A stretch of 64,000 nucleotides of DNA, from NCBI RefSeq assembly GCF_022654015.1, contig NZ_CP073063.1:372001-436000 (forward strand). The letters run 5' to 3'. The notes under the pieces are model-generated. The model ran no database searches. It was not told where the DNA came from and saw nothing but the letters and a program-made list of their open reading frames with translations. Both the position numbers and the translations under genes were made by a program. This document shows positions 1 through 64,000 of the stretch, in pieces. Each line of letters starts with the position of its first letter. Position 1 is the first letter of the stretch. The DNA comes from Brevundimonas diminuta. GTDB taxonomy: Bacteria; Pseudomonadota; Alphaproteobacteria; Caulobacterales; Caulobacteraceae.

Positions 1-1
1 G

Positions 2-1201
2 ATGCAGAAGTGGTTACTTGAACAGCGCAACATGGCCGTCGAGGTCACGCCGGAAATGGAAGCGGCCAAGGAGGCCGAGTTCAAGGCCGAGATCGCCGTC
101 CAGAAAGAAAAGGCGCTGGCCGCCGGCGGCCTGTTCGTTCTGGGCACCGAGCGCCACGAGAGCCGCCGCATCGACAACCAGCTGCGCGGCCGCACCGGCC
201 GTCAGGGCGACCCCGGCACCTCCAAATTCTACCTGTCCTGCGAGGACGACCTGCTGCGCATCTTTGCCGGCGACCGCCTCGACTCGATCATGAAGACCTT
301 CGGCGTGGCGGAGGGCGAGGCGATCACCCACCCCTGGCTGAACCGCGCCATCGAGACCGCCCAGAAGCGCGTCGAGACCCGCAACTACGACATCCGCAAG
401 AATCTGCTGAAATACGACGACGTCGTGAACGACCAGCGCAAGGCCGTGTTCGAGCAGCGCCAGGAGTTCATGGACTCCGAGGATCTGTCCGAACTGGTCG
501 GCGACTTCCGCCGCGACGTCGTGTCGGACCTGGTCGAACGCTACATGCCGCCCAAGGCCTATGCCGAGCAGTGGGACATCGACGGCCTGGACGAAAAGGT
601 CCGCTCGACCCTGGGTCTTGAGCTGCCGCTGCACGACTGGGCCGCCGAGGAAGGCGTGTCGAACGAGGAGATCGAGGAGCGGCTGCTGGCCGCCGCCGAT
701 GCGCGCGCCGCCGAACGTCTGGAGATGATCGGGGCCGAACAGACGCGCGGTCTGGAAAAGCAATTCATGCTGCAGATGATCGACATGCAGTGGCGCGAGC
801 ACCTGGTCCATCTGGACCACCTGCGCGGCGTCATCGGCCTGCGCGGCTACGGCCAGCGTGACCCGCTGAACGAATACAAGACCGAAGCCTTCTCCCTGTT
901 CGAGAACCTGCTCTACGACCTGCGCCACAATGTGACCCGCTGGCTGATGACGGTGGAGTTCCGCTTCCAGGCGCCGCCCGAACTGCCTGAGTTCCAGGAA
1001 ATCCACCTGAACCCCGGCACCGGCGAGAACGAGATGGCCAATCCGTCGGCCCAGAACCCCGAAGGCACGCTGATCGGCGACGACCGCTCCAAACTGCCCG
1101 TCGAGGCTCTGCCGCCCGGCTGGGAAATGACCGGCCGCAACTCCCCCTGCCCCTGCGGCTCGGGCCGCAAGTTCAAACACTGCCACGGGGCTCTCGTTTA
1201 A
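2..1201 (+). CDS. secA: Protein translocase ATPase SecA, C-terminal part (5' truncated by window)
   Basis: ATP-driven motor of the Sec pathway at the inner membrane. Only the last ~399 residues are inside the window; full SecA is about 900 or more, so the true start lies upstream and the first ATG seen is internal. The fragment carries the helicase motif [13 protein letters not shown] (about residues 60-72), the conserved [11 protein letters not shown] scaffold segment, and a C-terminal zinc-binding motif [13 protein letters not shown] (C383, C385, C394, H395) that binds SecB in other bacteria. SecB is encoded about 10 kb downstream. The stop at 1199-1201 is followed by a palindromic repeat. 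Confidence 0.98.
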
Positions 1202-1219
1202 GAGGCGAGCCACCGCGCG

Positions 1220-1259
1220 GCGCTCTCGCTCGCCGCGCTTCGGCTCGCTGCTTGAGCGC
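1220..1259 (+). repeat. Palindromic element copy E1 (long variant)
   Basis: Outer arms GCGCT (1220-1224) and AGCGC (1255-1259) are complementary. The interior is a longer hairpin (CCGCGCTTCGG centre) ending in GCTGCTTG. It sits between the secA stop and the next start. Same 3' signature as six other copies in the window. Confidence 0.75.
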
Positions 1260-1285
1260 TGAGTGAGATGTCCTAAAGAAGAGGG

Positions 1286-2446
1286 ATGACCTACAAGTCC
1301 CTCTTCTCCCGCGCCCTGTCGGCGGCGCCCGGTCGGCTGCATTTCGCCGCGCATAGCCATCACCTGTGGCCCGACGCCAGTTTCGAGGCGCAGCAACAGA
1401 CCTGGCTCGACGCCAATCTGCATGCCGACCACAAGTGGGACCTCGTCTTCGGTCAGGTGATCCCCGAGGCCCAGGCCCATGTCGCGGCCGAACTGGGCCT
1501 GCCCTCGCCCGACAGCATCGTCTTTTCGTCCAACACCCACGACTTCCTGCTGCGTGTGTTTTCGGGCGTGGAGACCAAGCCGGTTCGCATTCTGGCGACC
1601 GACGGCGAGTTCCACTCCTTCCGTCGCCAGGCGGAACGGTGGGAAGAGGTCGGGGCGGCGGTGGTCACGCGCGTTCCACTGGCGCCCTTCGAAACCTTCG
1701 CCGATCGCTTCGTCGCCGAGGCGTCGAGGGGCGGTTTCGACTGGATCGTCGTCAGCCAGGTCTTCTTCCGCACCGGGGGCCTGTTCGACCGGATCGAGGA
1801 GCTCGCCGCCCTGGCGAGACCCGAAGGGCCCTGGGTGCTGATCGACGGCTATCACGGCTTCATGGCGACCCCGACCGACCTGTCGGCGGTGGCGGACCAG
1901 GTCTTCTATGTCTCTGGCGGCTACAAATACGCCATGTCGGGCGAGGGCGTCTGCTTCCTGCACGCCCCGCCCGGCTTCTGCCCGCGTCCTGTCGTCACCG
2001 GCTGGTTCGCGGAGTTCGGCGACCTGTCGGGTCCGCCCGGCGGCGTTCAGTACCGCAGCGACGGCGGTCGCTTCTGGGGCGCCACCTTCGACTGCACGCC
2101 GCTGTATCGCTTCAACGCCGTGCGCCGAATGCTGGATCAGCAGGGGCTCGACACCGCCGCCATCGCCGCCCATGCGCGCGATCTGGCAACCAGGTTCCAG
2201 CATGCCGTTCAGGGTGGACAGGCCGGGGTGTTGTCTCAGGCCGAAATCCTCAATCCCGTCGAGGGCGATGCGCCGCGCGCCCGTTTCCTCGCCTTGCGTC
2301 ATCCCGACGCCCAGGCCTGGTGCGCGGGTCTGCGGGCGGCGAACATCGTCACCGACGTGCGCGACGACGTCATCCGCTTCGGCTTCGGCCTGTATCAGGA
2401 CGCCGAGGATGTCGATCGCCTGATCGCGGCCTGCCGATCCCTCTGA
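1286..2446 (+). CDS. Kynureninase-like class V aminotransferase-fold PLP enzyme
   Basis: 386 residues, fold type I PLP enzyme of the class V aminotransferase/kynureninase type. The likely Schiff-base lysine is K214 in SGGYKYAMSGEG, and the preceding LIDGYHGF block supplies the cofactor-binding aspartate. RBS-like GAAGAGGG lies immediately before the ATG. I see no other tryptophan-degradation gene nearby, so a true kynureninase role is not supported by context; a cysteine desulfurase-like or other PLP reaction is possible. It stands alone after secA and ends exactly where the convergent next gene ends (stops abut at 2446/2447). Confidence 0.8.
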   Translation: MTYKSLFSRALSAAPGRLHFAAHSHHLWPDASFEAQQQTWLDANLHADHKWDLVFGQVIPEAQAHVAAELGLPSPDSIVFSSNTHDFLLRVFSGVETKPVRILATDGEFHSFRRQAERWEEVGAAVVTRVPLAPFETFADRFVAEASRGGFDWIVVSQVFFRTGGLFDRIEELAALARPEGPWVLIDGYHGFMATPTDLSAVADQVFYVSGGYKYAMSGEGVCFLHAPPGFCPRPVVTGWFAEFGDLSGPPGGVQYRSDGGRFWGATFDCTPLYRFNAVRRMLDQQGLDTAAIAAHARDLATRFQHAVQGGQAGVLSQAEILNPVEGDAPRARFLALRHPDAQAWCAGLRAANIVTDVRDDVIRFGFGLYQDAEDVDRLIAACRSL

Positions 2447-3343
2447 TCAGTAGAAGGTCGTGTCGTCCTGCTTGCTGGGCGCCGGGGCCGTGCGCGGCGG
2501 CGTCGCCGGTCGGTTCGATCCGGGCGGGGTTGCCGGGCGGGCTTGAGGCGAAGCCGGCGCCGGCGCGGTCCCCGCTGCCGGCGCATCGACTGGCGGAATC
2601 GCCGGCAGGTCCGGATAGGGCATGGCCGCGGGGCGGGCGTCCTGCGCCGGCGCCGCTTCATCGGGCGCGATCGGTCCCGTGTCGGACTGGCCCAACCGGT
2701 CGGGCGCGCCGACATCGTCGCGGATGAAGGCCCAGGCCTGCCGGTCCGAACAGCCGCAGGCCTTCAGGAAGCCCTGCTTGTCGCGCCACAGGATCAGCGG
2801 ATAGCTGATGTCGACGCCGGACTCCTTGAGCAGCTGGCTCAGCCGCTCGTTGAAACGACGGCCGGCCTCCACCACGGCGGTGCGCGCCAGATTGCCATCC
2901 GCCTGCGGCACGCCGGCGGCGGTCCAGCTGTTCGCCGGCGTCGCCATCCAGCGCTGGTAAAGCGGCCAGTCCCGCGTCAGCCACAGCTCCGCGACCGTCG
3001 CCCGCTCCGCCGCCGTCGATTGCGCCGCACCCTCCAGATCGGGGCGGGCGAACAGGATGTAGCGCGTCTCGATCCCCGCCGCCTTCAGCTTGGGCGCCTC
3101 GTCGCGCGCGTAACGCAGGGCTGAAGCGCTGTCGCGATAGGTGACGATATAGAGGGCCTGCCCCCCGCTGCCGTCCGACACCCAGGACGCCTCGTCCAGC
3201 AGTTGCTGCACCTCGGCCTGATTGCGGCTGATTGTGACCGGCTGGAACCGCGAGTAGAAGTTCCAATAGGCCCAGTATCCGGCGCCGGCGAGCAGCAGGC
3301 CGACCACGGCCGCCACGATCGAACCCATTAAAAAGCGGCGCAT
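2447..3343 (-). CDS. Membrane-anchored hypothetical protein, proline/alanine-rich C-terminus
   Basis: 298 residues from the ATG at 3343, chosen because GGAGGA lies just upstream; a longer open frame upstream has no RBS. One N-terminal membrane segment (about residues 5-27) is followed by a domain of about 170 residues with short Cys-containing text (ACGCSD, about 190-195), then a Pro/Ala-rich low-complexity tail of about 80 residues. It is likely anchored in the inner membrane with the body in the periplasm. I do not recognise the family; similar proteins are typically annotated as conserved hypotheticals in Caulobacterales. It diverges from gdhZ across a 462-bp gap. Confidence 0.8.
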   Translation of the reverse strand: MRRFLMGSIVAAVVGLLLAGAGYWAYWNFYSRFQPVTISRNQAEVQQLLDEASWVSDGSGGQALYIVTYRDSASALRYARDEAPKLKAAGIETRYILFARPDLEGAAQSTAAERATVAELWLTRDWPLYQRWMATPANSWTAAGVPQADGNLARTAVVEAGRRFNERLSQLLKESGVDISYPLILWRDKQGFLKACGCSDRQAWAFIRDDVGAPDRLGQSDTGPIAPDEAAPAQDARPAAMPYPDLPAIPPVDAPAAGTAPAPASPQARPATPPGSNRPATPPRTAPAPSKQDDTTFY

Positions 3344-3436
3344 GTAATCGGGTCCTCCAGCTTCACCGTTGACCCCTCCTAACGCATAGCATCGGAATCC
3401 GTTGTCGCCCGCATTCGCCGACGTCTTCATCGGCGC

Positions 3437-3462
3437 CCAGAGGCGCCAACCAGAGGCGCCAA
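3437..3462. repeat. Perfect 13-bp tandem duplication
   Basis: CCAGAGGCGCCAA occurs twice head to tail (3437-3449 and 3450-3462). Each unit holds the palindrome GGCGCC. It lies in the divergent gap upstream of gdhZ. Confidence 0.8.
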
Positions 3463-3610
3463 AATGTCGCGAAAGATTCCGCCCGATGCGCTCTTGAACG
3501 GCGCAGGCGGCTTCCCATTTCCGATTTCGACGCTGCGGGACACTCCCCCTCCGAACCGCAGCGAAGCGAAGCCGGCACCCTCCCCTCCCCTCCAGGCGCC
3601 GCTCGCGCAG

Positions 3611-3648
3611 GCCGCCGGACTCCCCCAGTCCGGCGGCTTTCTGCTTTG
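3611..3648 (+). terminator. Strong intrinsic terminator inside the gap upstream of gdhZ
   Basis: Perfect 11-bp stem GCCGCCGGACT / AGTCCGGCGGC with a CCCCC loop (3611-3637), followed on the + strand by TTTCTGCTTT. No annotated + strand gene precedes it, so it either ends an unannotated short transcript or acts as a leader attenuator. The minus strand lacks a T-tract, so it is polar to the +. Confidence 0.75.
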
Positions 3649-3671
3649 TGGCGCTGCACAATAATTCCAAC

Positions 3672-3685
3672 CTGATCACTGATCA
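3672..3685. promoter_or_regulatory. Tandem CTGATCA repeat in the AT-richer gdhZ upstream region
   Basis: Two adjacent copies of CTGATCA (3672-3678, 3679-3685) lie in the only AT-richer stretch of this gap (about 3660-3695), about 120 bp before the gdhZ ATG. The position suits a promoter or regulator site for gdhZ. The regulator is unknown. Confidence 0.35.
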
Positions 3686-3805
3686 TTACAATGAACGGTC
3701 GCCGGGGGCTTCCCGAGCGATCGGACCTGGCCTAGTCAGCGAGGGTGGCGCCCCGTCGCGCCGCATCCCTTGCGGCCCTGCCGCGTCGTTCGAGACTGCT
3801 CGTCC

Positions 3806-6800
3806 ATGACCGCCCACGATCTGCGCCAACCCGTTCAGCCGATCACCAAGGCCGCGCTGGAGGCGGCCTTCGCCAAGATCGCGGGGACTGGGCCCGGCGC
3901 AGTCGAACAGACCTATCTGACCCAGGCGCACGAAGACTATTCGGCCGATGAGACGCCCGAGCTCAGCGGCGAGGATCTGGCCGCCCTGCTCGCCGCCTCC
4001 TGGATCGCCGCCAAGGCCTATCCGACCGACGCGGCCGCTCCCGCCATCACCGTCGGCCCGCTACACGGCGCGTCGGAAAGGGTTCTGGATTACGATCTGG
4101 TGCGTATCGTCCAGTCCGACGCGCCCTTCCTGGTCGACAGCGTCATGGGCGCCCTGGCCGAGGCCGCCGTGTCCGTGCGCGCCCTGTTCCACCCGGTGGT
4201 TGAACTGGACGGCCGCCGCCTGTCGATCATCATGCTGGTCATCGACAGCGTGCCGCAGGAGCGTCGCGACGCCCTGGGCGAAGGCCTGGCCCAGAGCCTG
4301 TCGGACGTTCACGCCGCCGTCGCCGATCATGACGCCATGACGTCTCTGATGCGTCAGGCCGTGCAGCGACTGGAAGAGACTCCGCCCCCGGTCGATCCCG
4401 CCGTCCTGGCCGAGAACATCGCCTTCCTGAAATGGCTGAAGAGCGACCATTTCGTCTTCCTAGGCGCGCGCGACTACGACTATCCGCTGAACGCCGACGG
4501 CGACTATGAGGCCGAGGCGCCGTTGGGCCTGTCCACCGACGGCATGGGGATCCTGGCCGATCCTGAGCGCACGGTGCTGCGTCGCGCGTCGGAACCCGCC
4601 GTCCTGACGCGCCAGATGCGTCGCCAACTGGACCTCAGCGAACCGGTGACGGTGGCCAAGGCCAACGCCCGCTCGCGCGTCCACCGTCGCGCCTACATGG
4701 ATTATGTCGGGGTCAAGCGTTACGGCCCGGACGGCAAGGCGACGGGCGAGACCCGGTTCGTCGGCCTGTTCACGTCGGAAGCCTACGATCAGCTGGCGAC
4801 CGAAGTGCCGCTGCTCCGTCGCAAGGTGGCCAACGCCCTGGCCCGCGCCGACAAGGCGCCCGGCAGCCACAATGAGAAACGCCTCAAGAACATCCTTGAG
4901 AATTATCCGCGCGACGAGCTGTTTCAGGTCAGCGAGGACGAGCTGCTGTCCATCGCCCTGGGCATCCTTCACCTCTACGACCGGCCGCGCATCCGTCTGT
5001 TCTCGCGCCAGGATCCGTTCGACCGCTTCGTCTCGGTCCTGTGCTTCATTCCGCGCGAGAAGTTCGATTCCGCCGTGCGCGAACGCATCGGCCAGATCAT
5101 CGCCCGCGCCTGGGGCGGCCGCATCTCGGCCTGGTATCCGGAGCTGTCCGACGCGCCCCTGGTGCGCATCCACTACATCATCGGCGTCGAGCCCGGCGCC
5201 CACCCAATCCCGGACGCCGCCCAGCTGGAGGCCGACGTCGCCGAGGCCGGTCGAGGCTGGGTCGATCGTTTCGAAGGCGCCCTGCGCCGCTCGGGCGTCG
5301 AGGAAGTCGCCGTCGGTCCGCTCAGCGCCCAGTGGGCCAAGGCTTTCGGCGCCGCCTATCGCGATCGCTATGACGCCGACGAGGCCGCGACCGACCTGCA
5401 GTATGTGAACCGGCTGAACGAGACCGGTCTGCCGGGCGAAGGCAAGGCCGTCGCCGTGCGCGCCTTCCGCACGCCGGACGACAGCCGACTGCAGTTCCGC
5501 TTCAAACTCTATCGTCGCGGCCCGGCCGTTCCCCTGTCCGACGTCCTGCCGATCCTGGCTGATATGGGTCTGAAGACGCTGGAGGAATACGGCTATCCGA
5601 TCCGCCCGCTGGGCGAAGAGGAAATCCACGTCCACGAGTTCCTGATGGAGGATCCGCGCGGCGAGGCGCTGGTCTTCGATGACGTGAAGGGCCCGTTCGA
5701 GGACGCCTTCGCCGCCGTCTGGACCGGCCGCAACGAAAGCGACGGCTTCAACCGTCTGGTGATCGAACTGGGCGTGGAATGGCGCGACGCCGCCCTGATC
5801 CGCACCCTGGCCCACTATCGCCAGCAGACGGGTCTCGACCCCTCCCAGACGGTGCAGGAAGAGGCCCTGCGCGAATACCCCGACGTGGCGCGCGCCCTGC
5901 TGTCGCTGTTCAAGGCCAAGTTCGCGCCTGAAGGCGGCACCGCCGACGACCGCGCGCCGGCCGTCGCCGAGCTGGACGCCAAGATCGTCACCCTGCTGCA
6001 GGACGTGAAGAGTCTGGATCACGACCGAGCCCTGCGCCGCATCGCCGCCCTGATCGGCGCGATCAAGCGCACCAACTATTTCCAGCTGGACGCCGACGGT
6101 CAGCCCAAGCCGCACATTTCGATCAAGATCGCCTCGCGCGAACTGGACGACCTGCCCCTGCCCAAACCCTATCGCGAAATCTTCGTCTGGGCGCCGCACG
6201 TCGAGGGCGTGCACCTGCGCTTTGGTCCCGTCGCGCGCGGCGGTCTGCGCTGGTCGGACCGTCGCGACGACTTCCGCACCGAGGTGCTGGGCCTGGTCAA
6301 GGCGCAGCAGGTGAAGAACGCGGTCATCGTGCCGGTCGGCTCCAAGGGCGGCTTCTATCCCAAGCAACTGCCCCGCACGACGGACCGCGAGGCCATTCAG
6401 GGCGAGGCCATCCGCGCCTATCGCACCTTCCTGTCCGGCCTTCTGGACATCACCGACAATATCGCCTCCGACGGTTCGGTGACCCATCCGGCCAATGTCA
6501 TCGCCTGGGAAGGCGACGACCCCTATCTGGTCGTGGCCGCCGACAAGGGCACGGCGACCTTCTCCGACATCGCCAACGGCGTCTCGGCCTCCTACGGCTT
6601 CTGGCTGGGCGACGCCTTCGCCTCGGGCGGCTCCATCGGCTATGACCACAAGGCCATGGGCATCACCGCCCGCGGCGCGTGGGAGGCGGTCAAGCGCCAC
6701 TTCCGCGAAATGGGCAAGGACATCCAGACCCAGCCCTTCACCATGGTCGGCGTCGGCGACATGTCCGGCGACGTCTTCGGCAACGGCGTCCTTCTGTCCA

Positions 6801-8662
6801 AGGCGACGCGCTTGGTCGCCGCCTTCGATCACCGCGACATCTTCATTGATCCGAACCCGGATCATGTGACCAGTTGGACCGAACGCAAGCGTCTGTTCGA
6901 CCTGCCGCGCTCGTCCTGGCAGGACTATGACAAGGCTCTGATCTCGGAGGGCGGCGGCGTCTTCTCGCGCTCGGCCAAGTCGATCCAGCTGACGCCGCAG
7001 ATCAAGGCGGTCCTGGACATCGCCGAGGACGAACTGGACCCGGTCAGCCTGATCCGCGCCATCCTGAAGGCGCCGGTCGAACTGCTCTATCTGGGCGGCA
7101 TCGGCACCTATGTGAAATCGGCGGCCGAAACCGACGCCCAGGTCGGGGACAAGGGCACCGACGCCCTGCGCATCAACGCCGACGAACTGCGGGTCAAGGT
7201 GGTGGGCGAGGGCGCAAACCTGGGCTTCACCCAGGCGGGGCGCATCGCCTTCGGTCAGGCCGGCGGTCGCATCAACACCGACGCCATCGACAACTCCGCC
7301 GGGGTCGACACTTCCGACCACGAGGTCAACATCAAGATCCTGGTCGGCTCGGCCGTGACCAACGGCGTCCTGCCGGCTGAGGAGCGCACGCCACTTCTGG
7401 CCTCCATGACCGACGAGGTCGGCCTCAAGGTGCTGGCCCACAACTACGACCAGACCCTGGCCCTGACCCTGCAACAGGCTGAGGGCATCGGCGCCCTGGA
7501 CGCCCAGCAGCGGTTCATGCAGAGCCTGTCGGCGCGCGGAAAGCTGGACCGCAAGGTCGAAGGCCTGCCCAACGACGCCCGCGTCAAGGAGCTGATGATG
7601 GCGGGTATTCCGCTGGCCCGGCCTGAGCTGGCCGTCCTGATGGCCTACGCCAAGCTGGAGCTGTCGGACGACATCGTCGCCTCGCAAGCGCCAGAGGATC
7701 CCTTCTTCGAACAGATCCTGGTCCGCTACTTCCCCGAGGCCCTGGCCCGGTTCGAGCCGGAGATGAAGAGCCACCGTCTGCGGCGCGAGATCATCGCCAC
7801 CGTCATGGCCAACGAAGTCGTCAACATGTGCGGCCCGACCTTCCCCGACCGCCTGCGCGGCTCGGCGGAATGCGACACTACCGCCCTGATCATCGCCTTC
7901 GAGGCCGCGCGCCGCGTCTTCCGTCTGGACGAGGCCTGGGACGCCGTGTCGGCCCTGGACCTGAAGATCTCTGCCGAGGCGCAGATCGCCCTCTATCAGG
8001 AAATCGCCGTCGTCCTGCGTCGCCAGACCTTCTGGCTGGCCCGCCGCGCCAAGGGCGGTCTGTCGGTTCAGGCCCTGATCGACCGCTACCGCCCGATCGC
8101 CGACGCCTTGCAGGCCGAGGGCGCGCCGGTCCTGTCGCGCTTCGAACAGGGGCGTCTGGATGCGCGCGTCAAACGCTTTGCCGACCACGGCGCGCCTGAG
8201 GATCTGACCCGCAGCATCGCCATCATGCGCCCCCTCGTCGCTGCCTCCGACATCGGAGACCTGGCGCAGGAGGCGAACTGGCCGGTCGCGGCCATGGCGC
8301 GCCTGTATCACCAGGTCGGAGCCGCCTTCGACTTCGACCGTCTGCGCGCCGCCGCCGGCTCCATTCCGTCTGCGGATCATTTCGATCGTCTCGCCGTCCG
8401 TCGTCTGATCGAGGATCTGATGAACGAGCAGGCGGCCCTGACCCGCGCCGTCGCGCGCGCCTCCGATCCGTCGGTCGGCGTCAGCGAGGACGCGGCCGAG
8501 GCCGCCGTGGACGCCTGGATTGGCTCCAAACAGGCGACGGTCGAGGGCGTGCGCGCTTCGGTGGACGAGATCGAACAGTCCGGCTCAGGCTGGACCTTCG
8601 CCAAACTGACCATCGCCAACGCCACGATCCGCGATCTGGCGACGGCGGCGGTGAGTTCCTGA
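3806..8662 (+). CDS. gdhZ: NAD-specific glutamate dehydrogenase, large (180-kDa class)
   Basis: 1618 residues, matching the large NAD-GDH class. It catalyses oxidative deamination of glutamate to 2-oxoglutarate in the cytosol. The N-terminal half is the regulatory ACT-like region. The catalytic core carries the substrate segment RGGLRWSDRRDDFRTE (about residue 810), GSKGGF (about 845) and the Rossmann stretch GVGDMSGDVFGNG (about 982). I chose ATG 3806 (MTAHDLRQP) over an in-frame ATG-like start 36 bp upstream because it fits the family start better; no clear RBS decides it. In Caulobacter crescentus GdhZ also couples glutamate availability to FtsZ; whether it does so here is inference. An E-type palindrome follows the stop. 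Confidence 0.96.
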   Translation: MTAHDLRQPVQPITKAALEAAFAKIAGTGPGAVEQTYLTQAHEDYSADETPELSGEDLAALLAASWIAAKAYPTDAAAPAITVGPLHGASERVLDYDLVRIVQSDAPFLVDSVMGALAEAAVSVRALFHPVVELDGRRLSIIMLVIDSVPQERRDALGEGLAQSLSDVHAAVADHDAMTSLMRQAVQRLEETPPPVDPAVLAENIAFLKWLKSDHFVFLGARDYDYPLNADGDYEAEAPLGLSTDGMGILADPERTVLRRASEPAVLTRQMRRQLDLSEPVTVAKANARSRVHRRAYMDYVGVKRYGPDGKATGETRFVGLFTSEAYDQLATEVPLLRRKVANALARADKAPGSHNEKRLKNILENYPRDELFQVSEDELLSIALGILHLYDRPRIRLFSRQDPFDRFVSVLCFIPREKFDSAVRERIGQIIARAWGGRISAWYPELSDAPLVRIHYIIGVEPGAHPIPDAAQLEADVAEAGRGWVDRFEGALRRSGVEEVAVGPLSAQWAKAFGAAYRDRYDADEAATDLQYVNRLNETGLPGEGKAVAVRAFRTPDDSRLQFRFKLYRRGPAVPLSDVLPILADMGLKTLEEYGYPIRPLGEEEIHVHEFLMEDPRGEALVFDDVKGPFEDAFAAVWTGRNESDGFNRLVIELGVEWRDAALIRTLAHYRQQTGLDPSQTVQEEALREYPDVARALLSLFKAKFAPEGGTADDRAPAVAELDAKIVTLLQDVKSLDHDRALRRIAALIGAIKRTNYFQLDADGQPKPHISIKIASRELDDLPLPKPYREIFVWAPHVEGVHLRFGPVARGGLRWSDRRDDFRTEVLGLVKAQQVKNAVIVPVGSKGGFYPKQLPRTTDREAIQGEAIRAYRTFLSGLLDITDNIASDGSVTHPANVIAWEGDDPYLVVAADKGTATFSDIANGVSASYGFWLGDAFASGGSIGYDHKAMGITARGAWEAVKRHFREMGKDIQTQPFTMVGVGDMSGDVFGNGVLLSKATRLVAAFDHRDIFIDPNPDHVTSWTERKRLFDLPRSSWQDYDKALISEGGGVFSRSAKSIQLTPQIKAVLDIAEDELDPVSLIRAILKAPVELLYLGGIGTYVKSAAETDAQVGDKGTDALRINADELRVKVVGEGANLGFTQAGRIAFGQAGGRINTDAIDNSAGVDTSDHEVNIKILVGSAVTNGVLPAEERTPLLASMTDEVGLKVLAHNYDQTLALTLQQAEGIGALDAQQRFMQSLSARGKLDRKVEGLPNDARVKELMMAGIPLARPELAVLMAYAKLELSDDIVASQAPEDPFFEQILVRYFPEALARFEPEMKSHRLRREIIATVMANEVVNMCGPTFPDRLRGSAECDTTALIIAFEAARRVFRLDEAWDAVSALDLKISAEAQIALYQEIAVVLRRQTFWLARRAKGGLSVQALIDRYRPIADALQAEGAPVLSRFEQGRLDARVKRFADHGAPEDLTRSIAIMRPLVAASDIGDLAQEANWPVAAMARLYHQVGAAFDFDRLRAAAGSIPSADHFDRLAVRRLIEDLMNEQAALTRAVARASDPSVGVSEDAAEAAVDAWIGSKQATVEGVRASVDEIEQSGSGWTFAKLTIANATIRDLATAAVSS

Positions 8663-8665
8663 GGT

Positions 8666-8696
8666 GTGCTATCGGCCTTTCGGCCTACTTGAGCAC
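8666..8696 (+). repeat. Palindromic element copy E2
   Basis: Outer arms GTGCT (8666-8670) and AGCAC (8692-8696), inner hairpin CGGCCTTTCGGCC, then TACTTG. It lies 3 bp after the gdhZ stop. Confidence 0.8.
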
Positions 8697-8772
8697 GCTA
8701 TATGGACGCTCCGCTTGACGAAGCCGTCGTCGCACGGCCTCTTCAGCCGCTGATCAGGCTGGGGAGGCCGCA

Positions 8773-9240
8773 ATGCCGAGAAAGTTCCTCGTCGTCGTCG
8801 ACGACAGTCCGGAGTTCGAGGCCGCCCTGCGGTTCGCCTCGCGCCGGGCGAAATCGACGGGCGGGCGCGTGGTCATGCTGCGCGTCCTGCCGACCGACAG
8901 CGACGCCCACTGGTCGGGCGTGCGCGAGGAAATCGAACGCCAGCAGCGCCAGGAGGCGGAAATCCTGCTGAACCGCCTGGGCGAGGAGGCGCAGACCCGT
9001 TCCGGCGCCGCGCCGGTCTTCCTGATCGAAAAGGGCGAGGCCCAGGCCGCGATCAAGAAGGTCGTCGCCGCCGACCCTGAGATCAAGATCCTGGTCCTGG
9101 CCGCCGGAACCAGCTCGCGCGGCCCCGGCCCGCTGGTCTCGGCCATCATCAAACAGGGCGCGCAGATCGGCGGCCGCAAACTGCCCGTCACCATCGTCCC
9201 CGGCGAACTGACCGAAGACGAGATCGAAGACCTGGCCTAG
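8773..9240 (+). CDS. Universal stress protein (UspA family)
   Basis: 155 residues, the normal size for a single-domain Usp. It begins with the usual hydrophobic strand plus acidic residues (FLVVVDDSPE), and the C-terminal half has an AAGTSSRGPG loop in the position of the Usp nucleotide-binding G-rich motif. An RBS GGGGAGG sits 5 bp before the ATG. It is cytosolic, and its ligand cannot be told from sequence. Monocistronic by position: an E2 palindrome lies upstream and the convergent mltA gene ends 13 bp downstream. Confidence 0.9.
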   Translation: MPRKFLVVVDDSPEFEAALRFASRRAKSTGGRVVMLRVLPTDSDAHWSGVREEIERQQRQEAEILLNRLGEEAQTRSGAAPVFLIEKGEAQAAIKKVVAADPEIKILVLAAGTSSRGPGPLVSAIIKQGAQIGGRKLPVTIVPGELTEDEIEDLA

Positions 9241-9252
9241 ACGGGCAGGGGT

Positions 9253-10368
9253 CTAGCCCTTCGGGACCAGCCGCCACATCCGCAAAGGATGGCGCACGGT
9301 CCCGGCCTCGGCGCCCGCGCGGTCGCCGCGCCCCATATAGAGGTCCGCGCGCACCGGTCCGCGAATGGCCGATCCGGTGTCCAACGCCATGGCCAGACCG
9401 CGATAGCTGGCCGTGGCGCCGCGCAGATCGCCCCCGTCGGCCTCCAGCCAGACCAGTTCGCCATAGCGCCAGTGCGCCGGATCGACCGCGATGGCCCGCC
9501 GCTCGGTCAGAGGCACGCCCGCCGCCCCCGCCGGATGGCCGTCATCGTCAGGGTCCAGCCGGAAGAAGATGTAGCGCGGGTTCAGCGCCATGACCGCCTG
9601 CGCCTCATAGCCCCTATGGCTGGCCAGCCAGTCCCGGATCGCGTCGCCGGAGGTGCCGTTTTGAAGCAACAGCCCCTGCTGCGCCATCGGTCGGGCGATG
9701 CCCACGAACGGCTTGCCGTTGTCGGCGGCATAGGCGGCGCGGCCGCGCGTGCCGTCCTCGAACGTCAGATAGCCCGACCCCTGGATCTGCAGAAAGAACA
9801 GGTCCTCGGCCCGCATCCAGGCCAGGGCCTGCTCCGGCCGTGCGGCGGATTCGATATAGGCCCGGTCGCCGGCGGCGCGTGGATTGGCGGGCTTGGGCAG
9901 GACGGGGGCCGAGAATTCGGCGTCCGGCCGTCGCCGCGCCGGATACTCGGGGGCGAAATAGGAGGTCAGCAGCCCCGGTCGCCCGTCCGGCGTCTGGGCC
10001 GGGATCGCGCTGAAGCTGGCCTCGAAGAAGGCGCGCGCCTGTGACGGCGTGATCGCCATCGTCGTCGTCATGGCCTTGGCGCGTCCGCAGAGCCGGCGTG
10101 CGGCCTCGTCACGCGCTGCGCCGCACCCGTCCACATAGGCCCGGAAGGCGGCCAGATGGTCTTCCTGGCCCCAGCCCGGCAGCACGGCGGGGCTCAGGGC
10201 GTCGGACGGCGCGGGAGGCGGGGTCGGATTGGGCGAGGGCGTATAGGGGATCGGCCCTGTCTGCGGCCCCGTCGTCCCCGTCGGCGTCATCGGCCCGGTC
10301 GAACAGGCGGCGACAGCCAGGGCGGCCGTCAGCGTCGCCAGTCCGCCCGACCGGCCCCGAACCGCCAT
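9253..10368 (-). CDS. mltA: Membrane-bound lytic murein transglycosylase A
   Basis: 371 residues. An N-terminal signal with lipobox-like text ALAVAACS (about residues 14-21) indicates an outer-membrane lipoprotein. It contains the MltA barrel region (LTSYFAPEYPAR, FFLQIQGSGYL) and the C-terminal 3D domain, including ALDTGSAIRGPVRADLYMGRGD with the acidic catalytic position. It cleaves peptidoglycan glycan strands to 1,6-anhydro products. The usual IPLG before the 3D aspartate region is HWRYGE here. Its ATG overlaps the stop of the upstream Tim44-like gene by one base, which suggests translational coupling. Confidence 0.93.
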   Translation of the reverse strand: MAVRGRSGGLATLTAALAVAACSTGPMTPTGTTGPQTGPIPYTPSPNPTPPPAPSDALSPAVLPGWGQEDHLAAFRAYVDGCGAARDEAARRLCGRAKAMTTTMAITPSQARAFFEASFSAIPAQTPDGRPGLLTSYFAPEYPARRRPDAEFSAPVLPKPANPRAAGDRAYIESAARPEQALAWMRAEDLFFLQIQGSGYLTFEDGTRGRAAYAADNGKPFVGIARPMAQQGLLLQNGTSGDAIRDWLASHRGYEAQAVMALNPRYIFFRLDPDDDGHPAGAAGVPLTERRAIAVDPAHWRYGELVWLEADGGDLRGATASYRGLAMALDTGSAIRGPVRADLYMGRGDRAGAEAGTVRHPLRMWRLVPKG

Positions 10369-11006
10369 CAGGCGTTGGCCGGCTCGACGCGCGCCAGGAC
10401 CCAGTTCGGGTCCGTCGCGCCCAGGGTGCGTTCGAAGGTCCAGTGTTCGGCCGTGCGGCGTTCCTCGACCAGCGGCTCGCCCGTCGTCGCGTCCGCCGTT
10501 TCGCCCGAGGCCTTGGTCACCCGGCTGCGCAGTTCGGCCAGGAAACGGACCTTGGCCACGGCCTTGTCGCCCTCGGCCACTGCGCCTTCCAGATCGGCCC
10601 GGGGCGGATACAGGAACTCGACCGTCTCGGTCTCTCCGCGCGTCTCGCGCGCTGCGATGCCGGTCTCGAACGAGGCGAAGACGTTCGGCTTCAGCAACGG
10701 CTTCAGCGCGGCCCGGTCGCCGGCGGCGTAGCCGCGCACGATGGTCTCATAGGCCTGGCGCGCCCCGTCCAGGAAACGGGCCGGGTCGAACGCCGGATCG
10801 CGCGCCTTCAGGCTGGCGATCGAGGCCAGGGTCGCCGGGTCGATCGCCGCGACCTTGGGCGTCTCGGCCTGGGCCGGGCCGGGCGGCGCGATCTTGGCGT
10901 CTTCCTGCGGCTGACGGCCCACCCGCTTGCCCAGCACATTGTAGAGCTGGAACAGCACGAAGGCTGCGATGAAGGCGAAGACGACGACCTGGAACTGAAC
11001 CGGCAT
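10368..11006 (-). CDS. Tim44/TimA-like domain protein, membrane anchored
   Basis: 212 residues from ATG 11006 (MPVQFQVVVF). One N-terminal membrane helix ending in FVLFQLYNVLGKR, a Pro/Ala linker, then a Tim44-like domain (about 70-210) with the typical cone-shaped NTF2-like pattern (AYETIVRGYAAGD, LKPLLKPNVFASFE). Bacterial Tim44-like proteins are inner-membrane proteins often found near export genes; here it is divergent from secB and coupled to mltA. The exact role is unproven. An upstream in-frame start at 11051 exists but adds residues unlike the family. Confidence 0.88.
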   Translation of the reverse strand: MPVQFQVVVFAFIAAFVLFQLYNVLGKRVGRQPQEDAKIAPPGPAQAETPKVAAIDPATLASIASLKARDPAFDPARFLDGARQAYETIVRGYAAGDRAALKPLLKPNVFASFETGIAARETRGETETVEFLYPPRADLEGAVAEGDKAVAKVRFLAELRSRVTKASGETADATTGEPLVEERRTAEHWTFERTLGATDPNWVLARVEPANA

Positions 11007-11204
11007 GTTCAAGAGGAGATTCCTGTAGCGAACGACGGGTGCGCCAAACACTTAGTCTGGCGTGATTACGGGCTCATATAGGGTGAGGCAAGGCGAAGCG
11101 CGCCCTCAATCGCGCGCGCGACGTTGCGGCCAAGCGTCCCGGCATGGTAGTCGCGGCGCCTCATTCCGGCCTCATCGGCCCCAAACTGCGCCAAAGACCG
11201 TTTC

Positions 11205-11717
11205 ATGACCGACGCCGCCCCTCCCGCCGAACAGCCCCAGCAAGGCGACGCCCAACAGGGCCAGCCCGCCGGTCCCGGCTTCCGCATCCTGGCGCAATAC
11301 GTCCGCGACTTCTCGTTCGAGAACCCGCGCGCCCCGGAATCCCTGCGCATCGACGGCAAGCCCGCGATCGACCTGGGCGTTGAAATGGCCGCCCAGGGCC
11401 GCCCCGACGGCCTGTTCGAACTGGACCTGAAGCTGTCGATCAAGGCGACGCACGAGAACCAGCCCGTCTTCCACGTCGAACTGGTCTATGGCGGCCTGTT
11501 CCAGCTGGCCAATGTCCAGGAGCAGGACATCGAGCCGCTGCTGCTGATCGAATGCCCGCGCTATCTGTTCCCGTTCGCGCGCGAGATCATCTCGGGCGCC
11601 ACGGCCGACGGCGGTTTCTACCCCCCGTTCCAGCTGGACCCGATCGACTTCGCCGCCATCTACATCGCGCGTCAGCAGCAGATCGCCCAGCAGCCGGTCG
11701 AAACCGGCCAGGCCTAA
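11205..11717 (+). CDS. secB: Protein-export chaperone SecB
   Basis: 170 residues, with the alphaproteobacterial SecB length. Recognisable blocks are [10 protein letters not shown] near residue 28, GGLF in the middle strand, and the conserved [16 protein letters not shown] with [14 protein letters not shown] near the end. It is a cytosolic tetramer that keeps preproteins unfolded and hands them to SecA through SecA's C-terminal zinc motif, which is seen in the fragment at the start of this window. The next gene starts 9 bp after its stop. Confidence 0.97.
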
Positions 11718-11726
11718 GCGCGCGAC

Positions 11727-12677
11727 ATGGTCGCCGCCGCGCGGCCCTCGCCTGATCCATCGAAAGCCGCGGGCGAGGACGTCGTCCGCGGCATTCTTCT
11801 GCGCATCGCCGCCGCCGGCTGTTTCTCGATCATGACGGCGACGTTGAAGCTGGCGTCGCAGGACGGCGTGGCGGCGCCGGAAATGCTGTTCTACCGCGCC
11901 GTCTTCGGCCTGCCGGTGGTGCTGGCCTGGGTGCTGACCCAGCCGGGCGGGCTGTCGGCCCTGTCGACGCGCCGCCCCCTGGCTCATCTGGGACGCAGCG
12001 CCCTGGGCGTCGCGGCCATCCTGTGCCTGTTTCAGACGCTGACGCTGCTGCCTCTCGCCGACGCGACGACCCTCAGCTTCACCGCCCCGATCTTCGCCAC
12101 CATCCTGTCCTTCTTCGTGCTGAAGGAGGCGGTCGGCCCGCGCCGCTGGGCTGCCGTCGCGGTCGGCTTCATCGGCGTGATCGTCGTCATGCGGCCGGGC
12201 GTCGGCCATTCGGTGCTGCCGCTGGCCGGCGTGGCCTTCGCCCTGATCGGGGCGGTGCTGACGGCCGGCGTGACCATCACTCTGCGCCAGCTGCGCGACA
12301 CAGAACACGTCGCCGCCATCGTGTTCTGGTTCTTCGTCGCCTGTTCGGTCGTGGGGGCGATCCTGCTGCCCTTCGTCGGCCATTGGCACGCGCTCGGCAC
12401 CTTCGGCCTGCTGATCGGATCGGGCGTCGCTGGCGGCCTGGCGCAACTGTTCATGACCGCCTCGCTGCAAAAGGCTCCGGTCGCCGTAGTCGCGCCCTTC
12501 GACTATCTCCAGATCGTCGGCGCCATCGTCTTCGGCTGGTGGCTGATGGCCGCGACGCCCACCCTCACCACCCTGGCCGGCGCCGCCCTGATCGCCAGCA
12601 GCGGCCTCTACACCGCCTGGCGCGAACACATCCGCCGCAAGGCCAGCCTGATCCAGCCGACCGCGCCTCTGGTTTAG
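11727..12677 (+). CDS. EamA/DMT-superfamily transporter
   Basis: 316 residues with about ten hydrophobic segments in two EamA halves (about 30-160 and 170-300). Typical text includes the loop ATTLSFTAPIFATILSFF and the second-half counterpart GGLAQLFMTASLQKAPVAVVAPFDY. It is an inner-membrane exporter or importer of small metabolites; the substrate cannot be inferred. It starts 9 bp after secB, so may be co-transcribed with it, and ends 4 bp before the convergent dut stop. Confidence 0.92.
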   Translation: MVAAARPSPDPSKAAGEDVVRGILLRIAAAGCFSIMTATLKLASQDGVAAPEMLFYRAVFGLPVVLAWVLTQPGGLSALSTRRPLAHLGRSALGVAAILCLFQTLTLLPLADATTLSFTAPIFATILSFFVLKEAVGPRRWAAVAVGFIGVIVVMRPGVGHSVLPLAGVAFALIGAVLTAGVTITLRQLRDTEHVAAIVFWFFVACSVVGAILLPFVGHWHALGTFGLLIGSGVAGGLAQLFMTASLQKAPVAVVAPFDYLQIVGAIVFGWWLMAATPTLTTLAGAALIASSGLYTAWREHIRRKASLIQPTAPLV

Positions 12678-12681
12678 GGCG

Positions 12682-13137
12682 TCAGCGACCCGTCGATCCG
12701 AAACCGCCCGTCCCGCGTGCGGTTTCGTCCAGCGTTTCGACCTCGATCCAGTCCGCCCGCTCATGCCGGGCGATCACCAGCTGGGCGATGCGTTCGCCGC
12801 GGCGGATGACGAAGGGTTCGTCGCCGATATTGGCCAGGATCACGCCGCACTCGCCGCGATAGTCGCTGTCGATCGTGCCCGGCGCATTGGGGCAGATGAT
12901 GCCGTGTTTCAACGCTAGTCCCGAGCGCGCCCGCACTTGGGCCTCATACCCCAGCGGCAGGGCGATCTTCAGCCCCGTCGGCACCAGCGCCCGCTGGCCC
13001 GGCGCCAGGGTCATCGGCTGATCCTCCGGCACGGCGGCGCGCAGGTCCATGCCCGCCGACCCTGCCGTCTCATAAGCGGGCAGGGGCAGGCCTTCGGAAT
13101 GCGGCAGGCGCAGGATCTGGATGGCGGTTTCAGTCAT
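12682..13137 (-). CDS. dut: Deoxyuridine 5'-triphosphate nucleotidohydrolase (dUTPase)
   Basis: 151 residues, the trimeric dUTPase size. All five family motifs are visible: AGMDLRAAV (I), [11 protein letters not shown] (II), [13 protein letters not shown] (III), RGERIAQLV (IV) and the C-terminal [11 protein letters not shown] (V). It hydrolyses dUTP to dUMP and PPi. The ATG at 13137 overlaps the TGA of coaBC, a standard alphaproteobacterial coupling; the frame stays open upstream only as an accidental extension. Confidence 0.97.
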
Positions 13138-14363
13138 TCGGGGGCCTTGAAATGATCGGCGATGCGGGCGGCGACGGCCCGGGCGATGGCGGTCTTGGAC
13201 TGGCGCGGCCAAGTCTCGGTCCGATCGGCGGTGACCAGCAGCACGGCGTTGCCGTCCGATCCGAACACGTCGTCCGACACATCGTTGCCCAGGATCCAGT
13301 CGCAGCCCTTCCTCGACAGCTTGGCGCGCGCATTGGCCTCGAGATCCGTCGTCTCGGCGGCGAAGCCGATGACCAGGGCCGGGCGGTTCGGACCGGGCGC
13401 GGCGACGCCGGCCAGGATGTCGGGGTTTTCGATCAGGGCCAGGGTCGGCGGGCCGCCGGGTCCCTTCTTGATCTTGCCGCCGGCGATGGTGTCGATGCGC
13501 CAGTCGGCGACGGCGGCCGACAGCACGGCGATATCGGCGGGAAGGGCGCCCTGCGTCGCCGCCTGCATCTCCAGCGCGCTCTCCACATCGATCCGCGTCA
13601 CGCCGGTCGGGGCCGCCAGCGCCGTCGGCCCCGACACCAGCGTCACCTCGGCCCCCAGCTCGGCCAGGGCGGCGGCGATGGCGTAGCCCTGTTTGCCGCT
13701 GGAGCGATTGGTCAGGCCCCGCACCGGATCGATCGGTTCGAACGTCGGGCCGGCCGTGACCACGGCCTTGCGTCCCTGGAGCGGTCGCTCCGCCGCACCC
13801 GCCAGCAGCCCTTCGATGGCCTCCAGGATCGCGGCGGGTTCCGCCATGCGCCCCGGCCCGTATTCGCCGCAGGCCATCTCGCCGTCGTCCGGCCCCACCA
13901 CCGCGACGCCGTGGAAGCCCGGAAAGGCCTTCAACCGCTCCATATTGGCCTGGACCGCCGGATGTTCCCACATCCGCACATTCATCGCCGGCGCCAGCAG
14001 CACTCGCTTGTCCGTGGCGATCAGAGTGGTCGAGGCCAGGTCGTCGGCCAGGCCGTTCGCCGCCTTGGCGATCAGCCCCGCCGTCGCCGGCGCCACCACC
14101 ACCAGATCGGCCCAGCGCGACAGCTCGATATGGCCCATGCTGGTCTCGTCGTCTGGGTGGAACAGCCCTGACCGCACCGGATGCCCGCTCAGCGCCGCCA
14201 GCGACAGGGGCGTGACGAACTCGGCTCCGGATTCCGTCAGGATCACGCGCGTCCGCCCGCCCGCCTTGGCGATCAGCCGCACCAGCTCCAGCGCCTTATA
14301 GGCCGCGATGCCGCCGCCGACGATCAGCAGGATCTTGCGGTTCGAAAGGGGGCGATTGTCCAT
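13134..14363 (-). CDS. coaBC: Bifunctional phosphopantothenoylcysteine decarboxylase/phosphopantothenate-cysteine ligase
   Basis: 409 residues, coenzyme A biosynthesis. The N-terminal flavoprotein CoaC domain (1 to about 180) has the active-site His (H78), the substrate clamp PAMNVRMW (125-132) and catalytic C165 in GEMACGEYG. The C-terminal CoaB domain starts near [20 protein letters not shown] and ends with the KKGP-type loop near [12 protein letters not shown] 14363 was chosen over a GTG two codons upstream. Its stop overlaps the dut start. Confidence 0.96.
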
Positions 14364-14465
14364 GCCCACGGTCTAGCCGCCGCGCGTGACGCCGTCGAGA
14401 CGAGAACATTGCACGAACAACAAAGTTGTGCTTTCGTCGCGCCCAGCGGGTATCTGGAGGGAAGA

Positions 14466-14975
14466 ATGAGAACGCTGACGAGGGGAGGGGCCGCGCTGGT
14501 TCTGTGCGGTCTGCTGGCGCTTGCCGGCTGCGACAACAGCTCGGCGGTCGAGACGCGGGATCGGACGACCGAGGCGGCGCCAAAGGCCGGTCTTGTGTCC
14601 GACACGATCGAGACGACCACGACGCAAGAGATTAAGCCGGGTCTGACGGTAACCCGCACCGAGACGATCGACGCCAAGACGGCCCGTCTCTTCGCGCGCA
14701 ATGGCGCGGACTTCGACGCCCGAACGCCCCAGGACTATATCGCCAAGGTGAAGGCCTTCACCGCCAGTCCGCCCGCCGACGCCGAGACCGTCAAACGGCC
14801 CAATGGCGACACCCTGATCTATCAGGCCTCGACCAACACCTTCGCCGTCGTGGCCCGCAACGGCTCGCCGCGCACCATGTTCAAGCCGACGACGGGCGCG
14901 GATTATTGGGCTGAGCAGAAGGCGGCGGCGCCCACCTTCGGCCAGCGGCGCCAATCGACGGGCGCGGCGGGCTGA
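14466..14975 (+). CDS. Putative lipoprotein, Caulobacterales hypothetical
   Basis: 169 residues. The signal ends in LLALAGC (lipobox, Cys about residue 22), so an acylated envelope protein is likely. GGAGGGAAG precedes the ATG. The remainder is soluble, with text such as GADFDARTPQDYIAKVKAF. I recognise no domain. It diverges from coaBC and precedes the HAD phosphatase by 35 bp. Confidence 0.82.
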   Translation: MRTLTRGGAALVLCGLLALAGCDNSSAVETRDRTTEAAPKAGLVSDTIETTTTQEIKPGLTVTRTETIDAKTARLFARNGADFDARTPQDYIAKVKAFTASPPADAETVKRPNGDTLIYQASTNTFAVVARNGSPRTMFKPTTGADYWAEQKAAAPTFGQRRQSTGAAG

Positions 14976-15010
14976 TATAGAGGGCGGGGTCCACCAAGGA
15001 TCTCGCCCCC

Positions 15011-15880
15011 ATGTCCGATACGGCCGAACCCAAGACCCCGCTGCTTAAGACCGCCCTGATCTATGATTTCGACGGCACCTTGGCGCGCGGCAATATGCAG
15101 GAGGTGTCCTTCATCCCCTCCGTCGGCATGGGCATCGGCGCCTTCTGGGAAGAGGCCGAGCGCCTGACCAAGGACGCCGACGGCGACGGTATCCTGATGT
15201 ACATGCAGCTGATGCTGCATCACGCGCGTCAGAACGGCGCCCCGGTGACGCGCGAGACCCTGCGCCAGCACGGCGAGGCCGTCGCCCTGTTCGAGGGGCT
15301 GAAGGACCTCAGCTGGTTCGACCGGATGAACGCCTTCGGGGCCAAATACGGGCTGGAGATCGAGCATTACATCATCTCCGCCGGACTGGAGGAGATGATC
15401 GACGGCACGCCGATCCGCCCCGCCCTGACCCACGTCTTCGCCTCCCACTACGTCTATGACGACAAGGGCGAGGCCGCCTGGCCGGCGGTCGGCGTCAACT
15501 ACACCACCAAGACCCAGTATCTGTTCCGCATCAACAAGGGCGTGAAGAACCACTGGGAGCACGAGCGGATCAACCACTTCATCCCCGACGACGAGCGCGC
15601 CGTGCCGTTCGACCGGATGATCTTCATCGGCGACGGCGACACCGACGTGCCGACCATGAAGATGATGCACACCAAGGGCGGCTTCTCGATCGCCGTCTAT
15701 GACCCGCGCTCGAACGAGCGGGATCAGAAGAAGGTCTATTCCCTGATTTCGGAGGACCGGGTGAACTTCGTCGCCGCCGCCGACTATCGCGAGGGTTCGG
15801 CCCTGGACCTGATCGTCAAGGGGCTGGTGGGCCGCATCGCAATCAACGCCGGCTCCATGCCCGCCGATACGGCGGACTAG
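15011..15880 (+). CDS. HAD-superfamily phosphatase (phosphoserine-phosphatase-like)
   Basis: 289 residues. HAD motif I IYDFDGTLA (nucleophile D19, acid D21), a cap region rich in acidic and aromatic residues, and motif IV FIGDGDTDVPTM near residue 210. These features support Mg2+-dependent phosphate hydrolysis. Text YIISAGLEEMIDGTPI fits motif II (the Ser). The substrate is unknown; HAD-IB type is the best guess. It ends 10 bp before the convergent PilZ gene. Confidence 0.88.
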   Translation: MSDTAEPKTPLLKTALIYDFDGTLARGNMQEVSFIPSVGMGIGAFWEEAERLTKDADGDGILMYMQLMLHHARQNGAPVTRETLRQHGEAVALFEGLKDLSWFDRMNAFGAKYGLEIEHYIISAGLEEMIDGTPIRPALTHVFASHYVYDDKGEAAWPAVGVNYTTKTQYLFRINKGVKNHWEHERINHFIPDDERAVPFDRMIFIGDGDTDVPTMKMMHTKGGFSIAVYDPRSNERDQKKVYSLISEDRVNFVAAADYREGSALDLIVKGLVGRIAINAGSMPADTAD

Positions 15881-15889
15881 GCCGGTCGA

Positions 15890-16237
15890 TCAGCGCCCCC
15901 CGGCTCTCAGCCAGGCGTCGCGGGCGGGGGTCAGCCTCGCCGGCGCCAGGCCTCTCAGCGACTTGGCCCCGGTCTGTTTCAGCCCGGCCTCCTGCCCGCG
16001 CTGCCAGACGACGGTGGCGGGATAGGCGACGCCCGCAGCCACATCGACCACGACCACCTCGCGCGGCAGGGCCCCGCCCCGGTCCAGCCGCAGCTTCATC
16101 CCCGCGTCCGACAGATCGACGATCAGACACGCCGTCTCCAGGCCGGGCGCACAGATGACGCCGCGCGCATTGGCGGGTCGGCGCGCGCCCATGCGACGGT
16201 CGGGCTCGACGGCGGGCTTGGATCCAAACAGGCTCAT
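15890..16237 (-). CDS. PilZ-domain protein
   Basis: 115 residues from ATG 16237. It has a basic RxxxR-type patch (RRMGARR, 14-20) followed about 25 residues later by DLSDAGMKL, which fits the D/NxSxxG of c-di-GMP-binding PilZ domains. It lies 24 bp downstream of the kinase gene, probably in the same transcript. Likely a small cytosolic c-di-GMP sensor; the partner is unknown. Confidence 0.85.
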   Translation of the reverse strand: MSLFGSKPAVEPDRRMGARRPANARGVICAPGLETACLIVDLSDAGMKLRLDRGGALPREVVVVDVAAGVAYPATVVWQRGQEAGLKQTGAKSLRGLAPARLTPARDAWLRAGGR

Positions 16238-16261
16238 GGCCCGATAACGCACGGATACGGC

Positions 16262-17077
16262 TCAGGCGCCAAGCCTGCCTTCGAGGCTGCGAACCCGGCG
16301 GTCCCGGTCCAGGGCGACGATCAGGTCTGCCTCCACGCCGCCGGTCATCATATGCCGGCTCAGGCGTTCGTAATGCTGAATGAAGACCGCCAGGGCCGCG
16401 CGTCGCTCGGGCGATACGGCGTCCTGCCCCATCAATCCCGCCTCCTGCTCGCAGCGCCAGTCCAGCACGACATCGAACCCCGGCGCCTTCAGAAAGATCA
16501 GGGCGTCCAGACGCGCGCGCAGGCGGCCATAGGGCTGACCCAGCGCCGCATTGACCGTCCTGCGCCACTCGCCTCCGACATCCTGCCGGGCCTCCAGGGC
16601 GTTGATCGGCGCAACCAGGTCCCCCTCGGCCTGCGGCGTCGCGCCCAAACACCATCCCTCCAGCACGATGACCCGCGGCCGACCCTTCACGACAGGCCAG
16701 TCCGCCTCGGCTGCCCGGTCGTCGGCCAGCTTGTCGAAACGCGGCAGAGGCGTCAGATCGTCCGGCCCGGCCGCCTGCAACCGATCCAGCAGACGGTTCA
16801 GAAGGCCCAGGTCATGCGTCCCCGGCGGCCCGCGCGTGGCGAACAGCGGATGCACCCGCACCGCCATCGCCGCCCGCTCCGCCTTCGTCAGATAGACGTC
16901 GTCCAGCGACAGGCTCGCCCCGCCGAACCGCTCGGCGACAGCCTTGGCCAGTGTCGATTTTCCCGATCCCTGCGAGCCCGCGATCCCCAGGAGCGGCGGC
17001 GGACCGTCACGGTCTATCGCCTCGGTGCGCTGGTCGATCCATCGGCCGATCCTGTCGATCAGCCGCGCGTCGATCAT
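16262..17077 (-). CDS. P-loop kinase, D-glycerate 3-kinase-like
   Basis: 271 residues. Walker A GSQGSGKST (34-42), LSLDDVYLT as the switch region, and RVIVLEGWCLG near residue 140, the typical plant/fungal-type glycerate kinase text. It probably phosphorylates glycerate or a related small alcohol using ATP. The start is 1 bp after the stop of the ferredoxin gene, so the two are coupled. No other glycerate-pathway gene is near, so substrate is uncertain. Confidence 0.85.
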   Translation of the reverse strand: MIDARLIDRIGRWIDQRTEAIDRDGPPPLLGIAGSQGSGKSTLAKAVAERFGGASLSLDDVYLTKAERAAMAVRVHPLFATRGPPGTHDLGLLNRLLDRLQAAGPDDLTPLPRFDKLADDRAAEADWPVVKGRPRVIVLEGWCLGATPQAEGDLVAPINALEARQDVGGEWRRTVNAALGQPYGRLRARLDALIFLKAPGFDVVLDWRCEQEAGLMGQDAVSPERRAALAVFIQHYERLSRHMMTGGVEADLIVALDRDRRVRSLEGRLGA

Positions 17078-17078
17078 T

Positions 17079-17408
<330 letters not shown>

Positions 17409-17452
17409 TTAAACGAGGCGGCGCCGGAGGCAAGGCCCCCAGCGCCGGATAC

Positions 17453-18247
17453 TCAGGCCGCCTTCTTGCGGCTGGGCGCGACCATCAGCTTCTTGGTCTC
17501 GGCGATGGCCTTGGCCGGGTTCAGACCCTTGGGGCAGACCTGGGCGCAGTTCATGATCGTGTGGCAGCGATACAGTTTGAACGGGTCTTCCAGATCGTCC
17601 AGACGCTTCTGGGTCGCGTCGTCGCGGCTGTCGGAAATCCAGCGATAGGATTGCAGCAGCGCCGCCGGGCCCAGGTACTCTTCCTGGTTCCACCAGTAGC
17701 TGGGGCACGAGGTCGAGCAGCAGGCGCACAGGATGCACTCGTACAGGCCGTCTAGCTTCTCGCGCTCGGCCGGGGTCTGCAGACGTTCCTTCTCGGGGTC
17801 CGGCTCGTCCGATTGCAGATACGGCTGGATCGAGTCGTACTGGGCGTAGAACAGGCTCAGGTCCGTCACCAGATCCTTGACCACCGGCTGGTGGGGCAGG
17901 GGGGAGATGGTGATGTTGTTGGACGCGCATTCGTCCCAGCCCTTGGTGCAGGCCAGGGCGTTGCGCCCGTCGATGTTCATCGAGCACGAACCGCAGATGC
18001 CCTCGCGGCACGAGCGCCGGAACGACAGGGTCGGATCGATGGTGTTCTTGATGTGGATCAGGGCGTCCAGCAGCATCGGCCCGTGGTCGCCGGTCGGCAC
18101 CTCATAGGTGTCCCAGCGCGGATCGGCGTCGGTTTCCGGATCGTAGCGATAGACCTTGTAGGTCTTCACGTCCTTGGAGCCCGGCGCGGCCTTGTGGACC
18201 TTGCCGGTCGTCGGCTTGGAGCCTCTGGGGAGAGTAAGCTGGACCAT
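17453..18247 (-). CDS. sdhB: Succinate dehydrogenase iron-sulfur subunit
   Basis: 264 residues. Ligands for [2Fe-2S] at C80, C85, C88, C100; for [4Fe-4S] at C171, C174, C177; for [3Fe-4S] at C181, C228, C234 with C238. It transfers electrons from SdhA FAD to ubiquinone. The ATG lies 1 bp after the sdhA stop. The C-terminal text [14 protein letters not shown] is typical of alphaproteobacterial SdhB. Confidence 0.98.
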
Positions 18248-18248
18248 C

Positions 18249-20033
18249 TTAGTAAACCCGCGCCTTCGGTTCGATATACGCGATGTCGTCGGACATGGTG
18301 TAGTTGTGGACCGGACGATAATCGATCTGGACCTGCTCGCCCGGACGCTTCCACGCCAGGGTGTGCTTCATCCAGTTGACGTCGTCGCGATCGGGATAGT
18401 CTTCGCGGGCGTGGGCGCCGCGCGATTCCGTGCGGTTCAGGCCGCCCTCGATCGTCACCATCGCCTGGGCGATCAGGTTGTCGTACTCCAGCGTCTCGAC
18501 CAGGTCCGTATTCCAGATCAAGCCGCGATCGGTGGTCTTGATGTCGGCGCCGGCCGCCTCGATGGCGCGCAGCTTGTCGGTGCCCTGCTGCAGGGTTTCG
18601 CCGGTGCGGAACACCGCGGCATCGGCCTGCATCGCGCGCTGCATCGACAGACGCAGTTCGGCGGTCGGGGTCGAGCCGTCGGCGTAGCGGAAGCGGTCCA
18701 GGCGGGCCAGGTGCTGGTCGGTCTGGCTCTTGGAGGCCGACGGCACGGCCGAGGCCTTGTCGACGACTTCACCGCAGCGCAGGCCGACGGCGCGGCCGAA
18801 TACCACCAGATCGGTCAGGGAGTTGGAGCCCAGGCGGTTGGCGCCGTGCACCGAAACGCACGCCGCCTCGCCCACGGCCATCAGGCCCGGCACCACGCTG
18901 TCGGGGTTGCCGTCGCGCAGCGTCAGGACTTCGCCGTGATAGTTCGTGGGGATGCCGCCCATATTGTAGTGCACGGTCGGCAGGACCGGGATCGGCTCCT
19001 TGGTCACATCCACGCCGGCGAAAATCTTGGCCGACTCCGAGATGCCCGGCAGGCGCTGGTGCAGGATCTTCGGATCCAGGTGATCCAGGTGCAGGAAGAT
19101 GTGGTCCTTGTTCGGACCCACGCCACGGCCTTCACGGATTTCGATGGTCATGGAGCGCGAGACCATGTCGCGCGGCGCCAGGTCCTTCACGGTCGGCGCA
19201 TAGCGCTCCATGAAGCGCTCGCCTTCCGAGTTGGTCAGATAACCGCCCTCGCCGCGTGCGCCCTCGGTGATCAGGCAGCCGGCGCCATAGATGCCGGTCG
19301 GGTGGAACTGCACGAACTCCATGTCCTGCAACGGCAGGCCGGCGCGCAGCACCATCGCATTGCCGTCGCCGGTGCAGGTGTGGGCCGAGGTGGCGCTGAA
19401 ATAGGCGCGGCCGTATCCGCCGGTCGCCAGAACCACCATCTTGGCGCGGAACTGGTGAAGCTGACCGTTGTCCAGTTGCAGGGCCGTCACGCCGGTGCAG
19501 GCGCCGTCCTGCATGATCAGGTCCAGCGCGAAATATTCGACGAAGAACTTCACCTCGCGGCGCACCGACTGGCCGTACAGGGTGTGCAGGATGGCGTGGC
19601 CGGTGCGGTCGGCGGCGGCGCAGGTGCGCTGCACCGGGCCCTCGCCGAAGTTGCGGGTCATGCCGCCGAAGGCGCGCTGATAGATCTTGCCTTCTTCGGT
19701 GCGGCTGAAGGGCACGCCCCAGTGTTCCAGCTCATAGACGGCCTTGGGCGCGTTACGGACCAGATACTCGATCGAGTCCTGATCGCCCAGCCAGTCCGAC
19801 CCCTTGACGGTGTCGTACATGTGCCACTGCCAGCTGTCCTCGCCCATGTTGCCGAGCGAGGCGGAGATGCCGCCCTGGGCCGCGACGGTGTGCGAGCGGG
19901 TGGGGAAGACCTTGGTCACGCAGGCGACCTTCAGCCCCTGCTGGGCGGCGCCGAGCGCGGCGCGTAGGCCCGAGCCCCCGGCGCCGACGACGACGACGTC
20001 GTATTCGTGATCGATCAGTTCGTAAGCGGCCAT
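18249..20033 (-). CDS. sdhA: Succinate dehydrogenase flavoprotein subunit
   Basis: 594 residues. FAD dinucleotide fold [15 protein letters not shown] near the N-terminus, covalent flavin His in SHTVAAQGG, substrate-site segment HPTGIYGAG and EGARGEGG, and the C-terminal helical domain ending in PEARVY-like IEPKARVY. It oxidises succinate to fumarate on the cytosolic face of the membrane. It lies 7 bp downstream of sdhD and 1 bp upstream of sdhB. Confidence 0.99.
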
Positions 20034-20040
20034 CAGTTCA

Positions 20041-20445
20041 TCAGGCTCCGAAACCAGCGGGCAGCGGCGCCGAACCCAGCGCCAGCCGCACGATGAAGAA
20101 GACGCTGGCGGCGGCCAGCACCAGGAAGACGACGTTCAGCAGCAGCACCAGAAGGCCGCGCGTTCCGACGTTGGGCACGTAGTCTTCCAGAACGACTTTC
20201 CAAGCCAGGCTGACGTAGCCGAAGAAGATCACCGCGGTGATCGCCATCAGGGCGGCGTTCAGCGGATTGGCGAACCAGGCCATCGCCGCGTCATAGCCGG
20301 CGCCCGACAGGGTAAAGCCGGTCGAGGCGACCCACAGGCCCAGCGGCAGCAGGGCCACCAGCAGGATGCGCTCGATCAGCCATTCGCCGGCGCCGTGGCG
20401 CTCGGAAACCTTGACGTTGTTCTTGAATTTTGCGGCGCCGCTCAC
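20041..20445 (-). CDS. sdhD: Succinate dehydrogenase membrane anchor subunit D
   Basis: 134 residues, three predicted membrane helices. The quinone-site Asp-Tyr pair is kept (EDYV, D88-Y89). The position 11 residues before that Asp, a His in E. coli and Paracoccus SdhD, is Tyr77 here. It starts with GTG at 20445, overlapping the sdhC TGA (GTGA). Identification rests on operon position plus HGAGEW and LEDYVPN. Confidence 0.93.
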
Positions 20446-20906
20446 AGCGAAACCCTCCCCGTGGCGAACAGCACGACCCAGAACAGCACGGCCAGCGGGA
20501 TCGGCCCCCAGACGGCGATGTTCGACAGGGCGGTCGCCGACTTCACCGTCAGCCCGTTGCCGGTGTCGTTATAGGTGTGACGCGCGCCGTTCAGGATGAA
20601 GGAGAACAGCACCACCGTCAGACCGAAGAAGACCAGTAGGCCCAGCGGCGACCCGGCCAGATCGAGCGCGCTCTGGAACGTCTCGGGTCCGAACGCCAGG
20701 GCGCCCAGCCAGGCCAGGACGAACAGCACGCCGACCGTGGCGGCGATGATCGTCGCGCGGAACAGGATCGAGGCCGTCATAGTGACGTGCCAGCGCCAGA
20801 CGCCCATATGGGGCGACAGCGGCGCGATATGTCCGTTCGGTTGAGTGACGAAGCGACCCGTCCGGTCGCTTGAGGCGCCACCCGGCGTCGGGTTGGGCTG
20901 GTTCAT
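20442..20906 (-). CDS. sdhC: Succinate dehydrogenase cytochrome b556 subunit C
   Basis: 154 residues from ATG 20906; an upstream TTG is less likely. It keeps an SPH-type N-terminal motif (APLSPHMGVWRW) and the quinone-site Ser46...Arg50 (SILFR; usually SILHR). The heme-ligand His seven residues before the RH pair is Phe103 here (FILNGARH). An N-terminal extension of about 28 residues precedes the family start. It is first in the sdhC-D-A-B operon. Confidence 0.93.
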   Translation of the reverse strand: MNQPNPTPGGASSDRTGRFVTQPNGHIAPLSPHMGVWRWHVTMTASILFRATIIAATVGVLFVLAWLGALAFGPETFQSALDLAGSPLGLLVFFGLTVVLFSFILNGARHTYNDTGNGLTVKSATALSNIAVWGPIPLAVLFWVVLFATGRVSL

Positions 20907-21112
20907 GCGAATGGTTCTCAAAAGCGAATGAATTCAATCGCCGTGTGCGGTTGCGAAGGCTTTTGTGACCCTGTGGGGCCGGTGTCAACGCACAGACCCC
21001 CAGATCGACGGATTGTGCGGATTACGTCGGTTCCATCACGACGGATCACGTTTGCGTTCCGCGCCCGTTCGACGGCTAGGCGACGCGCCCGACGATTTGG
21101 CAGGGTGGGTTC

Positions 21113-21706
21113 ATGTTGCTGCTCGCCCTGATGTCCGCCGTCGCCCTGGAGCCCGCCATCCAGACGACAGGGCTTCTGGACGCGACGCCTGAAACCTATC
21201 GCGCGCCGGCCGTCCGCCCCTATCAGCCGCCGTCCCGTTTCGGGCGCGAAACGGCCGAGGGGGACGGCGAGATCGACCTGCATCGCCGCCCTCTGACGGC
21301 CCCCGTCGCGGTCGATGACTACGCTGGCGACTATGAGTTCAGCCCCTCCGACAGCCAGACGACCTATGATCAGGGCGTGGCCCAGGCCGCGATCGACGCC
21401 GAAGCCGTAATGGGGCCGCTCGACGGTCGCTGGCGCATCGCCCAGCCGGACGGAAGGCCCTTGCTGTCGTTGTCCCTGACCGACCGGGGCGAGGGCCGTC
21501 GGGTCGAGGGCGCCTGGCGAAGTCTGGATGCGCCGGCCGGGGTCGACCGAATGGGCGTCGCCGGCCCGGTCTCGACCCAGGGCGAGGTCGTCGTCATTCC
21601 CCTGTCGGAGGGTGAGCTGCATCTGCATCCGGCGGCGGACGGCTGGGCCGGAGAATGGATCCACGACGGACGCGCCCGTCCCGTCACGGCTTCCCGTTCA
21701 GGCTGA
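21113..21706 (+). CDS. Secreted hypothetical protein
   Basis: 197 residues. A short hydrophobic N-terminus (LLLALMSAVALEP) resembles a signal peptide. The body has no recognised domain; the C-terminal part repeats a beta-rich pattern with EWIHDGRARPV. ATG 21113 follows GCAGGGTGGG. It is divergent from sdhC across about 206 bp, where I see no terminator or RNA gene. Confidence 0.75.
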   Translation: MLLLALMSAVALEPAIQTTGLLDATPETYRAPAVRPYQPPSRFGRETAEGDGEIDLHRRPLTAPVAVDDYAGDYEFSPSDSQTTYDQGVAQAAIDAEAVMGPLDGRWRIAQPDGRPLLSLSLTDRGEGRRVEGAWRSLDAPAGVDRMGVAGPVSTQGEVVVIPLSEGELHLHPAADGWAGEWIHDGRARPVTASRSG

Positions 21707-21758
21707 TCTCGCCACCCTTGATCTCGCCAGCGCAAATCCGCCACCCTATATGTAGCGA

Positions 21759-22619
21759 ATGACCCAACCTCGTTCCGTTCTTCGCCTGCACCCCGCCCAT
21801 CGCGACGACATCGGCGACCTGACCACCCGCCGTCCGGTGCCCGGCCCCGGCGTGGACCAGATCGATCCCTTCCTGTTCCTGAACCACCACGGGCCCCAGA
21901 CCTATGCGCCGGGCAACGCCGGTCTGCCGTTCGGCCCGCACCCGCACCGGGGCTTCGAGACCGTCACCTTCATCCTGGACGGCGAACTGGCCCACAACGA
22001 TTCCGGCGGCGGCGAGAGCATCATCAAGGCGGGCGGGATTCAGTGGATGACCGCTGGCTCAGGCCTGATCCACGCCGAACTGTCCCCGGCCGCCTTCAAG
22101 CGCGACGGCGGGCCGATGGAGATCCTGCAGCTGTGGGTGAACCTGCCGTCGCGGCTGAAGATGACCAAGCCGGACTATGTGGGCCTGCAGAAGTCCGACA
22201 TTCCGACCTTCGTCACCGAGAACGGCGTCACGGTCGAGCCGGTCTCCGGCGACTGGCTGGGCGTCAAGGCGCCGATCCAGTCCCTGATCGACATCCATCT
22301 GGCCGTCGTGCGCCTGCCCGCCGGCGCGACGTTCGACACGCCCGTCGCCCCCGGCCGCAATGTCTTCCTGTATGGCATTAAGGGCGAGATCGCCGTCGCC
22401 GGCGCCCCTGTGCCGCAATGGAACCTCGCCGCCCTGTCCGACGGGGATGCGGTCCAGATCACGGCGACCACCGACGCCGTCGTCCTGCTGGGCCACGCCG
22501 AGCCTATCGGCGAACCGGTCTTCAGCCACGGCCCCTTCGTCATGAACACCCGCGACGAGATCATCCAGGCGATCCAGGACTACCAATCCGGCAAGTTCGG
22601 CCCGCCGCCGAGGGTGTGA
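21759..22619 (+). CDS. Pirin family protein (cupin)
   Basis: 286 residues, bicupin pirin. Metal-site residues are visible: H61 and H63 in GPHPHRGFET, then H105 and E107 in GLIHAELSP. Pirins bind a metal and some act as quercetin 2,3-dioxygenases; the role here is unknown. The start lacks a strong RBS. Its stop is followed within 5 bp by a long inverted repeat. Confidence 0.95.
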   Translation: MTQPRSVLRLHPAHRDDIGDLTTRRPVPGPGVDQIDPFLFLNHHGPQTYAPGNAGLPFGPHPHRGFETVTFILDGELAHNDSGGGESIIKAGGIQWMTAGSGLIHAELSPAAFKRDGGPMEILQLWVNLPSRLKMTKPDYVGLQKSDIPTFVTENGVTVEPVSGDWLGVKAPIQSLIDIHLAVVRLPAGATFDTPVAPGRNVFLYGIKGEIAVAGAPVPQWNLAALSDGDAVQITATTDAVVLLGHAEPIGEPVFSHGPFVMNTRDEIIQAIQDYQSGKFGPPPRV

Positions 22620-22623
22620 AGTA

Positions 22624-22786
22624 ATCCTCCCCCGCCCAGCGGGGGAGGGGGACCGCGAAGCGGTGGAGGGGGCGACCGCATCGCCGATGCTGAACGCCTC
22701 ATTCAAGCACCGTGCGATTCTCGCCCCCTCCACCACGCTGCGCGCGGTCCCCCTCCCCCTTTCCGCTGCGCTTCTCGGGGGAGGAT
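22624..22786. repeat. Long C/G-rich inverted repeat R1
   Basis: Left arm begins ATCCTCCCCCG and contains GGTGGAGGGGGCGA; right arm mirrors it and ends GGGGGAGGAT. The arms are about 50-65 nt around a spacer of about 45 nt. Same family as R2 at 53811-53947. It lies between pirin and alaS. The remainder of the gap to alaS holds no gene. Confidence 0.85.
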
Positions 22787-22888
22787 CTTGTGGCGCCCAA
22801 ACCTCCGCCCCGTCCAGATGATGCGCTCCCCGCCAAAACCCTATATGACGCCGGTTCCTAGCGACCGCCCCAGCCGAAGACACGCCGA

Positions 22889-25546
<2,658 letters not shown>

Positions 25547-25556
25547 AATACGATGC

Positions 25557-25701
25557 CCTTCTCCCGTTGGGAGAAGATGGCCCGCAGGGCCGGATGAGGG
25601 TCGGTCGGCGGGCCATGACGCACCAGCCGACCCTCACCCTTTCGCGCAAGTACGATCGCTGCGCGCTCGTGCGCTCAAGCCCTCTCCCGAAGGGAGAGGG
25701 T
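25557..25701. repeat. Dispersed inverted repeat R3 with a possible nested palindrome
   Basis: Two short hairpins of CTTCTCCC...GGGAGAAG and CCTCTCCC...GGGAGAGG type flank GGCCCGCAGGGCC and paired GACCCTC/GAGGGTC arms. Inside the right arm (about 25649-25676) lies an extra palindrome that on the minus strand ends in GTACTTG, resembling the E family. It follows the alaS stop and may help terminate alaS. Confidence 0.7.
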
Positions 25702-25710
25702 AATCCATCG

Positions 25711-25928
25711 CAAGTTCGAACCTGACAGCCTTGCAACTCAGCGGCTTAGACGGCCGCAGCGTCCGCTTCCTGAGCATCCCGTAGGGACGGCCTATACTCT
25801 GCGCTCACCACAGAGGAGGCCGCTCACCCAAGACAAAGTGCACCAATTGCACTCACTTTCTGATCGACGCCCCGCCGTCCAATCAGACGAATTAGACACT
25901 TTAGACGGTGTTTTTGTCCCCGACCGTC
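25711..25928. other. Gene-free stretch between alaS repeat and DUF2939 gene
   Basis: About 218 bp without a credible gene. It is clearly less GC-rich than its surroundings, and holds the dyad listed at 25837-25853 and a 7-bp stem AGACGGT/ACCGTCT (around 25900-25930) just after the end of the minus-strand gene. A GTTCGAACC-like stretch near 25715 is not a tRNA. Confidence 0.6.
25837..25853. promoter_or_regulatory. Perfect operator-like dyad
   Basis: AGTGCA-CCAAT-TGCACT, a 6-5-6 perfect inverted repeat, loosely extended by AA before and CACTTT after. Such spacing suits a dimeric regulator. It is odd because both flanking genes converge on this gap, so no annotated start lies downstream. Confidence 0.35.
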
Positions 25929-26483
25929 TCAACCCATCGGGTCGGGCGTCAGATCGACCCCGGCCAGCTTCCAGGTGAAGGGCGTCCGGCGTTCCATGAT
26001 CAGCACCAGCGCATCGTCCGGCCGGTCGTCGCGCGTCAGGGTGACGGCGAAGGTGTTGAGCCCGCGATAGGCCCAGGACTGGCGGATCTTGTCCTTGTCC
26101 GCGGCCGGCGTGTCGTCGGCGGGCACGGGCCGTTCCGGTTCGGGCGTCTCGCCGGAGCGGACCATGGCGGCGATGCCCTGCGGCGTGACGAAGTTATCGA
26201 CCGCGCCTTCGACAAGCGACGGGGCCAGCAGCATCCCCAGCGCCGCCAGGCCCGTGTCCCCCTTGGTCCGGTTGCGGATTTCCAAGGCGGCGCGCGCGTT
26301 CAGCTCGCTCTTCAGGCTGGTGCGGAACGCCGGGAAGTCCACCTGCCGCTCCAGCCCGGCCGCATCCCCGGTCCGTGCGGCCCGCACTAGCGCCTGGGCG
26401 GCGATGAAGGGCGAGACGAACAGGACGACGACCACGCTGATGACGACGGCGATCAGGGCTCCGGTGATGATCTTGCGGCTCAT
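25929..26483 (-). CDS. DUF2939 family membrane-anchored protein, copy 1
   Basis: 184 residues. One N-terminal membrane helix (about 7-30), then a domain beginning ALVRAARTGDAAGLERQVDFPAFRTSL and ending with PFTWKLAGVDL. The same layout and anchor phrases (ALIR..., D..AL..L.DF..VR.SL, F.WKL) occur in the next gene, marking a tandem paralogue pair. Function unknown, probably periplasm-facing. RBS-like AAGGAGA precedes the ATG. Confidence 0.87.
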   Translation of the reverse strand: MSRKIITGALIAVVISVVVVLFVSPFIAAQALVRAARTGDAAGLERQVDFPAFRTSLKSELNARAALEIRNRTKGDTGLAALGMLLAPSLVEGAVDNFVTPQGIAAMVRSGETPEPERPVPADDTPAADKDKIRQSWAYRGLNTFAVTLTRDDRPDDALVLIMERRTPFTWKLAGVDLTPDPMG

Positions 26484-26533
26484 GTCGTCTCCTTAGAAAG
26501 CCAACGCAGGCTGGGCGGCGCCGGTTGCCAGGT

Positions 26534-27142
26534 TTATCGCGGGGTGACGGTGACGGCCGGCGCCGCCGGGGCCGTCCCGTCGGGCAGGCCGATGTGAACC
26601 AGCTTCCACTCGAACGGCCCGCGCCGCTCGAAGGTGAACAGGGTGCGCGATCCGCCCTGATCCGTCACAGCCATGCGCGCCCTGTTGACGCTCCAGTAGG
26701 CGGGGCTGGGCCAGGGCTTGCGGCTGCGCTCCGAGGCCGGCGTCACGCCCGCCGCCGTGCGCTGGCTGGCGTATCGGCCCTCGCCCTTCAGCAAGGCGTT
26801 GAGGGCGGCGGGCGTCAGATAGGCGTCCACGTTCGGCTGGCGCAGGATCGGGTTCTGCTCGATCTGACGCCGGAAGGCGCCGATGGGGTCTTCCAGGAAG
26901 GACGGCGCGGGCGCCATCGCCTCGGGCCGTCCCGCCAGCTGCGGCCGCAACGACTGGCGCACGGCGTTGAAGTCGATCAGCCGCGCCAGCCCCGCCACGT
27001 CGTTCGCCTCGGCCGCCGACCGAATGGCGAAGAAGGCCACCGCGGGCGCCGCGAAGAAGGACAGCACCGCCACGACCACCGCCGCCAGCACCAGGTTTCC
27101 GAACAGCCGCTTCACGAACGCATCCTCATTACCGCCGATCAT
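26534..27142 (-). CDS. DUF2939 family membrane-anchored protein, copy 2
   Basis: 202 residues from ATG 27142. It has an N-terminal membrane helix (about 15-37), then AIRSAAEANDVAGLARLIDFNAVRQSL and the C-terminal GPFEWKLVHIGL, matching the layout of the downstream paralogue. An upstream in-frame GTG 21 bp earlier overlaps the icd terminator and was not used. The two genes are 50 bp apart and probably co-transcribed. Confidence 0.87.
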   Translation of the reverse strand: MIGGNEDAFVKRLFGNLVLAAVVVAVLSFFAAPAVAFFAIRSAAEANDVAGLARLIDFNAVRQSLRPQLAGRPEAMAPAPSFLEDPIGAFRRQIEQNPILRQPNVDAYLTPAALNALLKGEGRYASQRTAAGVTPASERSRKPWPSPAYWSVNRARMAVTDQGGSRTLFTFERRGPFEWKLVHIGLPDGTAPAAPAVTVTPR

Positions 27143-27166
27143 GCACGCCCCGGCCCTTCGCACAAC

Positions 27167-27198
27167 GAAAAGCCCCGCGGGAGCGATCCGACGGGGCT
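27167..27198 (-). terminator. Intrinsic terminator downstream of icd
   Basis: On the minus strand: AGCCCCG stem, loop, CGGGGCT, then TTTTCG. It lies about 90 bp after the icd stop and immediately before the next minus-strand gene. Confidence 0.7.
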
Positions 27199-27208
27199 CA
27201 TTGTTCTT

Positions 27209-27238
27209 GTCCTACCGCCCTTCGGGCTGCTTGAGGAC
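27209..27238 (+). repeat. Palindromic element copy E3
   Basis: Outer arms GTCCT (27209-27213) and AGGAC (27234-27238), inner hairpin CCGCCCTTCGGG, then CTGCTTG. It lies between the icd stop and the icd terminator, oriented opposite to icd transcription. Confidence 0.85.
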
Positions 27239-27287
27239 GTTTGGGCGTCCTGTCGGCAAGGCCGGTGCGGCGGGGCGGCTGCGGGGC

Positions 27288-28508
27288 TTAGCCAACGTCC
27301 GGCAGGGCGGTCTTCAGGTTCTCGGCGACCTTGTCGAGGAAGCCCTCGGTGGTCAGCCAGCCCTGCTGATCGCCGACCAGCAGCGCCAGGTCCTTGGTCA
27401 TGAAGCCGGCCTCGACGGTGTCCACGACCACCTTCTCCAGGGTGTCGGCGAACTGGTCCAGGGCGGCGTTGCCGTCCAGCTTGGCGCGGTGCTTGAAGCC
27501 GCGCGTCCAGGCGAAGATCGAGGCGATCGAGTTGGTCGAGGTGGCCTCGCCCTTCTGGTGCTGGCGATAGTGGCGGGTCACGGTGCCGTGGGCGGCTTCC
27601 GTCTCCAGCACCTTGCCGTCCGGCGTCATCAGCACCGAGGTCATCAGGCCCAGCGAGCCGAAGCCCTGGGCCACGACGTCGGACTGCACGTCGCCGTCGT
27701 AGTTCTTGCACGCCCAGACGAAGCCGCCGGACCACTTCATCGCAGCGGCGACCATGTCGTCGATCAGGCGGTGCTCGTAGGTCAGGCCGCGCGCCTTGAA
27801 CTCGGCGGCGTAGTGTTCGTCGAACACCTCCTGGAACAGGTCCTTGAAGCGACCGTCATAGGCTTTCAGGATCGTGTTCTTGGTCGACAGATAGACCGGG
27901 TAGTTGCGCTGCAGGCCATAGGCGAAGCTGGCGTGGGCGAACTCGCGGATCGAGGCGTCCTGGTTGTACATGGCCATGGCCACGCCGGCGCCCGGGGCCT
28001 TGTAGACCTCGTGCTCGATCACTTCGCCGTCCTCGCCGACGAACTTGATCGTCAGGGTGCCGGGACCGGGCATCAGGAAGTCGGTGGCCTTGTACTGGTC
28101 GCCGAAGGCGTGACGGCCGACGACGATCGGCTGGGTCCAACCCGGAACCAGGCGCGGCACGTTCGAGCATATGATCGGCTCGCGGAAGACCACGCCGCCC
28201 AGGATGTTGCGGATGGTGCCGTTCGGCGACTTCCACATCTTCTTCAGGCCGAACTCCTGCACGCGGGCTTCGTCCGGGGTGATGGTGGCGCACTTGACGC
28301 CGACGCCGTGCTTCTGGATCGCGTGGGCCGCGTCGATCGTCACCTGGTCGTCGGTGGCGTCGCGGTGCTCCATGCCAAGGTCGTAGTAGTCCAGCTCGAG
28401 ATCCAGGAACGGGAAGACCAGCTTGTCCTTGATCATCTGCCAGATGATGCGGGTCATTTCGTCGCCGTCGATGTCGACGATGGGGTTTTCGACCTTGATC
28501 TTGGCCAT
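27288..28508 (-). CDS. icd: NADP-dependent isocitrate dehydrogenase (homodimeric type)
   Basis: 406 residues, of the eukaryotic-like dimeric NADP-IDH type. Substrate-binding SPNGTIRN (about 95-102), [14 protein letters not shown], and the metal/substrate segment [15 protein letters not shown] are present; [12 protein letters not shown] supplies NADP contacts. It makes 2-oxoglutarate, also the product of GdhZ. The start ATG 28508 (MAKIKV) is preceded by AGGCGGA; the frame stays open further upstream without a plausible start. Confidence 0.98.
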
Positions 28509-28683
28509 GCGCGGTCCGCCTGTGACTGTGGGGAAGGGAATGTCGTGGCGGCGGTATAGCGAGGCCGCGCGCCCGCGCAAACCCCGCCGCCCGTCGTCGC
28601 CGCCCGGAATAACGCAGATCGGTCCTGAACCCTTTGCCGCCCCCGGACTTCTCTTGGGCCCAGCAACAGAGACGGACGGCAGG

Positions 28684-28851
28684 ATGACGGAAGAAGAGCG
28701 CCAGCTGGTGGATCGCTGGATCGTCACCTTCTGCGAGGCGCCGCCCGTGGTCGATGCGGAACTGATGCGCAGGCTGATCGCTGAACAGGAAGCGACACAG
28801 CAGGAAGCACAGTCATGTCAGAAAAGACGTTCAAGGCCGGCGACAAGGTGA
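28684..28851 (+). CDS. Small hypothetical protein upstream of DUF2945 gene
   Basis: 55 residues from ATG 28684 ([12 protein letters not shown]). It is charged and helical in look, with Glu/Gln-rich text ([13 protein letters not shown]). It overlaps the start of the next gene by 37 bp in another frame. The start follows GGACGGCAGG. Neighbour position and a non-random helical N-terminus support it; the last residues are basic and may be unselected overlap. Confidence 0.5.
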
Positions 28852-29027
28852 AGTGGGACCACAGCCAGGGCACCACGACCGGTAAGGTGGTCAAGAAGGT
28901 CACCTCGGAGACCAAGATCAAGGGCCACAAGGTTGCGGCCTCCAAGGACAATCCGGAGTATATCGTCGAGAGCGCCAAGACCGGCGCACGCGCGGCGCAC
29001 AAGCCGTCGGAGTTGAAGAAGGCATGA
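28815..29027 (+). CDS. DUF2945 small Tudor/SH3-like protein
   Basis: 70 residues. It begins with [20 protein letters not shown] and ends with [12 protein letters not shown], the standard DUF2945 pattern (also annotated hypervirulence-associated TUDOR domain). It is lysine-rich and probably nucleic-acid or protein binding; function is not established. Its TGA overlaps the ATG of the next gene (ATGA). Confidence 0.9.
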
Positions 29028-30172
29028 CCCTGAACGGCCAGTCGCGCGGCGTCGCCCTTTCGGCCCTTGTCCTGTCTACGCTGTCCATCGCCGGATGCGG
29101 AGACAGGGATGCGGCCAAGGCACCTGCCGCGACCAAGGCCGCCAGTCCATCTGCACCGGCCGCCGCTGCGCCTGTGCTGCAGATCCGCCCCGAGACCAAG
29201 ACCTTCCGGGACTGGAGCGCCACTTGCGGCAACGACGGGACATGCTGGGCCTTCGGCTTTGCGCCAGAGTTCGCTGCCGGCTGGGTCCGTATCACCTTGG
29301 CGCCGGGCCCTGACGCCCAGCCGCAGATCCTCTTCGGCTATTGGCCCGACGGCGAGGCCAAGGGCGCCGGCCCCCTCAGCCTGACCATCGACGGCCGCGC
29401 CTATCCAGCCGTGCTCGGCGCGGCGAGCGACGCCGAGGCGCCCGTCGGTGAAATCCGCGACGGCGCCCGCACCGCCCTCGACGCCCTGGCCCAGGGCAAG
29501 GTCATGATCATTCGCGGCGCCTCGACCCAGGAGGTCTCGCTGCACGGCGCCGCCGCCGCCCTGTTGTGGATCGACGAGAAGCAGGGACGTCTGGATACGC
29601 CCAACGCCCTGATCCGACGCGGCGACCGTCCGGCCGCCCTTGTGCCGATCGCGCCGTCGCTGCCGACGGTGATGCCCGCTCCGGCCGTCGATCAGGCCGG
29701 GTTCGGCGATCAGAACCAGCGCCTGCCCGCAGCGCTGCGCGCCCGCACCGAGGTCGGCAATTGCCTCAAGGAATCCGCCACGCCCGACATCAGCGGCATG
29801 GTTATGTCCGCTCGTCTGGACGCCCGCACAGAGCTGTGGGCCGTGCCCTGCGGCGCCGGCGCCTACAACCTGACGCATAACTGGTATGTGACGGGGCCGG
29901 GCGGTCGTGACCCGCGACCTGCGGTCCTCGCCGGATCGGAAGGGTCGGGATCCGATCCTGTCATGCCCGACAACGCGACCATCAACGGCGCCTATGATCC
30001 CAAGACCCGCACCCTGTCAGCTTTCGCCAAGGCGCGCGGCCTGGGCGATTGCGGCGCGGCGCAGACCTGGGCCTGGACGGGGCAAGGCTTCACCCTGACG
30101 CAGGAAAGCGTGATGGGCGAATGCGCCGGCGTGCCGTCCGACCTGTGGCCTGTCAGTTGGCGCACGCGGTGA
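29024..30172 (+). CDS. DUF1176-domain lipoprotein
   Basis: 382 residues. Signal with lipobox STLSIAGCG (Cys about residue 25), an Ala/Pro-rich linker, then a DUF1176-type domain starting TFRDWSATCGNDGTCWAFGF and ending GECAGVPSDLWPVSWRTR. Several Cys pairs suggest periplasmic disulfides. It overlaps its upstream and downstream genes by 4 bp each, so the three form one translational unit. Confidence 0.87.
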   Translation: MTLNGQSRGVALSALVLSTLSIAGCGDRDAAKAPAATKAASPSAPAAAAPVLQIRPETKTFRDWSATCGNDGTCWAFGFAPEFAAGWVRITLAPGPDAQPQILFGYWPDGEAKGAGPLSLTIDGRAYPAVLGAASDAEAPVGEIRDGARTALDALAQGKVMIIRGASTQEVSLHGAAAALLWIDEKQGRLDTPNALIRRGDRPAALVPIAPSLPTVMPAPAVDQAGFGDQNQRLPAALRARTEVGNCLKESATPDISGMVMSARLDARTELWAVPCGAGAYNLTHNWYVTGPGGRDPRPAVLAGSEGSGSDPVMPDNATINGAYDPKTRTLSAFAKARGLGDCGAAQTWAWTGQGFTLTQESVMGECAGVPSDLWPVSWRTR

Positions 30173-31077
30173 ACGACCCGGAGGTTCTGATCATCGGCGC
30201 CGGCCCGGCCGGCCTGACGGCGGCGACGTATCTGGGTCGCTTTCGTCGGCGGACCCTGGTGGTGGATGGCGGCGCGCCGCGCGCCTGCTGGATTCCGCTC
30301 AGTCACAATATGCCGGGCTTTCCCGCTGGCGTCACCGGCGCAGACATCCTCAAGCGGATGCGCGAACAGGCCGAGGAGTATGGCGCGGTCGTCGAACCGG
30401 GTCGCGTCCAGCGGCTGACCCAGGACGGCGACGGCTTCGTCGCTGAGATCGATGACCGCGCTCTTCGCGCCCGCGCCGTCCTGCTGGCGACCGGCGTCGT
30501 CGATCACCATCCCGACTTGCCGGGCGTCGAGGACGCGGTGCGCAAGGCGCTGGTCCGCATCTGTCCCATCTGCGACGGCTATGAGGCGACCGACAAGGCC
30601 GTGGCCATCATCGGCCAGAGCGACAAGGGCGCGCGCGAGGCCGCCTTCATGCGCACCTATTCCGACCGTGTGACCCTGATCCATATCGGCGCGCCTGACG
30701 CCCTCAGCCGGCGTGACGAACTGGAACGGCTGGGTGTCGAACTGATCCTGGCGCCGCTGGACGCGATCGACATTGAGAACGACCGGGTAACGGCCCTGAG
30801 CTATGCCGGCCAGCGCCGCGCCTTCGATCTGGTGTATTCAGCGCTGGGCACATCGCCGAACGCCGATTTGGCCCGAGGGCTGGGCGCACGTCTGGCCGAC
30901 GACGGCCGGTTGGAAGTCGATCTGCACCAGGCCACCAGCGTGCCGGGCCTGTATGCCGCCGGCGACGTGGTGCGCGGCCTCAACCAAATCGCCGTCGCAA
31001 CCGCCGAAGCCGCCGTCGCCGCCACCGACATCCACAACCGCCTGCGCCAGGCCGAAGGCCTGACGGTCGCCGACTAG
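30169..31077 (+). CDS. Thioredoxin-reductase-like NAD(P)/FAD oxidoreductase
   Basis: 302 residues from GTG 30169, which overlaps the upstream TGA (GTGA). FAD motif IIGAGPAGLTAATYLG at the N-terminus, a redox CxxC at C132-C135 (CPICDGYE), a second nucleotide-binding stretch AIIGQSDKGAREAA (less canonical), and the C-terminal FAD segment GLYAAGDVVRGLNQIAVA. It belongs to the TrxR/AhpF family; CPIC instead of CATC suggests a specialised reductase whose partner is unknown. Confidence 0.88.
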   Translation: MNDPEVLIIGAGPAGLTAATYLGRFRRRTLVVDGGAPRACWIPLSHNMPGFPAGVTGADILKRMREQAEEYGAVVEPGRVQRLTQDGDGFVAEIDDRALRARAVLLATGVVDHHPDLPGVEDAVRKALVRICPICDGYEATDKAVAIIGQSDKGAREAAFMRTYSDRVTLIHIGAPDALSRRDELERLGVELILAPLDAIDIENDRVTALSYAGQRRAFDLVYSALGTSPNADLARGLGARLADDGRLEVDLHQATSVPGLYAAGDVVRGLNQIAVATAEAAVAATDIHNRLRQAEGLTVAD

Positions 31078-32900
31078 GCCTGTCCTCGGACCACGCGTTC
31101 GAGGACGGCCAGGGGCAAGGATCCGTTCTCCAGCACCTTGTCGTGGAAGGCCCGCAGATCGAAGCCGGGCCGGCCTTCGGCCTCTTTGCGCAGGCGCGCG
31201 ATGACGGTGTGGCCGACCTTGTACGCGCAGGCCTGGCCGGGCCAGACGCAGTATCGGTTGATCTCGCTGTTGGACGCATCCAACGGCTTGGCGCCCGAGG
31301 CCGCCATATAGTCGACCGCCTGTTCACGGCTCCAGCGCTCGGAATGCAGGCCCGTGTCCACCACCAATCGCACGGCCCGGAACAGATAGGACATCAGGAG
31401 GCCGACCCGACCCAATGGATTGTCGGCATAGACATCCAGATCGTCAGCCGCCACCGCCTCGGCATACAGGGCCCAGCCTTCGTTATAGGCCGAGAAGCCG
31501 CCCGCCCGTCGCCATTGCGGCAGTTCGCCGGACTCACGCTGCAGCGCCACCTGAAGGTGATGCCCCGGCGAAGCCTCGTGATAGGTCAGGGTCGGCAAGG
31601 CGAAGCGCGGCCAATTTCCGCTGTCGCGCAGATTGATGTAGTAGGCGCCCGGCCGCGATCCATCCAGCGGCGGTCCCTGATAATAGCCGCCCGGCGCGCC
31701 CGACTGGATCGAGACCGGCACGCGCCGAATCTCGACGTGGGACTTGGGCAGACGGCCGAACACCTGGGGCAGTTTCGGCTCAAGATCGGCGACCAGCGTG
31801 TTCAGCCAGGCCAGCAGCTCGGCCTTGCCCGCATCGGTGTTGGCGAACAGTTGGGCCGGCTCCTTGTTCAGAGCCTGGATGCGTTCGCCGACCGTGCCCT
31901 GCGTATAGTCCTGCACCTTCAGGATGGCGTCGATCTCGGCGCTTATCTCGGCGACCTGTTCGCGGCCCAGCGCGTGAATTTCCTTGGCCGTCAAAGCTGT
32001 GGTCGTATTGGCCTTCAGCCCGGCGGCGTAGAAGGCCTCGCCGTCCGGCAGGCGCCAGACCCCGGCGTCGTGAGTGGCGCGCGGGCGCAGGGCCTCCAGC
32101 GCTTCGATCTGGGCGGCCAGGGCCGGCTTGACCTTCTGATCGACGATAGCGGCGGCGCGGGCCTCATAACCGGTCAGATTCAGTCCGGCGGTCTTGCGCG
32201 CCAAAGACTTCAGCATGGCCAGATCGGCGGCGGGCGTGTCGTGAAGGGTGCGGATCTGCGGCAGCATCCGGTCGATGATGAAGTCCGGCGGAATGACGCC
32301 CAGACCCGCATCTTCCTGAATCTTGGCCGTCTCGCCCTCCAGCACGCCGGAGAAGGCCTCGAGCCGTGACAGGAAGGCGTCGGCGCCCGCCGCGTCTTCG
32401 ATCCGGTGCTGGTTATCGAGGAAGTCGGGCGTGCTGAAATAGGCGCCCGACAGCTGGGTCACGATATAGGGCGACGGGCGTCCCGGTCCCGCTCCGTAGT
32501 CGAAGCGCGCCGTCTGCGCGGCCGTCTCGGCTCCGAAGGCCGCGATGGCGTAGTTCAGCGCCCCGGCGGGCGACAGGCCGCTCTGGTCGAAGGCGTCCAA
32601 CTGCGCCCAGCGGCTCACAGCCTTCTGACGATCCTTGCGGATGGCGGCCGGTCCGGCTTCGCTGAGCTTTGCCGAAAGCCCCGCCCGCGCGCCGCGGTCC
32701 AGGCCAAGGTTGGTCGCACCCTCCGGATTTTCGTCGATGTCCGCTTCGAACCAGCCGTCCAGCAGGCTGTTCAGGCGTCCGTCCGCATCGGCCGCGGTCG
32801 TCTGGGTCTGGGTCTGGGTCTGGGCTCGGGCCTGCGCTGCGGCGGGGGCGACAGCAGCCGTGGCGGCGGCGGTCAACAGAAGTCGGCGACGATCAATCAT
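31074..32900 (-). CDS. DUF885 family exported hydrolase, copy 1
   Basis: 608 residues from ATG 32900. The N-terminus DRRRLLLTAAATAAVAP looks like a Tat signal. The family motif YHEASPGHHLQ (His about 441) suggests a metal-dependent peptidase-like site. A QT-repeat lies just after the signal. It is the tandem paralogue of the next gene. Its stop overlaps the convergent flavoprotein stop by 4 bp. The substrate is unknown; some DUF885 proteins are annotated as dipeptidyl carboxypeptidase-like. Confidence 0.9.
   Translation of the reverse strand: MIDRRRLLLTAAATAAVAPAAAQARAQTQTQTQTTAADADGRLNSLLDGWFEADIDENPEGATNLGLDRGARAGLSAKLSEAGPAAIRKDRQKAVSRWAQLDAFDQSGLSPAGALNYAIAAFGAETAAQTARFDYGAGPGRPSPYIVTQLSGAYFSTPDFLDNQHRIEDAAGADAFLSRLEAFSGVLEGETAKIQEDAGLGVIPPDFIIDRMLPQIRTLHDTPAADLAMLKSLARKTAGLNLTGYEARAAAIVDQKVKPALAAQIEALEALRPRATHDAGVWRLPDGEAFYAAGLKANTTTALTAKEIHALGREQVAEISAEIDAILKVQDYTQGTVGERIQALNKEPAQLFANTDAGKAELLAWLNTLVADLEPKLPQVFGRLPKSHVEIRRVPVSIQSGAPGGYYQGPPLDGSRPGAYYINLRDSGNWPRFALPTLTYHEASPGHHLQVALQRESGELPQWRRAGGFSAYNEGWALYAEAVAADDLDVYADNPLGRVGLLMSYLFRAVRLVVDTGLHSERWSREQAVDYMAASGAKPLDASNSEINRYCVWPGQACAYKVGHTVIARLRKEAEGRPGFDLRAFHDKVLENGSLPLAVLERVVRGQA
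32801..32824. repeat. Hexanucleotide microsatellite in the DUF885 gene
   Basis: TCTGGG repeated four times in a row, read on the minus strand as alternating Gln-Thr codons immediately after the predicted signal peptide. It is in frame, so length change would add or remove QT pairs without a frameshift. Confidence 0.85.
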
Positions 32901-32977
32901 GCGGCAACTCTCAAAGGGCGGACGCATCGCGCCGACGCGTCCCGATCCTCTTCGTCGGCCCGGCGCGGCCGCGGGGC

Positions 32978-34810
32978 TCAGGCCTGGGTCGCGACCCAGC
33001 CGTCGACGATCCGTTCCAGCACCGACAGGGGCACGCCGCCGGCGGCGAGGGCGGTGTCATGGAAGCCCTTGATATCGAACATGGACCCCAGGCTGGTCTT
33101 GGCCTTTTCGCGCAGGCGGACCCATTCGTTGTGACCGACCTTGTAGGCGCAGGCCTGGCCCGGCCAGCCGCAATAGCGTTCGACCTCGGACGTCGCCGCG
33201 CCCTCCTGATCGCCATAGGCCTCCATCATGTAGCGGATGCCCTCTTCGCGGCTCCAGCCCTTGGAATGGATGCCGGTATCGACGACCAGGCGCGCGGCGC
33301 GGAACATCAGCGATTGCAGGTAGCCGATCTGACCGACCGGATCGTTCTCATAGGCGCCCAGTTCATCGGCCAGCTGTTCGGCGTACAGCCCCCAGCCCTC
33401 GACGTAGGACGAGAAGCCCAGCAGGTTCATCAGCAGCGGCGCCGACTCGCTCTCCTGCTGCAGGCTGATCTGCAAGTGGTGGCCCGGCGTCGCCTCGTGA
33501 TAGGTCAGGGTCGGCAGGGTCCAGGACGGCCATTCCGCCGTGTCCTTCAGATTGATCCAGTAGATGCCGGGCCGCGTCCCATCCAGGCTGGGCGAGTTGT
33601 AATAGCCCATCGGCGCGCCGGCCTCGATCTCGGGCGGGACGCGCTTGATCTCGACCTTGGCCTTGGGCAGGCGGCCGAAGGCGTTGGGCAGGCGGGCCTG
33701 CATGTCGGCCATCTGGGCGTTCAGCTTGGCGATCAGCTCGGCCTTGCCGGCGTCGGTGTTGGCGTAGACGTATTTGGGATCGTCCCCCAGGGCCTTGATC
33801 CGCTCGGCGACGGAGCCCTGCGTCAGGCCTTGGGCCTTCAGCAGGACATCGGCGCGCGCCGTCAGATCCGCCATCTGTTCCACGCCGGTGCGGTGAATCT
33901 CGTCGGCGGTAAGCCGAGTCGTGGTGATGTAGCGCAGGCTGTTGGCGTAATACTGCTCGCCCTGCGGCAGGCGGCGCACCGAGGCCTCGTGCACGGCGTT
34001 CGGCTGGACCGCCTTCAGCACGGCGTTCTGGGCGGCCAGTGCCGGATAGACCCGCTCGGTCACAAGCCGTTCCACTTGGGCGCCCCAGTCGCCGGTCAGG
34101 CCCTTGGCGCGGACCCGGTCGATGACCGACTGGGTCAGGGGCGAGGTGGCCGCCGGCGTCGCCAGGACGCCGTCCTGCTGGCGGATGGCCTTGGCCAAGA
34201 TGAAGTCGGGCGGGATGACGCCCAGCGCATAGTCTTCCTTCAGCCGATCCGTCTCGGCCAGCAGCACGTCGGCGAAGGCGTTGACGCGGGCGACATAGGC
34301 ATCGGCGTCGGCGGCCGTCTCGATGGTGTGCTGGTTGGCCAGGAAGTCGGGCGTGGACTGATAGGCGCCGCCCTGCTGGCTGACGCGGTACGGATTGGGC
34401 CAGCCGCCCTGGCCGTAAGGGATGTCGTAGGTGGCGATCACCCCGTCCAGATTCTGGGTCAGGCTGTCGTAGTAGTTGGCGTTTCGCGCATCGAGTTTGG
34501 AGCGGTCGATGCGGGCCAGTTCCACGCGCTGGCGGCGGGTGAAGGCGCGCTGGTCGTCTTCCTCGGCGCGGGTCGGAACGGTCAGCCTGGACTTGGCGGC
34601 GGCGCGGTCGCCCGTGTCCAGGCCGAACATGGTGACGACCTCCGGGCTCTTGTCCAGCGTCTGCTCGAACGTGGCGTCCATGAAGGTCTTCAGCTGGGCG
34701 GCGGCGTCGCCCTGAGACGCCCCGGCCTGACGCGCGAAGGCGGGGCCGCCCACGGCGACGAGACCGGCGCCCAGGGCGGCGGACTGAAGAAGACGACGAC
34801 GATCGAACAT
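32978..34810 (-). CDS. DUF885 family exported hydrolase, copy 2
   Basis: 610 residues from ATG 34810; 30 residues of open frame upstream lack a good start. The Tat-like N-terminus FDRRRLLQSAALGAG is followed by the body, and YHEATPGHHLQ holds the family His/Glu site (His about 438). Text such as YINLRD/YWINLKD, TLTYHEA and CGWPGQACAYKVGH is shared with copy 1, so the pair arose by tandem duplication. They lie 77 bp apart and are probably co-transcribed. Confidence 0.91.
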   Translation of the reverse strand: MFDRRRLLQSAALGAGLVAVGGPAFARQAGASQGDAAAQLKTFMDATFEQTLDKSPEVVTMFGLDTGDRAAAKSRLTVPTRAEEDDQRAFTRRQRVELARIDRSKLDARNANYYDSLTQNLDGVIATYDIPYGQGGWPNPYRVSQQGGAYQSTPDFLANQHTIETAADADAYVARVNAFADVLLAETDRLKEDYALGVIPPDFILAKAIRQQDGVLATPAATSPLTQSVIDRVRAKGLTGDWGAQVERLVTERVYPALAAQNAVLKAVQPNAVHEASVRRLPQGEQYYANSLRYITTTRLTADEIHRTGVEQMADLTARADVLLKAQGLTQGSVAERIKALGDDPKYVYANTDAGKAELIAKLNAQMADMQARLPNAFGRLPKAKVEIKRVPPEIEAGAPMGYYNSPSLDGTRPGIYWINLKDTAEWPSWTLPTLTYHEATPGHHLQISLQQESESAPLLMNLLGFSSYVEGWGLYAEQLADELGAYENDPVGQIGYLQSLMFRAARLVVDTGIHSKGWSREEGIRYMMEAYGDQEGAATSEVERYCGWPGQACAYKVGHNEWVRLREKAKTSLGSMFDIKGFHDTALAAGGVPLSVLERIVDGWVATQA

Positions 34811-34900
34811 GGAACGGCCCCTCGAAACTGGATGCGGCAATGGAAACCGCATGGGCCGAAGCGGCAAGTGAAATCGCGGACAGTCTGTGCGCCGGACCAA

Positions 34901-34935
34901 AGAAAAAGGCCCGGCGGATCGCTCCGCCGGGCCTC
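34901..34935 (-). terminator. Intrinsic terminator of the rbfA-truB-rpsO-pnp run
   Basis: Minus strand: stem GGCCCGGCGG / CCGCCGGGCC with a 6-nt loop (34908-34933), then TTTTTCTTT. It lies 22 bp after the pnp stop. Confidence 0.9.
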
Positions 34936-34957
34936 ATCAGTCTTGGATGCGAGGTCG

Positions 34958-37189
34958 CTAGTCGCGACGACGACGTCCGCGATCGCCGCCGCGATCACCG
35001 TCGCGCTTGGGACGACCGCCGGTGTCTTCCGACAGCGGGGCCTCGCCGCGCTCGGCGCGCTCGGCGTTGATCTTGTCCGTCAGATCTTCGCCGGTTTCCT
35101 GATCGACGACCTTCATCGACAGCTTGGTCTTGCCGCGATCGTCGAAGCCCAGGAACTTGACCTTGACCTCCTGGCCTTCCGACAGGACGTCGGCCGGGTT
35201 GGCGACGCGTTCCAGAGCGATCTGGGACACGTGGACCAGGCCGTCCTTGGCGCCGAAGAAGTTCACGAAGGCGCCGAAGTCCACGACCTTCACGACCTTG
35301 CCGGAGTAGATGGTTCCGACTTCCGGTTCCGAGGCGATGGACTGGATCCAGGCCTTGGCGGCGTCGATCTTATCTTGGTCGTTGGCGGCGACCTTGATGG
35401 TGCCGTCGTCGCCGATGTCGATCTTGGCGCCGGTCTTCTCGACGATCTCGCGGATGACCTTGCCGCCCGAACCGATGACTTCACGGATCTTGTCGACGGG
35501 GATCTTGACCGTTTCGATCTTGGGCGCGTGTTCGCCCAGTTCGGCGCGCGGCGCATCCATAGCCTTGGACATCTCGTCCAGGATGTGCAGGCGACCGGCC
35601 GAAGCCTGCGTCAGGGCCTGCTGCATGATCTCCTTGGTGATGCCGGCGACCTTGATGTCCATCTGAAGGCTGGTGATGCCTTCCGACGTGCCGGCGACCT
35701 TGAAGTCCATGTCGCCCAGGTGATCTTCGTCACCCAGGATGTCCGACAGGATGGCGAACTCGCCCGACGGCTCCAGGATCAGGCCCATGGCGATGCCCGA
35801 GACCGGACGGACCAGCGGCACGCCGGCGTCCATCAGGGCCAGCGACGAACCGCAGACCGTGGCCATCGAGGACGAGCCGTTCGACTCGGTGATCTCGGAC
35901 ACCAGACGGATGGTGTAGGGGAAGTCTTCCTTGGTCGGCAGCATCGGACGGATCGCGCGCCAAGCCAGCTTGCCGTGACCGATTTCGCGACGGCCGGGCG
36001 AACCCATCCGGCCCGCTTCACCCACCGAATAGGGGGGGAAGTTGTAGTGCAGCAGGAAGTTCTCTTTGTAGGTGCCCTGCAGGCTGTCGATGTACTGCTC
36101 GTCCTCGCCGGTGCCGAGGGTGGCGACGACCAGGGCCTGGGTTTCCCCACGCGTGAACAAGGCCGAACCGTGGGTGCGCGGCAGGACGCCGACTTCCGAC
36201 ACGATGGCGCGGACCTTGTCGAGGGCGCGGCCGTCGACGCGGTGCGCGTTCTCGATGATGTCGCGACGCAGGACTTCGGCTTCGCACTCCTTGAAGGCGG
36301 CCGAGAACTTGGAACCGTCGACGCCGTCGGGGTTCTCGTCGGTCTTCACCAGCTTGGCGGCGGCGGCCTTCTTGGCCGCGTCGACGCCCGAACGGCGCTC
36401 GTATTTGCCGGCGTGGGTGTAGGCGCTCTTGATGTCTTCGCCGACCAGCGACTTGATCGAGGCGACGACGTCGGAGTGATCTTCGGCCTGGAAGTCGAAG
36501 GGCTCCTTGGCGGCGTGTTCAGCCAGTTCGATGATGGCGTCGATCACCGGCTGCATGCCCGCATGCGCGAACATCAGGGCCTCGAGCATCTTCTCTTCCG
36601 ACAGCTCCTTGGCTTCGGATTCGACCATCATCAGGGCGTCTTGCGTGCCGGCGACCACCAGGTCGAGGTCCGAGGACGGGATCAGGTCGATGGCCGGGTT
36701 CAGCACCAGCTCGCCGTCGATCAGGCCGACGCGCGCGGCGCCGATGGGGCCCATGAAGGGCACGCCCGAAATGGTCAGGGCGGCCGAGGCGGCGACCATG
36801 CCCAGAACGTCGGGGTCGTTTTCCATGTCGTGCTGCAGCACGGTCACGACGACTTGGGTCTCGTTCTTGAAGCCCTTGACGAACAGCGGGCGGATCGGAC
36901 GGTCGATCAGGCGGGAAACCAGCGTTTCCTTCTCCGACGGACGGCCTTCACGCTTGAAGTAACCGCCCGGGATCTTGCCGGCGGCGAAGGTCTTTTCCTG
37001 GTAGTTGACGGTCAGGGGGAAGAAATCCAGGCCCGGCTTGGGCGCGCGGCCATAGACGACGGTGGCCAGAACCACGGTCTCGCCGTAGGTCGCCAGCACG
37101 GCGCCGTCGGCCTGGCGGGCGATGCGGCCCGTCTCCAGGGTCAGCGGGCGTCCGGCCCAGTCGATCGTCTTGCGTTTGATGTCGAACAT
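34958..37189 (-). CDS. pnp: Polyribonucleotide nucleotidyltransferase (PNPase)
   Basis: 743 residues. Two RNase PH-like domains (the second with the GRREIGHG and IMDAGVPL motifs), then a KH domain ([18 protein letters not shown]) and an S1 domain ([19 protein letters not shown]), followed by a short basic Arg/Gly/Asp tail. It phosphorolyses mRNA 3'-to-5' in the degradosome. The tail ([10 protein letters not shown]) fits RNase E or RNA contact. It follows rpsO, as in most proteobacteria. Confidence 0.98.
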
Positions 37190-37429
37190 ATTTCGTCTTT
37201 CGTATCCCGGACGGCGTATTCCGTGCGGGGTCCCATCATGGGGCGGATGCGTCGGCGTTCAGTCCTTCGATCCAGAGGCCGCCGCGCCATCGCGACGACC
37301 GGGAGAGGACCGTCATGGCCCTCGCAGCTGCGCCGGTAAGTCCTGCGGCGCACAGGTCGTATCTTTGCAGTCGCGCTTCCACGGCGGCCAACCGGCAGCC
37401 ACTGGGCCTGGAAGCGCTTAGTTGCACAA

Positions 37430-37457
37430 CGAGGCGCGGACGTGACCGTCCGCGCCT
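37430..37457 (-). other. Stable RNA stem-loop between rpsO and pnp
   Basis: Perfect 11-bp stem GAGGCGCGGAC / GTCCGCGCCTC with a 6-nt loop. There is no T-tract on the minus strand, so it is not a full intrinsic terminator there. In E. coli the same interval holds an attenuator and the RNase III site for pnp autocontrol; a comparable role here is inference. The 298-bp gap 37190-37487 otherwise shows no gene. Confidence 0.6.
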
Positions 37458-37487
37458 CGAAAGCGTATTCTACACTGATCCGACGCC

Positions 37488-37757
37488 TTAGCGGCGCAGG
37501 CCCAGTTTGGAGATGAGCGCTTGGTAGCGGCCGGCGTCGACCTTGTTCAGGTGGTCGAGCAGGCGGCGACGTTGCGACACCATCTTCAGAAGGCCACGAC
37601 GCGAGTGGTTGTCCTTCTTGTGGGTCTTGAAGTGTTCGGTGAGGTTGGCGATGCGTTCCGACAGGATCGCGACCTGAACCTCGGCCGAGCCGGTGTCGCC
37701 GGCGGAGCGGGCGTTATCGGCGATGATTTCGTGCTTGCGTTCAGCAGTAACCGACAT
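37488..37757 (-). CDS. rpsO: 30S ribosomal protein S15
   Basis: 89 residues, the standard length. Contains [35 protein letters not shown] and the C-terminal [12 protein letters not shown]. It binds 16S rRNA and the start of the assembly of the platform. RBS AAGGA lies 8 bp upstream. A palindrome E4 separates it from truB. Confidence 0.99.
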
Positions 37758-37774
37758 CGAAAGAGTCCTTTCTT

Positions 37775-37805
37775 GGCCTATCGCGCTTTCGCGCTGCTTG
37801 AGGCC
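37775..37805 (+). repeat. Palindromic element copy E4
   Basis: Outer arms GGCCT (37775-37779) and AGGCC (37801-37805), inner hairpin CGCGCTTTCGCG, then CTGCTTG. It lies between truB and rpsO, opposite to their transcription. Confidence 0.9.
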
Positions 37806-37838
37806 GTGGGGTCTCGGCCCTTGCCGAATGGCGTGGAC

Positions 37839-38768
37839 CTAGAGGTTGAAAACGCGGTCGGGTTCTAGCCGGCCGGCCCGCAACTGACACAGCGCCACGA
37901 GGGTCTGGCCCTGAAAGGCTGAAACCGTGCGCGAACCGCCGGCAAGACGGTCTTTGAGGGTTTCCACCTGACGGGGGAGCAGAACGATCGGGCGTCCCTG
38001 CCGAAGCGAGAAGGCGTCCTGTTCCGTCACGGCCAGTTCCGGGATGTCGTCCAGAGCGGTCGCGACGGCAAGCAAGCCTTCCGAGGCGGCGCCCCTATGC
38101 ACCATTTCCTCCAGAGAATCCAGAGTGACGGCGTTTTGCGTGCTGAACGGGCCGACGCGCTCGCGTCGCAAGGCGCTGACATGACCCTCGGCGCCGAGGG
38201 CTGCGGCCAGATCACGGGCCAACGAGCGGACATAGACGCCCTTGCCGGTATGGATGGTCAGTTCGACGTGGTCGGCGTCGGGCGCGGCCGTCACCTCGGC
38301 CGAATGGATGACCACACGGCGGGCCTGAAGCTCGAACGCCACCCCGTCGCGGGCCAGGTCGTAGGCGCGGGCGCCGTCCACCTTGATCGCGGAAAAGCGC
38401 GGCGGCGTCTGGTCGATCTCGCCGACGAAGGCCGGCAAGGCGGCCTTCACCTGATCGACCGTGGGGCGCACGTCGGAGCGGCCGATGATTTCGCCCTCGC
38501 GGTCCACGCTGTCGGTCGAGACGCCCCAGTTGATGGTGAAACGATAGACCTTCTGCGCCTCCATCATCATCGGCACGGTCTTGGTCGCCTCGCCCAGGGC
38601 GATGGGCAGGATGCCGCTGGCCAGCGGGTCCAGCGTCCCGGCGTGACCGGCCTTCTGGGCGTTGAACAGGCGACGGATGCGGCTGACGGCCTCGGTCGAT
38701 CCCATCTCGAACGGCTTGTCCAGGCAGACCCAGCCGTCGACGATGTCGCCCTTCTTCTTGCGGGCCAT
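37839..38768 (-). CDS. truB: tRNA pseudouridine(55) synthase TruB
   Basis: 309 residues. Catalytic Asp D47 lies in [15 protein letters not shown]; the second TruB block [14 protein letters not shown] and a C-terminal PUA-like end are present. It makes psi-55 in the T-loop of tRNA. It is flanked on both sides by palindromic elements (E4, E5) inside the same gene run. Confidence 0.97.
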
Positions 38769-38774
38769 TACGCT

Positions 38775-38806
38775 GGGCCTACCGCGCTTCGCGCTGCTTG
38801 AGGCCC
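38775..38806 (+). repeat. Palindromic element copy E5
   Basis: Outer arms GGGCCT (38775-38780) and AGGCCC (38801-38806), inner hairpin CGCGCTTCGCG, then CTGCTTG. It lies in the 43-bp gap between rbfA and truB. Confidence 0.9.
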
Positions 38807-38811
38807 GAGGA

Positions 38812-39267
38812 TCATTGATCGCCCTCGTCTTCGTCGCGGCGTTCCAGGTCGGCGCGGACGCGGGGATCGTCGAACAGGCGGTCCATATGGGTCGCGGCGT
38901 CGAAGCTTTCGTCGTGGCGGAAACGCAGGTCGGGCGTGAACTTCATGTCCAGCCGGCGACCCAGCTGGCCGCGCAGGAATTTGGCGTGGACGTTCAGCGC
39001 CTTGATGATCTCGCTCTCGTGGCCGGCCGTGGGCGCGGTCTCGACCCCGGCGCCCAGCGGCTCGACGAAACAGGTGGCGTGCTTCAGGTCGGGCGACAGG
39101 CGCACCTCGGTCACGGTGACGGAAACGCCGACCAGGGCCGGGTCGTGGATATCCTCTTCGCGCAGAATGTCGACCAGGGCGTGACGGATCAGCTCGCCGG
39201 CGCGCAACTGGCGCTGGCTGGGTCCAGCAGGACCGGAGGCGTTGCGGGTGTGTTGCTTGTGGGCCAT
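38812..39267 (-). CDS. rbfA: Ribosome-binding factor A
   Basis: 151 residues. RbfA domain with [35 protein letters not shown] and [22 protein letters not shown], then an acidic tail (RRDEDEGDQ). It matures the 30S subunit at the 16S 5' end. RBS AAGGAGAGG lies 4 bp before the ATG. It is the first gene of the rbfA-truB-rpsO-pnp run; nusA/infB, often upstream, are not here. Confidence 0.97.
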
Positions 39268-39332
39268 CGGCCTCTCCTTATTGTTCGCCCGCTGGGGATC
39301 GGACCCGGCCGGATAGGCGAAAGTCGGGCGGT

Positions 39333-40016
39333 CTAGTCCCGCAGCGGGGGTCTGTCCAGTTTTCGCGCCCGTTCGGCTGCCCGAACCGAGCGCATCACCT
39401 CACCCGAGGTGATCGCCGGAACCGGACGGATCGCCACGCCGCCGGCGTTCAGCACGCCGGCAGTCCAGTGATTGCACAGATGCAGGATGGAGAAGGTCTC
39501 GCGACTGGCGAAGAAGCGCGCGTCGTCGCCGAGCCGCAGGGCTGCGATGCGCGGCCGGCCGTTCGACAGATCAAGCGAGGCCTCGACCCGCGCGGCCAGA
39601 CGCTCGAACTGGGCGCGGCTCAGGCTCAGGGCGGCGCTGTCTTCGCCATAGGCCAGGCGCGGATCCTCGCGTCGAGGGGCCAGCATCAGCACCGATCGAT
39701 TGCCGGGATGCAGGAAGGCGCGCGCCCCGTCGGGCAAGCGATCCGAAATCGGCCGCTGATCGACGTAGAATTTCGCATCGCCCCAGCCGATAAGGATCCA
39801 GTCGCCGGGCGCCAAGGATTGGACTGCAAGCGCCAGAGGACCGCCGCGGCGTTCAAGCGCGGCGCGCGGGACGGCGATATCGGTGTGAAAGCCGTTGTCG
39901 AGCACAAGGATGGCGACAGTATCCGTCGCTTCACGATCCTCCGCGCCCGGCCGGGTCCAGGTCATAAGCGCGGCGACCAGTCCGACCAGCGTCGCCAGCA
40001 CCAGAGCTCGCATCAT
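39333..40016 (-). CDS. DUF2459 family protein
   Basis: About 227 residues from the tandem ATG at 40016/40013. One N-terminal membrane segment or signal, then the DUF2459 (TIGR02117-like) body with NGFHTDIAVPRAAL, GWGDAKFYVDQR and the conserved CNHWTAGVLNAGG. Probable periplasmic protein; function unknown. Its start overlaps the stop of the upstream gene, so the two are coupled. Confidence 0.88.
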   Translation of the reverse strand: MMRALVLATLVGLVAALMTWTRPGAEDREATDTVAILVLDNGFHTDIAVPRAALERRGGPLALAVQSLAPGDWILIGWGDAKFYVDQRPISDRLPDGARAFLHPGNRSVLMLAPRREDPRLAYGEDSAALSLSRAQFERLAARVEASLDLSNGRPRIAALRLGDDARFFASRETFSILHLCNHWTAGVLNAGGVAIRPVPAITSGEVMRSVRAAERARKLDRPPLRD

Positions 40017-40564
40017 CGGCTGAGGTCCAGGACGGCGCACAGGCGGTCGTCGGCCAACATGGCGCCCGGCGGCGGTCCCTGTCGCACCGGCATCAGGACA
40101 AAGCCGTCGCGCCGCACGGCCAAGGCCAGCCATCCGACGGGATGAGCGGCGCACAGCCGCGTGTCTTCGTCAGACGTCACGCGCCGCACCTCGATCTGGA
40201 CCATCGGCGGCACGGCCATGGCCTCGGTGAAACTTTTGGAGACGCTGGCCGGCTGATCCGCCTGAACCAGCCGATGCGGCGCCGAGGTCAGGCGGCCCCC
40301 CTTGGTCGTGCTCAGCGCGCCGCCGTCAACGTCGAGCGCCATGTCGGAATTCGTCGCGCCGTAGCGCCCGGAAAGCACGACCTCCCCGACCTCGACCTGT
40401 CCGGACGCGCGAGATCTGGTGGAGAGGTCGGTCGGAGCGATCAGGCGGTTCAGGGCCGGTTCGACCACCAGGGCGCCCAGCATGAACAGAGCAAAGGCGC
40501 CCGCGCCGACCGCCGCGATCCATTTCAGCGATGGGGCGCCAGATGGCGGGGCGGTCGCGCTCAT
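40013..40564 (-). CDS. Hypothetical single-pass membrane protein
   Basis: 183 residues. One membrane helix (about 13-35) near the N-terminus, then a soluble part with two Cys (RLCAAHP, RLCAVLD) that could form a disulfide. I recognise no domain. It overlaps the DUF2459 gene start. Confidence 0.72.
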   Translation of the reverse strand: MSATAPPSGAPSLKWIAAVGAGAFALFMLGALVVEPALNRLIAPTDLSTRSRASGQVEVGEVVLSGRYGATNSDMALDVDGGALSTTKGGRLTSAPHRLVQADQPASVSKSFTEAMAVPPMVQIEVRRVTSDEDTRLCAAHPVGWLALAVRRDGFVLMPVRQGPPPGAMLADDRLCAVLDLSR

Positions 40565-40619
40565 GCGGCCAACCTAGGGGAACAGGGGTTGAGGAATGGT
40601 CACCCGCCCCCGAAAGCCC

Positions 40620-41303
40620 CTAGTTGCGGCCGGGACGACGGGTCGGATCGCTGAGCTGGAACAGGCGCGCCGACAGGCCGGACGCGGGTTGCAGCGAGGT
40701 CAGCTGGGTCCGTGTGCGGGCGCCTTGCGGATCGGTGATGGTCCACTCTTGCAAACGCATCGGATTGCCGGCGAAGGCCAGCACGACCTGACCGTCGTTA
40801 GGGCGGTTGGAATCCCGCGCCGTGATGGCGAAGGCGCCCGAGGCCATCCGGGTCACGCGCTCGATGCGCACGCCCTGGTCCAGTCGCACATTGCGCGCCA
40901 GGAAGGTCGACAGCGGGGTGCGACCCAGCGGCACCTGCTGGAAGCTGTTCAGACGCGGGTCGTAGCGTTTGACGTTATAGCCGTCCGACACCACCAGCAG
41001 ACCGGCCGGGTTGGTGTATTCGAAGCGCATCTTGCCGGGACGCTGCAAATAGAAGCGGCCCTGGCGCGTCTGGCCGTTCGGGCCCGTTTCGGTGAAGGTC
41101 CCTTGCGCCGAGGTCAGGGCCTGAAGATAGCCCTGCGCCTGTTGCACCACGGCGCGATCCTCGGCCGACAGGTTGGCCTGGGCGTGGGCGGCGTCGAAGG
41201 CGCCCAGCGCGATCAGGCCGGTCGTCAGGCCGGCGCCCAGCAGCAAGCTGCGGCGGTGCAGGTCGGGGGTGGCCATAGCCACGGTCTTGGCGCGCGAGGT
41301 CAT
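40620..41303 (-). CDS. lolA: Outer-membrane lipoprotein carrier protein LolA
   Basis: 227 residues. Tat-like N-terminus HRRSLLLGAGLTTGLIALGA, then the LolA fold: AQGTFTETGPNGQTRQGRFYLQRPGKMRFEY is characteristic. It ferries lipoproteins across the periplasm. A second ATG (41276) is also possible and would leave a shorter signal. It lies 187 bp downstream of ftsK in the same direction. No gene is seen in that gap. Confidence 0.93.
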   Translation of the reverse strand: MTSRAKTVAMATPDLHRRSLLLGAGLTTGLIALGAFDAAHAQANLSAEDRAVVQQAQGYLQALTSAQGTFTETGPNGQTRQGRFYLQRPGKMRFEYTNPAGLLVVSDGYNVKRYDPRLNSFQQVPLGRTPLSTFLARNVRLDQGVRIERVTRMASGAFAITARDSNRPNDGQVVLAFAGNPMRLQEWTITDPQGARTRTQLTSLQPASGLSARLFQLSDPTRRPGRN

Positions 41304-41490
41304 GAAGTTCGTCTCCCGTTCGGGATGGTTGTCGATCCTGCCGTCTTGCCCGGTCGGCTTGGCGTCGGAATGACGCGAGCCTGACCATATTCCGGCGCTG
41401 CGATGAAGCCCTGTTCATCGAAATGCTGAAGCTTGGACGCGATAGCGGGTCAGACAACGGCTCCGAGCCGCAGCCGTTCCTCGATTTCCG

Positions 41491-43902
41491 TCACACCATC
41501 GGCGGCGGGCCGGCCAGGACATCGCGCTTGCCGGCGTGGTTGGCGGGGCTGACCACGCCTTCCTGCTCCATCCGCTCGATCAGGGAGGCGGCGCGGTTGT
41601 AGCCGATCTGGAGCCGACGCTGAACGTAGCTGGTCGAGGCCTTGCGGTCGCGGGTGACCACGGCGACCGCGCGGTCGTACAGGTCGTCGCCGGAGCCTCC
41701 GCCGCCGCCTTCGTCGAAACCGTTGTCTCCGTCGCCGTCCGGCTCGTCGGTGATCAGATCCAGATAGTCGGGCTCGGCCTGCGCCTTCAGGTGTTTGCAG
41801 ACGTCCTCGACTTCCTTGTCGTCGACGAACGGGCCGTGCAGACGGGTGATGCGCCCGCCGCCGGCCATGTAGAGCATGTCGCCCTGGCCCAGCAGCTGCT
41901 CGCCGCCCTGTTCGCCCAGGATGGTGCGGCTGTCGATCTTGGACGTGACCTGGAAGGAGATGCGGGTCGGGAAGTTGGCCTTGATGGTGCCGGTGATGAC
42001 GTCGACCGACGGGCGCTGGGTCGCCATGATGAGGTGGATGCCGGCGGCGCGGGCCATCTGAGCCAGACGCTGAACCGCGCCCTCGACGTCCTTGCCGGCG
42101 ACCAGCATCAGATCGGCCATTTCGTCCATGACCACGACCAGGAAGGGCAAGGGCTCGGGCCGGATCTTCTCGGATTCGTAGACCGGGCGGCCCTGGTCGT
42201 CGAAGCCGGTCTGGACCGTGCGTTCGAAATGCTCGCCCTTGGCCTGGGCCTCGCGGGCGCGTTCGTTGTAGCTGGCGATGTTGCGCACCCCCAGTTTGGA
42301 CATGCGGCGATAGCGATCCTCCATCTCGCGCACCGTCCATTTCAGGGCGACGACGGCCTTCTTCGGATCGGTCACGACCGGCGCCAGCAGGTGCGGGATG
42401 CCGTCATAGACCGACAGCTCCAGCATCTTGGGGTCGATCATGATGAAGCGGCATTCGGCCGGGCTGTGGCGATACAGGATCGACAGGATCATGGCGTTGA
42501 CCCCGACCGACTTGCCCGAGCCGGTGGTGCCCGCGATCAGCAGGTGCGGCATCCGCGCCAGGTCGGCGACATAGGGTTCGCCGCCGATGGTCTCGCCCAG
42601 GGCCAGGGGCAGCAGATGGCCCTTCTTGTCGTATTCGGCGCTGGCCAGAAGGTCGCGCAGATAGACGGTCTCGCGCTTGGCGTTCGGCAGTTCGATGCCG
42701 ATGGCGTTGCGGCCTTGGACCACGGAAATCCGACAGGCGCGGGCGGACATCGACCGGGCGATATCGTCGGCCAGAGCGACCACGCGGCCGTGCTTCACGC
42801 CCGGCGCGGGCACCAGTTCATAGAGCGTCACGACAGGGCCGGGTCGAATCTGGTCGATCATGCCGCGCACGCCGAACTCCTGCAGCACGCCTTCCAGCAT
42901 CTTGGCGTTCTGCTTCAGAGACTCCTCGTCGACCGAGGCGGTGCGCTGACCGGGTTTGCTCAATATGCCCAGCGGCGGCAGGTCGAAATCACCCTCGGGC
43001 CGAGTGAAGTCGAAGGCCTGCTGGTCCACGTCGTCCTTGCGGGCCTTGGGCGCCTTGACCGCGGCGACGCGCGGCTCGACCGAGCGTGCGGCCGAGGGGC
43101 GGGGCGCGGGCTGGACGGCGTCGTCCTCCCAAGGCGGCAGGTCGTCATAGGCGGTCTGAGGCGGCTCTTCGGCATAGGTCGGGGCCGGCGGCGTCTCTTC
43201 CGGTGGGGCGGCGCGGGGCGCTCGGGCCTTGGCGGGCGCCTTTTGGCGGGCGGCCTGGGGCTTCGGCTGAGGCGACGCGGGTGCGCGCAACGACTTGCTC
43301 CAGTGCAGGGCGTCCAGGAAATCCATGGCGCGCAGGCCGATGGCGAAGCCGACCAGCCACAGCCCGGCGATCAGGAACACGAGGCCCGCAATGATGCGGC
43401 CGCCGGGGATATGCAGTGCGCCGAGACCGCGCGCCGCCAGGCCTGTCACCGCATCGCCCCACAGACCGCCCAGACCCGCCGCCAGAGGCCAGGCGGCGGG
43501 CGCGGCCAGGGCGGCGAGCGCGCTGGACAGCAGCAACACCCCGCCGGTCGCGGCCAAGGCTTTCAACGGCGTGGGCTTGAGCCTTTGCTGGATCGCATCG
43601 CCGACCGCGCGCGCCAGGCCGAAGGCGACCAGCAGCAGGGCGGCGGGCCAGGCCGCGAGACCCAGCGACTGCATGAACAGGTCGGCGAACAGGGCGCCGT
43701 TGGACCCCAGCCAGTTGGTCGTCGGCAGGCTGGAGGCCGCATTCATACTGGCGTCTGCCGGATTCCACGACATCAGGGCGACCAGCAGCAGGGTCGCCAG
43801 AAGAGCCTGAAGCACCCCCCTGAACCGCACCACGAAGGGCGCGTCCCACAGGATGCGGGCGCTGATCCAGGCCTGACGGCCGATGACGAGGGCGGTGGAC
43901 AT
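41491..43902 (-). CDS. ftsK: DNA translocase FtsK
   Basis: 803 residues from ATG 43902. Four N-terminal membrane segments (about 25-190), a Pro/Ala-rich linker (about 200-330), then the motor: Walker A GTTGSGKS (458-465), Walker [12 protein letters not shown], and the gamma winged-helix end ([20 protein letters not shown]). It pumps chromosome ends through the closing septum and activates XerCD. A CtrA-like site lies upstream. Confidence 0.97.
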
Positions 43903-43958
43903 GAAGGGTCGAACCTTCCGGCGGCTGACGTTCAACCGCCTTTGTCGCACTCACAGGG

Positions 43959-43975
43959 TTAAGGGGCTGTTTACC
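43959..43975. promoter_or_regulatory. CtrA-like box between ftsK and a UbiH-like gene
   Basis: TTAA-GGGGCTG-TTTACC: the spacing matches the Caulobacter CtrA consensus TTAA-N7-TTAAC with one mismatch. It sits 57 bp from the ftsK ATG and about 68 bp from the divergent ATG at 44043. Confidence 0.45.
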
Positions 43976-44042
43976 AGCTTGGCCTTGGCGATGGACAAAC
44001 CGTCCTCTGGACCTTTGGCCGCGACGGCGCGACAAGCCTTCC

Positions 44043-45299
44043 ATGGCTGACACCGAACGCTACGACATCGTCATCGCCGGCGCGGGGCTGACCGGCGCGG
44101 CCTTCGCCCTCGCGGCGGCGCAAGGCGGGTTGAAGGTCGTGATGATCGATCCGCAGCCGTTCAGCGCCCAGCTGGCGCCGACCTTCGACGGGCGTTCGAC
44201 CGCCGTCGCCTTTTCGACGTTCCGCATGCTGGACGCGCTTGACCTGGGCGAAACCCTGCGTCCCCACGCCTGTCGGATGGACCATATTCTGGTGACGGAC
44301 GGGCGTCGGCCGGGCGCGGCCAGCCGGTCCGCCTCGCCCGCCTTCCTGCGCTTCGACGCCGACGAGATCGGCGGCCGCACCGGCGGCGAGCCGCTGGGCT
44401 ACATGGTCGAGAACCGTCGCATCCGTGCGGCTCTGGCCGAGGCGGTGACGCGCGCGGGCATCGCGGTGCGGGCGCCGGCCTCTGTCGCCAGCGTCGAGAC
44501 GGATGCGGGCAAGGCGACCGTGACCCTGGCCGATGGATCGACCCTGATCGCGCCGCTGGTCGTCGGCGCCGAGGGGCGGGGATCGACGGTGCGTCGTGCG
44601 GCAGGGATCGAGACCGTCGGCTGGGGCTATGGTCAGAGCGGCGTGGTGGCCACGGTGCGGCTGGGTCGCGACCACGGCAATGTCGCCCACGAATATTTCC
44701 TGCCCAGCGGCCCCTTCGCCATCCTGCCCCTCACCGATCAGCGCGCCAGCCTGGTCTGGACCGAGACGACCCGACGGGGCGAGGCGTTGCGCGACGCCTC
44801 GGACGACGCCTTCCACGCCCATCTGATGCGGCGGTTCGGGGAGTTTTTGGATGGGGCGACGGTCGAGGGGCCGCGCTTCGTCTATCCGCTGTCGCTGAGC
44901 CTGGCGGAAAAACTGATCGCCCCGCGCATCGCCCTGATCGGGGATGCGGCGCACGGCGTTCACCCCGTCGCCGGCCAGGGCCTGAACATGGGGCTGAAGG
45001 ATGCGGCGGCTCTGGCCGAGGTTCTGGCCGAGGCCGCGCGTCTGGGCGAGGACATCGGGTCGGAAACCGTTCTGGAGCGCTATGCGCGATGGCGCCGGTT
45101 CGACAATGCGGCCCTGGCGGCGGGTTTCGACGCCTTCGTACGTCTGTTCTCGAACGACATCGCGCCGGTGCGTCTGGCGCGCGACCTGGGCATGGCCGCG
45201 GTCAACCGCATTGGCGCTCTGCGCCGCGCCTTCATGCAGGAGGCGGGCGGCGCGACAGGCGACTTGCCTCGCCTGCTGCGCGGCGAGGCCGTCGTTTAG
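44043..45299 (+). CDS. UbiH/UbiF/COQ6 family FAD monooxygenase
   Basis: 418 residues. FAD motif IVIAGAGLTGAAFALAAAQ, the second FAD block PRIALIGDAAHGVHPVAGQGLNMGLKDAAAL, typical of ubiquinone-ring hydroxylases. Probably adds an OH in ubiquinone synthesis; which ring position cannot be told. Its stop overlaps the convergent SirB1-like gene stop by 4 bp. Confidence 0.9.
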   Translation: MADTERYDIVIAGAGLTGAAFALAAAQGGLKVVMIDPQPFSAQLAPTFDGRSTAVAFSTFRMLDALDLGETLRPHACRMDHILVTDGRRPGAASRSASPAFLRFDADEIGGRTGGEPLGYMVENRRIRAALAEAVTRAGIAVRAPASVASVETDAGKATVTLADGSTLIAPLVVGAEGRGSTVRRAAGIETVGWGYGQSGVVATVRLGRDHGNVAHEYFLPSGPFAILPLTDQRASLVWTETTRRGEALRDASDDAFHAHLMRRFGEFLDGATVEGPRFVYPLSLSLAEKLIAPRIALIGDAAHGVHPVAGQGLNMGLKDAAALAEVLAEAARLGEDIGSETVLERYARWRRFDNAALAAGFDAFVRLFSNDIAPVRLARDLGMAAVNRIGALRRAFMQEAGGATGDLPRLLRGEAVV

Positions 45300-46111
45300 T
45301 TCAACTGCATCCGCACGCGCTCGAAGGTCGTGAACCGCCGCGCCTCCTCGACGCCGTCCAGACCCTGGGCGCGCGCCAGGGCGTGCAGAGAGCCCGCGAG
45401 CGCCCCCTGCTTCTCGCGCGCCGAGGCGACATCGAGCCACGGCCGGTGGTCTTCGGGGTCCAGCAGGGCACGACGCAGGGCCGACCGCTCGGCGCCCTCA
45501 TAATCCCGACCGCGAATGGCGCGGCTGAACAGCACGTTCTGCAGCCGGATCAGCGACTGACGATCCGTCACTGGCGCCATCAGAAGATCCAGCCGATCCG
45601 CGACGTGCGGCATCAGACCGGCGCGAAGCGCGCGCCGCGTCAGTTCGCTGGGCAGGATCAGCCGCCCCTGGCTGAACGGATCCAGGGCGACGGGACCTTC
45701 CGGCGTCTCTACGCGAACCATGAAATGGCCGGGAAAATCGACGCCGGCCGCCGTGATGCCGGCCGCGCGCGCCGCGTGCAGATAAAAGACCGCCAGCACG
45801 GCGGACAGGCCGCGCCGACGGTCGGCGACTGCGATGATGTCGGTGTTGTCGGGATGGTCGTAATGGATCAGGTCGCCGTTCAGCCGCAGGTCGGCGCACA
45901 GGGTTTCGGCCAGGGCCTCGTCGGGCCCTTCGCCGCCAATCCGCTCCTTCAGCCGCTCGCAGGCGTTGCGGGCCAGGGCGCGAACAGGCTCGGGATCACG
46001 CAACGGATGGTCATGGATCGCGCAGGCGATCGCCGCCTCCAGCAAGGGGAAGGCGTCGTCTTCGGCCTGACCGGCGGCGGTCAGGACGGCCTCGGCCTCC
46101 TCGCGCGTCAT
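45296..46111 (-). CDS. SirB1-like transglutaminase-fold protein
   Basis: 271 residues. The SirB1/transglutaminase-like core includes YDHPDNTDIIAVADRRRGLSAVL and DFPGHFMVRVETPEGPVALDPFSQGRL; the usual catalytic Cys is not clear, so an enzymatic role is doubtful. The C-terminal third looks like tetratricopeptide helices (RRALLDPEDHRPWLDVA). It is 12 bp from yraN in the same direction. Confidence 0.85.
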   Translation of the reverse strand: MTREEAEAVLTAAGQAEDDAFPLLEAAIACAIHDHPLRDPEPVRALARNACERLKERIGGEGPDEALAETLCADLRLNGDLIHYDHPDNTDIIAVADRRRGLSAVLAVFYLHAARAAGITAAGVDFPGHFMVRVETPEGPVALDPFSQGRLILPSELTRRALRAGLMPHVADRLDLLMAPVTDRQSLIRLQNVLFSRAIRGRDYEGAERSALRRALLDPEDHRPWLDVASAREKQGALAGSLHALARAQGLDGVEEARRFTTFERVRMQLN

Positions 46112-46123
46112 GCGATCCCCTCG

Positions 46124-46534
46124 TCAGCGCCTCTCGACGCCGCGAAGATGACGTGGAACGCGCCAGGGAGCCAGCGCCACCATATCAATTCTCAATTCCA
46201 GACGTTGCAGACCCGGCCGATTGCGCCGGATCGCCTCGCCCGCTGCGACCAGTCGATCGTATTGGGTCGGCTTCAGCGCCAGCAGGGCCGCCTCCATCGT
46301 CGCGCGGCGCTTGACCTCGACCACCGCTAGCACCGGACCGCGACAGACCAGCAGGTCGATCTCGCCGGCCCGGCTCTTCAGACGGAACCCCAGCACGCGA
46401 TAGCCGCGCAGAATCAGCCAGAAGGCTGCGATCCATTCGGCGGCATGACCGGACTTGAACGCCGTCCCGCCCTTCGCCTGACGCCACGCCGCCTTGGGGC
46501 GACCGACTGGCGCGGGACGCGACAGGCGTTTCAC
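46124..46534 (-). CDS. yraN: YraN family (UPF0102) nuclease-fold protein
   Basis: 136 residues from GTG 46534, whose GTGA overlaps the rsmI TGA. UPF0102 core GHAAEWIAAFWLILRGYRVLGFR followed by SRAGEIDLL and VVEVKRR, with the E..D..EVK pattern of PD-(D/E)XK-like Holliday-junction folds. Function not proven. Pairing with rsmI is typical. A long upstream open frame of Arg-rich text is not part of the gene. Confidence 0.93.
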   Translation of the reverse strand: MKRLSRPAPVGRPKAAWRQAKGGTAFKSGHAAEWIAAFWLILRGYRVLGFRLKSRAGEIDLLVCRGPVLAVVEVKRRATMEAALLALKPTQYDRLVAAGEAIRRNRPGLQRLELRIDMVALAPWRVPRHLRGVERR

Positions 46535-47403
46535 TTGCCCTTCAGCTCCAGCGCCCGGCGATACAGGGTCTTTCGGTTCAGACCCAGGGCCTTGGCGACC
46601 TCGGAGGCGGCGTCGCCGGTCGACAGGGTCTGAAGGGCGTCGATCAGGGCGGCGTCCGCGTCGGCCTCGGTCGCCTGGACCTCTTCGCCGGGGCCGACGA
46701 CGACGACGATTTCGCCCTTGGGCGCATCCAGGCGCTGATCGACGGCCAGCGCGTCGAGAGGCCCGCGTACGCACTCTTCATAAAGCTTGGTCAGTTCACG
46801 AGCCACGGCGGCGGGGCGCGGCCCCAGCACGGCGGCCATGTCAGTCAAACTGTCCTTCAGGCGCGGTCCGCTTTCGAAGAAGACCAGCGTCTGGCGCTGG
46901 CTCTTCAAGCCTTCTAGTGCGGCGGTGCGCCCGGCCGTCTTGGGCGGCAGGAAGCCGGCGAACAGCACCCGGTCGGCCGGTAGTCCGGCGATGCACAGGG
47001 CAGCCAACAAACTCGAGGCGCCGGGGATCGGATGGACGGGCAGGCCCTCGGCGATGACCGCACGGGCGACGACGAAGCCGGGGTCGCTGACCAACGGCGT
47101 GCCCGCATCCGACACCAGGGCCACGACTTGCCCCTCACGCAGCCGTTCGATCGCCTGTTCGGCGGCGCGACCGGACGCATGGTCGTCGCAACGTTCCAGC
47201 TTCGCCTTCAGACCATAGGCGCTCAGCAGTTTGGCGGTGACGCGGGTGTCCTCGGCCAGCACCAGATCGGCGGCGGCCAGCACGTCCAGCGCCCTCAGCG
47301 TCATGTCGCGCAGGTTCCCGATCGGGGTGGCGACCAGATAGAGGCCCGGCTCCACCCGCCGGGGCGGCGGGGCGGCGGGGGGAAAGGGCGAGGCTTCGCT
47401 CAA
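46531..47403 (-). CDS. rsmI: 16S rRNA (cytidine(1402)-2'-O)-methyltransferase
   Basis: 290 residues. Tetrapyrrole-methylase fold: YLVATPIGNLRDMTLRALD, EDTRVTAKLL, SDAGTPLVSDPG and AGFLPPK. A C-terminal helix-turn-helix-like end is present. It methylates the 2'-OH of C1402 of 16S rRNA. The best start is a TTG overlapping the maeB stop; no ATG or GTG lies between that and the first motif, so the start is somewhat uncertain. Confidence 0.93.
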   Translation of the reverse strand: MSEASPFPPAAPPPRRVEPGLYLVATPIGNLRDMTLRALDVLAAADLVLAEDTRVTAKLLSAYGLKAKLERCDDHASGRAAEQAIERLREGQVVALVSDAGTPLVSDPGFVVARAVIAEGLPVHPIPGASSLLAALCIAGLPADRVLFAGFLPPKTAGRTAALEGLKSQRQTLVFFESGPRLKDSLTDMAAVLGPRPAAVARELTKLYEECVRGPLDALAVDQRLDAPKGEIVVVVGPGEEVQATEADADAALIDALQTLSTGDAASEVAKALGLNRKTLYRRALELKGK

Positions 47404-49730
47404 CGCTCGACCACGGCCGCGGGGGGGCGCGGCGCCGACGTCAGGCCCGAGCCCTGGAAGGCGGGACCGGCGTCATAGGCGGCGAAGGTGGCGGCGGTGA
47501 TGATCTCGCTGACCGAGGCGCCCAGCGACACGATCTGCACCGGCTTCTCCAGACCGACCAGCAACGGGCCGATCACGGTCGCGCCGCCCAGGGCCTGAAC
47601 CAGCTTGGTCGAGATGGCGGCGGAATGGATGGCAGGCATGACCAGAACGTTGGCCGGTTTGGTCAGGCGGTTGAAGGCGTAGGCGGCGTGACCCTTGGGA
47701 TCCAGCGCGACTTCCGGCGGCATTTCGCCTTCGTATTCGAAATCGACGCCCTTCTTGTCCAGAATGCGGATCGCCTCACGCACCTTCTCGGCGCGGTCGC
47801 CGGGCGGGTTGCCGAAGGTGGAATAGGACAGGAAGGCCACGCGCGGATTGCGACCCAGCTTCCTGACCGTATCGGCCGCCTTGATGGCGATATCGGCCAG
47901 CTCTTCGGCGTTCGGCAGTTCGTGGATGGTGGTGTCTGCCACGAACAGGGTGCGACCCTTGGCCAGCAGGATCGACAGACCGATCAGGGTGTCATCCACG
48001 TCCAGCACGCGCTGGACCTCCTTCAGCGCCATGTTGAAGTTGCGGGTCACGCCCGCGACCATGGCGTCGGCCCGGCCCTTGGCGACCAGGGTGGCGGCGA
48101 AATAGTTGCGGTCCTGATTGATCATCCGCTGGACGTCGCGGCGCAGATAGCCCCGGCGCTGCAGCTTTTCATACAGCCAGTCGGTGTCCTCGACATTGTG
48201 GTCGGAGACGCGGGCGTTGGTGATCTCGATGCCCAGCTCGTCGAAGTTCAGACCGGCCTCGGCGGCGTTCTGACGGATCAGATCCTCGCGGCCGACCAGG
48301 ATCGGCGTGCCCAGGTCGGCCTGTTTGAAGCCCCAGGCGGCGCGGATGACGGCGGGCTCCTCGCCCTCGGCGAAGACGACGCGCTTGTTCGGCCCGCCGC
48401 GCACGGCCGAGCTGATCTTCTGCATCAGGGCGGCGGACGGATCGACGCGCGAACGCAGCGCGTGACGATAGGCGTCCATGTCCTCGATCTGGACACGGGC
48501 CACGCCGGTGTCCATCGCCGCCTGGGCGATGAAGGGCGGGATGTACCAGATCAGGCGCGGGTCGAAGGGCGTCGGGATGATGTAGTCCGGGCCGAACTTC
48601 AGCTTGCGTCCGCGATAGGCGGCGGCGACCTCGTCCGGCACGTCCTCGCGCGCCAGGGCGGCCAGGGCCTGGGCGCAGGCGATCTTCATCTCGTGGTTCA
48701 CGCGGCGCGCCCGCACGTCCAGCGCGCCTCGGAACAGATAGGGGAAGGCCAGGACGTTGTTGACCTGGTTCACATAGTCCGAGCGGCCCGTGGCGATGAT
48801 GGCGTCCGAGCGCACCGACTTGACGTCCTCGGGCGTGATCTCGGGGTCGGGGTTGGCCATGGCGAAGATAATCGGATTGGGCGCCATCGAGGCGACCATC
48901 TCCTTGGTGATCGCGCCCTTGGCGGACAGGCCCAGCACCACGTCGGCGCCGACCATGGCTTCGGCCAGGGTGCGCAGGGGCGTGTCGGTCGCATGGGCGG
49001 CCTTCCACTGGTCCATGCCGTGGTCGCGACCCTTGTAGACGACGCCGTCGCGGTCGCAGATCACGGTGTTCTCGGCCTTGACGCCCGCGGCCTTCATCAG
49101 GGCGATGGAGGACAGGCCCGCCGCCCCGGCGCCGGCCAGAACGACCTTGATCTCGTCCAGCTTCTTGCCGGCGATATGGACCGCGTTGATCAGGCCGGCG
49201 GTCGAGATGATGGCGGTGCCGTGCTGGTCGTCATGGAATACGGGGATGTCCAGCAGGTCCTGAAGCTCGCTTTCGATGACGAAGCATTCGGGGGACTTGA
49301 TGTCCTCCAGATTGATGCCGCCCCAGGTGTCGCCGATGTTCTTGACGACGGTGATGAACTCGTCCGGGTCCGTGGTCTTCACCTCGACGTCGAAGCTGTC
49401 GACGTCGGCGAACCGTTTGAACAGGACCGACTTGCCCTCCATCACCGGCTTGGAGGCCATGTGACCCAGGTTGCCCAGCCCCAGGATCGCTGTGCCGTTC
49501 GAGATCACGGCGACCAGATTGCCCTTGGAGGTGTAGTCGTAGGCCTTGTCAGCATCGGCGGCGATCGCCAGCACCGGCACGGCCACGCCCGGGGAATAGG
49601 CCAGCGACAGGTCGCGCTGGGTCGCCATCGGCTTGGTCGGCGCCATGGAAATCTTGCCCGGCGTCGGGATGCGGTGGAAGTCCAGCGCTTCGTCGTCGGA
49701 GAAGGTTTGCTTTTCGGTCTGATCGGGCAT
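47400..49730 (-). CDS. maeB: NADP-dependent malic enzyme with phosphotransacetylase-like domain
   Basis: 776 residues. The N-terminal malic domain (1 to about 430) holds YSPGVAVPV, FHDDQHGTAII and the NADP site VVLAGAGAAGLSSIA; the C-terminal PTA-like domain (about 440-776) starts near KRVVFAEGEEPAVIRAA. It decarboxylates malate to pyruvate with NADP. In this family the PTA domain is regulatory. Its stop overlaps the rsmI start. Confidence 0.97.
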   Translation of the reverse strand: MPDQTEKQTFSDDEALDFHRIPTPGKISMAPTKPMATQRDLSLAYSPGVAVPVLAIAADADKAYDYTSKGNLVAVISNGTAILGLGNLGHMASKPVMEGKSVLFKRFADVDSFDVEVKTTDPDEFITVVKNIGDTWGGINLEDIKSPECFVIESELQDLLDIPVFHDDQHGTAIISTAGLINAVHIAGKKLDEIKVVLAGAGAAGLSSIALMKAAGVKAENTVICDRDGVVYKGRDHGMDQWKAAHATDTPLRTLAEAMVGADVVLGLSAKGAITKEMVASMAPNPIIFAMANPDPEITPEDVKSVRSDAIIATGRSDYVNQVNNVLAFPYLFRGALDVRARRVNHEMKIACAQALAALAREDVPDEVAAAYRGRKLKFGPDYIIPTPFDPRLIWYIPPFIAQAAMDTGVARVQIEDMDAYRHALRSRVDPSAALMQKISSAVRGGPNKRVVFAEGEEPAVIRAAWGFKQADLGTPILVGREDLIRQNAAEAGLNFDELGIEITNARVSDHNVEDTDWLYEKLQRRGYLRRDVQRMINQDRNYFAATLVAKGRADAMVAGVTRNFNMALKEVQRVLDVDDTLIGLSILLAKGRTLFVADTTIHELPNAEELADIAIKAADTVRKLGRNPRVAFLSYSTFGNPPGDRAEKVREAIRILDKKGVDFEYEGEMPPEVALDPKGHAAYAFNRLTKPANVLVMPAIHSAAISTKLVQALGGATVIGPLLVGLEKPVQIVSLGASVSEIITAATFAAYDAGPAFQGSGLTSAPRPPAAVVER

Positions 49731-49863
49731 CGGTCGTCCAGGGCGTCGGCGTGGCTGTAACCGTTCGTGTCCTAGAGGCTGGGACGGGCCGCGCCAACCC
49801 TTGACGCGGAGGAAGCCTGAGCAATCGGTCCCGAGCTTGACCTGCGCGTCAGCGTCAACGCCG

Positions 49864-50694
49864 TCAGATTGACAGCACGCCCGTCCGTTCGATCTCGACC
49901 GGCCCGGTCATCAGGACGTGATCGGTCTGGGCGTCCCAGTCGATGACCAGTTCGCCGCCATCGACGACGACCGTCGCCTTGCGGTCGGTCAGGCCCCGCC
50001 GCGCCGTGGCGACCAGGGCGGCGCAGGCGCCGGTGCCGCAGGCCTTGGTCAGGCCGGCCCCCCGCTCCCAGACCCTCAGGCGGATGTGATCGCGGTCCAG
50101 CACATTGGCGAACCCGACATTGACCCCTTGCGGGAACAAGGGGTGATGCTCGACCAGCGAGCCGGATCCGGTGACGAAGCCGTCGTCCTGGCGGTCGGTG
50201 AAGAAGACCACGTGAGGATTGCCCATGGAGACGGCGCCGGGCGTATGCAGGATCGGCGCGTCGATCGGCCCGACCTGAAGCTCGATTCCGCGGGTATCCA
50301 TTTCTTCGGCCAGCGGCACCTGGGTCCAGTCCAGGCGAGGCTTGCCCATGTCCACAGTCACACGGTGGTCGCCGGCGCGGGTCGCCGTCGTCGGCCCGCC
50401 CGCCGTGTCGATGAGGACGCGGTCCGATCCGTTCGCCTGCATCAGCAACCAGCCGACGCAGCGCAGGGCGTTGCCGCAGGTCTCGACCATCGATCCATCG
50501 GCGTTCCACACCCGCATGAAGGCGTCGGCCGTATCCGACGATTCGATGGCGATCAGCTGATCGAAGCCCTCGCCCGTCTGGCGGTCGCCCAGCGCACGAA
50601 TCTGGTCCTCGCCGGGAGCGAACGGCTGTTCCAGCGCATTGACGACGACGAAGTCATTGCCGGCGCCGTTCATCTTGACGAAAGGACGGGTCAT
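49864..50694 (-). CDS. dapF: Diaminopimelate epimerase
   Basis: 276 residues from ATG 50694 (MTRPFVKMNGAGNDF). The two catalytic cysteines are C73 (ETCGNALRC) and C219 (KACGTGAC). It interconverts LL- and meso-diaminopimelate for lysine and peptidoglycan. Longer upstream frame was rejected because family text begins at this ATG. Divergent from the channel gene, 40 bp apart. Confidence 0.97.
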   Translation of the reverse strand: MTRPFVKMNGAGNDFVVVNALEQPFAPGEDQIRALGDRQTGEGFDQLIAIESSDTADAFMRVWNADGSMVETCGNALRCVGWLLMQANGSDRVLIDTAGGPTTATRAGDHRVTVDMGKPRLDWTQVPLAEEMDTRGIELQVGPIDAPILHTPGAVSMGNPHVVFFTDRQDDGFVTGSGSLVEHHPLFPQGVNVGFANVLDRDHIRLRVWERGAGLTKACGTGACAALVATARRGLTDRKATVVVDGGELVIDWDAQTDHVLMTGPVEIERTGVLSI

Positions 50695-50734
50695 GCAGGC
50701 CATATAGGCCCAACCCAGCGTCGCGGAAACCAGC

Positions 50735-51529
50735 GTGTCCCAGACCGAAACCGACCCCAAGGACAACGGCCTGCGACTGCGCGCCCGGCTGCGCTACCTG
50801 TATCACGGCAGTCAGCCGGCGGCGGTGAAGTTCCGCTTGACCGTCATCGTGATCGACCTGGCGATCATCGGCTTTTTCCTGGCGGCGCCCATCCTGAAGA
50901 ACATGGGCTGGGCCTTCTATGCGCTGGACTATTTCATCGCCGCCATCCTGGCCCTGGACCTGGCCGCGCGGGCCTATGCCTATGCCAACATCAAGGACTG
51001 GCTGAAGCGGCCGATCGTCTGGGTCGACCTGTTCGTGCTGGCGACCCTGCTGTTTCCGGCCTGGCTGTTCAACCTCGGTTTCCTGCGGATGCTGCGGCTG
51101 TGGACCCTGCTGAACTCGGACTTCTTCTGGCGCACCGTGGGGGCGCGGTTCGACGATACGCGGGTGGAGGGGATCGCGCGGGCCCTGGCCAATCTGATCA
51201 CCTTCGTCTTCGTGGCGACCGGCTTCGTCTATGCGACCTTCAGGGGGCATGACGGCATCGCCGGCTATGTGGATGCGCTGTATTTCACGGTGGCCACTCT
51301 GACGACGACCGGATTTGGCGACGTCACCCTGCCCGGGCCGTGGGGGCGGTTATTGTCCATCGCCGTCATGCTGGTGGGCATCACCCTGTTCCTGCGCCTG
51401 GCCCAGGCCCTGATCCGACCGCACAAGGTGCATTTCCCCTGCGACCGCTGCGGCCTGCAGAACCACGACCCCGACGCCGTCCACTGCAAGGCGTGCGGCA
51501 AACTGCTCTGCATTCCCGACGAGGGTTGA
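50735..51529 (+). CDS. Voltage-gated-type K+ channel with C-terminal zinc ribbon
   Basis: 264 residues from GTG 50735. Several membrane segments (about 33-50, 57-80, 95-115, 150-168, 205-225), an S4-like stretch with few positive charges (LGFLRMLRLWTLL), a pore helix and K+ selectivity filter TTTGFGD (190-196). The C-terminus ends in a zinc-ribbon-like CxxC...CxxC (C236, C239, C251, C254). The weak S4 suggests limited voltage sensing. Confidence 0.88.
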   Translation: MSQTETDPKDNGLRLRARLRYLYHGSQPAAVKFRLTVIVIDLAIIGFFLAAPILKNMGWAFYALDYFIAAILALDLAARAYAYANIKDWLKRPIVWVDLFVLATLLFPAWLFNLGFLRMLRLWTLLNSDFFWRTVGARFDDTRVEGIARALANLITFVFVATGFVYATFRGHDGIAGYVDALYFTVATLTTTGFGDVTLPGPWGRLLSIAVMLVGITLFLRLAQALIRPHKVHFPCDRCGLQNHDPDAVHCKACGKLLCIPDEG

Positions 51530-51629
51530 GGCGGCGCGTCCCGCCGGTGTGACAAAACGGTAAGGTCGCACGGCTTGCCGCACGGGAAGGCGTCGTTAAG
51601 GTGCCGGCTTCGTTTTCGGGGACCTGTCC

Positions 51630-53804
51630 ATGATCCGTGCTTCCGCCGTCGCGCTTGCGACGCTCCTCGCCTCCACCAGCCTGACCTCGGTATCCATGGC
51701 CCAGACCCCCGCCTCCTCTCCCGCTCCAGCCTCTGGCGGCTTCGCGACCAGCGACGCGACCGACCCCTATCTGTGGCTCGAAGAGGTTGAGAGCGAGCGG
51801 GCGATGGAGTGGGTCAAGGCCCACAACGAACGCACCTTCTCCGTCCTGCAGGGCGATCCCCGCTACGAGACCCTGCATCAGCAGGCGCTGGAGATCGTCC
51901 AGGCCCAGGACCGCATCCCGTCGCCCGGCTTCACCCACGACGGCCATATCGACAACTTCTGGCAGGACGCCCAGCATGTGCGCGGGCTGTGGCGTCGCAC
52001 CACGCTGGACAGTTATCGCACCGCCACGCCCGAGTGGCAGACCATCCTCGACATCGACGCCCTGGCGGCGGCCGAAGGCCAGAACTGGGTCTACAAGGGC
52101 TCGACCTGTCTTCAGCCCGAAGAACGCTACTGCCTGATCAGCCTGTCGAACGGCGGCAAGGACGCGGTGACCCTGCGCGAGTTCGACACGGTCGAGCGCA
52201 AGTTCGTCGACGGCGGCATCACCCTGCCGGAATCCAAGGGCGGCGCATCCTGGATCGACAAGGACACCCTGCTGATCTCGCGCGACTTCGGTCCCGGCAC
52301 CCTGACCAACTCGGGCTATCCGATGGTCGTCAAGCGGATGAAACGCGGACAGACCCCGGACCAGGCCGAGACCCTGTTCACCGGCCAGCCGACCGACGTC
52401 TCGGTGTCAGGCTATACGCTGCGCGACGCCGACGGGGTGGTGAAGGCGACCCTGATCAACCGTTCGGTGGACTTCTATTCGTCCGAGACCTGGCGGCTGG
52501 GCGACGACGGCGCCCTGACCCAGCTTCAACTGCCGGCCAAGTCCGACATCACCGGCCTGGTCCAGGGCCAGCTTCTGGTGTCGCTGAAACAGGACTGGAC
52601 CGCGCCGTCGGGTCAGGATTTCAAGACCGGCGACCTGATCGCCTGGCCGCTGGAGGCCTGGCTGGCCGACCAGGCGACCCCGGCCCAGCTGGTGCTGCGT
52701 CCGACCGAGCGTCAGGCTATCGAGGGCGTCAACGTCACGCGCAACCGTCTGGTCGTGGCCCTGTACGACAATGTGCGCGGCTCGGTGCGGGTCTACACCC
52801 CTGGCCAGGGCGAATGGGCGCACACGACGCTGGACCTGCCTCAGAACGTCTCGGTCGGCGTCGGCTCTGCCTCGGAGAAGGACGACAAGGTCTTCGTCAG
52901 CGTCACCGGCTATCTGAACCCGTCCAGCCTGTGGCTGGCCGATGCGGCGACCGGCGCGGTCGATCAGGTCAAGTCCATGCCGGCCAAGTTCGACGCCGCC
53001 GGCATGACGGTCGATCAACACGAGGCCCGTTCGGCCGACGGGACGATGATCCCCTATTTCGTGGTGCATAAGGCGGACATGCCGCTGGACGGCTCCAACC
53101 CCACGCTTCTGTACGGCTACGGCGGGTTCGAAAGCTCGCTGCTGCCCGGCTATTCGGCGACGGTCGGCAAGCTGTGGCTGGAGCGGGGCGGCGTCTACGT
53201 CATCGCCAATACGCGCGGCGGCGGCGAGTTCGGACCCCGCTGGCACGAGGCGGCCCTGCAACAGAACCGTCAGCGCGCGCATGAGGATTTTCAGGCCGTG
53301 GCCCTGGACCTGATCGCCCGCGACATCACCAGCCAGCCCAAGCTGGGCATCATGGGCGGCTCGCAGGGCGGGTTGTTCATGGGGGCCATGCTGACCCAGC
53401 GACCGGACCTGATCAACGCCGCCGTCATCCAGGTGCCCCTGTTCGACATGCTGCGCTTCCACAAGCTGCTCGCCGGCGCCTCGTGGATCGGCGAATACGG
53501 CAACCCCGACATCCCCGAGCAGCGCGCCTGGATCGAGCAGTATTCGCCGTATCAGAACCTGCGCGCGGGCCAGCCCTATCCGGAAGTCTTCATCCATACC
53601 TCGACCAAGGACGACCGCGTCCATCCGGGCCATGCCCGCAAGGCGGCGGCGCGTCTGGAAGAGCTGGGCTATCCGGTGCTGTTCTACGAAAACGTCGACG
53701 GCGGCCACGCGGCCGGGGCCAACCTGCGCGAAACCGCGCGTCGTCTGGCGCTGGAATACACCTATCTGTCGCGCCGCCTGATGGACACGCCGGCGCAGGA
53801 ATAG
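51630..53804 (+). CDS. S9 family prolyl oligopeptidase, exported, copy 1
   Basis: 724 residues. A signal peptide (about 1-24, cleaved near MAQ) exports it. An N-terminal beta-propeller region and the C-terminal alpha/beta-hydrolase: Ser578 in GGSQGG, acid region KDDRVHP (about 661), His693 in GGHAAG. It cleaves short proline-containing peptides. RNTRGGGEFGPRWHEAA-type text matches the S9A signature. Tandem paralogue of the gene at 53969. Confidence 0.94.
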   Translation: MIRASAVALATLLASTSLTSVSMAQTPASSPAPASGGFATSDATDPYLWLEEVESERAMEWVKAHNERTFSVLQGDPRYETLHQQALEIVQAQDRIPSPGFTHDGHIDNFWQDAQHVRGLWRRTTLDSYRTATPEWQTILDIDALAAAEGQNWVYKGSTCLQPEERYCLISLSNGGKDAVTLREFDTVERKFVDGGITLPESKGGASWIDKDTLLISRDFGPGTLTNSGYPMVVKRMKRGQTPDQAETLFTGQPTDVSVSGYTLRDADGVVKATLINRSVDFYSSETWRLGDDGALTQLQLPAKSDITGLVQGQLLVSLKQDWTAPSGQDFKTGDLIAWPLEAWLADQATPAQLVLRPTERQAIEGVNVTRNRLVVALYDNVRGSVRVYTPGQGEWAHTTLDLPQNVSVGVGSASEKDDKVFVSVTGYLNPSSLWLADAATGAVDQVKSMPAKFDAAGMTVDQHEARSADGTMIPYFVVHKADMPLDGSNPTLLYGYGGFESSLLPGYSATVGKLWLERGGVYVIANTRGGGEFGPRWHEAALQQNRQRAHEDFQAVALDLIARDITSQPKLGIMGGSQGGLFMGAMLTQRPDLINAAVIQVPLFDMLRFHKLLAGASWIGEYGNPDIPEQRAWIEQYSPYQNLRAGQPYPEVFIHTSTKDDRVHPGHARKAAARLEELGYPVLFYENVDGGHAAGANLRETARRLALEYTYLSRRLMDTPAQE

Positions 53805-53810
53805 AACTCA

Positions 53811-53947
53811 ATCCTCCCCCGTGAGCGCTTACGAACGGGGGAGGGGGACCACGAAGTGGTGGAGGGGGCGACCCCGCGCACCGTGTCTGGTTCCGCCCCC
53901 TCCACCGCCTGACGGCGGTCCCCCTCCCCCGCGACGCGGGGGAGGAT
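53811..53947. repeat. Long C/G-rich inverted repeat R2
   Basis: Left arm begins ATCCTCCCCCG, holds GGGGGACCACGAAG and GGTGGAGGGGGCGA; the right arm mirrors it and ends GGGGGAGGAT. Arms about 50 nt with a spacer of about 35 nt. Clear homologue of R1. It separates the two S9 peptidase genes. Confidence 0.9.
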
Positions 53948-53968
53948 CAGATTTGCGGAGTTCAAGCC

Positions 53969-56188
53969 ATGCGTCACCTGATCCTGTCCGCCGCCATTCC
54001 GGCGCTTATGCTGGGCGCATGCGCCAATGCTCCGACGCAGCGGTATGCAGAGTATTCGGACCCTCCGGTCATGATCCCGCGTGAAGCGCCGCCCCACTTC
54101 CCCCGCGATCTGACCCCAGCGGGCGTCGCGGCCGCGGACGATCATCTGGCGCTGGAGCAGGTGGACGGGGCCGAGGCGATGGCCTTCGTCGCCGAGGAGA
54201 ACCGCAAATCCTTGGCGGCCCTGACCGGCGATCCGCGCTACGAGACCTTCCGCGCCGAGGCTCAGGCGATCCTGACCGCGACCGACCGCATCCCCAGCCC
54301 ATCCTTCCTGGGCGACGGGATCGGCAACTTCTGGCAGGACGCGACCAATCCCAAGGGCGTCTGGCGCCGCACGACGCTGGCCAGCTACCGGACCGCGACG
54401 CCGCAGTGGGAGACGCTGCTGGACATCGACGCCTTGTCCAAGGCGGAGGGCAAGGACTGGGTGTTCAAGGGCGCCGATTGCCTGGCGCCGGACGACACGC
54501 GCTGCCTGATCAATCTGTCCAACGGCGGCAAGGACGCGGTGGTCGTGCGGGAGTTCGACCTGACCACCAAACGTTTCGTGGATGGTGGTTTCAACCTGCC
54601 CGAAGGCAAGCACCGCATCGAATGGCTGGACCGCGACACGCTTCTGGTCGCCACCGACTTCGGCGCCGGAACCATGACGGAGTCCGGCTATCCCTTCATC
54701 GTCAAGACGCTGAAGCGTGGCCAGACCCTGAACCAGGCGACCGAGGTCTATCGCGGCGACCAGGGCGACGGCGGCTATGGCGTCAGCCCGGCCGTCTATC
54801 GCGACAAGGACGGCAAGGTGACCGCCGTCATCATAACCCGCCCGCTGGACACCTTCCGGTCGGAGACGTGGCAGTTGGCGCACGACGGCAAGACGACCCA
54901 GCTTAAGCTTCCCGCCCGCGTCTCGCTCTACGGCGTCCTGAACGACGCCCTGATTTTCTCGCCGGAAGAGAACTGGAGTCTGCCCGGCGGAGGGGCGTTC
55001 AAGGGTGGCGACCTGCTGTCGATGCCGCTTGCGGTACTTCACGCGCGGGTCGACGGCGAGACGATCGTTAGCAACGCCGCGCCGCTCATCTTCTCACCCA
55101 ACGCGCGTCAGGCCGTGGGCGACGTTCGCGTTCTGTCGGATCGCGTCGTCGTTTCCTACACCGACAATGTGCGGGGCCGGGCCGGCGTCTTCCGGTCGAA
55201 CGGCGAGCGTGGTTGGGACCGTCAGGACATCACCGTCCCCGACAACCTCGCCGTCGGGCTGGGCGACTCGTCCAAATCACGCGGCGAGGTCTTCGTCTCG
55301 ACCCAGGGCTTCCTCGTCCCTCCGACCCTCAGCCTGGCCGATGCGCACGCCGCGACCCTGACCACGCTGAAGTCAGCGCCCGCCAAGTTCGACGCGTCGC
55401 GCGACGTGACCGAACAGTTTGAGGCGACCTCGACCGACGGGACGAAAATTCCCTATTTCGTCACCCGCCCGCGCGACATGAAGCTGGACGGCTCGAACCC
55501 GACCGTCATGCTGGGCTACGGCGGTTTCCAGGTCAGCCTGAACCCGGCCTACAAGCCCGAGATGGGCAAGCTGTGGCTGGAGCGGGGCGGGGTCTTCGTT
55601 CAGGCCAATATCCGCGGTGGCGGCGAGTTCGGTCCCGATTGGCACCAGGCGGCGCTGGACGGCGATCGTCAGAAGGCGTTCGACGACTTCGCCGCCGTGG
55701 CGCGCGATCTGGAACAGCGCGGGATCACCAGCCCGCGTCGCCTGGGCATCTATGGTCGGTCGAACGGCGGGGTTCTGACCTCGGTGTCGATCACCCAGCA
55801 CCCCGAACTGTTCAATGCGGCGGTGATCGAGAGCCCGCTGGTGGACATGCTGCGCTATCACGAACTGCCGGCCGGGGCGTCGTGGATCGGCGAATACGGC
55901 GACCCGCGCATCCCGGAAGAAGCCGCATGGATCGCCAAATATTCCGCCTATCAGCAGCTCCGTCCGGGCCAACCCTATCCGCGCGTCTATCTGACAACCA
56001 ATACGCGCGACGACCGGGTCCACCCCGGCCATGCGCGCAAGTTCGCCGCGCGCCTGGGCGATATGGGCTATGACCACCTCTATTATGAGGACACGGCCGG
56101 CGGCCATTCCAACGACGCCGACCCGGTCGCCAACGCCCGTCGCTGGGCCCGCCACTATGTCTATCTGTCGCAACAGCTGATGGATTGA
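53969..56188 (+). CDS. S9 family prolyl oligopeptidase, lipoprotein, copy 2
   Basis: 739 residues. Lipobox LMLGACAN (Cys about residue 18) marks it as a lipoprotein, unlike copy 1, so the pair differ in location. Shared propeller text (WRRTTLASYRTATP, WVFKG) and the catalytic Ser598 (GRSNGG), KDDRV-equivalent RDDRVHPGH and His713 (GGHSND) are present. Duplication of copy 1 is clear. E6 palindrome follows. Confidence 0.94.
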   Translation: MRHLILSAAIPALMLGACANAPTQRYAEYSDPPVMIPREAPPHFPRDLTPAGVAAADDHLALEQVDGAEAMAFVAEENRKSLAALTGDPRYETFRAEAQAILTATDRIPSPSFLGDGIGNFWQDATNPKGVWRRTTLASYRTATPQWETLLDIDALSKAEGKDWVFKGADCLAPDDTRCLINLSNGGKDAVVVREFDLTTKRFVDGGFNLPEGKHRIEWLDRDTLLVATDFGAGTMTESGYPFIVKTLKRGQTLNQATEVYRGDQGDGGYGVSPAVYRDKDGKVTAVIITRPLDTFRSETWQLAHDGKTTQLKLPARVSLYGVLNDALIFSPEENWSLPGGGAFKGGDLLSMPLAVLHARVDGETIVSNAAPLIFSPNARQAVGDVRVLSDRVVVSYTDNVRGRAGVFRSNGERGWDRQDITVPDNLAVGLGDSSKSRGEVFVSTQGFLVPPTLSLADAHAATLTTLKSAPAKFDASRDVTEQFEATSTDGTKIPYFVTRPRDMKLDGSNPTVMLGYGGFQVSLNPAYKPEMGKLWLERGGVFVQANIRGGGEFGPDWHQAALDGDRQKAFDDFAAVARDLEQRGITSPRRLGIYGRSNGGVLTSVSITQHPELFNAAVIESPLVDMLRYHELPAGASWIGEYGDPRIPEEAAWIAKYSAYQQLRPGQPYPRVYLTTNTRDDRVHPGHARKFAARLGDMGYDHLYYEDTAGGHSNDADPVANARRWARHYVYLSQQLMD

Positions 56189-56199
56189 GGCTTGTTCCT

Positions 56200-56232
56200 G
56201 GGGTCTATCGCGCTTTGCGCTGCTTGAGCCCC
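56200..56232 (+). repeat. Palindromic element copy E6
   Basis: Outer arms GGGGTCT (56200-56206) and AGCCCC (56227-56232), pairing with one unmatched base, inner hairpin GCGCTTTGCGC, then TGCTTG. It lies 12 bp after the second S9 gene stop. Confidence 0.8.
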
Positions 56233-56290
56233 GATTGGCTCACGCGATTATGAGGCGCGACGGGAAAGGCCGAGGGTTAAAGACGACGGC

Positions 56291-57046
56291 ATGAACACCA
56301 AGGGCTGGATCATCGCGGGCACGATCATGGGGGGCGCCCTCATGTCCGTCGCCTCGGCGGCCCAGCCGGCGGCGGGGCGGCCGCCGCTTGCGCCGCGCCA
56401 TGCGACGGCCAACGGCCCGCCGGTGGTCGTCGAACTGTTTACCGCCCAAGGCTGCGGCGGCTGCATCGAGGCCAATGCGGCGGTGGAGAAGGCGGCGGCC
56501 CAGCCGGGCGTGATCGCCCTGACCTATGGCGTCGACTACTGGGATTATCTGGGTTGGACCGACACCTTCGCCCGGCCCGAGTTCGTTCAGCGCCAGCGCG
56601 CCTATCGCGCCGCCCTGCGCCAGCGCGGCGTCTCGACGCCACAGGTCGTGATCGACGGCCGACGTCAGGTGTCGGGCGCCCGCAGCGTCGAGCTTGAAAC
56701 CGCCATCGGTCAGGAGGCGGTGCGTCAGGCCTGGCCGCCCGAGATCGAATTCCGCGAGAACGGAGCCGGCGTCGGCGTCGGTTCCGGCCGCGCGCCGGTC
56801 GGCGGCGCCGAGGTGGTGGCGGTGACCTACACGCCCGGCCCTCAGGTGATCGAGGTCCGTCAGGGCGAGAACCGGGGTCAGGCCGTGCGTCACATGAACG
56901 TCGTGCGCGGCGTGACGCGCCTTGGCGAATGGCGCGGCCGACCTATGCTCTACGCCCTGCCGTCCGCCCGCCCTGGCGAGGCCGTGGCGGTGCTGGTGCA
57001 AGGCAAGACGGACAAACGCATCCTGGGCGCCGCCGTCAGGGACTAG
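56291..57046 (+). CDS. DUF1223 thioredoxin-fold secreted protein
   Basis: 251 residues. A signal peptide (about 1-23, ending ASA) is followed by the DUF1223 thioredoxin-like core VVELFTAQGCGGCIEANA with a CxxC (C55, C58), and PQVVIDGRRQVSGA. The CGGC suggests disulfide chemistry in the periplasm, though the activity is not known. Its stop overlaps the convergent phosphotransferase stop by 4 bp. Confidence 0.9.
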   Translation: MNTKGWIIAGTIMGGALMSVASAAQPAAGRPPLAPRHATANGPPVVVELFTAQGCGGCIEANAAVEKAAAQPGVIALTYGVDYWDYLGWTDTFARPEFVQRQRAYRAALRQRGVSTPQVVIDGRRQVSGARSVELETAIGQEAVRQAWPPEIEFRENGAGVGVGSGRAPVGGAEVVAVTYTPGPQVIEVRQGENRGQAVRHMNVVRGVTRLGEWRGRPMLYALPSARPGEAVAVLVQGKTDKRILGAAVRD

Positions 57047-58119
57047 GCGCCCGCCTTTTTCGCAAAGCCCCACGCCGCGTCGCTTAGGGGACCGACTTGG
57101 GCGGCCATGGTCTTGGCGTGGGCGCTGGCGGCGGTGCCGTCGCGGACGCGGCCGGCGATGCCCTGGCAGATGGCCGCCAGACGGAACAGGTTGTAGGCGT
57201 AGAGCCAGTCGAGGTTGGCGGGCCGCATTCCCGTCGCGGCGGCGTAGCGTTCGACGGTCTCTTCGACAGACGGGATGCCCAAGGCCTCCAGATCGGCGCC
57301 GGCGAGGCCGTTGCGCAGCGAAGCTGGAATAGCCCAGGCGATCAGTAGATAGGAGAAGTCCGCCATCGGATCGCCGAGGGTCGATAGCTCCCAATCCAGC
57401 ACGGCGCGAACCTCTGCTCGATCCGGCGCTAGGATCATGTTGTCGAGACGAAAGTCGCCGTGGACGATGCGGCTGGGTCCCTCGGCCGGGAGGCTTTCGG
57501 GCAGGAAGGCGATCAGCCGATCCATCGCCGGAACCGGCTCGGTCTCCGACGCATGATACTGTTTGGTCCAGCGGCCGACCTGACGCGCAAAATAGTTGCC
57601 GGCCTTGCCGTAGTCGCCCAAGCCGATGGCGGCCGGATCGAAGGCGTGCAGCCGGGCCAGCGTGTCCGTCTGGGCTTCATAGACGGCGCGCCGCTCCACG
57701 GGCGTCAGGCCGGGCAGTTTCAAGTCCCAGAAGATCCGACCCTCGATCTTGTCCATCACATAGAAGATCGAGCCGATGACGGTTTCGTCCAGGCACAGGG
57801 CGTGTGGTTTGGCGACGGGGAAGCCTTGCGCGGCCAGGGCCGAGATGACCTGGAATTCGCGGTCGACGGCGTGGGCGCTGGGCAGCAGCACGCCGGGCGG
57901 CTTGCGCCGCAGCACATAGGCGGCCGAGGGCGTCACCAGTTCATAGGTCGGGTTCGACTGGCCGCCCTTGAACTGGCGCACCGTCAGAGGACCGGCGTAT
58001 CCCGGGACATGGGCGCGCATCCAGGCGTCCAGCGCCGCCTCGTCCAGGCGATAACGCGGATCGACCTCGCGCGTGCCGGAAAAGGCGCTCTGGGCGTCCA
58101 GCGGGGCGGCGTCGGTCAT
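57043..58119 (-). CDS. Phosphotransferase family protein (APH/ACAD10-like)
   Basis: 358 residues. Protein-kinase-like phosphotransferase with RIVHGDFRLDNMIL as the catalytic loop, VLDWELSTLGDPMADFSYL as the metal site, and QFKGGQSNPTYELVTP near the N-terminus. The substrate is unknown; homologues occur with acyl-CoA metabolism, but no such gene adjoins here except a MaoC protein further on. It follows glpK by 37 bp; RBS GAGGA. Confidence 0.9.
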   Translation of the reverse strand: MTDAAPLDAQSAFSGTREVDPRYRLDEAALDAWMRAHVPGYAGPLTVRQFKGGQSNPTYELVTPSAAYVLRRKPPGVLLPSAHAVDREFQVISALAAQGFPVAKPHALCLDETVIGSIFYVMDKIEGRIFWDLKLPGLTPVERRAVYEAQTDTLARLHAFDPAAIGLGDYGKAGNYFARQVGRWTKQYHASETEPVPAMDRLIAFLPESLPAEGPSRIVHGDFRLDNMILAPDRAEVRAVLDWELSTLGDPMADFSYLLIAWAIPASLRNGLAGADLEALGIPSVEETVERYAAATGMRPANLDWLYAYNLFRLAAICQGIAGRVRDGTAASAHAKTMAAQVGPLSDAAWGFAKKAGA

Positions 58120-58156
58120 GCGGCGGTCCTCATCGTTTCCTTGAGCCGTCCGGATC

Positions 58157-59686
58157 TCACGCCCGGTCCGGCGCGGCGATGATGGCGGCCTTCACGGCCC
58201 GACGCCAGCCGGAAAGCAGACGCTCGCGCTCGTCCGCCTTCATGCGCGGTTTCCAGCAGGCGGGCGCTTCAGCGGGTCGCGCCTCCAGATCGGGCAGCAG
58301 TCCGACGCCCAGGGCCGCCAGGCGCGCGGCGCCCAGGGCCGTCATTTCCTGGAAGGCCGGACGCTCCACCTCCACGTCGCAGATGTCGGCGACGAACTGC
58401 ATGGCGAAACTGTTGGCGGTGACGCCGCCGTCCACCTTAAGCGTCTTAAGAGGCGGGGCGCCGTCGGCGCCCAGGGCGTCGAGCAGGTCGCGCGTCTGAT
58501 AGGCCAGGGCCTCCAAGGCGGCGCGCACGAAATGGGCCGGACCGGAGTCCCGTGTCAGCCCGACGATGGTCCCTCTCGCTTCCGGCTCCCACCAGGGTGC
58601 GCCCAGACCCGTGAAGCCCGGAACCATATAGACCCCGCCGTTGTCCCTGAGGGTCTGCGCCATCGCCTCCGACTGACGCGACTCCGAGATCAGCCCGACC
58701 CCGTCCCTTAGCCATTGAATCGCCGACCCGGCCGAGAAGATCGACCCCTCCAGCGCATAGGCGGTCTGGCCGTCGGCCCGGTATCCCAGCGTGCCCAGCA
58801 GCCGCCGGGTCGAGGCCACCGGCTCCGCGCCCACATTGGCGACCAGAAAGGCGCCAGTGCCGTAGGTGATCTTGGCGTCCCCGGCCTTGAGCGCCCCATG
58901 CCCGACAAGGGCCGCCTGCTGGTCCCCCGCCGATCCGGCGATGGGCAGAGGCTGGCCGAACAGCGCTGGATCGCTCTCGCCGATTACACCCGCGCAAGGG
59001 ACGATGTCAGGCAGGGCTTCGCGGGGGATGTCGAACAAGGCGCACAAATCGTCACGCCATTCGACCGTCTTCAGATCCATCAAAGACGTGCGTGAAGCAT
59101 TGGTCGCATCGGTGGCGTGGACACGGCCGCCGGTCAGTTTCCAGATCAGCCAGGCGTCGATCGTACCCAGCTTGACCTCGCCCTTCGCCGCCCGCTCGCG
59201 CGATCCGGGCAGAGCATCCAAGAGCCAGGCGAACTTGGTCGCCGAGAAATAGGGATCGAGAATAAGGCCGGTCGTGGACTGGACCCTAGGCTCGTGGCCT
59301 AGGGCGGTCAGGCGGGCGGTGACGTCGGCGGTGCGGCGATCCTGCCAGACGATAGCGCGGTGCAAAGGTTCGCCTGTCGCGGCGTCCCAGATCACGGCCG
59401 TCTCGCGCTGATTGGTGATGCCGATAGCGTTGAAGCGTGCGACGCCGCCGGCCTTGCGCACCACCTCTCGACAGGTCTGGAGCGTCGCGGTCCAGATTTC
59501 GGCGGCATCATGTTCGACCCAGCCGGATTTTGGGAAATGCTGAGCCAGCTCGATCTGGCTGACCGCGACGGGCCTCAGGTCTCCTTTTTCTTCGCCTGCC
59601 GCGCTTCGCGCTGCTTGAGGCGCGACCTCGAAGGCGATGGCGCGGGTCGAGGTCGTGCCCTGGTCGATGGCGAGGATCAGGCTCAT
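58157..59686 (-). CDS. glpK: Glycerol kinase carrying an element-encoded insertion
   Basis: 509 residues. FGGY kinase: DQGTTSTRAI near the N-terminus, GWVEHDAAEIW, NQRETAVIWD, and the C-terminal KVDGGVTANSFAMQF. It phosphorylates glycerol. Relative to E. coli GlpK, a loop of about 14 extra residues occurs after DQGTTSTRAIAFE; residues 22-32 of it are encoded by palindrome E7. The insertion is in frame and sits between the first beta strand and the SQ segment, so catalysis may be kept. RBS GGGAGAG precedes the ATG. Confidence 0.95.
   Translation of the reverse strand: MSLILAIDQGTTSTRAIAFEVAPQAARSAAGEEKGDLRPVAVSQIELAQHFPKSGWVEHDAAEIWTATLQTCREVVRKAGGVARFNAIGITNQRETAVIWDAATGEPLHRAIVWQDRRTADVTARLTALGHEPRVQSTTGLILDPYFSATKFAWLLDALPGSRERAAKGEVKLGTIDAWLIWKLTGGRVHATDATNASRTSLMDLKTVEWRDDLCALFDIPREALPDIVPCAGVIGESDPALFGQPLPIAGSAGDQQAALVGHGALKAGDAKITYGTGAFLVANVGAEPVASTRRLLGTLGYRADGQTAYALEGSIFSAGSAIQWLRDGVGLISESRQSEAMAQTLRDNGGVYMVPGFTGLGAPWWEPEARGTIVGLTRDSGPAHFVRAALEALAYQTRDLLDALGADGAPPLKTLKVDGGVTANSFAMQFVADICDVEVERPAFQEMTALGAARLAALGVGLLPDLEARPAEAPACWKPRMKADERERLLSGWRRAVKAAIIAAPDRA
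59593..59622 (+). repeat. Palindromic element copy E7, inside glpK
   Basis: Outer arms CGCCT (59593-59597) and AGGCG (59618-59622), inner hairpin CGCGCTTCGCG, then CTGCTTG. It is 30 bp (10 codons) and lies wholly inside the glpK reading frame, read on the minus strand as about APQAARSAAGE. Confidence 0.9.
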
Positions 59687-59723
59687 GGTTCTCTCCCGGC
59701 TGCGTCTTGGGTAAGGGGAGCAT

Positions 59724-60704
59724 ATGACGACGCACCTGCCCAGCTATGAAGGCGTCCTCGACGCCGCCCGTCAGATCGAGGGGATTGCCGTCCGCACGCC
59801 CCTGCTCGAAAGCCCTGCTCTGAACGCGGTGGTCGACGGGCGGGTTCTCATGAAGGCGGAAAGCCTGCAGCGCGCCGGAGCCTTCAAATTTCGCGGCGCC
59901 TACAACCGCATCAGCCGACTGACCGATGATGAGAAGGCGCGCGGCGTCGTCGCCTTCTCATCCGGAAACCATGCGCAGGGCGTCGCCGCCGCCGCCGCTA
60001 TGGTCGGGACGCCGGCGATCATCGTCATGCCGTCGGATTCGCCCAGGGTGAAGGTCGAGGGGGTGATCGGCTTCGGCGGCGAGGTGCGCTTCTACGACCG
60101 CTGGAGCGAAAGCCGCGAGGCGATCGGCGCGGCCATCGCCGCCGAGCGCGGCTCGATCCTGGTTCCTCCGTTCGATGATCCTTTTATCATCGAGGGCCAG
60201 GGGACGACGGCGTTGGAAATGCTGGATCAGGCGGATGCGCCGTTCGACCAGCTGCTGTGCGGGGCGTCCGGAGGCGGGTTGATGGCCGGGATCAATCTGG
60301 TCATGGCCGAACGCAGTCCCGCGACGCAGGTGTTCGTGGTTGAGCCCGAAGCCTTCGACGACACCGCGCGATCGCTGGCGGCCGGGGAGCGGGTCGGTCA
60401 TCCGCAAGGCGCGCCGTCGATCTGCGACGCTCTGATGTCGCCGATGCCGGGCGTGCTGACCTGGCCGATCAATCGACGGCTGGCGGGGGCGATCACCGTC
60501 TCGGACGGCGAGGTCGCGGAAGCGATGCGGTTCGCGTTCCGCCATCTCAAGATCGTCCTCGAACCCGGCGGCGCCGTCTCGCTCGCGGCCCTGCTTGCCG
60601 GAAAGATCGGGACGACAGGACGGACGACGGCCATTGTGCTGTCTGGCGGCAACGTCGATCCGACGCTGCACGCCGAGATCATCGAGGGGCGCTTCGGCGG
60701 CTGA
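59724..60704 (+). CDS. Threonine/serine dehydratase (PLP, fold type II)
   Basis: 326 residues. PLP lysine K55 in FKFRGAYN, cofactor loop SSGNHAQG, the GASGGGLMAG phosphate-binding loop near residue 190, and a single catalytic domain without the ACT/regulatory tail of biosynthetic IlvA. This fits catabolic threonine/serine dehydratase or serine racemase. RBS GGGGAG lies 4 bp before the ATG. Divergent from glpK. Confidence 0.92.
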   Translation: MTTHLPSYEGVLDAARQIEGIAVRTPLLESPALNAVVDGRVLMKAESLQRAGAFKFRGAYNRISRLTDDEKARGVVAFSSGNHAQGVAAAAAMVGTPAIIVMPSDSPRVKVEGVIGFGGEVRFYDRWSESREAIGAAIAAERGSILVPPFDDPFIIEGQGTTALEMLDQADAPFDQLLCGASGGGLMAGINLVMAERSPATQVFVVEPEAFDDTARSLAAGERVGHPQGAPSICDALMSPMPGVLTWPINRRLAGAITVSDGEVAEAMRFAFRHLKIVLEPGGAVSLAALLAGKIGTTGRTTAIVLSGGNVDPTLHAEIIEGRFGG

Positions 60705-60766
60705 AGGGCTTCACTTGATCGCGCGGGTCGGCCAACCTCGCCTCACAGGCACAGAGGAAACGCACG

Positions 60767-61234
60767 ATGACCAAGACGAGTGAGCTACCGGGACTGATCG
60801 GCCAGGAGGTCGGGGTGTCGAAATGGTTCGATGTCACTCAGGCCCGGATCGACGCCTTCGCCGATTGCACCGAAGATCATCAGTTCATCCATGTCGATCC
60901 GGAAGCCGCCAGGGCCACGCCGTTCGGCGGAACAATCGCGCATGGCTTCCTGACCCTGAGCCTGGCTTCGGCCATGAGCTATGACGCCGTGGCCCCGCTG
61001 GAGGGCGTCGTGATGGGCGTGAACTACGGCTTCGACAAGCTGCGGTTCCTTGCGCCGGTGGCGGCAGGGTCACGCATTCGCGGTCGCTTCAAGCTCTTAT
61101 CAGCAGAAGACAAGGGCGGCGGACGCTGGTTGCTGAAGCACGAACTGACGGTCGAGATCGACGGGGCCGACAAGCCGGCGCTGATTGCCGAGTGGCTCGG
61201 GATGCAGATGGTCGATCCAAAAATCGAGCCGTGA
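60767..61234 (+). CDS. MaoC family hydratase
   Basis: 155 residues, hot-dog fold. Contains ADCTEDHQFIHVD with the R-hydratase Asp/His pair, and GTIAHGFLTLSLASAM. Likely (R)-specific enoyl-CoA hydratase-type reaction. RBS AGAGGAAAC precedes the ATG by 6 bp. It follows the dehydratase by 62 bp. Confidence 0.92.
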   Translation: MTKTSELPGLIGQEVGVSKWFDVTQARIDAFADCTEDHQFIHVDPEAARATPFGGTIAHGFLTLSLASAMSYDAVAPLEGVVMGVNYGFDKLRFLAPVAAGSRIRGRFKLLSAEDKGGGRWLLKHELTVEIDGADKPALIAEWLGMQMVDPKIEP

Positions 61235-61467
61235 CGCTCGCATAGGTTATAGTGTCGAGCCGTCTTGGATTGTGACGCGCCGAAGGCTGGACGTTAACTA
61301 TTCTGTGCCTTGACGCCAAATTCATCTGTATCATCAAGGCCACGGTCTCGCCTTTGCTGATCGATACCGTCACGTTTCCGCCTCGACCTTATACGGCAAG
61401 GCTGGTAAGACCCGCGTAGGCGGTAGACCCGCCCCCTACTATAACAGAGGCGGAGGGATACCCCCCT

Positions 61468-62631
61468 ATGCGTATGAAGACTTTCGTGCTGGCCTCCAGC
61501 GCAGCGGCCGCCCTGGCCCTGTCGGCTGGTGCTGCGTCGGCGGAACCCAATGGCTGGTACGGCGCCATCGACGCCGGCTACCACATGATCGACGATATCA
61601 ACGCTGAATCGTCCACGACCGGCGCCAACTGGAACTGGGAAGTGAACGACGGTTGGGCGGCGTTCGCTCGCCTTGGCTACCGCTTCAACCCGAACTGGCG
61701 CGTTGAACTGGAAGGCGGCTACCGCTCGGGCGACATCGGCACCGTGCGCGCTGTCTCGGGCACGCAAGGCCTTTGCAACCTGACCCCGGCGACGGGCGGC
61801 TGCTTCTCGCCCGAAGGCGACATCGAATCCGCCACCCTGATGGCCAACGTCATCTATGACTTCGGCTTCGAATACTGGGGCGTTCGTCCGTTCGTCGGCC
61901 TCGGCGCCGGTGTGAACCGCGTCGACACCAACACGATCGGCGCCCTGCGCGCCAACCGTCTGGCCACCTTCGCCGCCGACGACACCTCGACCAAGTTCGC
62001 CGCTCAGGCGATCGCCGGTCTGGCCTGGGCCATCGGCGACCGCGCCAACATCGACCTGACCTACCGCTACCTGACGGGCGACGCCAACTTCGCCTCGACG
62101 ACGGCCGGTACGGGCGTGGGCGCCACGCAGTTCGGCGAATGGGACGGCGACTACGATCAGTCGCACACCGTGACCCTGGGTCTGCGCTACAGCTTCGGTG
62201 CGGAAGATGCTCCCCCGCCGCCGCCGCCTCCCCCGCCCCCGCCCCCGCCGCCTCCTCCGCCCCCGCCGCCGCCTCCGCCGGTCGCTCAGACCCCGATGCC
62301 TCGCCAGTTCGTCGTCTACTTCGACTGGGATCGCTCGGACCTGACCGCAGAAGCCCGCTCGGTGGTGACGCAGGCCGCCAACTACGCCAAGTCGGGTCGT
62401 CCGACGCGCGTCCTGATCGTCGGCTACACCGACACCTCGGGTTCGGCCGCCTATAACCTGGGTCTGTCCAACCGTCGTTCGCGCACCGTCGCGGACGCGC
62501 TGGTCGCCTCGGGAGTCAACGGCGGCGTCATCGCCCTCGACGGCAAGGGCGAGACCAACCTGGCCAAGCCGACCGCCGACGGTGTGCGCGAACCGCTCAA
62601 CCGTCGCGCGACCATCGATATCAACTTCTAA
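61468..62631 (+). CDS. OmpA family porin with 23-residue proline linker
   Basis: 387 residues. Signal (about 1-26, ASA), an N-terminal 8-strand beta-barrel (about 27-245, GWYGAIDAGYHM... RYSFG), a run of 23 consecutive Pro (codons 62212-62280), then an OmpA/peptidoglycan-binding domain (FVVYFDWDRSDLTAEA, GYTDTSGSAAYNLGLSNRRS). An outer-membrane protein that anchors to the cell wall. RBS-like GGCGGAGGGATA precedes the ATG. Confidence 0.95.
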   Translation: MRMKTFVLASSAAAALALSAGAASAEPNGWYGAIDAGYHMIDDINAESSTTGANWNWEVNDGWAAFARLGYRFNPNWRVELEGGYRSGDIGTVRAVSGTQGLCNLTPATGGCFSPEGDIESATLMANVIYDFGFEYWGVRPFVGLGAGVNRVDTNTIGALRANRLATFAADDTSTKFAAQAIAGLAWAIGDRANIDLTYRYLTGDANFASTTAGTGVGATQFGEWDGDYDQSHTVTLGLRYSFGAEDAPPPPPPPPPPPPPPPPPPPPPPPVAQTPMPRQFVVYFDWDRSDLTAEARSVVTQAANYAKSGRPTRVLIVGYTDTSGSAAYNLGLSNRRSRTVADALVASGVNGGVIALDGKGETNLAKPTADGVREPLNRRATIDINF

Positions 62632-62641
62632 GACTTTCAGG

Positions 62642-62668
62642 AGCCGATCTGGTTCGTCCGGATCGGCT
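62642..62668 (+). other. Hairpin just after the ompA stop
   Basis: Stem AGCCGATC / GATCGGCT around an 11-nt loop, without a clear T-tract. It precedes the strong terminator and may add mRNA 3' stability. Confidence 0.5.
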
Positions 62669-62696
62669 TCAACCTTCGAAGTTGTCGAAAGACAGA

Positions 62697-62730
62697 ACGC
62701 CGCTTCCGACAGGAAGCGGCGTTTTTCTTT
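62697..62730 (+). terminator. Intrinsic terminator of the OmpA-like gene
   Basis: Perfect 11-bp stem ACGCCGCTTCC / GGAAGCGGCGT with GACA loop, then TTTTCTTT. It is 66 bp after the ompA stop. Confidence 0.95.
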
Positions 62731-62767
62731 GCGCCGTCTCACTACTGCGTGACGCGTCTACGCAGAG

Positions 62768-62796
62768 AAAAGGGCGACGCCTCGCGACGCCGCCCT
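62768..62796 (-). terminator. Minus-strand terminator for the OmpA-like lipoprotein
   Basis: Stem AGGGCG / CGCCCT (62771-62796) with a partly paired interior, followed on the minus strand by TTTTCTCT. It lies 26 bp after the minus gene stop, back to back with the + strand terminator. Confidence 0.65.
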
Positions 62797-62821
62797 CAAG
62801 CATTCTGATTTTTGACGCCGA

Positions 62822-63496
62822 TCAGCCGGTGAACGGACGGATCAGGATCTCGACCCGGCGGTTCTGCGCCTTGCCTTCGGCGGTGGCGTTCGAGGCCACC
62901 GGGTTACGCGAGCTATTACCGGCGACGTAGAGGCGTTGGGCCAGAACGCCGCGGCGAACCAGTTCAGAGGCGACGCTGCTGGCGCGGCGCTCCGACAGGG
63001 GCTGGTTGATCGCGTCGCCGCCTGAAGAGTCGGTATGGCCGATCACGTCCACCGTCGACTGGTCGTACTGCTGCAGAACGCGGGCGACATCGTCCAGCAC
63101 CGGCAGGAAGCGCGGATCGATGGACGACTGGTTCGTAGCGAAGGTCACGTCCGACGGCATGCGCAGCACAAGCAGGTCGCCCTGACGCGCCACGCCCACG
63201 CCGGAACCGGACAGTTCGGCTTCCATCGCGCGTTGCTGACGATCCATATATTGACCGACCGCCGCGCCGCCCAGCGCGCCGATGCCGGCGCCGATCAGGG
63301 CGTTCTTGCGGCCCTGTTCGCCGTTCGAGGTGTTGGTCAGATAGCCGAGAACCGCGCCGCCCAACGCACCCGCGATGGCGCCGGTCCCGGTGTTGTTGCG
63401 AACCGGACCCGAACGATAGGGGTCGGTGGTGGTGCAGGCGGCTGCCCCCAGCAGGGCGGCGATGGAAACACTGGCGACGATGAACTTGGCGCGCAT
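62822..63496 (-). CDS. OmpA-domain lipoprotein with glycine-zipper (YiaD-like)
   Basis: 224 residues. Lipobox LGAAACT (Cys about residue 21), then a Gly-zipper region AGALGGAVLGYL ... GAGIGALGGAAVG, and an OmpA/Pal-like C-terminal domain (VDVIGHTDSSGG, LSERRASSVASELVRRG). It anchors the outer membrane to peptidoglycan. It is a second OmpA-domain gene convergent with the porin. Confidence 0.93.
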   Translation of the reverse strand: MRAKFIVASVSIAALLGAAACTTTDPYRSGPVRNNTGTGAIAGALGGAVLGYLTNTSNGEQGRKNALIGAGIGALGGAAVGQYMDRQQRAMEAELSGSGVGVARQGDLLVLRMPSDVTFATNQSSIDPRFLPVLDDVARVLQQYDQSTVDVIGHTDSSGGDAINQPLSERRASSVASELVRRGVLAQRLYVAGNSSRNPVASNATAEGKAQNRRVEILIRPFTG

Positions 63497-63668
63497 GGAA
63501 TAGTCCCTTTCTTTTGAGCGATCTGGCGCGGAAACGTGCGCTTACTGTGAAGGTTCCAATCTGTACGAGGCATGAATGCCTTCCACGTCCGCACGCACCA
63601 TGACCCTGACAAGGCCGCCGATTAGGCGTATGGGAACCGCCGCACACCCCCAAATCGAGGACGACGCC

Positions 63669-64000
63669 GTGAGCGTGACCCAGACGGACCATACGACCGA
63701 CCGCGCCATTCAGCCGGTTTCGATGACGCAGTACGACGCCGATTTTCAAGAGTTCAGCGACGCATTGGGCGCGTCCTTCTCCCGCTATGGCTTCGCTGTC
63801 GTCGCCGACCATGGTCTGGATGAGGCGCGCATCACCGCAGCCATCGACGACGCCAAGGCCTTCTTCGCCCTGCCGGAAGAGGTGAAGCGTCAGTATCACC
63901 AGCCCGGTACCGGCGGCGCGCGCGGCTTGACCCCGTTCGGGGTCGAGGCGGCCAAGGACGCCAAAACGGTCGATCTGAAGGAATTCTGGCACGTCGGCCG
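63669..64000 (+). CDS. 2OG-Fe(II) oxygenase, isopenicillin N synthase family (3' truncated by window)
   Basis: First ~110 residues only; the frame runs off the window. DIOX_N-type domain with YGFAVVADHGLDEARI and FFALPEEVKRQYH, then DLKEFWHVGR at the edge. Starts possible at ATG 63630, GTG 63669 or ATG 63723; I chose GTG 63669 because GAGGA lies about 9 bp upstream. The iron-binding HxD...H is beyond the window. Confidence 0.85.
   Translation, partial: MSVTQTDHTTDRAIQPVSMTQYDADFQEFSDALGASFSRYGFAVVADHGLDEARITAAIDDAKAFFALPEEVKRQYHQPGTGGARGLTPFGVEAAKDAKTVDLKEFWHVG

Follow-up and report, generated by a model that had tools for sequence, protein, structure and literature searches.

Among palindromes that code for protein, the best-known examples come from Rickettsia, where, as reportedly set out in the Ogata papers, palindromic elements (RPEs) lie within protein genes. 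RPEs and their Wolbachia counterparts (WPEs) are described as dispersed palindromes that sit in frame within protein genes, with proteins that apparently tolerate them, and the length given for RPEs is about 105–150 bp (PMC2229807, PMC10969869). REPs are described as hairpins of 20–40 bp that lie mostly beside gene ends, with some intragenic copies; most of the CGTC families belong to Alphaproteobacteria, the R. conorii elements RPE-4 and RPE-6 are assigned to the CGTC REPs, and two Xanthomonas species carry REPs at about the same recB site (PMC3733652). The main text of that paper mentions neither Brevundimonas nor Caulobacter. For Caulobacter, the CIR repeat family has been described with a proposed RNA folding (PMC2229807); CIR copies are about 110 bp long, contain GANTC and are reported from intergenic sites only (PMC2229807, PMC10969869).

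Here we describe a dispersed hairpin repeat of Brevundimonas that has very probably been inserted in frame in a β-hairpin turn near the N terminus of GlpK. Among the papers listed by our literature searches, which covered little of the subscription literature, none was recognised as a description of this family. The window is the whole 64,000-nt stretch of DNA that was analysed; its genome is referred to as G000, and the other G-numbers denote genomes of the genus set (n = 131). The window contains glpK, which encodes a protein with the Pfam domains FGGY_N and FGGY_C, and glycerol kinases in the PDB match this protein with E down to 3.3e-151. The original prediction placed a 30-bp palindrome in frame inside glpK, and an inverted repeat was found at exactly the predicted coordinates, within a frame that is open and intact around it (Table 1).

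Table 1. Positions in the window of glpK, the inserted element and the other family copies
Feature	Position	Strand	Remark
glpK, glycerol kinase, host of the insertion	58157..59686	-	ORF of 509 aa; PF00370 + PF02782
Palindromic element	59593..59622	-	24-nt core + 3-nt arms; touches codons 22–32
Conserved 24-nt core	59596..59619	-	CTCAAGCAGCGCGAAGCGCGGCAG; canonical strand is glpK sense
Variable turn	59579..59623	-	Residues 22–36, between predicted strands 13–21 and 37–46
Family copy (core) outside glpK	27212..27235	-	
Family copy (core)	38779..38802	-	10 nt before ATG of a 309-codon ORF
Family copy (core)	56205..56228	-	Site empty in all three compared relatives (G000 428205)
Family copy	8669..8693	-	4-nt GAAA loop
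Family copy	37778..37802	-	4-nt GAAA loop

A dispersed family of small hairpins

The 20-nt core of the element, with up to three mismatches allowed, occurs four times in the window, compared with a mean of 0.01 after shuffling, and the total rises to six once two copies with four-base loops are counted. On the G000 chromosome, a pattern search recovered 28 close copies, whereas the same pattern read backward as a control recovered two. The family pattern matches 110 of the 131 genus genomes; the backward control gave no hits in most genomes and at most two per genome among those listed. Four-base-loop copies, with loops that include GAAA, GCAA, GAAC and GAAT, are matched in 57/131 genomes. Of 249 genomes sampled across the bacterial family (22 genera), the pattern was present in 43, which belong to two of the genera. 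A chance origin of the family was rejected on the basis of the shuffle and backward controls and the genus-wide matches. Within the window, Rfam returned no match at the gathering score, and a search of plasmids and phages with a 41-nt hand-made consensus, a test of low power, gave no match at E 0.1. When the element was searched as a peptide in the glpK frame, glpK was the sole gene at E <0.03 among the matches listed.

On the glpK-coding strand, the consensus compiled by eye reads (A)ACG-NN-CTCAAGYAGCGCGAAGCGCGRTAG-N'N', followed by an A-rich tail, with a unit size of about 30–40 nt. In the predicted fold, an outer stem leads through a CAA bulge into a short inner stem, which is closed by a GAA loop. 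Shuffle z-scores for folding were −3.1 for the hand-made consensus and −3.1, −2.7 and −1.2 for members of the family; values of −0.6 and −1.9 were obtained for the flanked glpK copy and for the opposite strand, respectively. The stems of the family covary. The outer variable positions are Watson–Crick paired in 49 and 51 of 58 copies (shuffled means of 20.9 and 27.1; maxima of 30 and 39), and inner position 11–17 is paired in 50 of 58 (shuffled mean of 28.0; maximum of 40). Among the 19 glpK units, inner pair 10–18 is C–G in ten and G–C in eight, so that 18 of the 19 are complementary at this pair (shuffled mean of 9.6; maximum of 16).

Family members often occur in tandem. Sixty-one adjacent spacings were collected from seven genomes, with the intergenic ones taken from the listed copies and a pair in a DUF6065 gene included; they range from 37 to 44 nt, with one of 58 nt, and 19 are multiples of three. 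Regular arrays of 7 and 12 units, with periods of 38 and 40 nt, are seen at G011:C1:618885-619136 and 667829-668292, respectively.

In the one genome for which all 28 chromosomal copies were placed, the element is polar relative to genes. Its tail side lies at most 45 nt from a same-strand start in 8 copies and from an opposing stop in 11, whereas its head side has a start nearby in one copy and stops nearby in six. Random sites had a start within this distance at a frequency of 0.229 and a stop at a frequency of 0.037, a control that is unfair to intergenic copies because it is dominated by intragenic sites. Along the chromosome, 22 of the 28 copies lie at 0.15–0.82 Mb, five at 2.68–3.19 Mb and one between, as if about half of the chromosome were avoided.

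When 17 G000 copies over 400 kb were compared by eye with three relatives, one of which was unreadable at two sites, about ten were found to be absent from at least one relative. At sites 264457 and 581041, different element variants occupy the same place across the genomes compared. Many of the filled and empty site pairs also differ in flanking bases. Of the features of a MITE, terminal inverted repeats with target site duplication, the arms are paired; these filled and empty comparisons revealed no obvious target site duplication, and no donor was definable. Mobility of the element is inferred, a point that counts against our reading. Two core-like hits (G000 282783 and 297970) proved to be ordinary sequence common to all four genomes compared. 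The matching variable arms had hinted that the element enters existing short palindromes at their centre, an idea to which the empty sites seen lend no support. Two copies, L050 and L055 (G000:C1:300228 and 2682037), have flanks that are identical over the bases compared, and the element therefore also lies within a larger duplicated segment. A second repeat family of 38 nt is present in the window at 22640–22677 and 53836–53873 (CGGGGGAGGGGGACC..GGTGGAGGGGGCGACC; copies 95% identical), and sequence like it stands beside or replaces element copies in relatives at G000 399212 and 410779.

The in-frame copy in glpK

Base 2 of codon 22 is the first position of the element, and base 1 of codon 32 is its last. 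It had been said to span exactly 10 codons; 30 nt is indeed the length of 10 codons, but the element is out of codon phase and touches 11 of them. The residues read from it, A22–E32 (APQAARSAAGE), are those predicted. The nearest element-free alleles are those of G128, G038 and G069, whose GlpK proteins are 96% identical to that of the window. Relative to these alleles, the net insertion is 33 nt, or 11 codons, and the stretch from DQGTTSTR to SQIEL contains 27 residues with the element and 16 without it. Against one solved GlpK (4e1j), the gap at this site is 14 residues; against another (3g25), the alignment shows a gap of 12 residues, with 2 more slightly downstream.

A GlpK match was obtained in 129 of the 131 genus genomes, and the turn was readable in 128 (the G031 sequence is cut off). 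A recognisable element is present in 16 of these GlpKs: eight in group A, to which the window belongs (G000, G127, G060, G017, G125, G126, G021 and G023), six in group C (G035, G056, G029, G015, G032 and G036), and those of G003 and G093. The other 112 lack it, including close relatives that are empty at the same site, and none of the element-free GlpKs read has the same residues from ordinary codons. These observations bear out the claim that a dispersed palindromic element has become a protein segment. The G032 gene carries two in-frame units with a period of 36 nt and the G036 gene three with a period of 42 nt, and all 19 glpK units share a single reading frame. Among 22 proteins viewed of 120 listed from metagenomes and databases, P0029 appears to have two units and P0087 appears to be another case, both judged by residues only. 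Element-free turns are mostly 16–17 residues long. Six are longer and have no recognisable element (27 residues in G011; 23 in G046, G050 and G053; 20 in G030 and G079), which suggests that the turn can also grow otherwise or that these turns contain decayed elements.

By alignment, solved glycerol kinases have a short turn at the insertion site. In a structure model built from 52 aligned sequences (mean pLDDT of 90.8), residues 22–36 lie between strands 13–21 and 37–46, and only 26–29 and 31–33 run for at least three residues below a pLDDT of 50; the loop is thus predicted to be a floppy turn. Across eight group A genes, the pN/pS ratio is 0.68 for the loop and 0.09 for the rest of the gene; when G023 is left out (seven genomes), these values are 0.35 and 0.08. 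The kinase is accordingly strongly constrained, and the loop much less so. Mismatches in glpK units fall on codon positions 1, 2 and 3 in 6, 8 and 7 cases, with no third-position excess. Because the loop is predicted to be floppy and its constraint is relaxed, it looks tolerated rather than of proven use.

Other coding copies

The frame survey of coding copies covered 78 loci, a part of the genus copies. A second host is a small protein with no Pfam family that is found in 124 of the 131 genus genomes, in which units lie between an LKR(T/K)P start and the conserved body. These units are read in another frame than in glpK, giving RSSSPKGDSA. We read 29 loci (the 30 best-scoring of 124 and that of G109, two being unreadable). 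Three have no unit, 18 have at least one with at most two mismatches, and the best-filled locus has five when weak units (up to eight mismatches) are included. With all frames scanned, 30 of 30 units with at most three mismatches fall in one frame, and each of the ten pairs of neighbouring units of this quality has a spacing of 39 nt; hits with eight mismatches in another frame, in nine genomes, were dismissed as noise. The shared frame and the fixed 39-nt period argue that the region is translated, although the frame is not independent evidence because related genomes may have inherited it once. Mismatch rates at the three codon positions are hardly skewed (0.118, 0.113 and 0.145). The start of the protein would be a TTG or CTG 11–12 nt after the TGA that closes the upstream frame, an uncertainty that means part of the N terminus could be untranslated; the same warning is given for N-terminal REPs in PMC3733652.

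In a third case, at L362 of G003, a DUF6065 protein encoded on the minus strand of the locus (stop-to-stop ORF 516–1689) seems to read through three head-to-tail elements on their other strand, with the tail SRFALLEAVMVGL repeated. Its relatives mostly terminate before the elements, and this case, being confined to one genome, is not counted as proven.

Judged from its letters, the consensus core is open in four of six frames; three of the open frames occur, each in a different gene, although the third is known from a single genome. It is a substantial possibility, though not our leading expectation, that the two core genes are recurrent landing and amplification sites of one selfish hairpin, with units gained, amplified in frame and then lost. 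Were that so, these protein segments would act like a coding minisatellite built of a mobile element, and selection on the repeat itself would favour translatability.

Competing explanations and comparison with known systems

GC-rich coding DNA commonly contains short inverted repeats, and some long loops exist without the element, as might be expected if the palindrome had arisen by chance in an ordinary GlpK loop. A fourfold occurrence of the core where 0.01 was expected, sister alleles that are 33 nt shorter and the in-frame tandem copies leave this explanation practically no credence. The family could instead act mainly at gene edges, as an RNA or DNA hairpin with a regulatory role, and its coding copies would then be accidental. 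Such a role would fit the polarity of the 28 chromosomal copies toward starts and opposing stops, the covarying stems and the additional presence of four-base loops such as GAAA and GCAA; we nonetheless consider it somewhat unlikely, in view of gain and loss at orthologous sites between near relatives, a window without an Rfam family at the gathering score and a random control for starts that, dominated by intragenic sites, is itself high. The original prediction went further and proposed exaptation, a term that implies use; one could think of a loop recruited for GlpK regulation or assembly. This proposal fares poorly and is improbable: the loop is predicted to be disordered, its pN/pS ratio is about 4–8 times the value found elsewhere in the gene, sister species lack it and its presence is labile on the tree. 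In its favour are the constant frame, the abundance of small and polar residues, the eight group A genomes that carry the loop and a pN/pS ratio below 1, for which the seven-genome value leaves room for weak constraint. In-frame insertion of a dispersed repeat into a tolerant turn remains our preferred reading.

How often the turn was entered was assessed on a glpK tree of 123 tips built with the loop removed. Element presence (16 tips) is scattered among sister tips and requires 13 parsimony changes, compared with a mean of 15.3 and a minimum of 13 over 200 label shuffles. A single ancient insertion in an early Brevundimonas GlpK turn, followed by many losses and allele exchange, would account for what all 19 units share (frame, orientation and the two inner pairs of the outer stem), but at a cost of 29 losses; a history of gains alone takes 14 of them, and a separate single gain in group A and in group C entails four and eight losses, respectively. 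Allele exchange is visible at least once. Between the empty alleles of G069 and G128, divergence at the junction is 0, 0 and 1% (three 150-column windows), compared with 1–15% in 25 windows elsewhere; the final three windows, at 48–55%, are not alignable. Part of the patchy presence is the result of such exchange, and gene-tree patchiness, which can come from recombination, counts to that extent against repeated insertion. Three further observations are harder to reconcile with one event. The element starts either two or three codons past the conserved FE, depending on the genome. Group C has a compensated inner stem, GGGC-GAA-GCCC, a rare variant matched in 15 of the 131 genomes. Outside glpK this variant is found in six genomes of the 15-tip group C clade, in five of which it lies about 11–12 kb from glpK on the same contig, and in five other genomes. 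Finally, the empty group A alleles (RDQDL/REQNL) resemble the element-free outgroup turn RDHDL. A single insertion is accordingly unlikely, and the varying offset and the group C stem make part of the record look like separate insertion; recurrent separate insertion into the turn is probable.

Selfish or neutral in nature, the repeat would spread mainly to the edges of genes; in GlpK it would be retained only where the added length is divisible by three and the frame is open, presumably because the turn tolerates extra residues. Mobilisation by a RAYT found no support: Y1 transposase had no match in G000 or in any of 127 of the 131 genus genomes, and Y1_Tnp is present in four, while the element matches 110. 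We tentatively suggest, as a possibility that may well prove wrong, that the element spreads independently of a REP-type transposase, through the copying of hairpin-forming single-stranded DNA (template switching, with slippage for tandems) and through homologous recombination between species, of which the G069/G128 tract is one visible case.

As the original prediction anticipated, the analogy with Rickettsia holds in outline: like RPEs, the Brevundimonas element sits in frame within protein genes that are conserved apart from it, and it is absent from homologues. Unlike RPEs, its unit is about 30 nt plus a tail (a distinction based on the described RPE length), its hosts form a free-living genus, and its units fill the same turn in several lineages, with in-frame tandems. 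Like REPs, these are small hairpins near gene edges, often stops, as judged from 28 copies in one genome with an imperfect control. In contrast to the GTAG and CGTC REPs, the element has no conserved end tag: 60 distinct copies vary, the bases preceding the core are CGTC, CGGC, CGGG, CGTG and others, and GGTAG or GATAG lies within the stem. The stem is also bulged, the loop is mostly 3 nt and the arms vary by compensatory changes. CIR resembles it in being a repeat family, known from Caulobacter, but the Brevundimonas core is 24 nt, lacks GANTC and is present inside genes.

The element thus appears to be a natural example of a repeat that adds pieces to proteins, apparently in translated form. 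A free-living genus offers empty, single, double and triple versions of one site in near relatives, which makes insertion, in-frame growth, hairpin decay and the effect on the enzyme directly testable, and the host enzyme, glycerol kinase, can be assayed. We do not file the family under RPEs or REPs, because the RPE length, the REP end tags and the transposase association are lacking; it works like RPEs and intragenic REPs and matches neither by these criteria. The kind is already known, and the Brevundimonas record of filled, empty and multiplied sites is an unusually clear instance of it.
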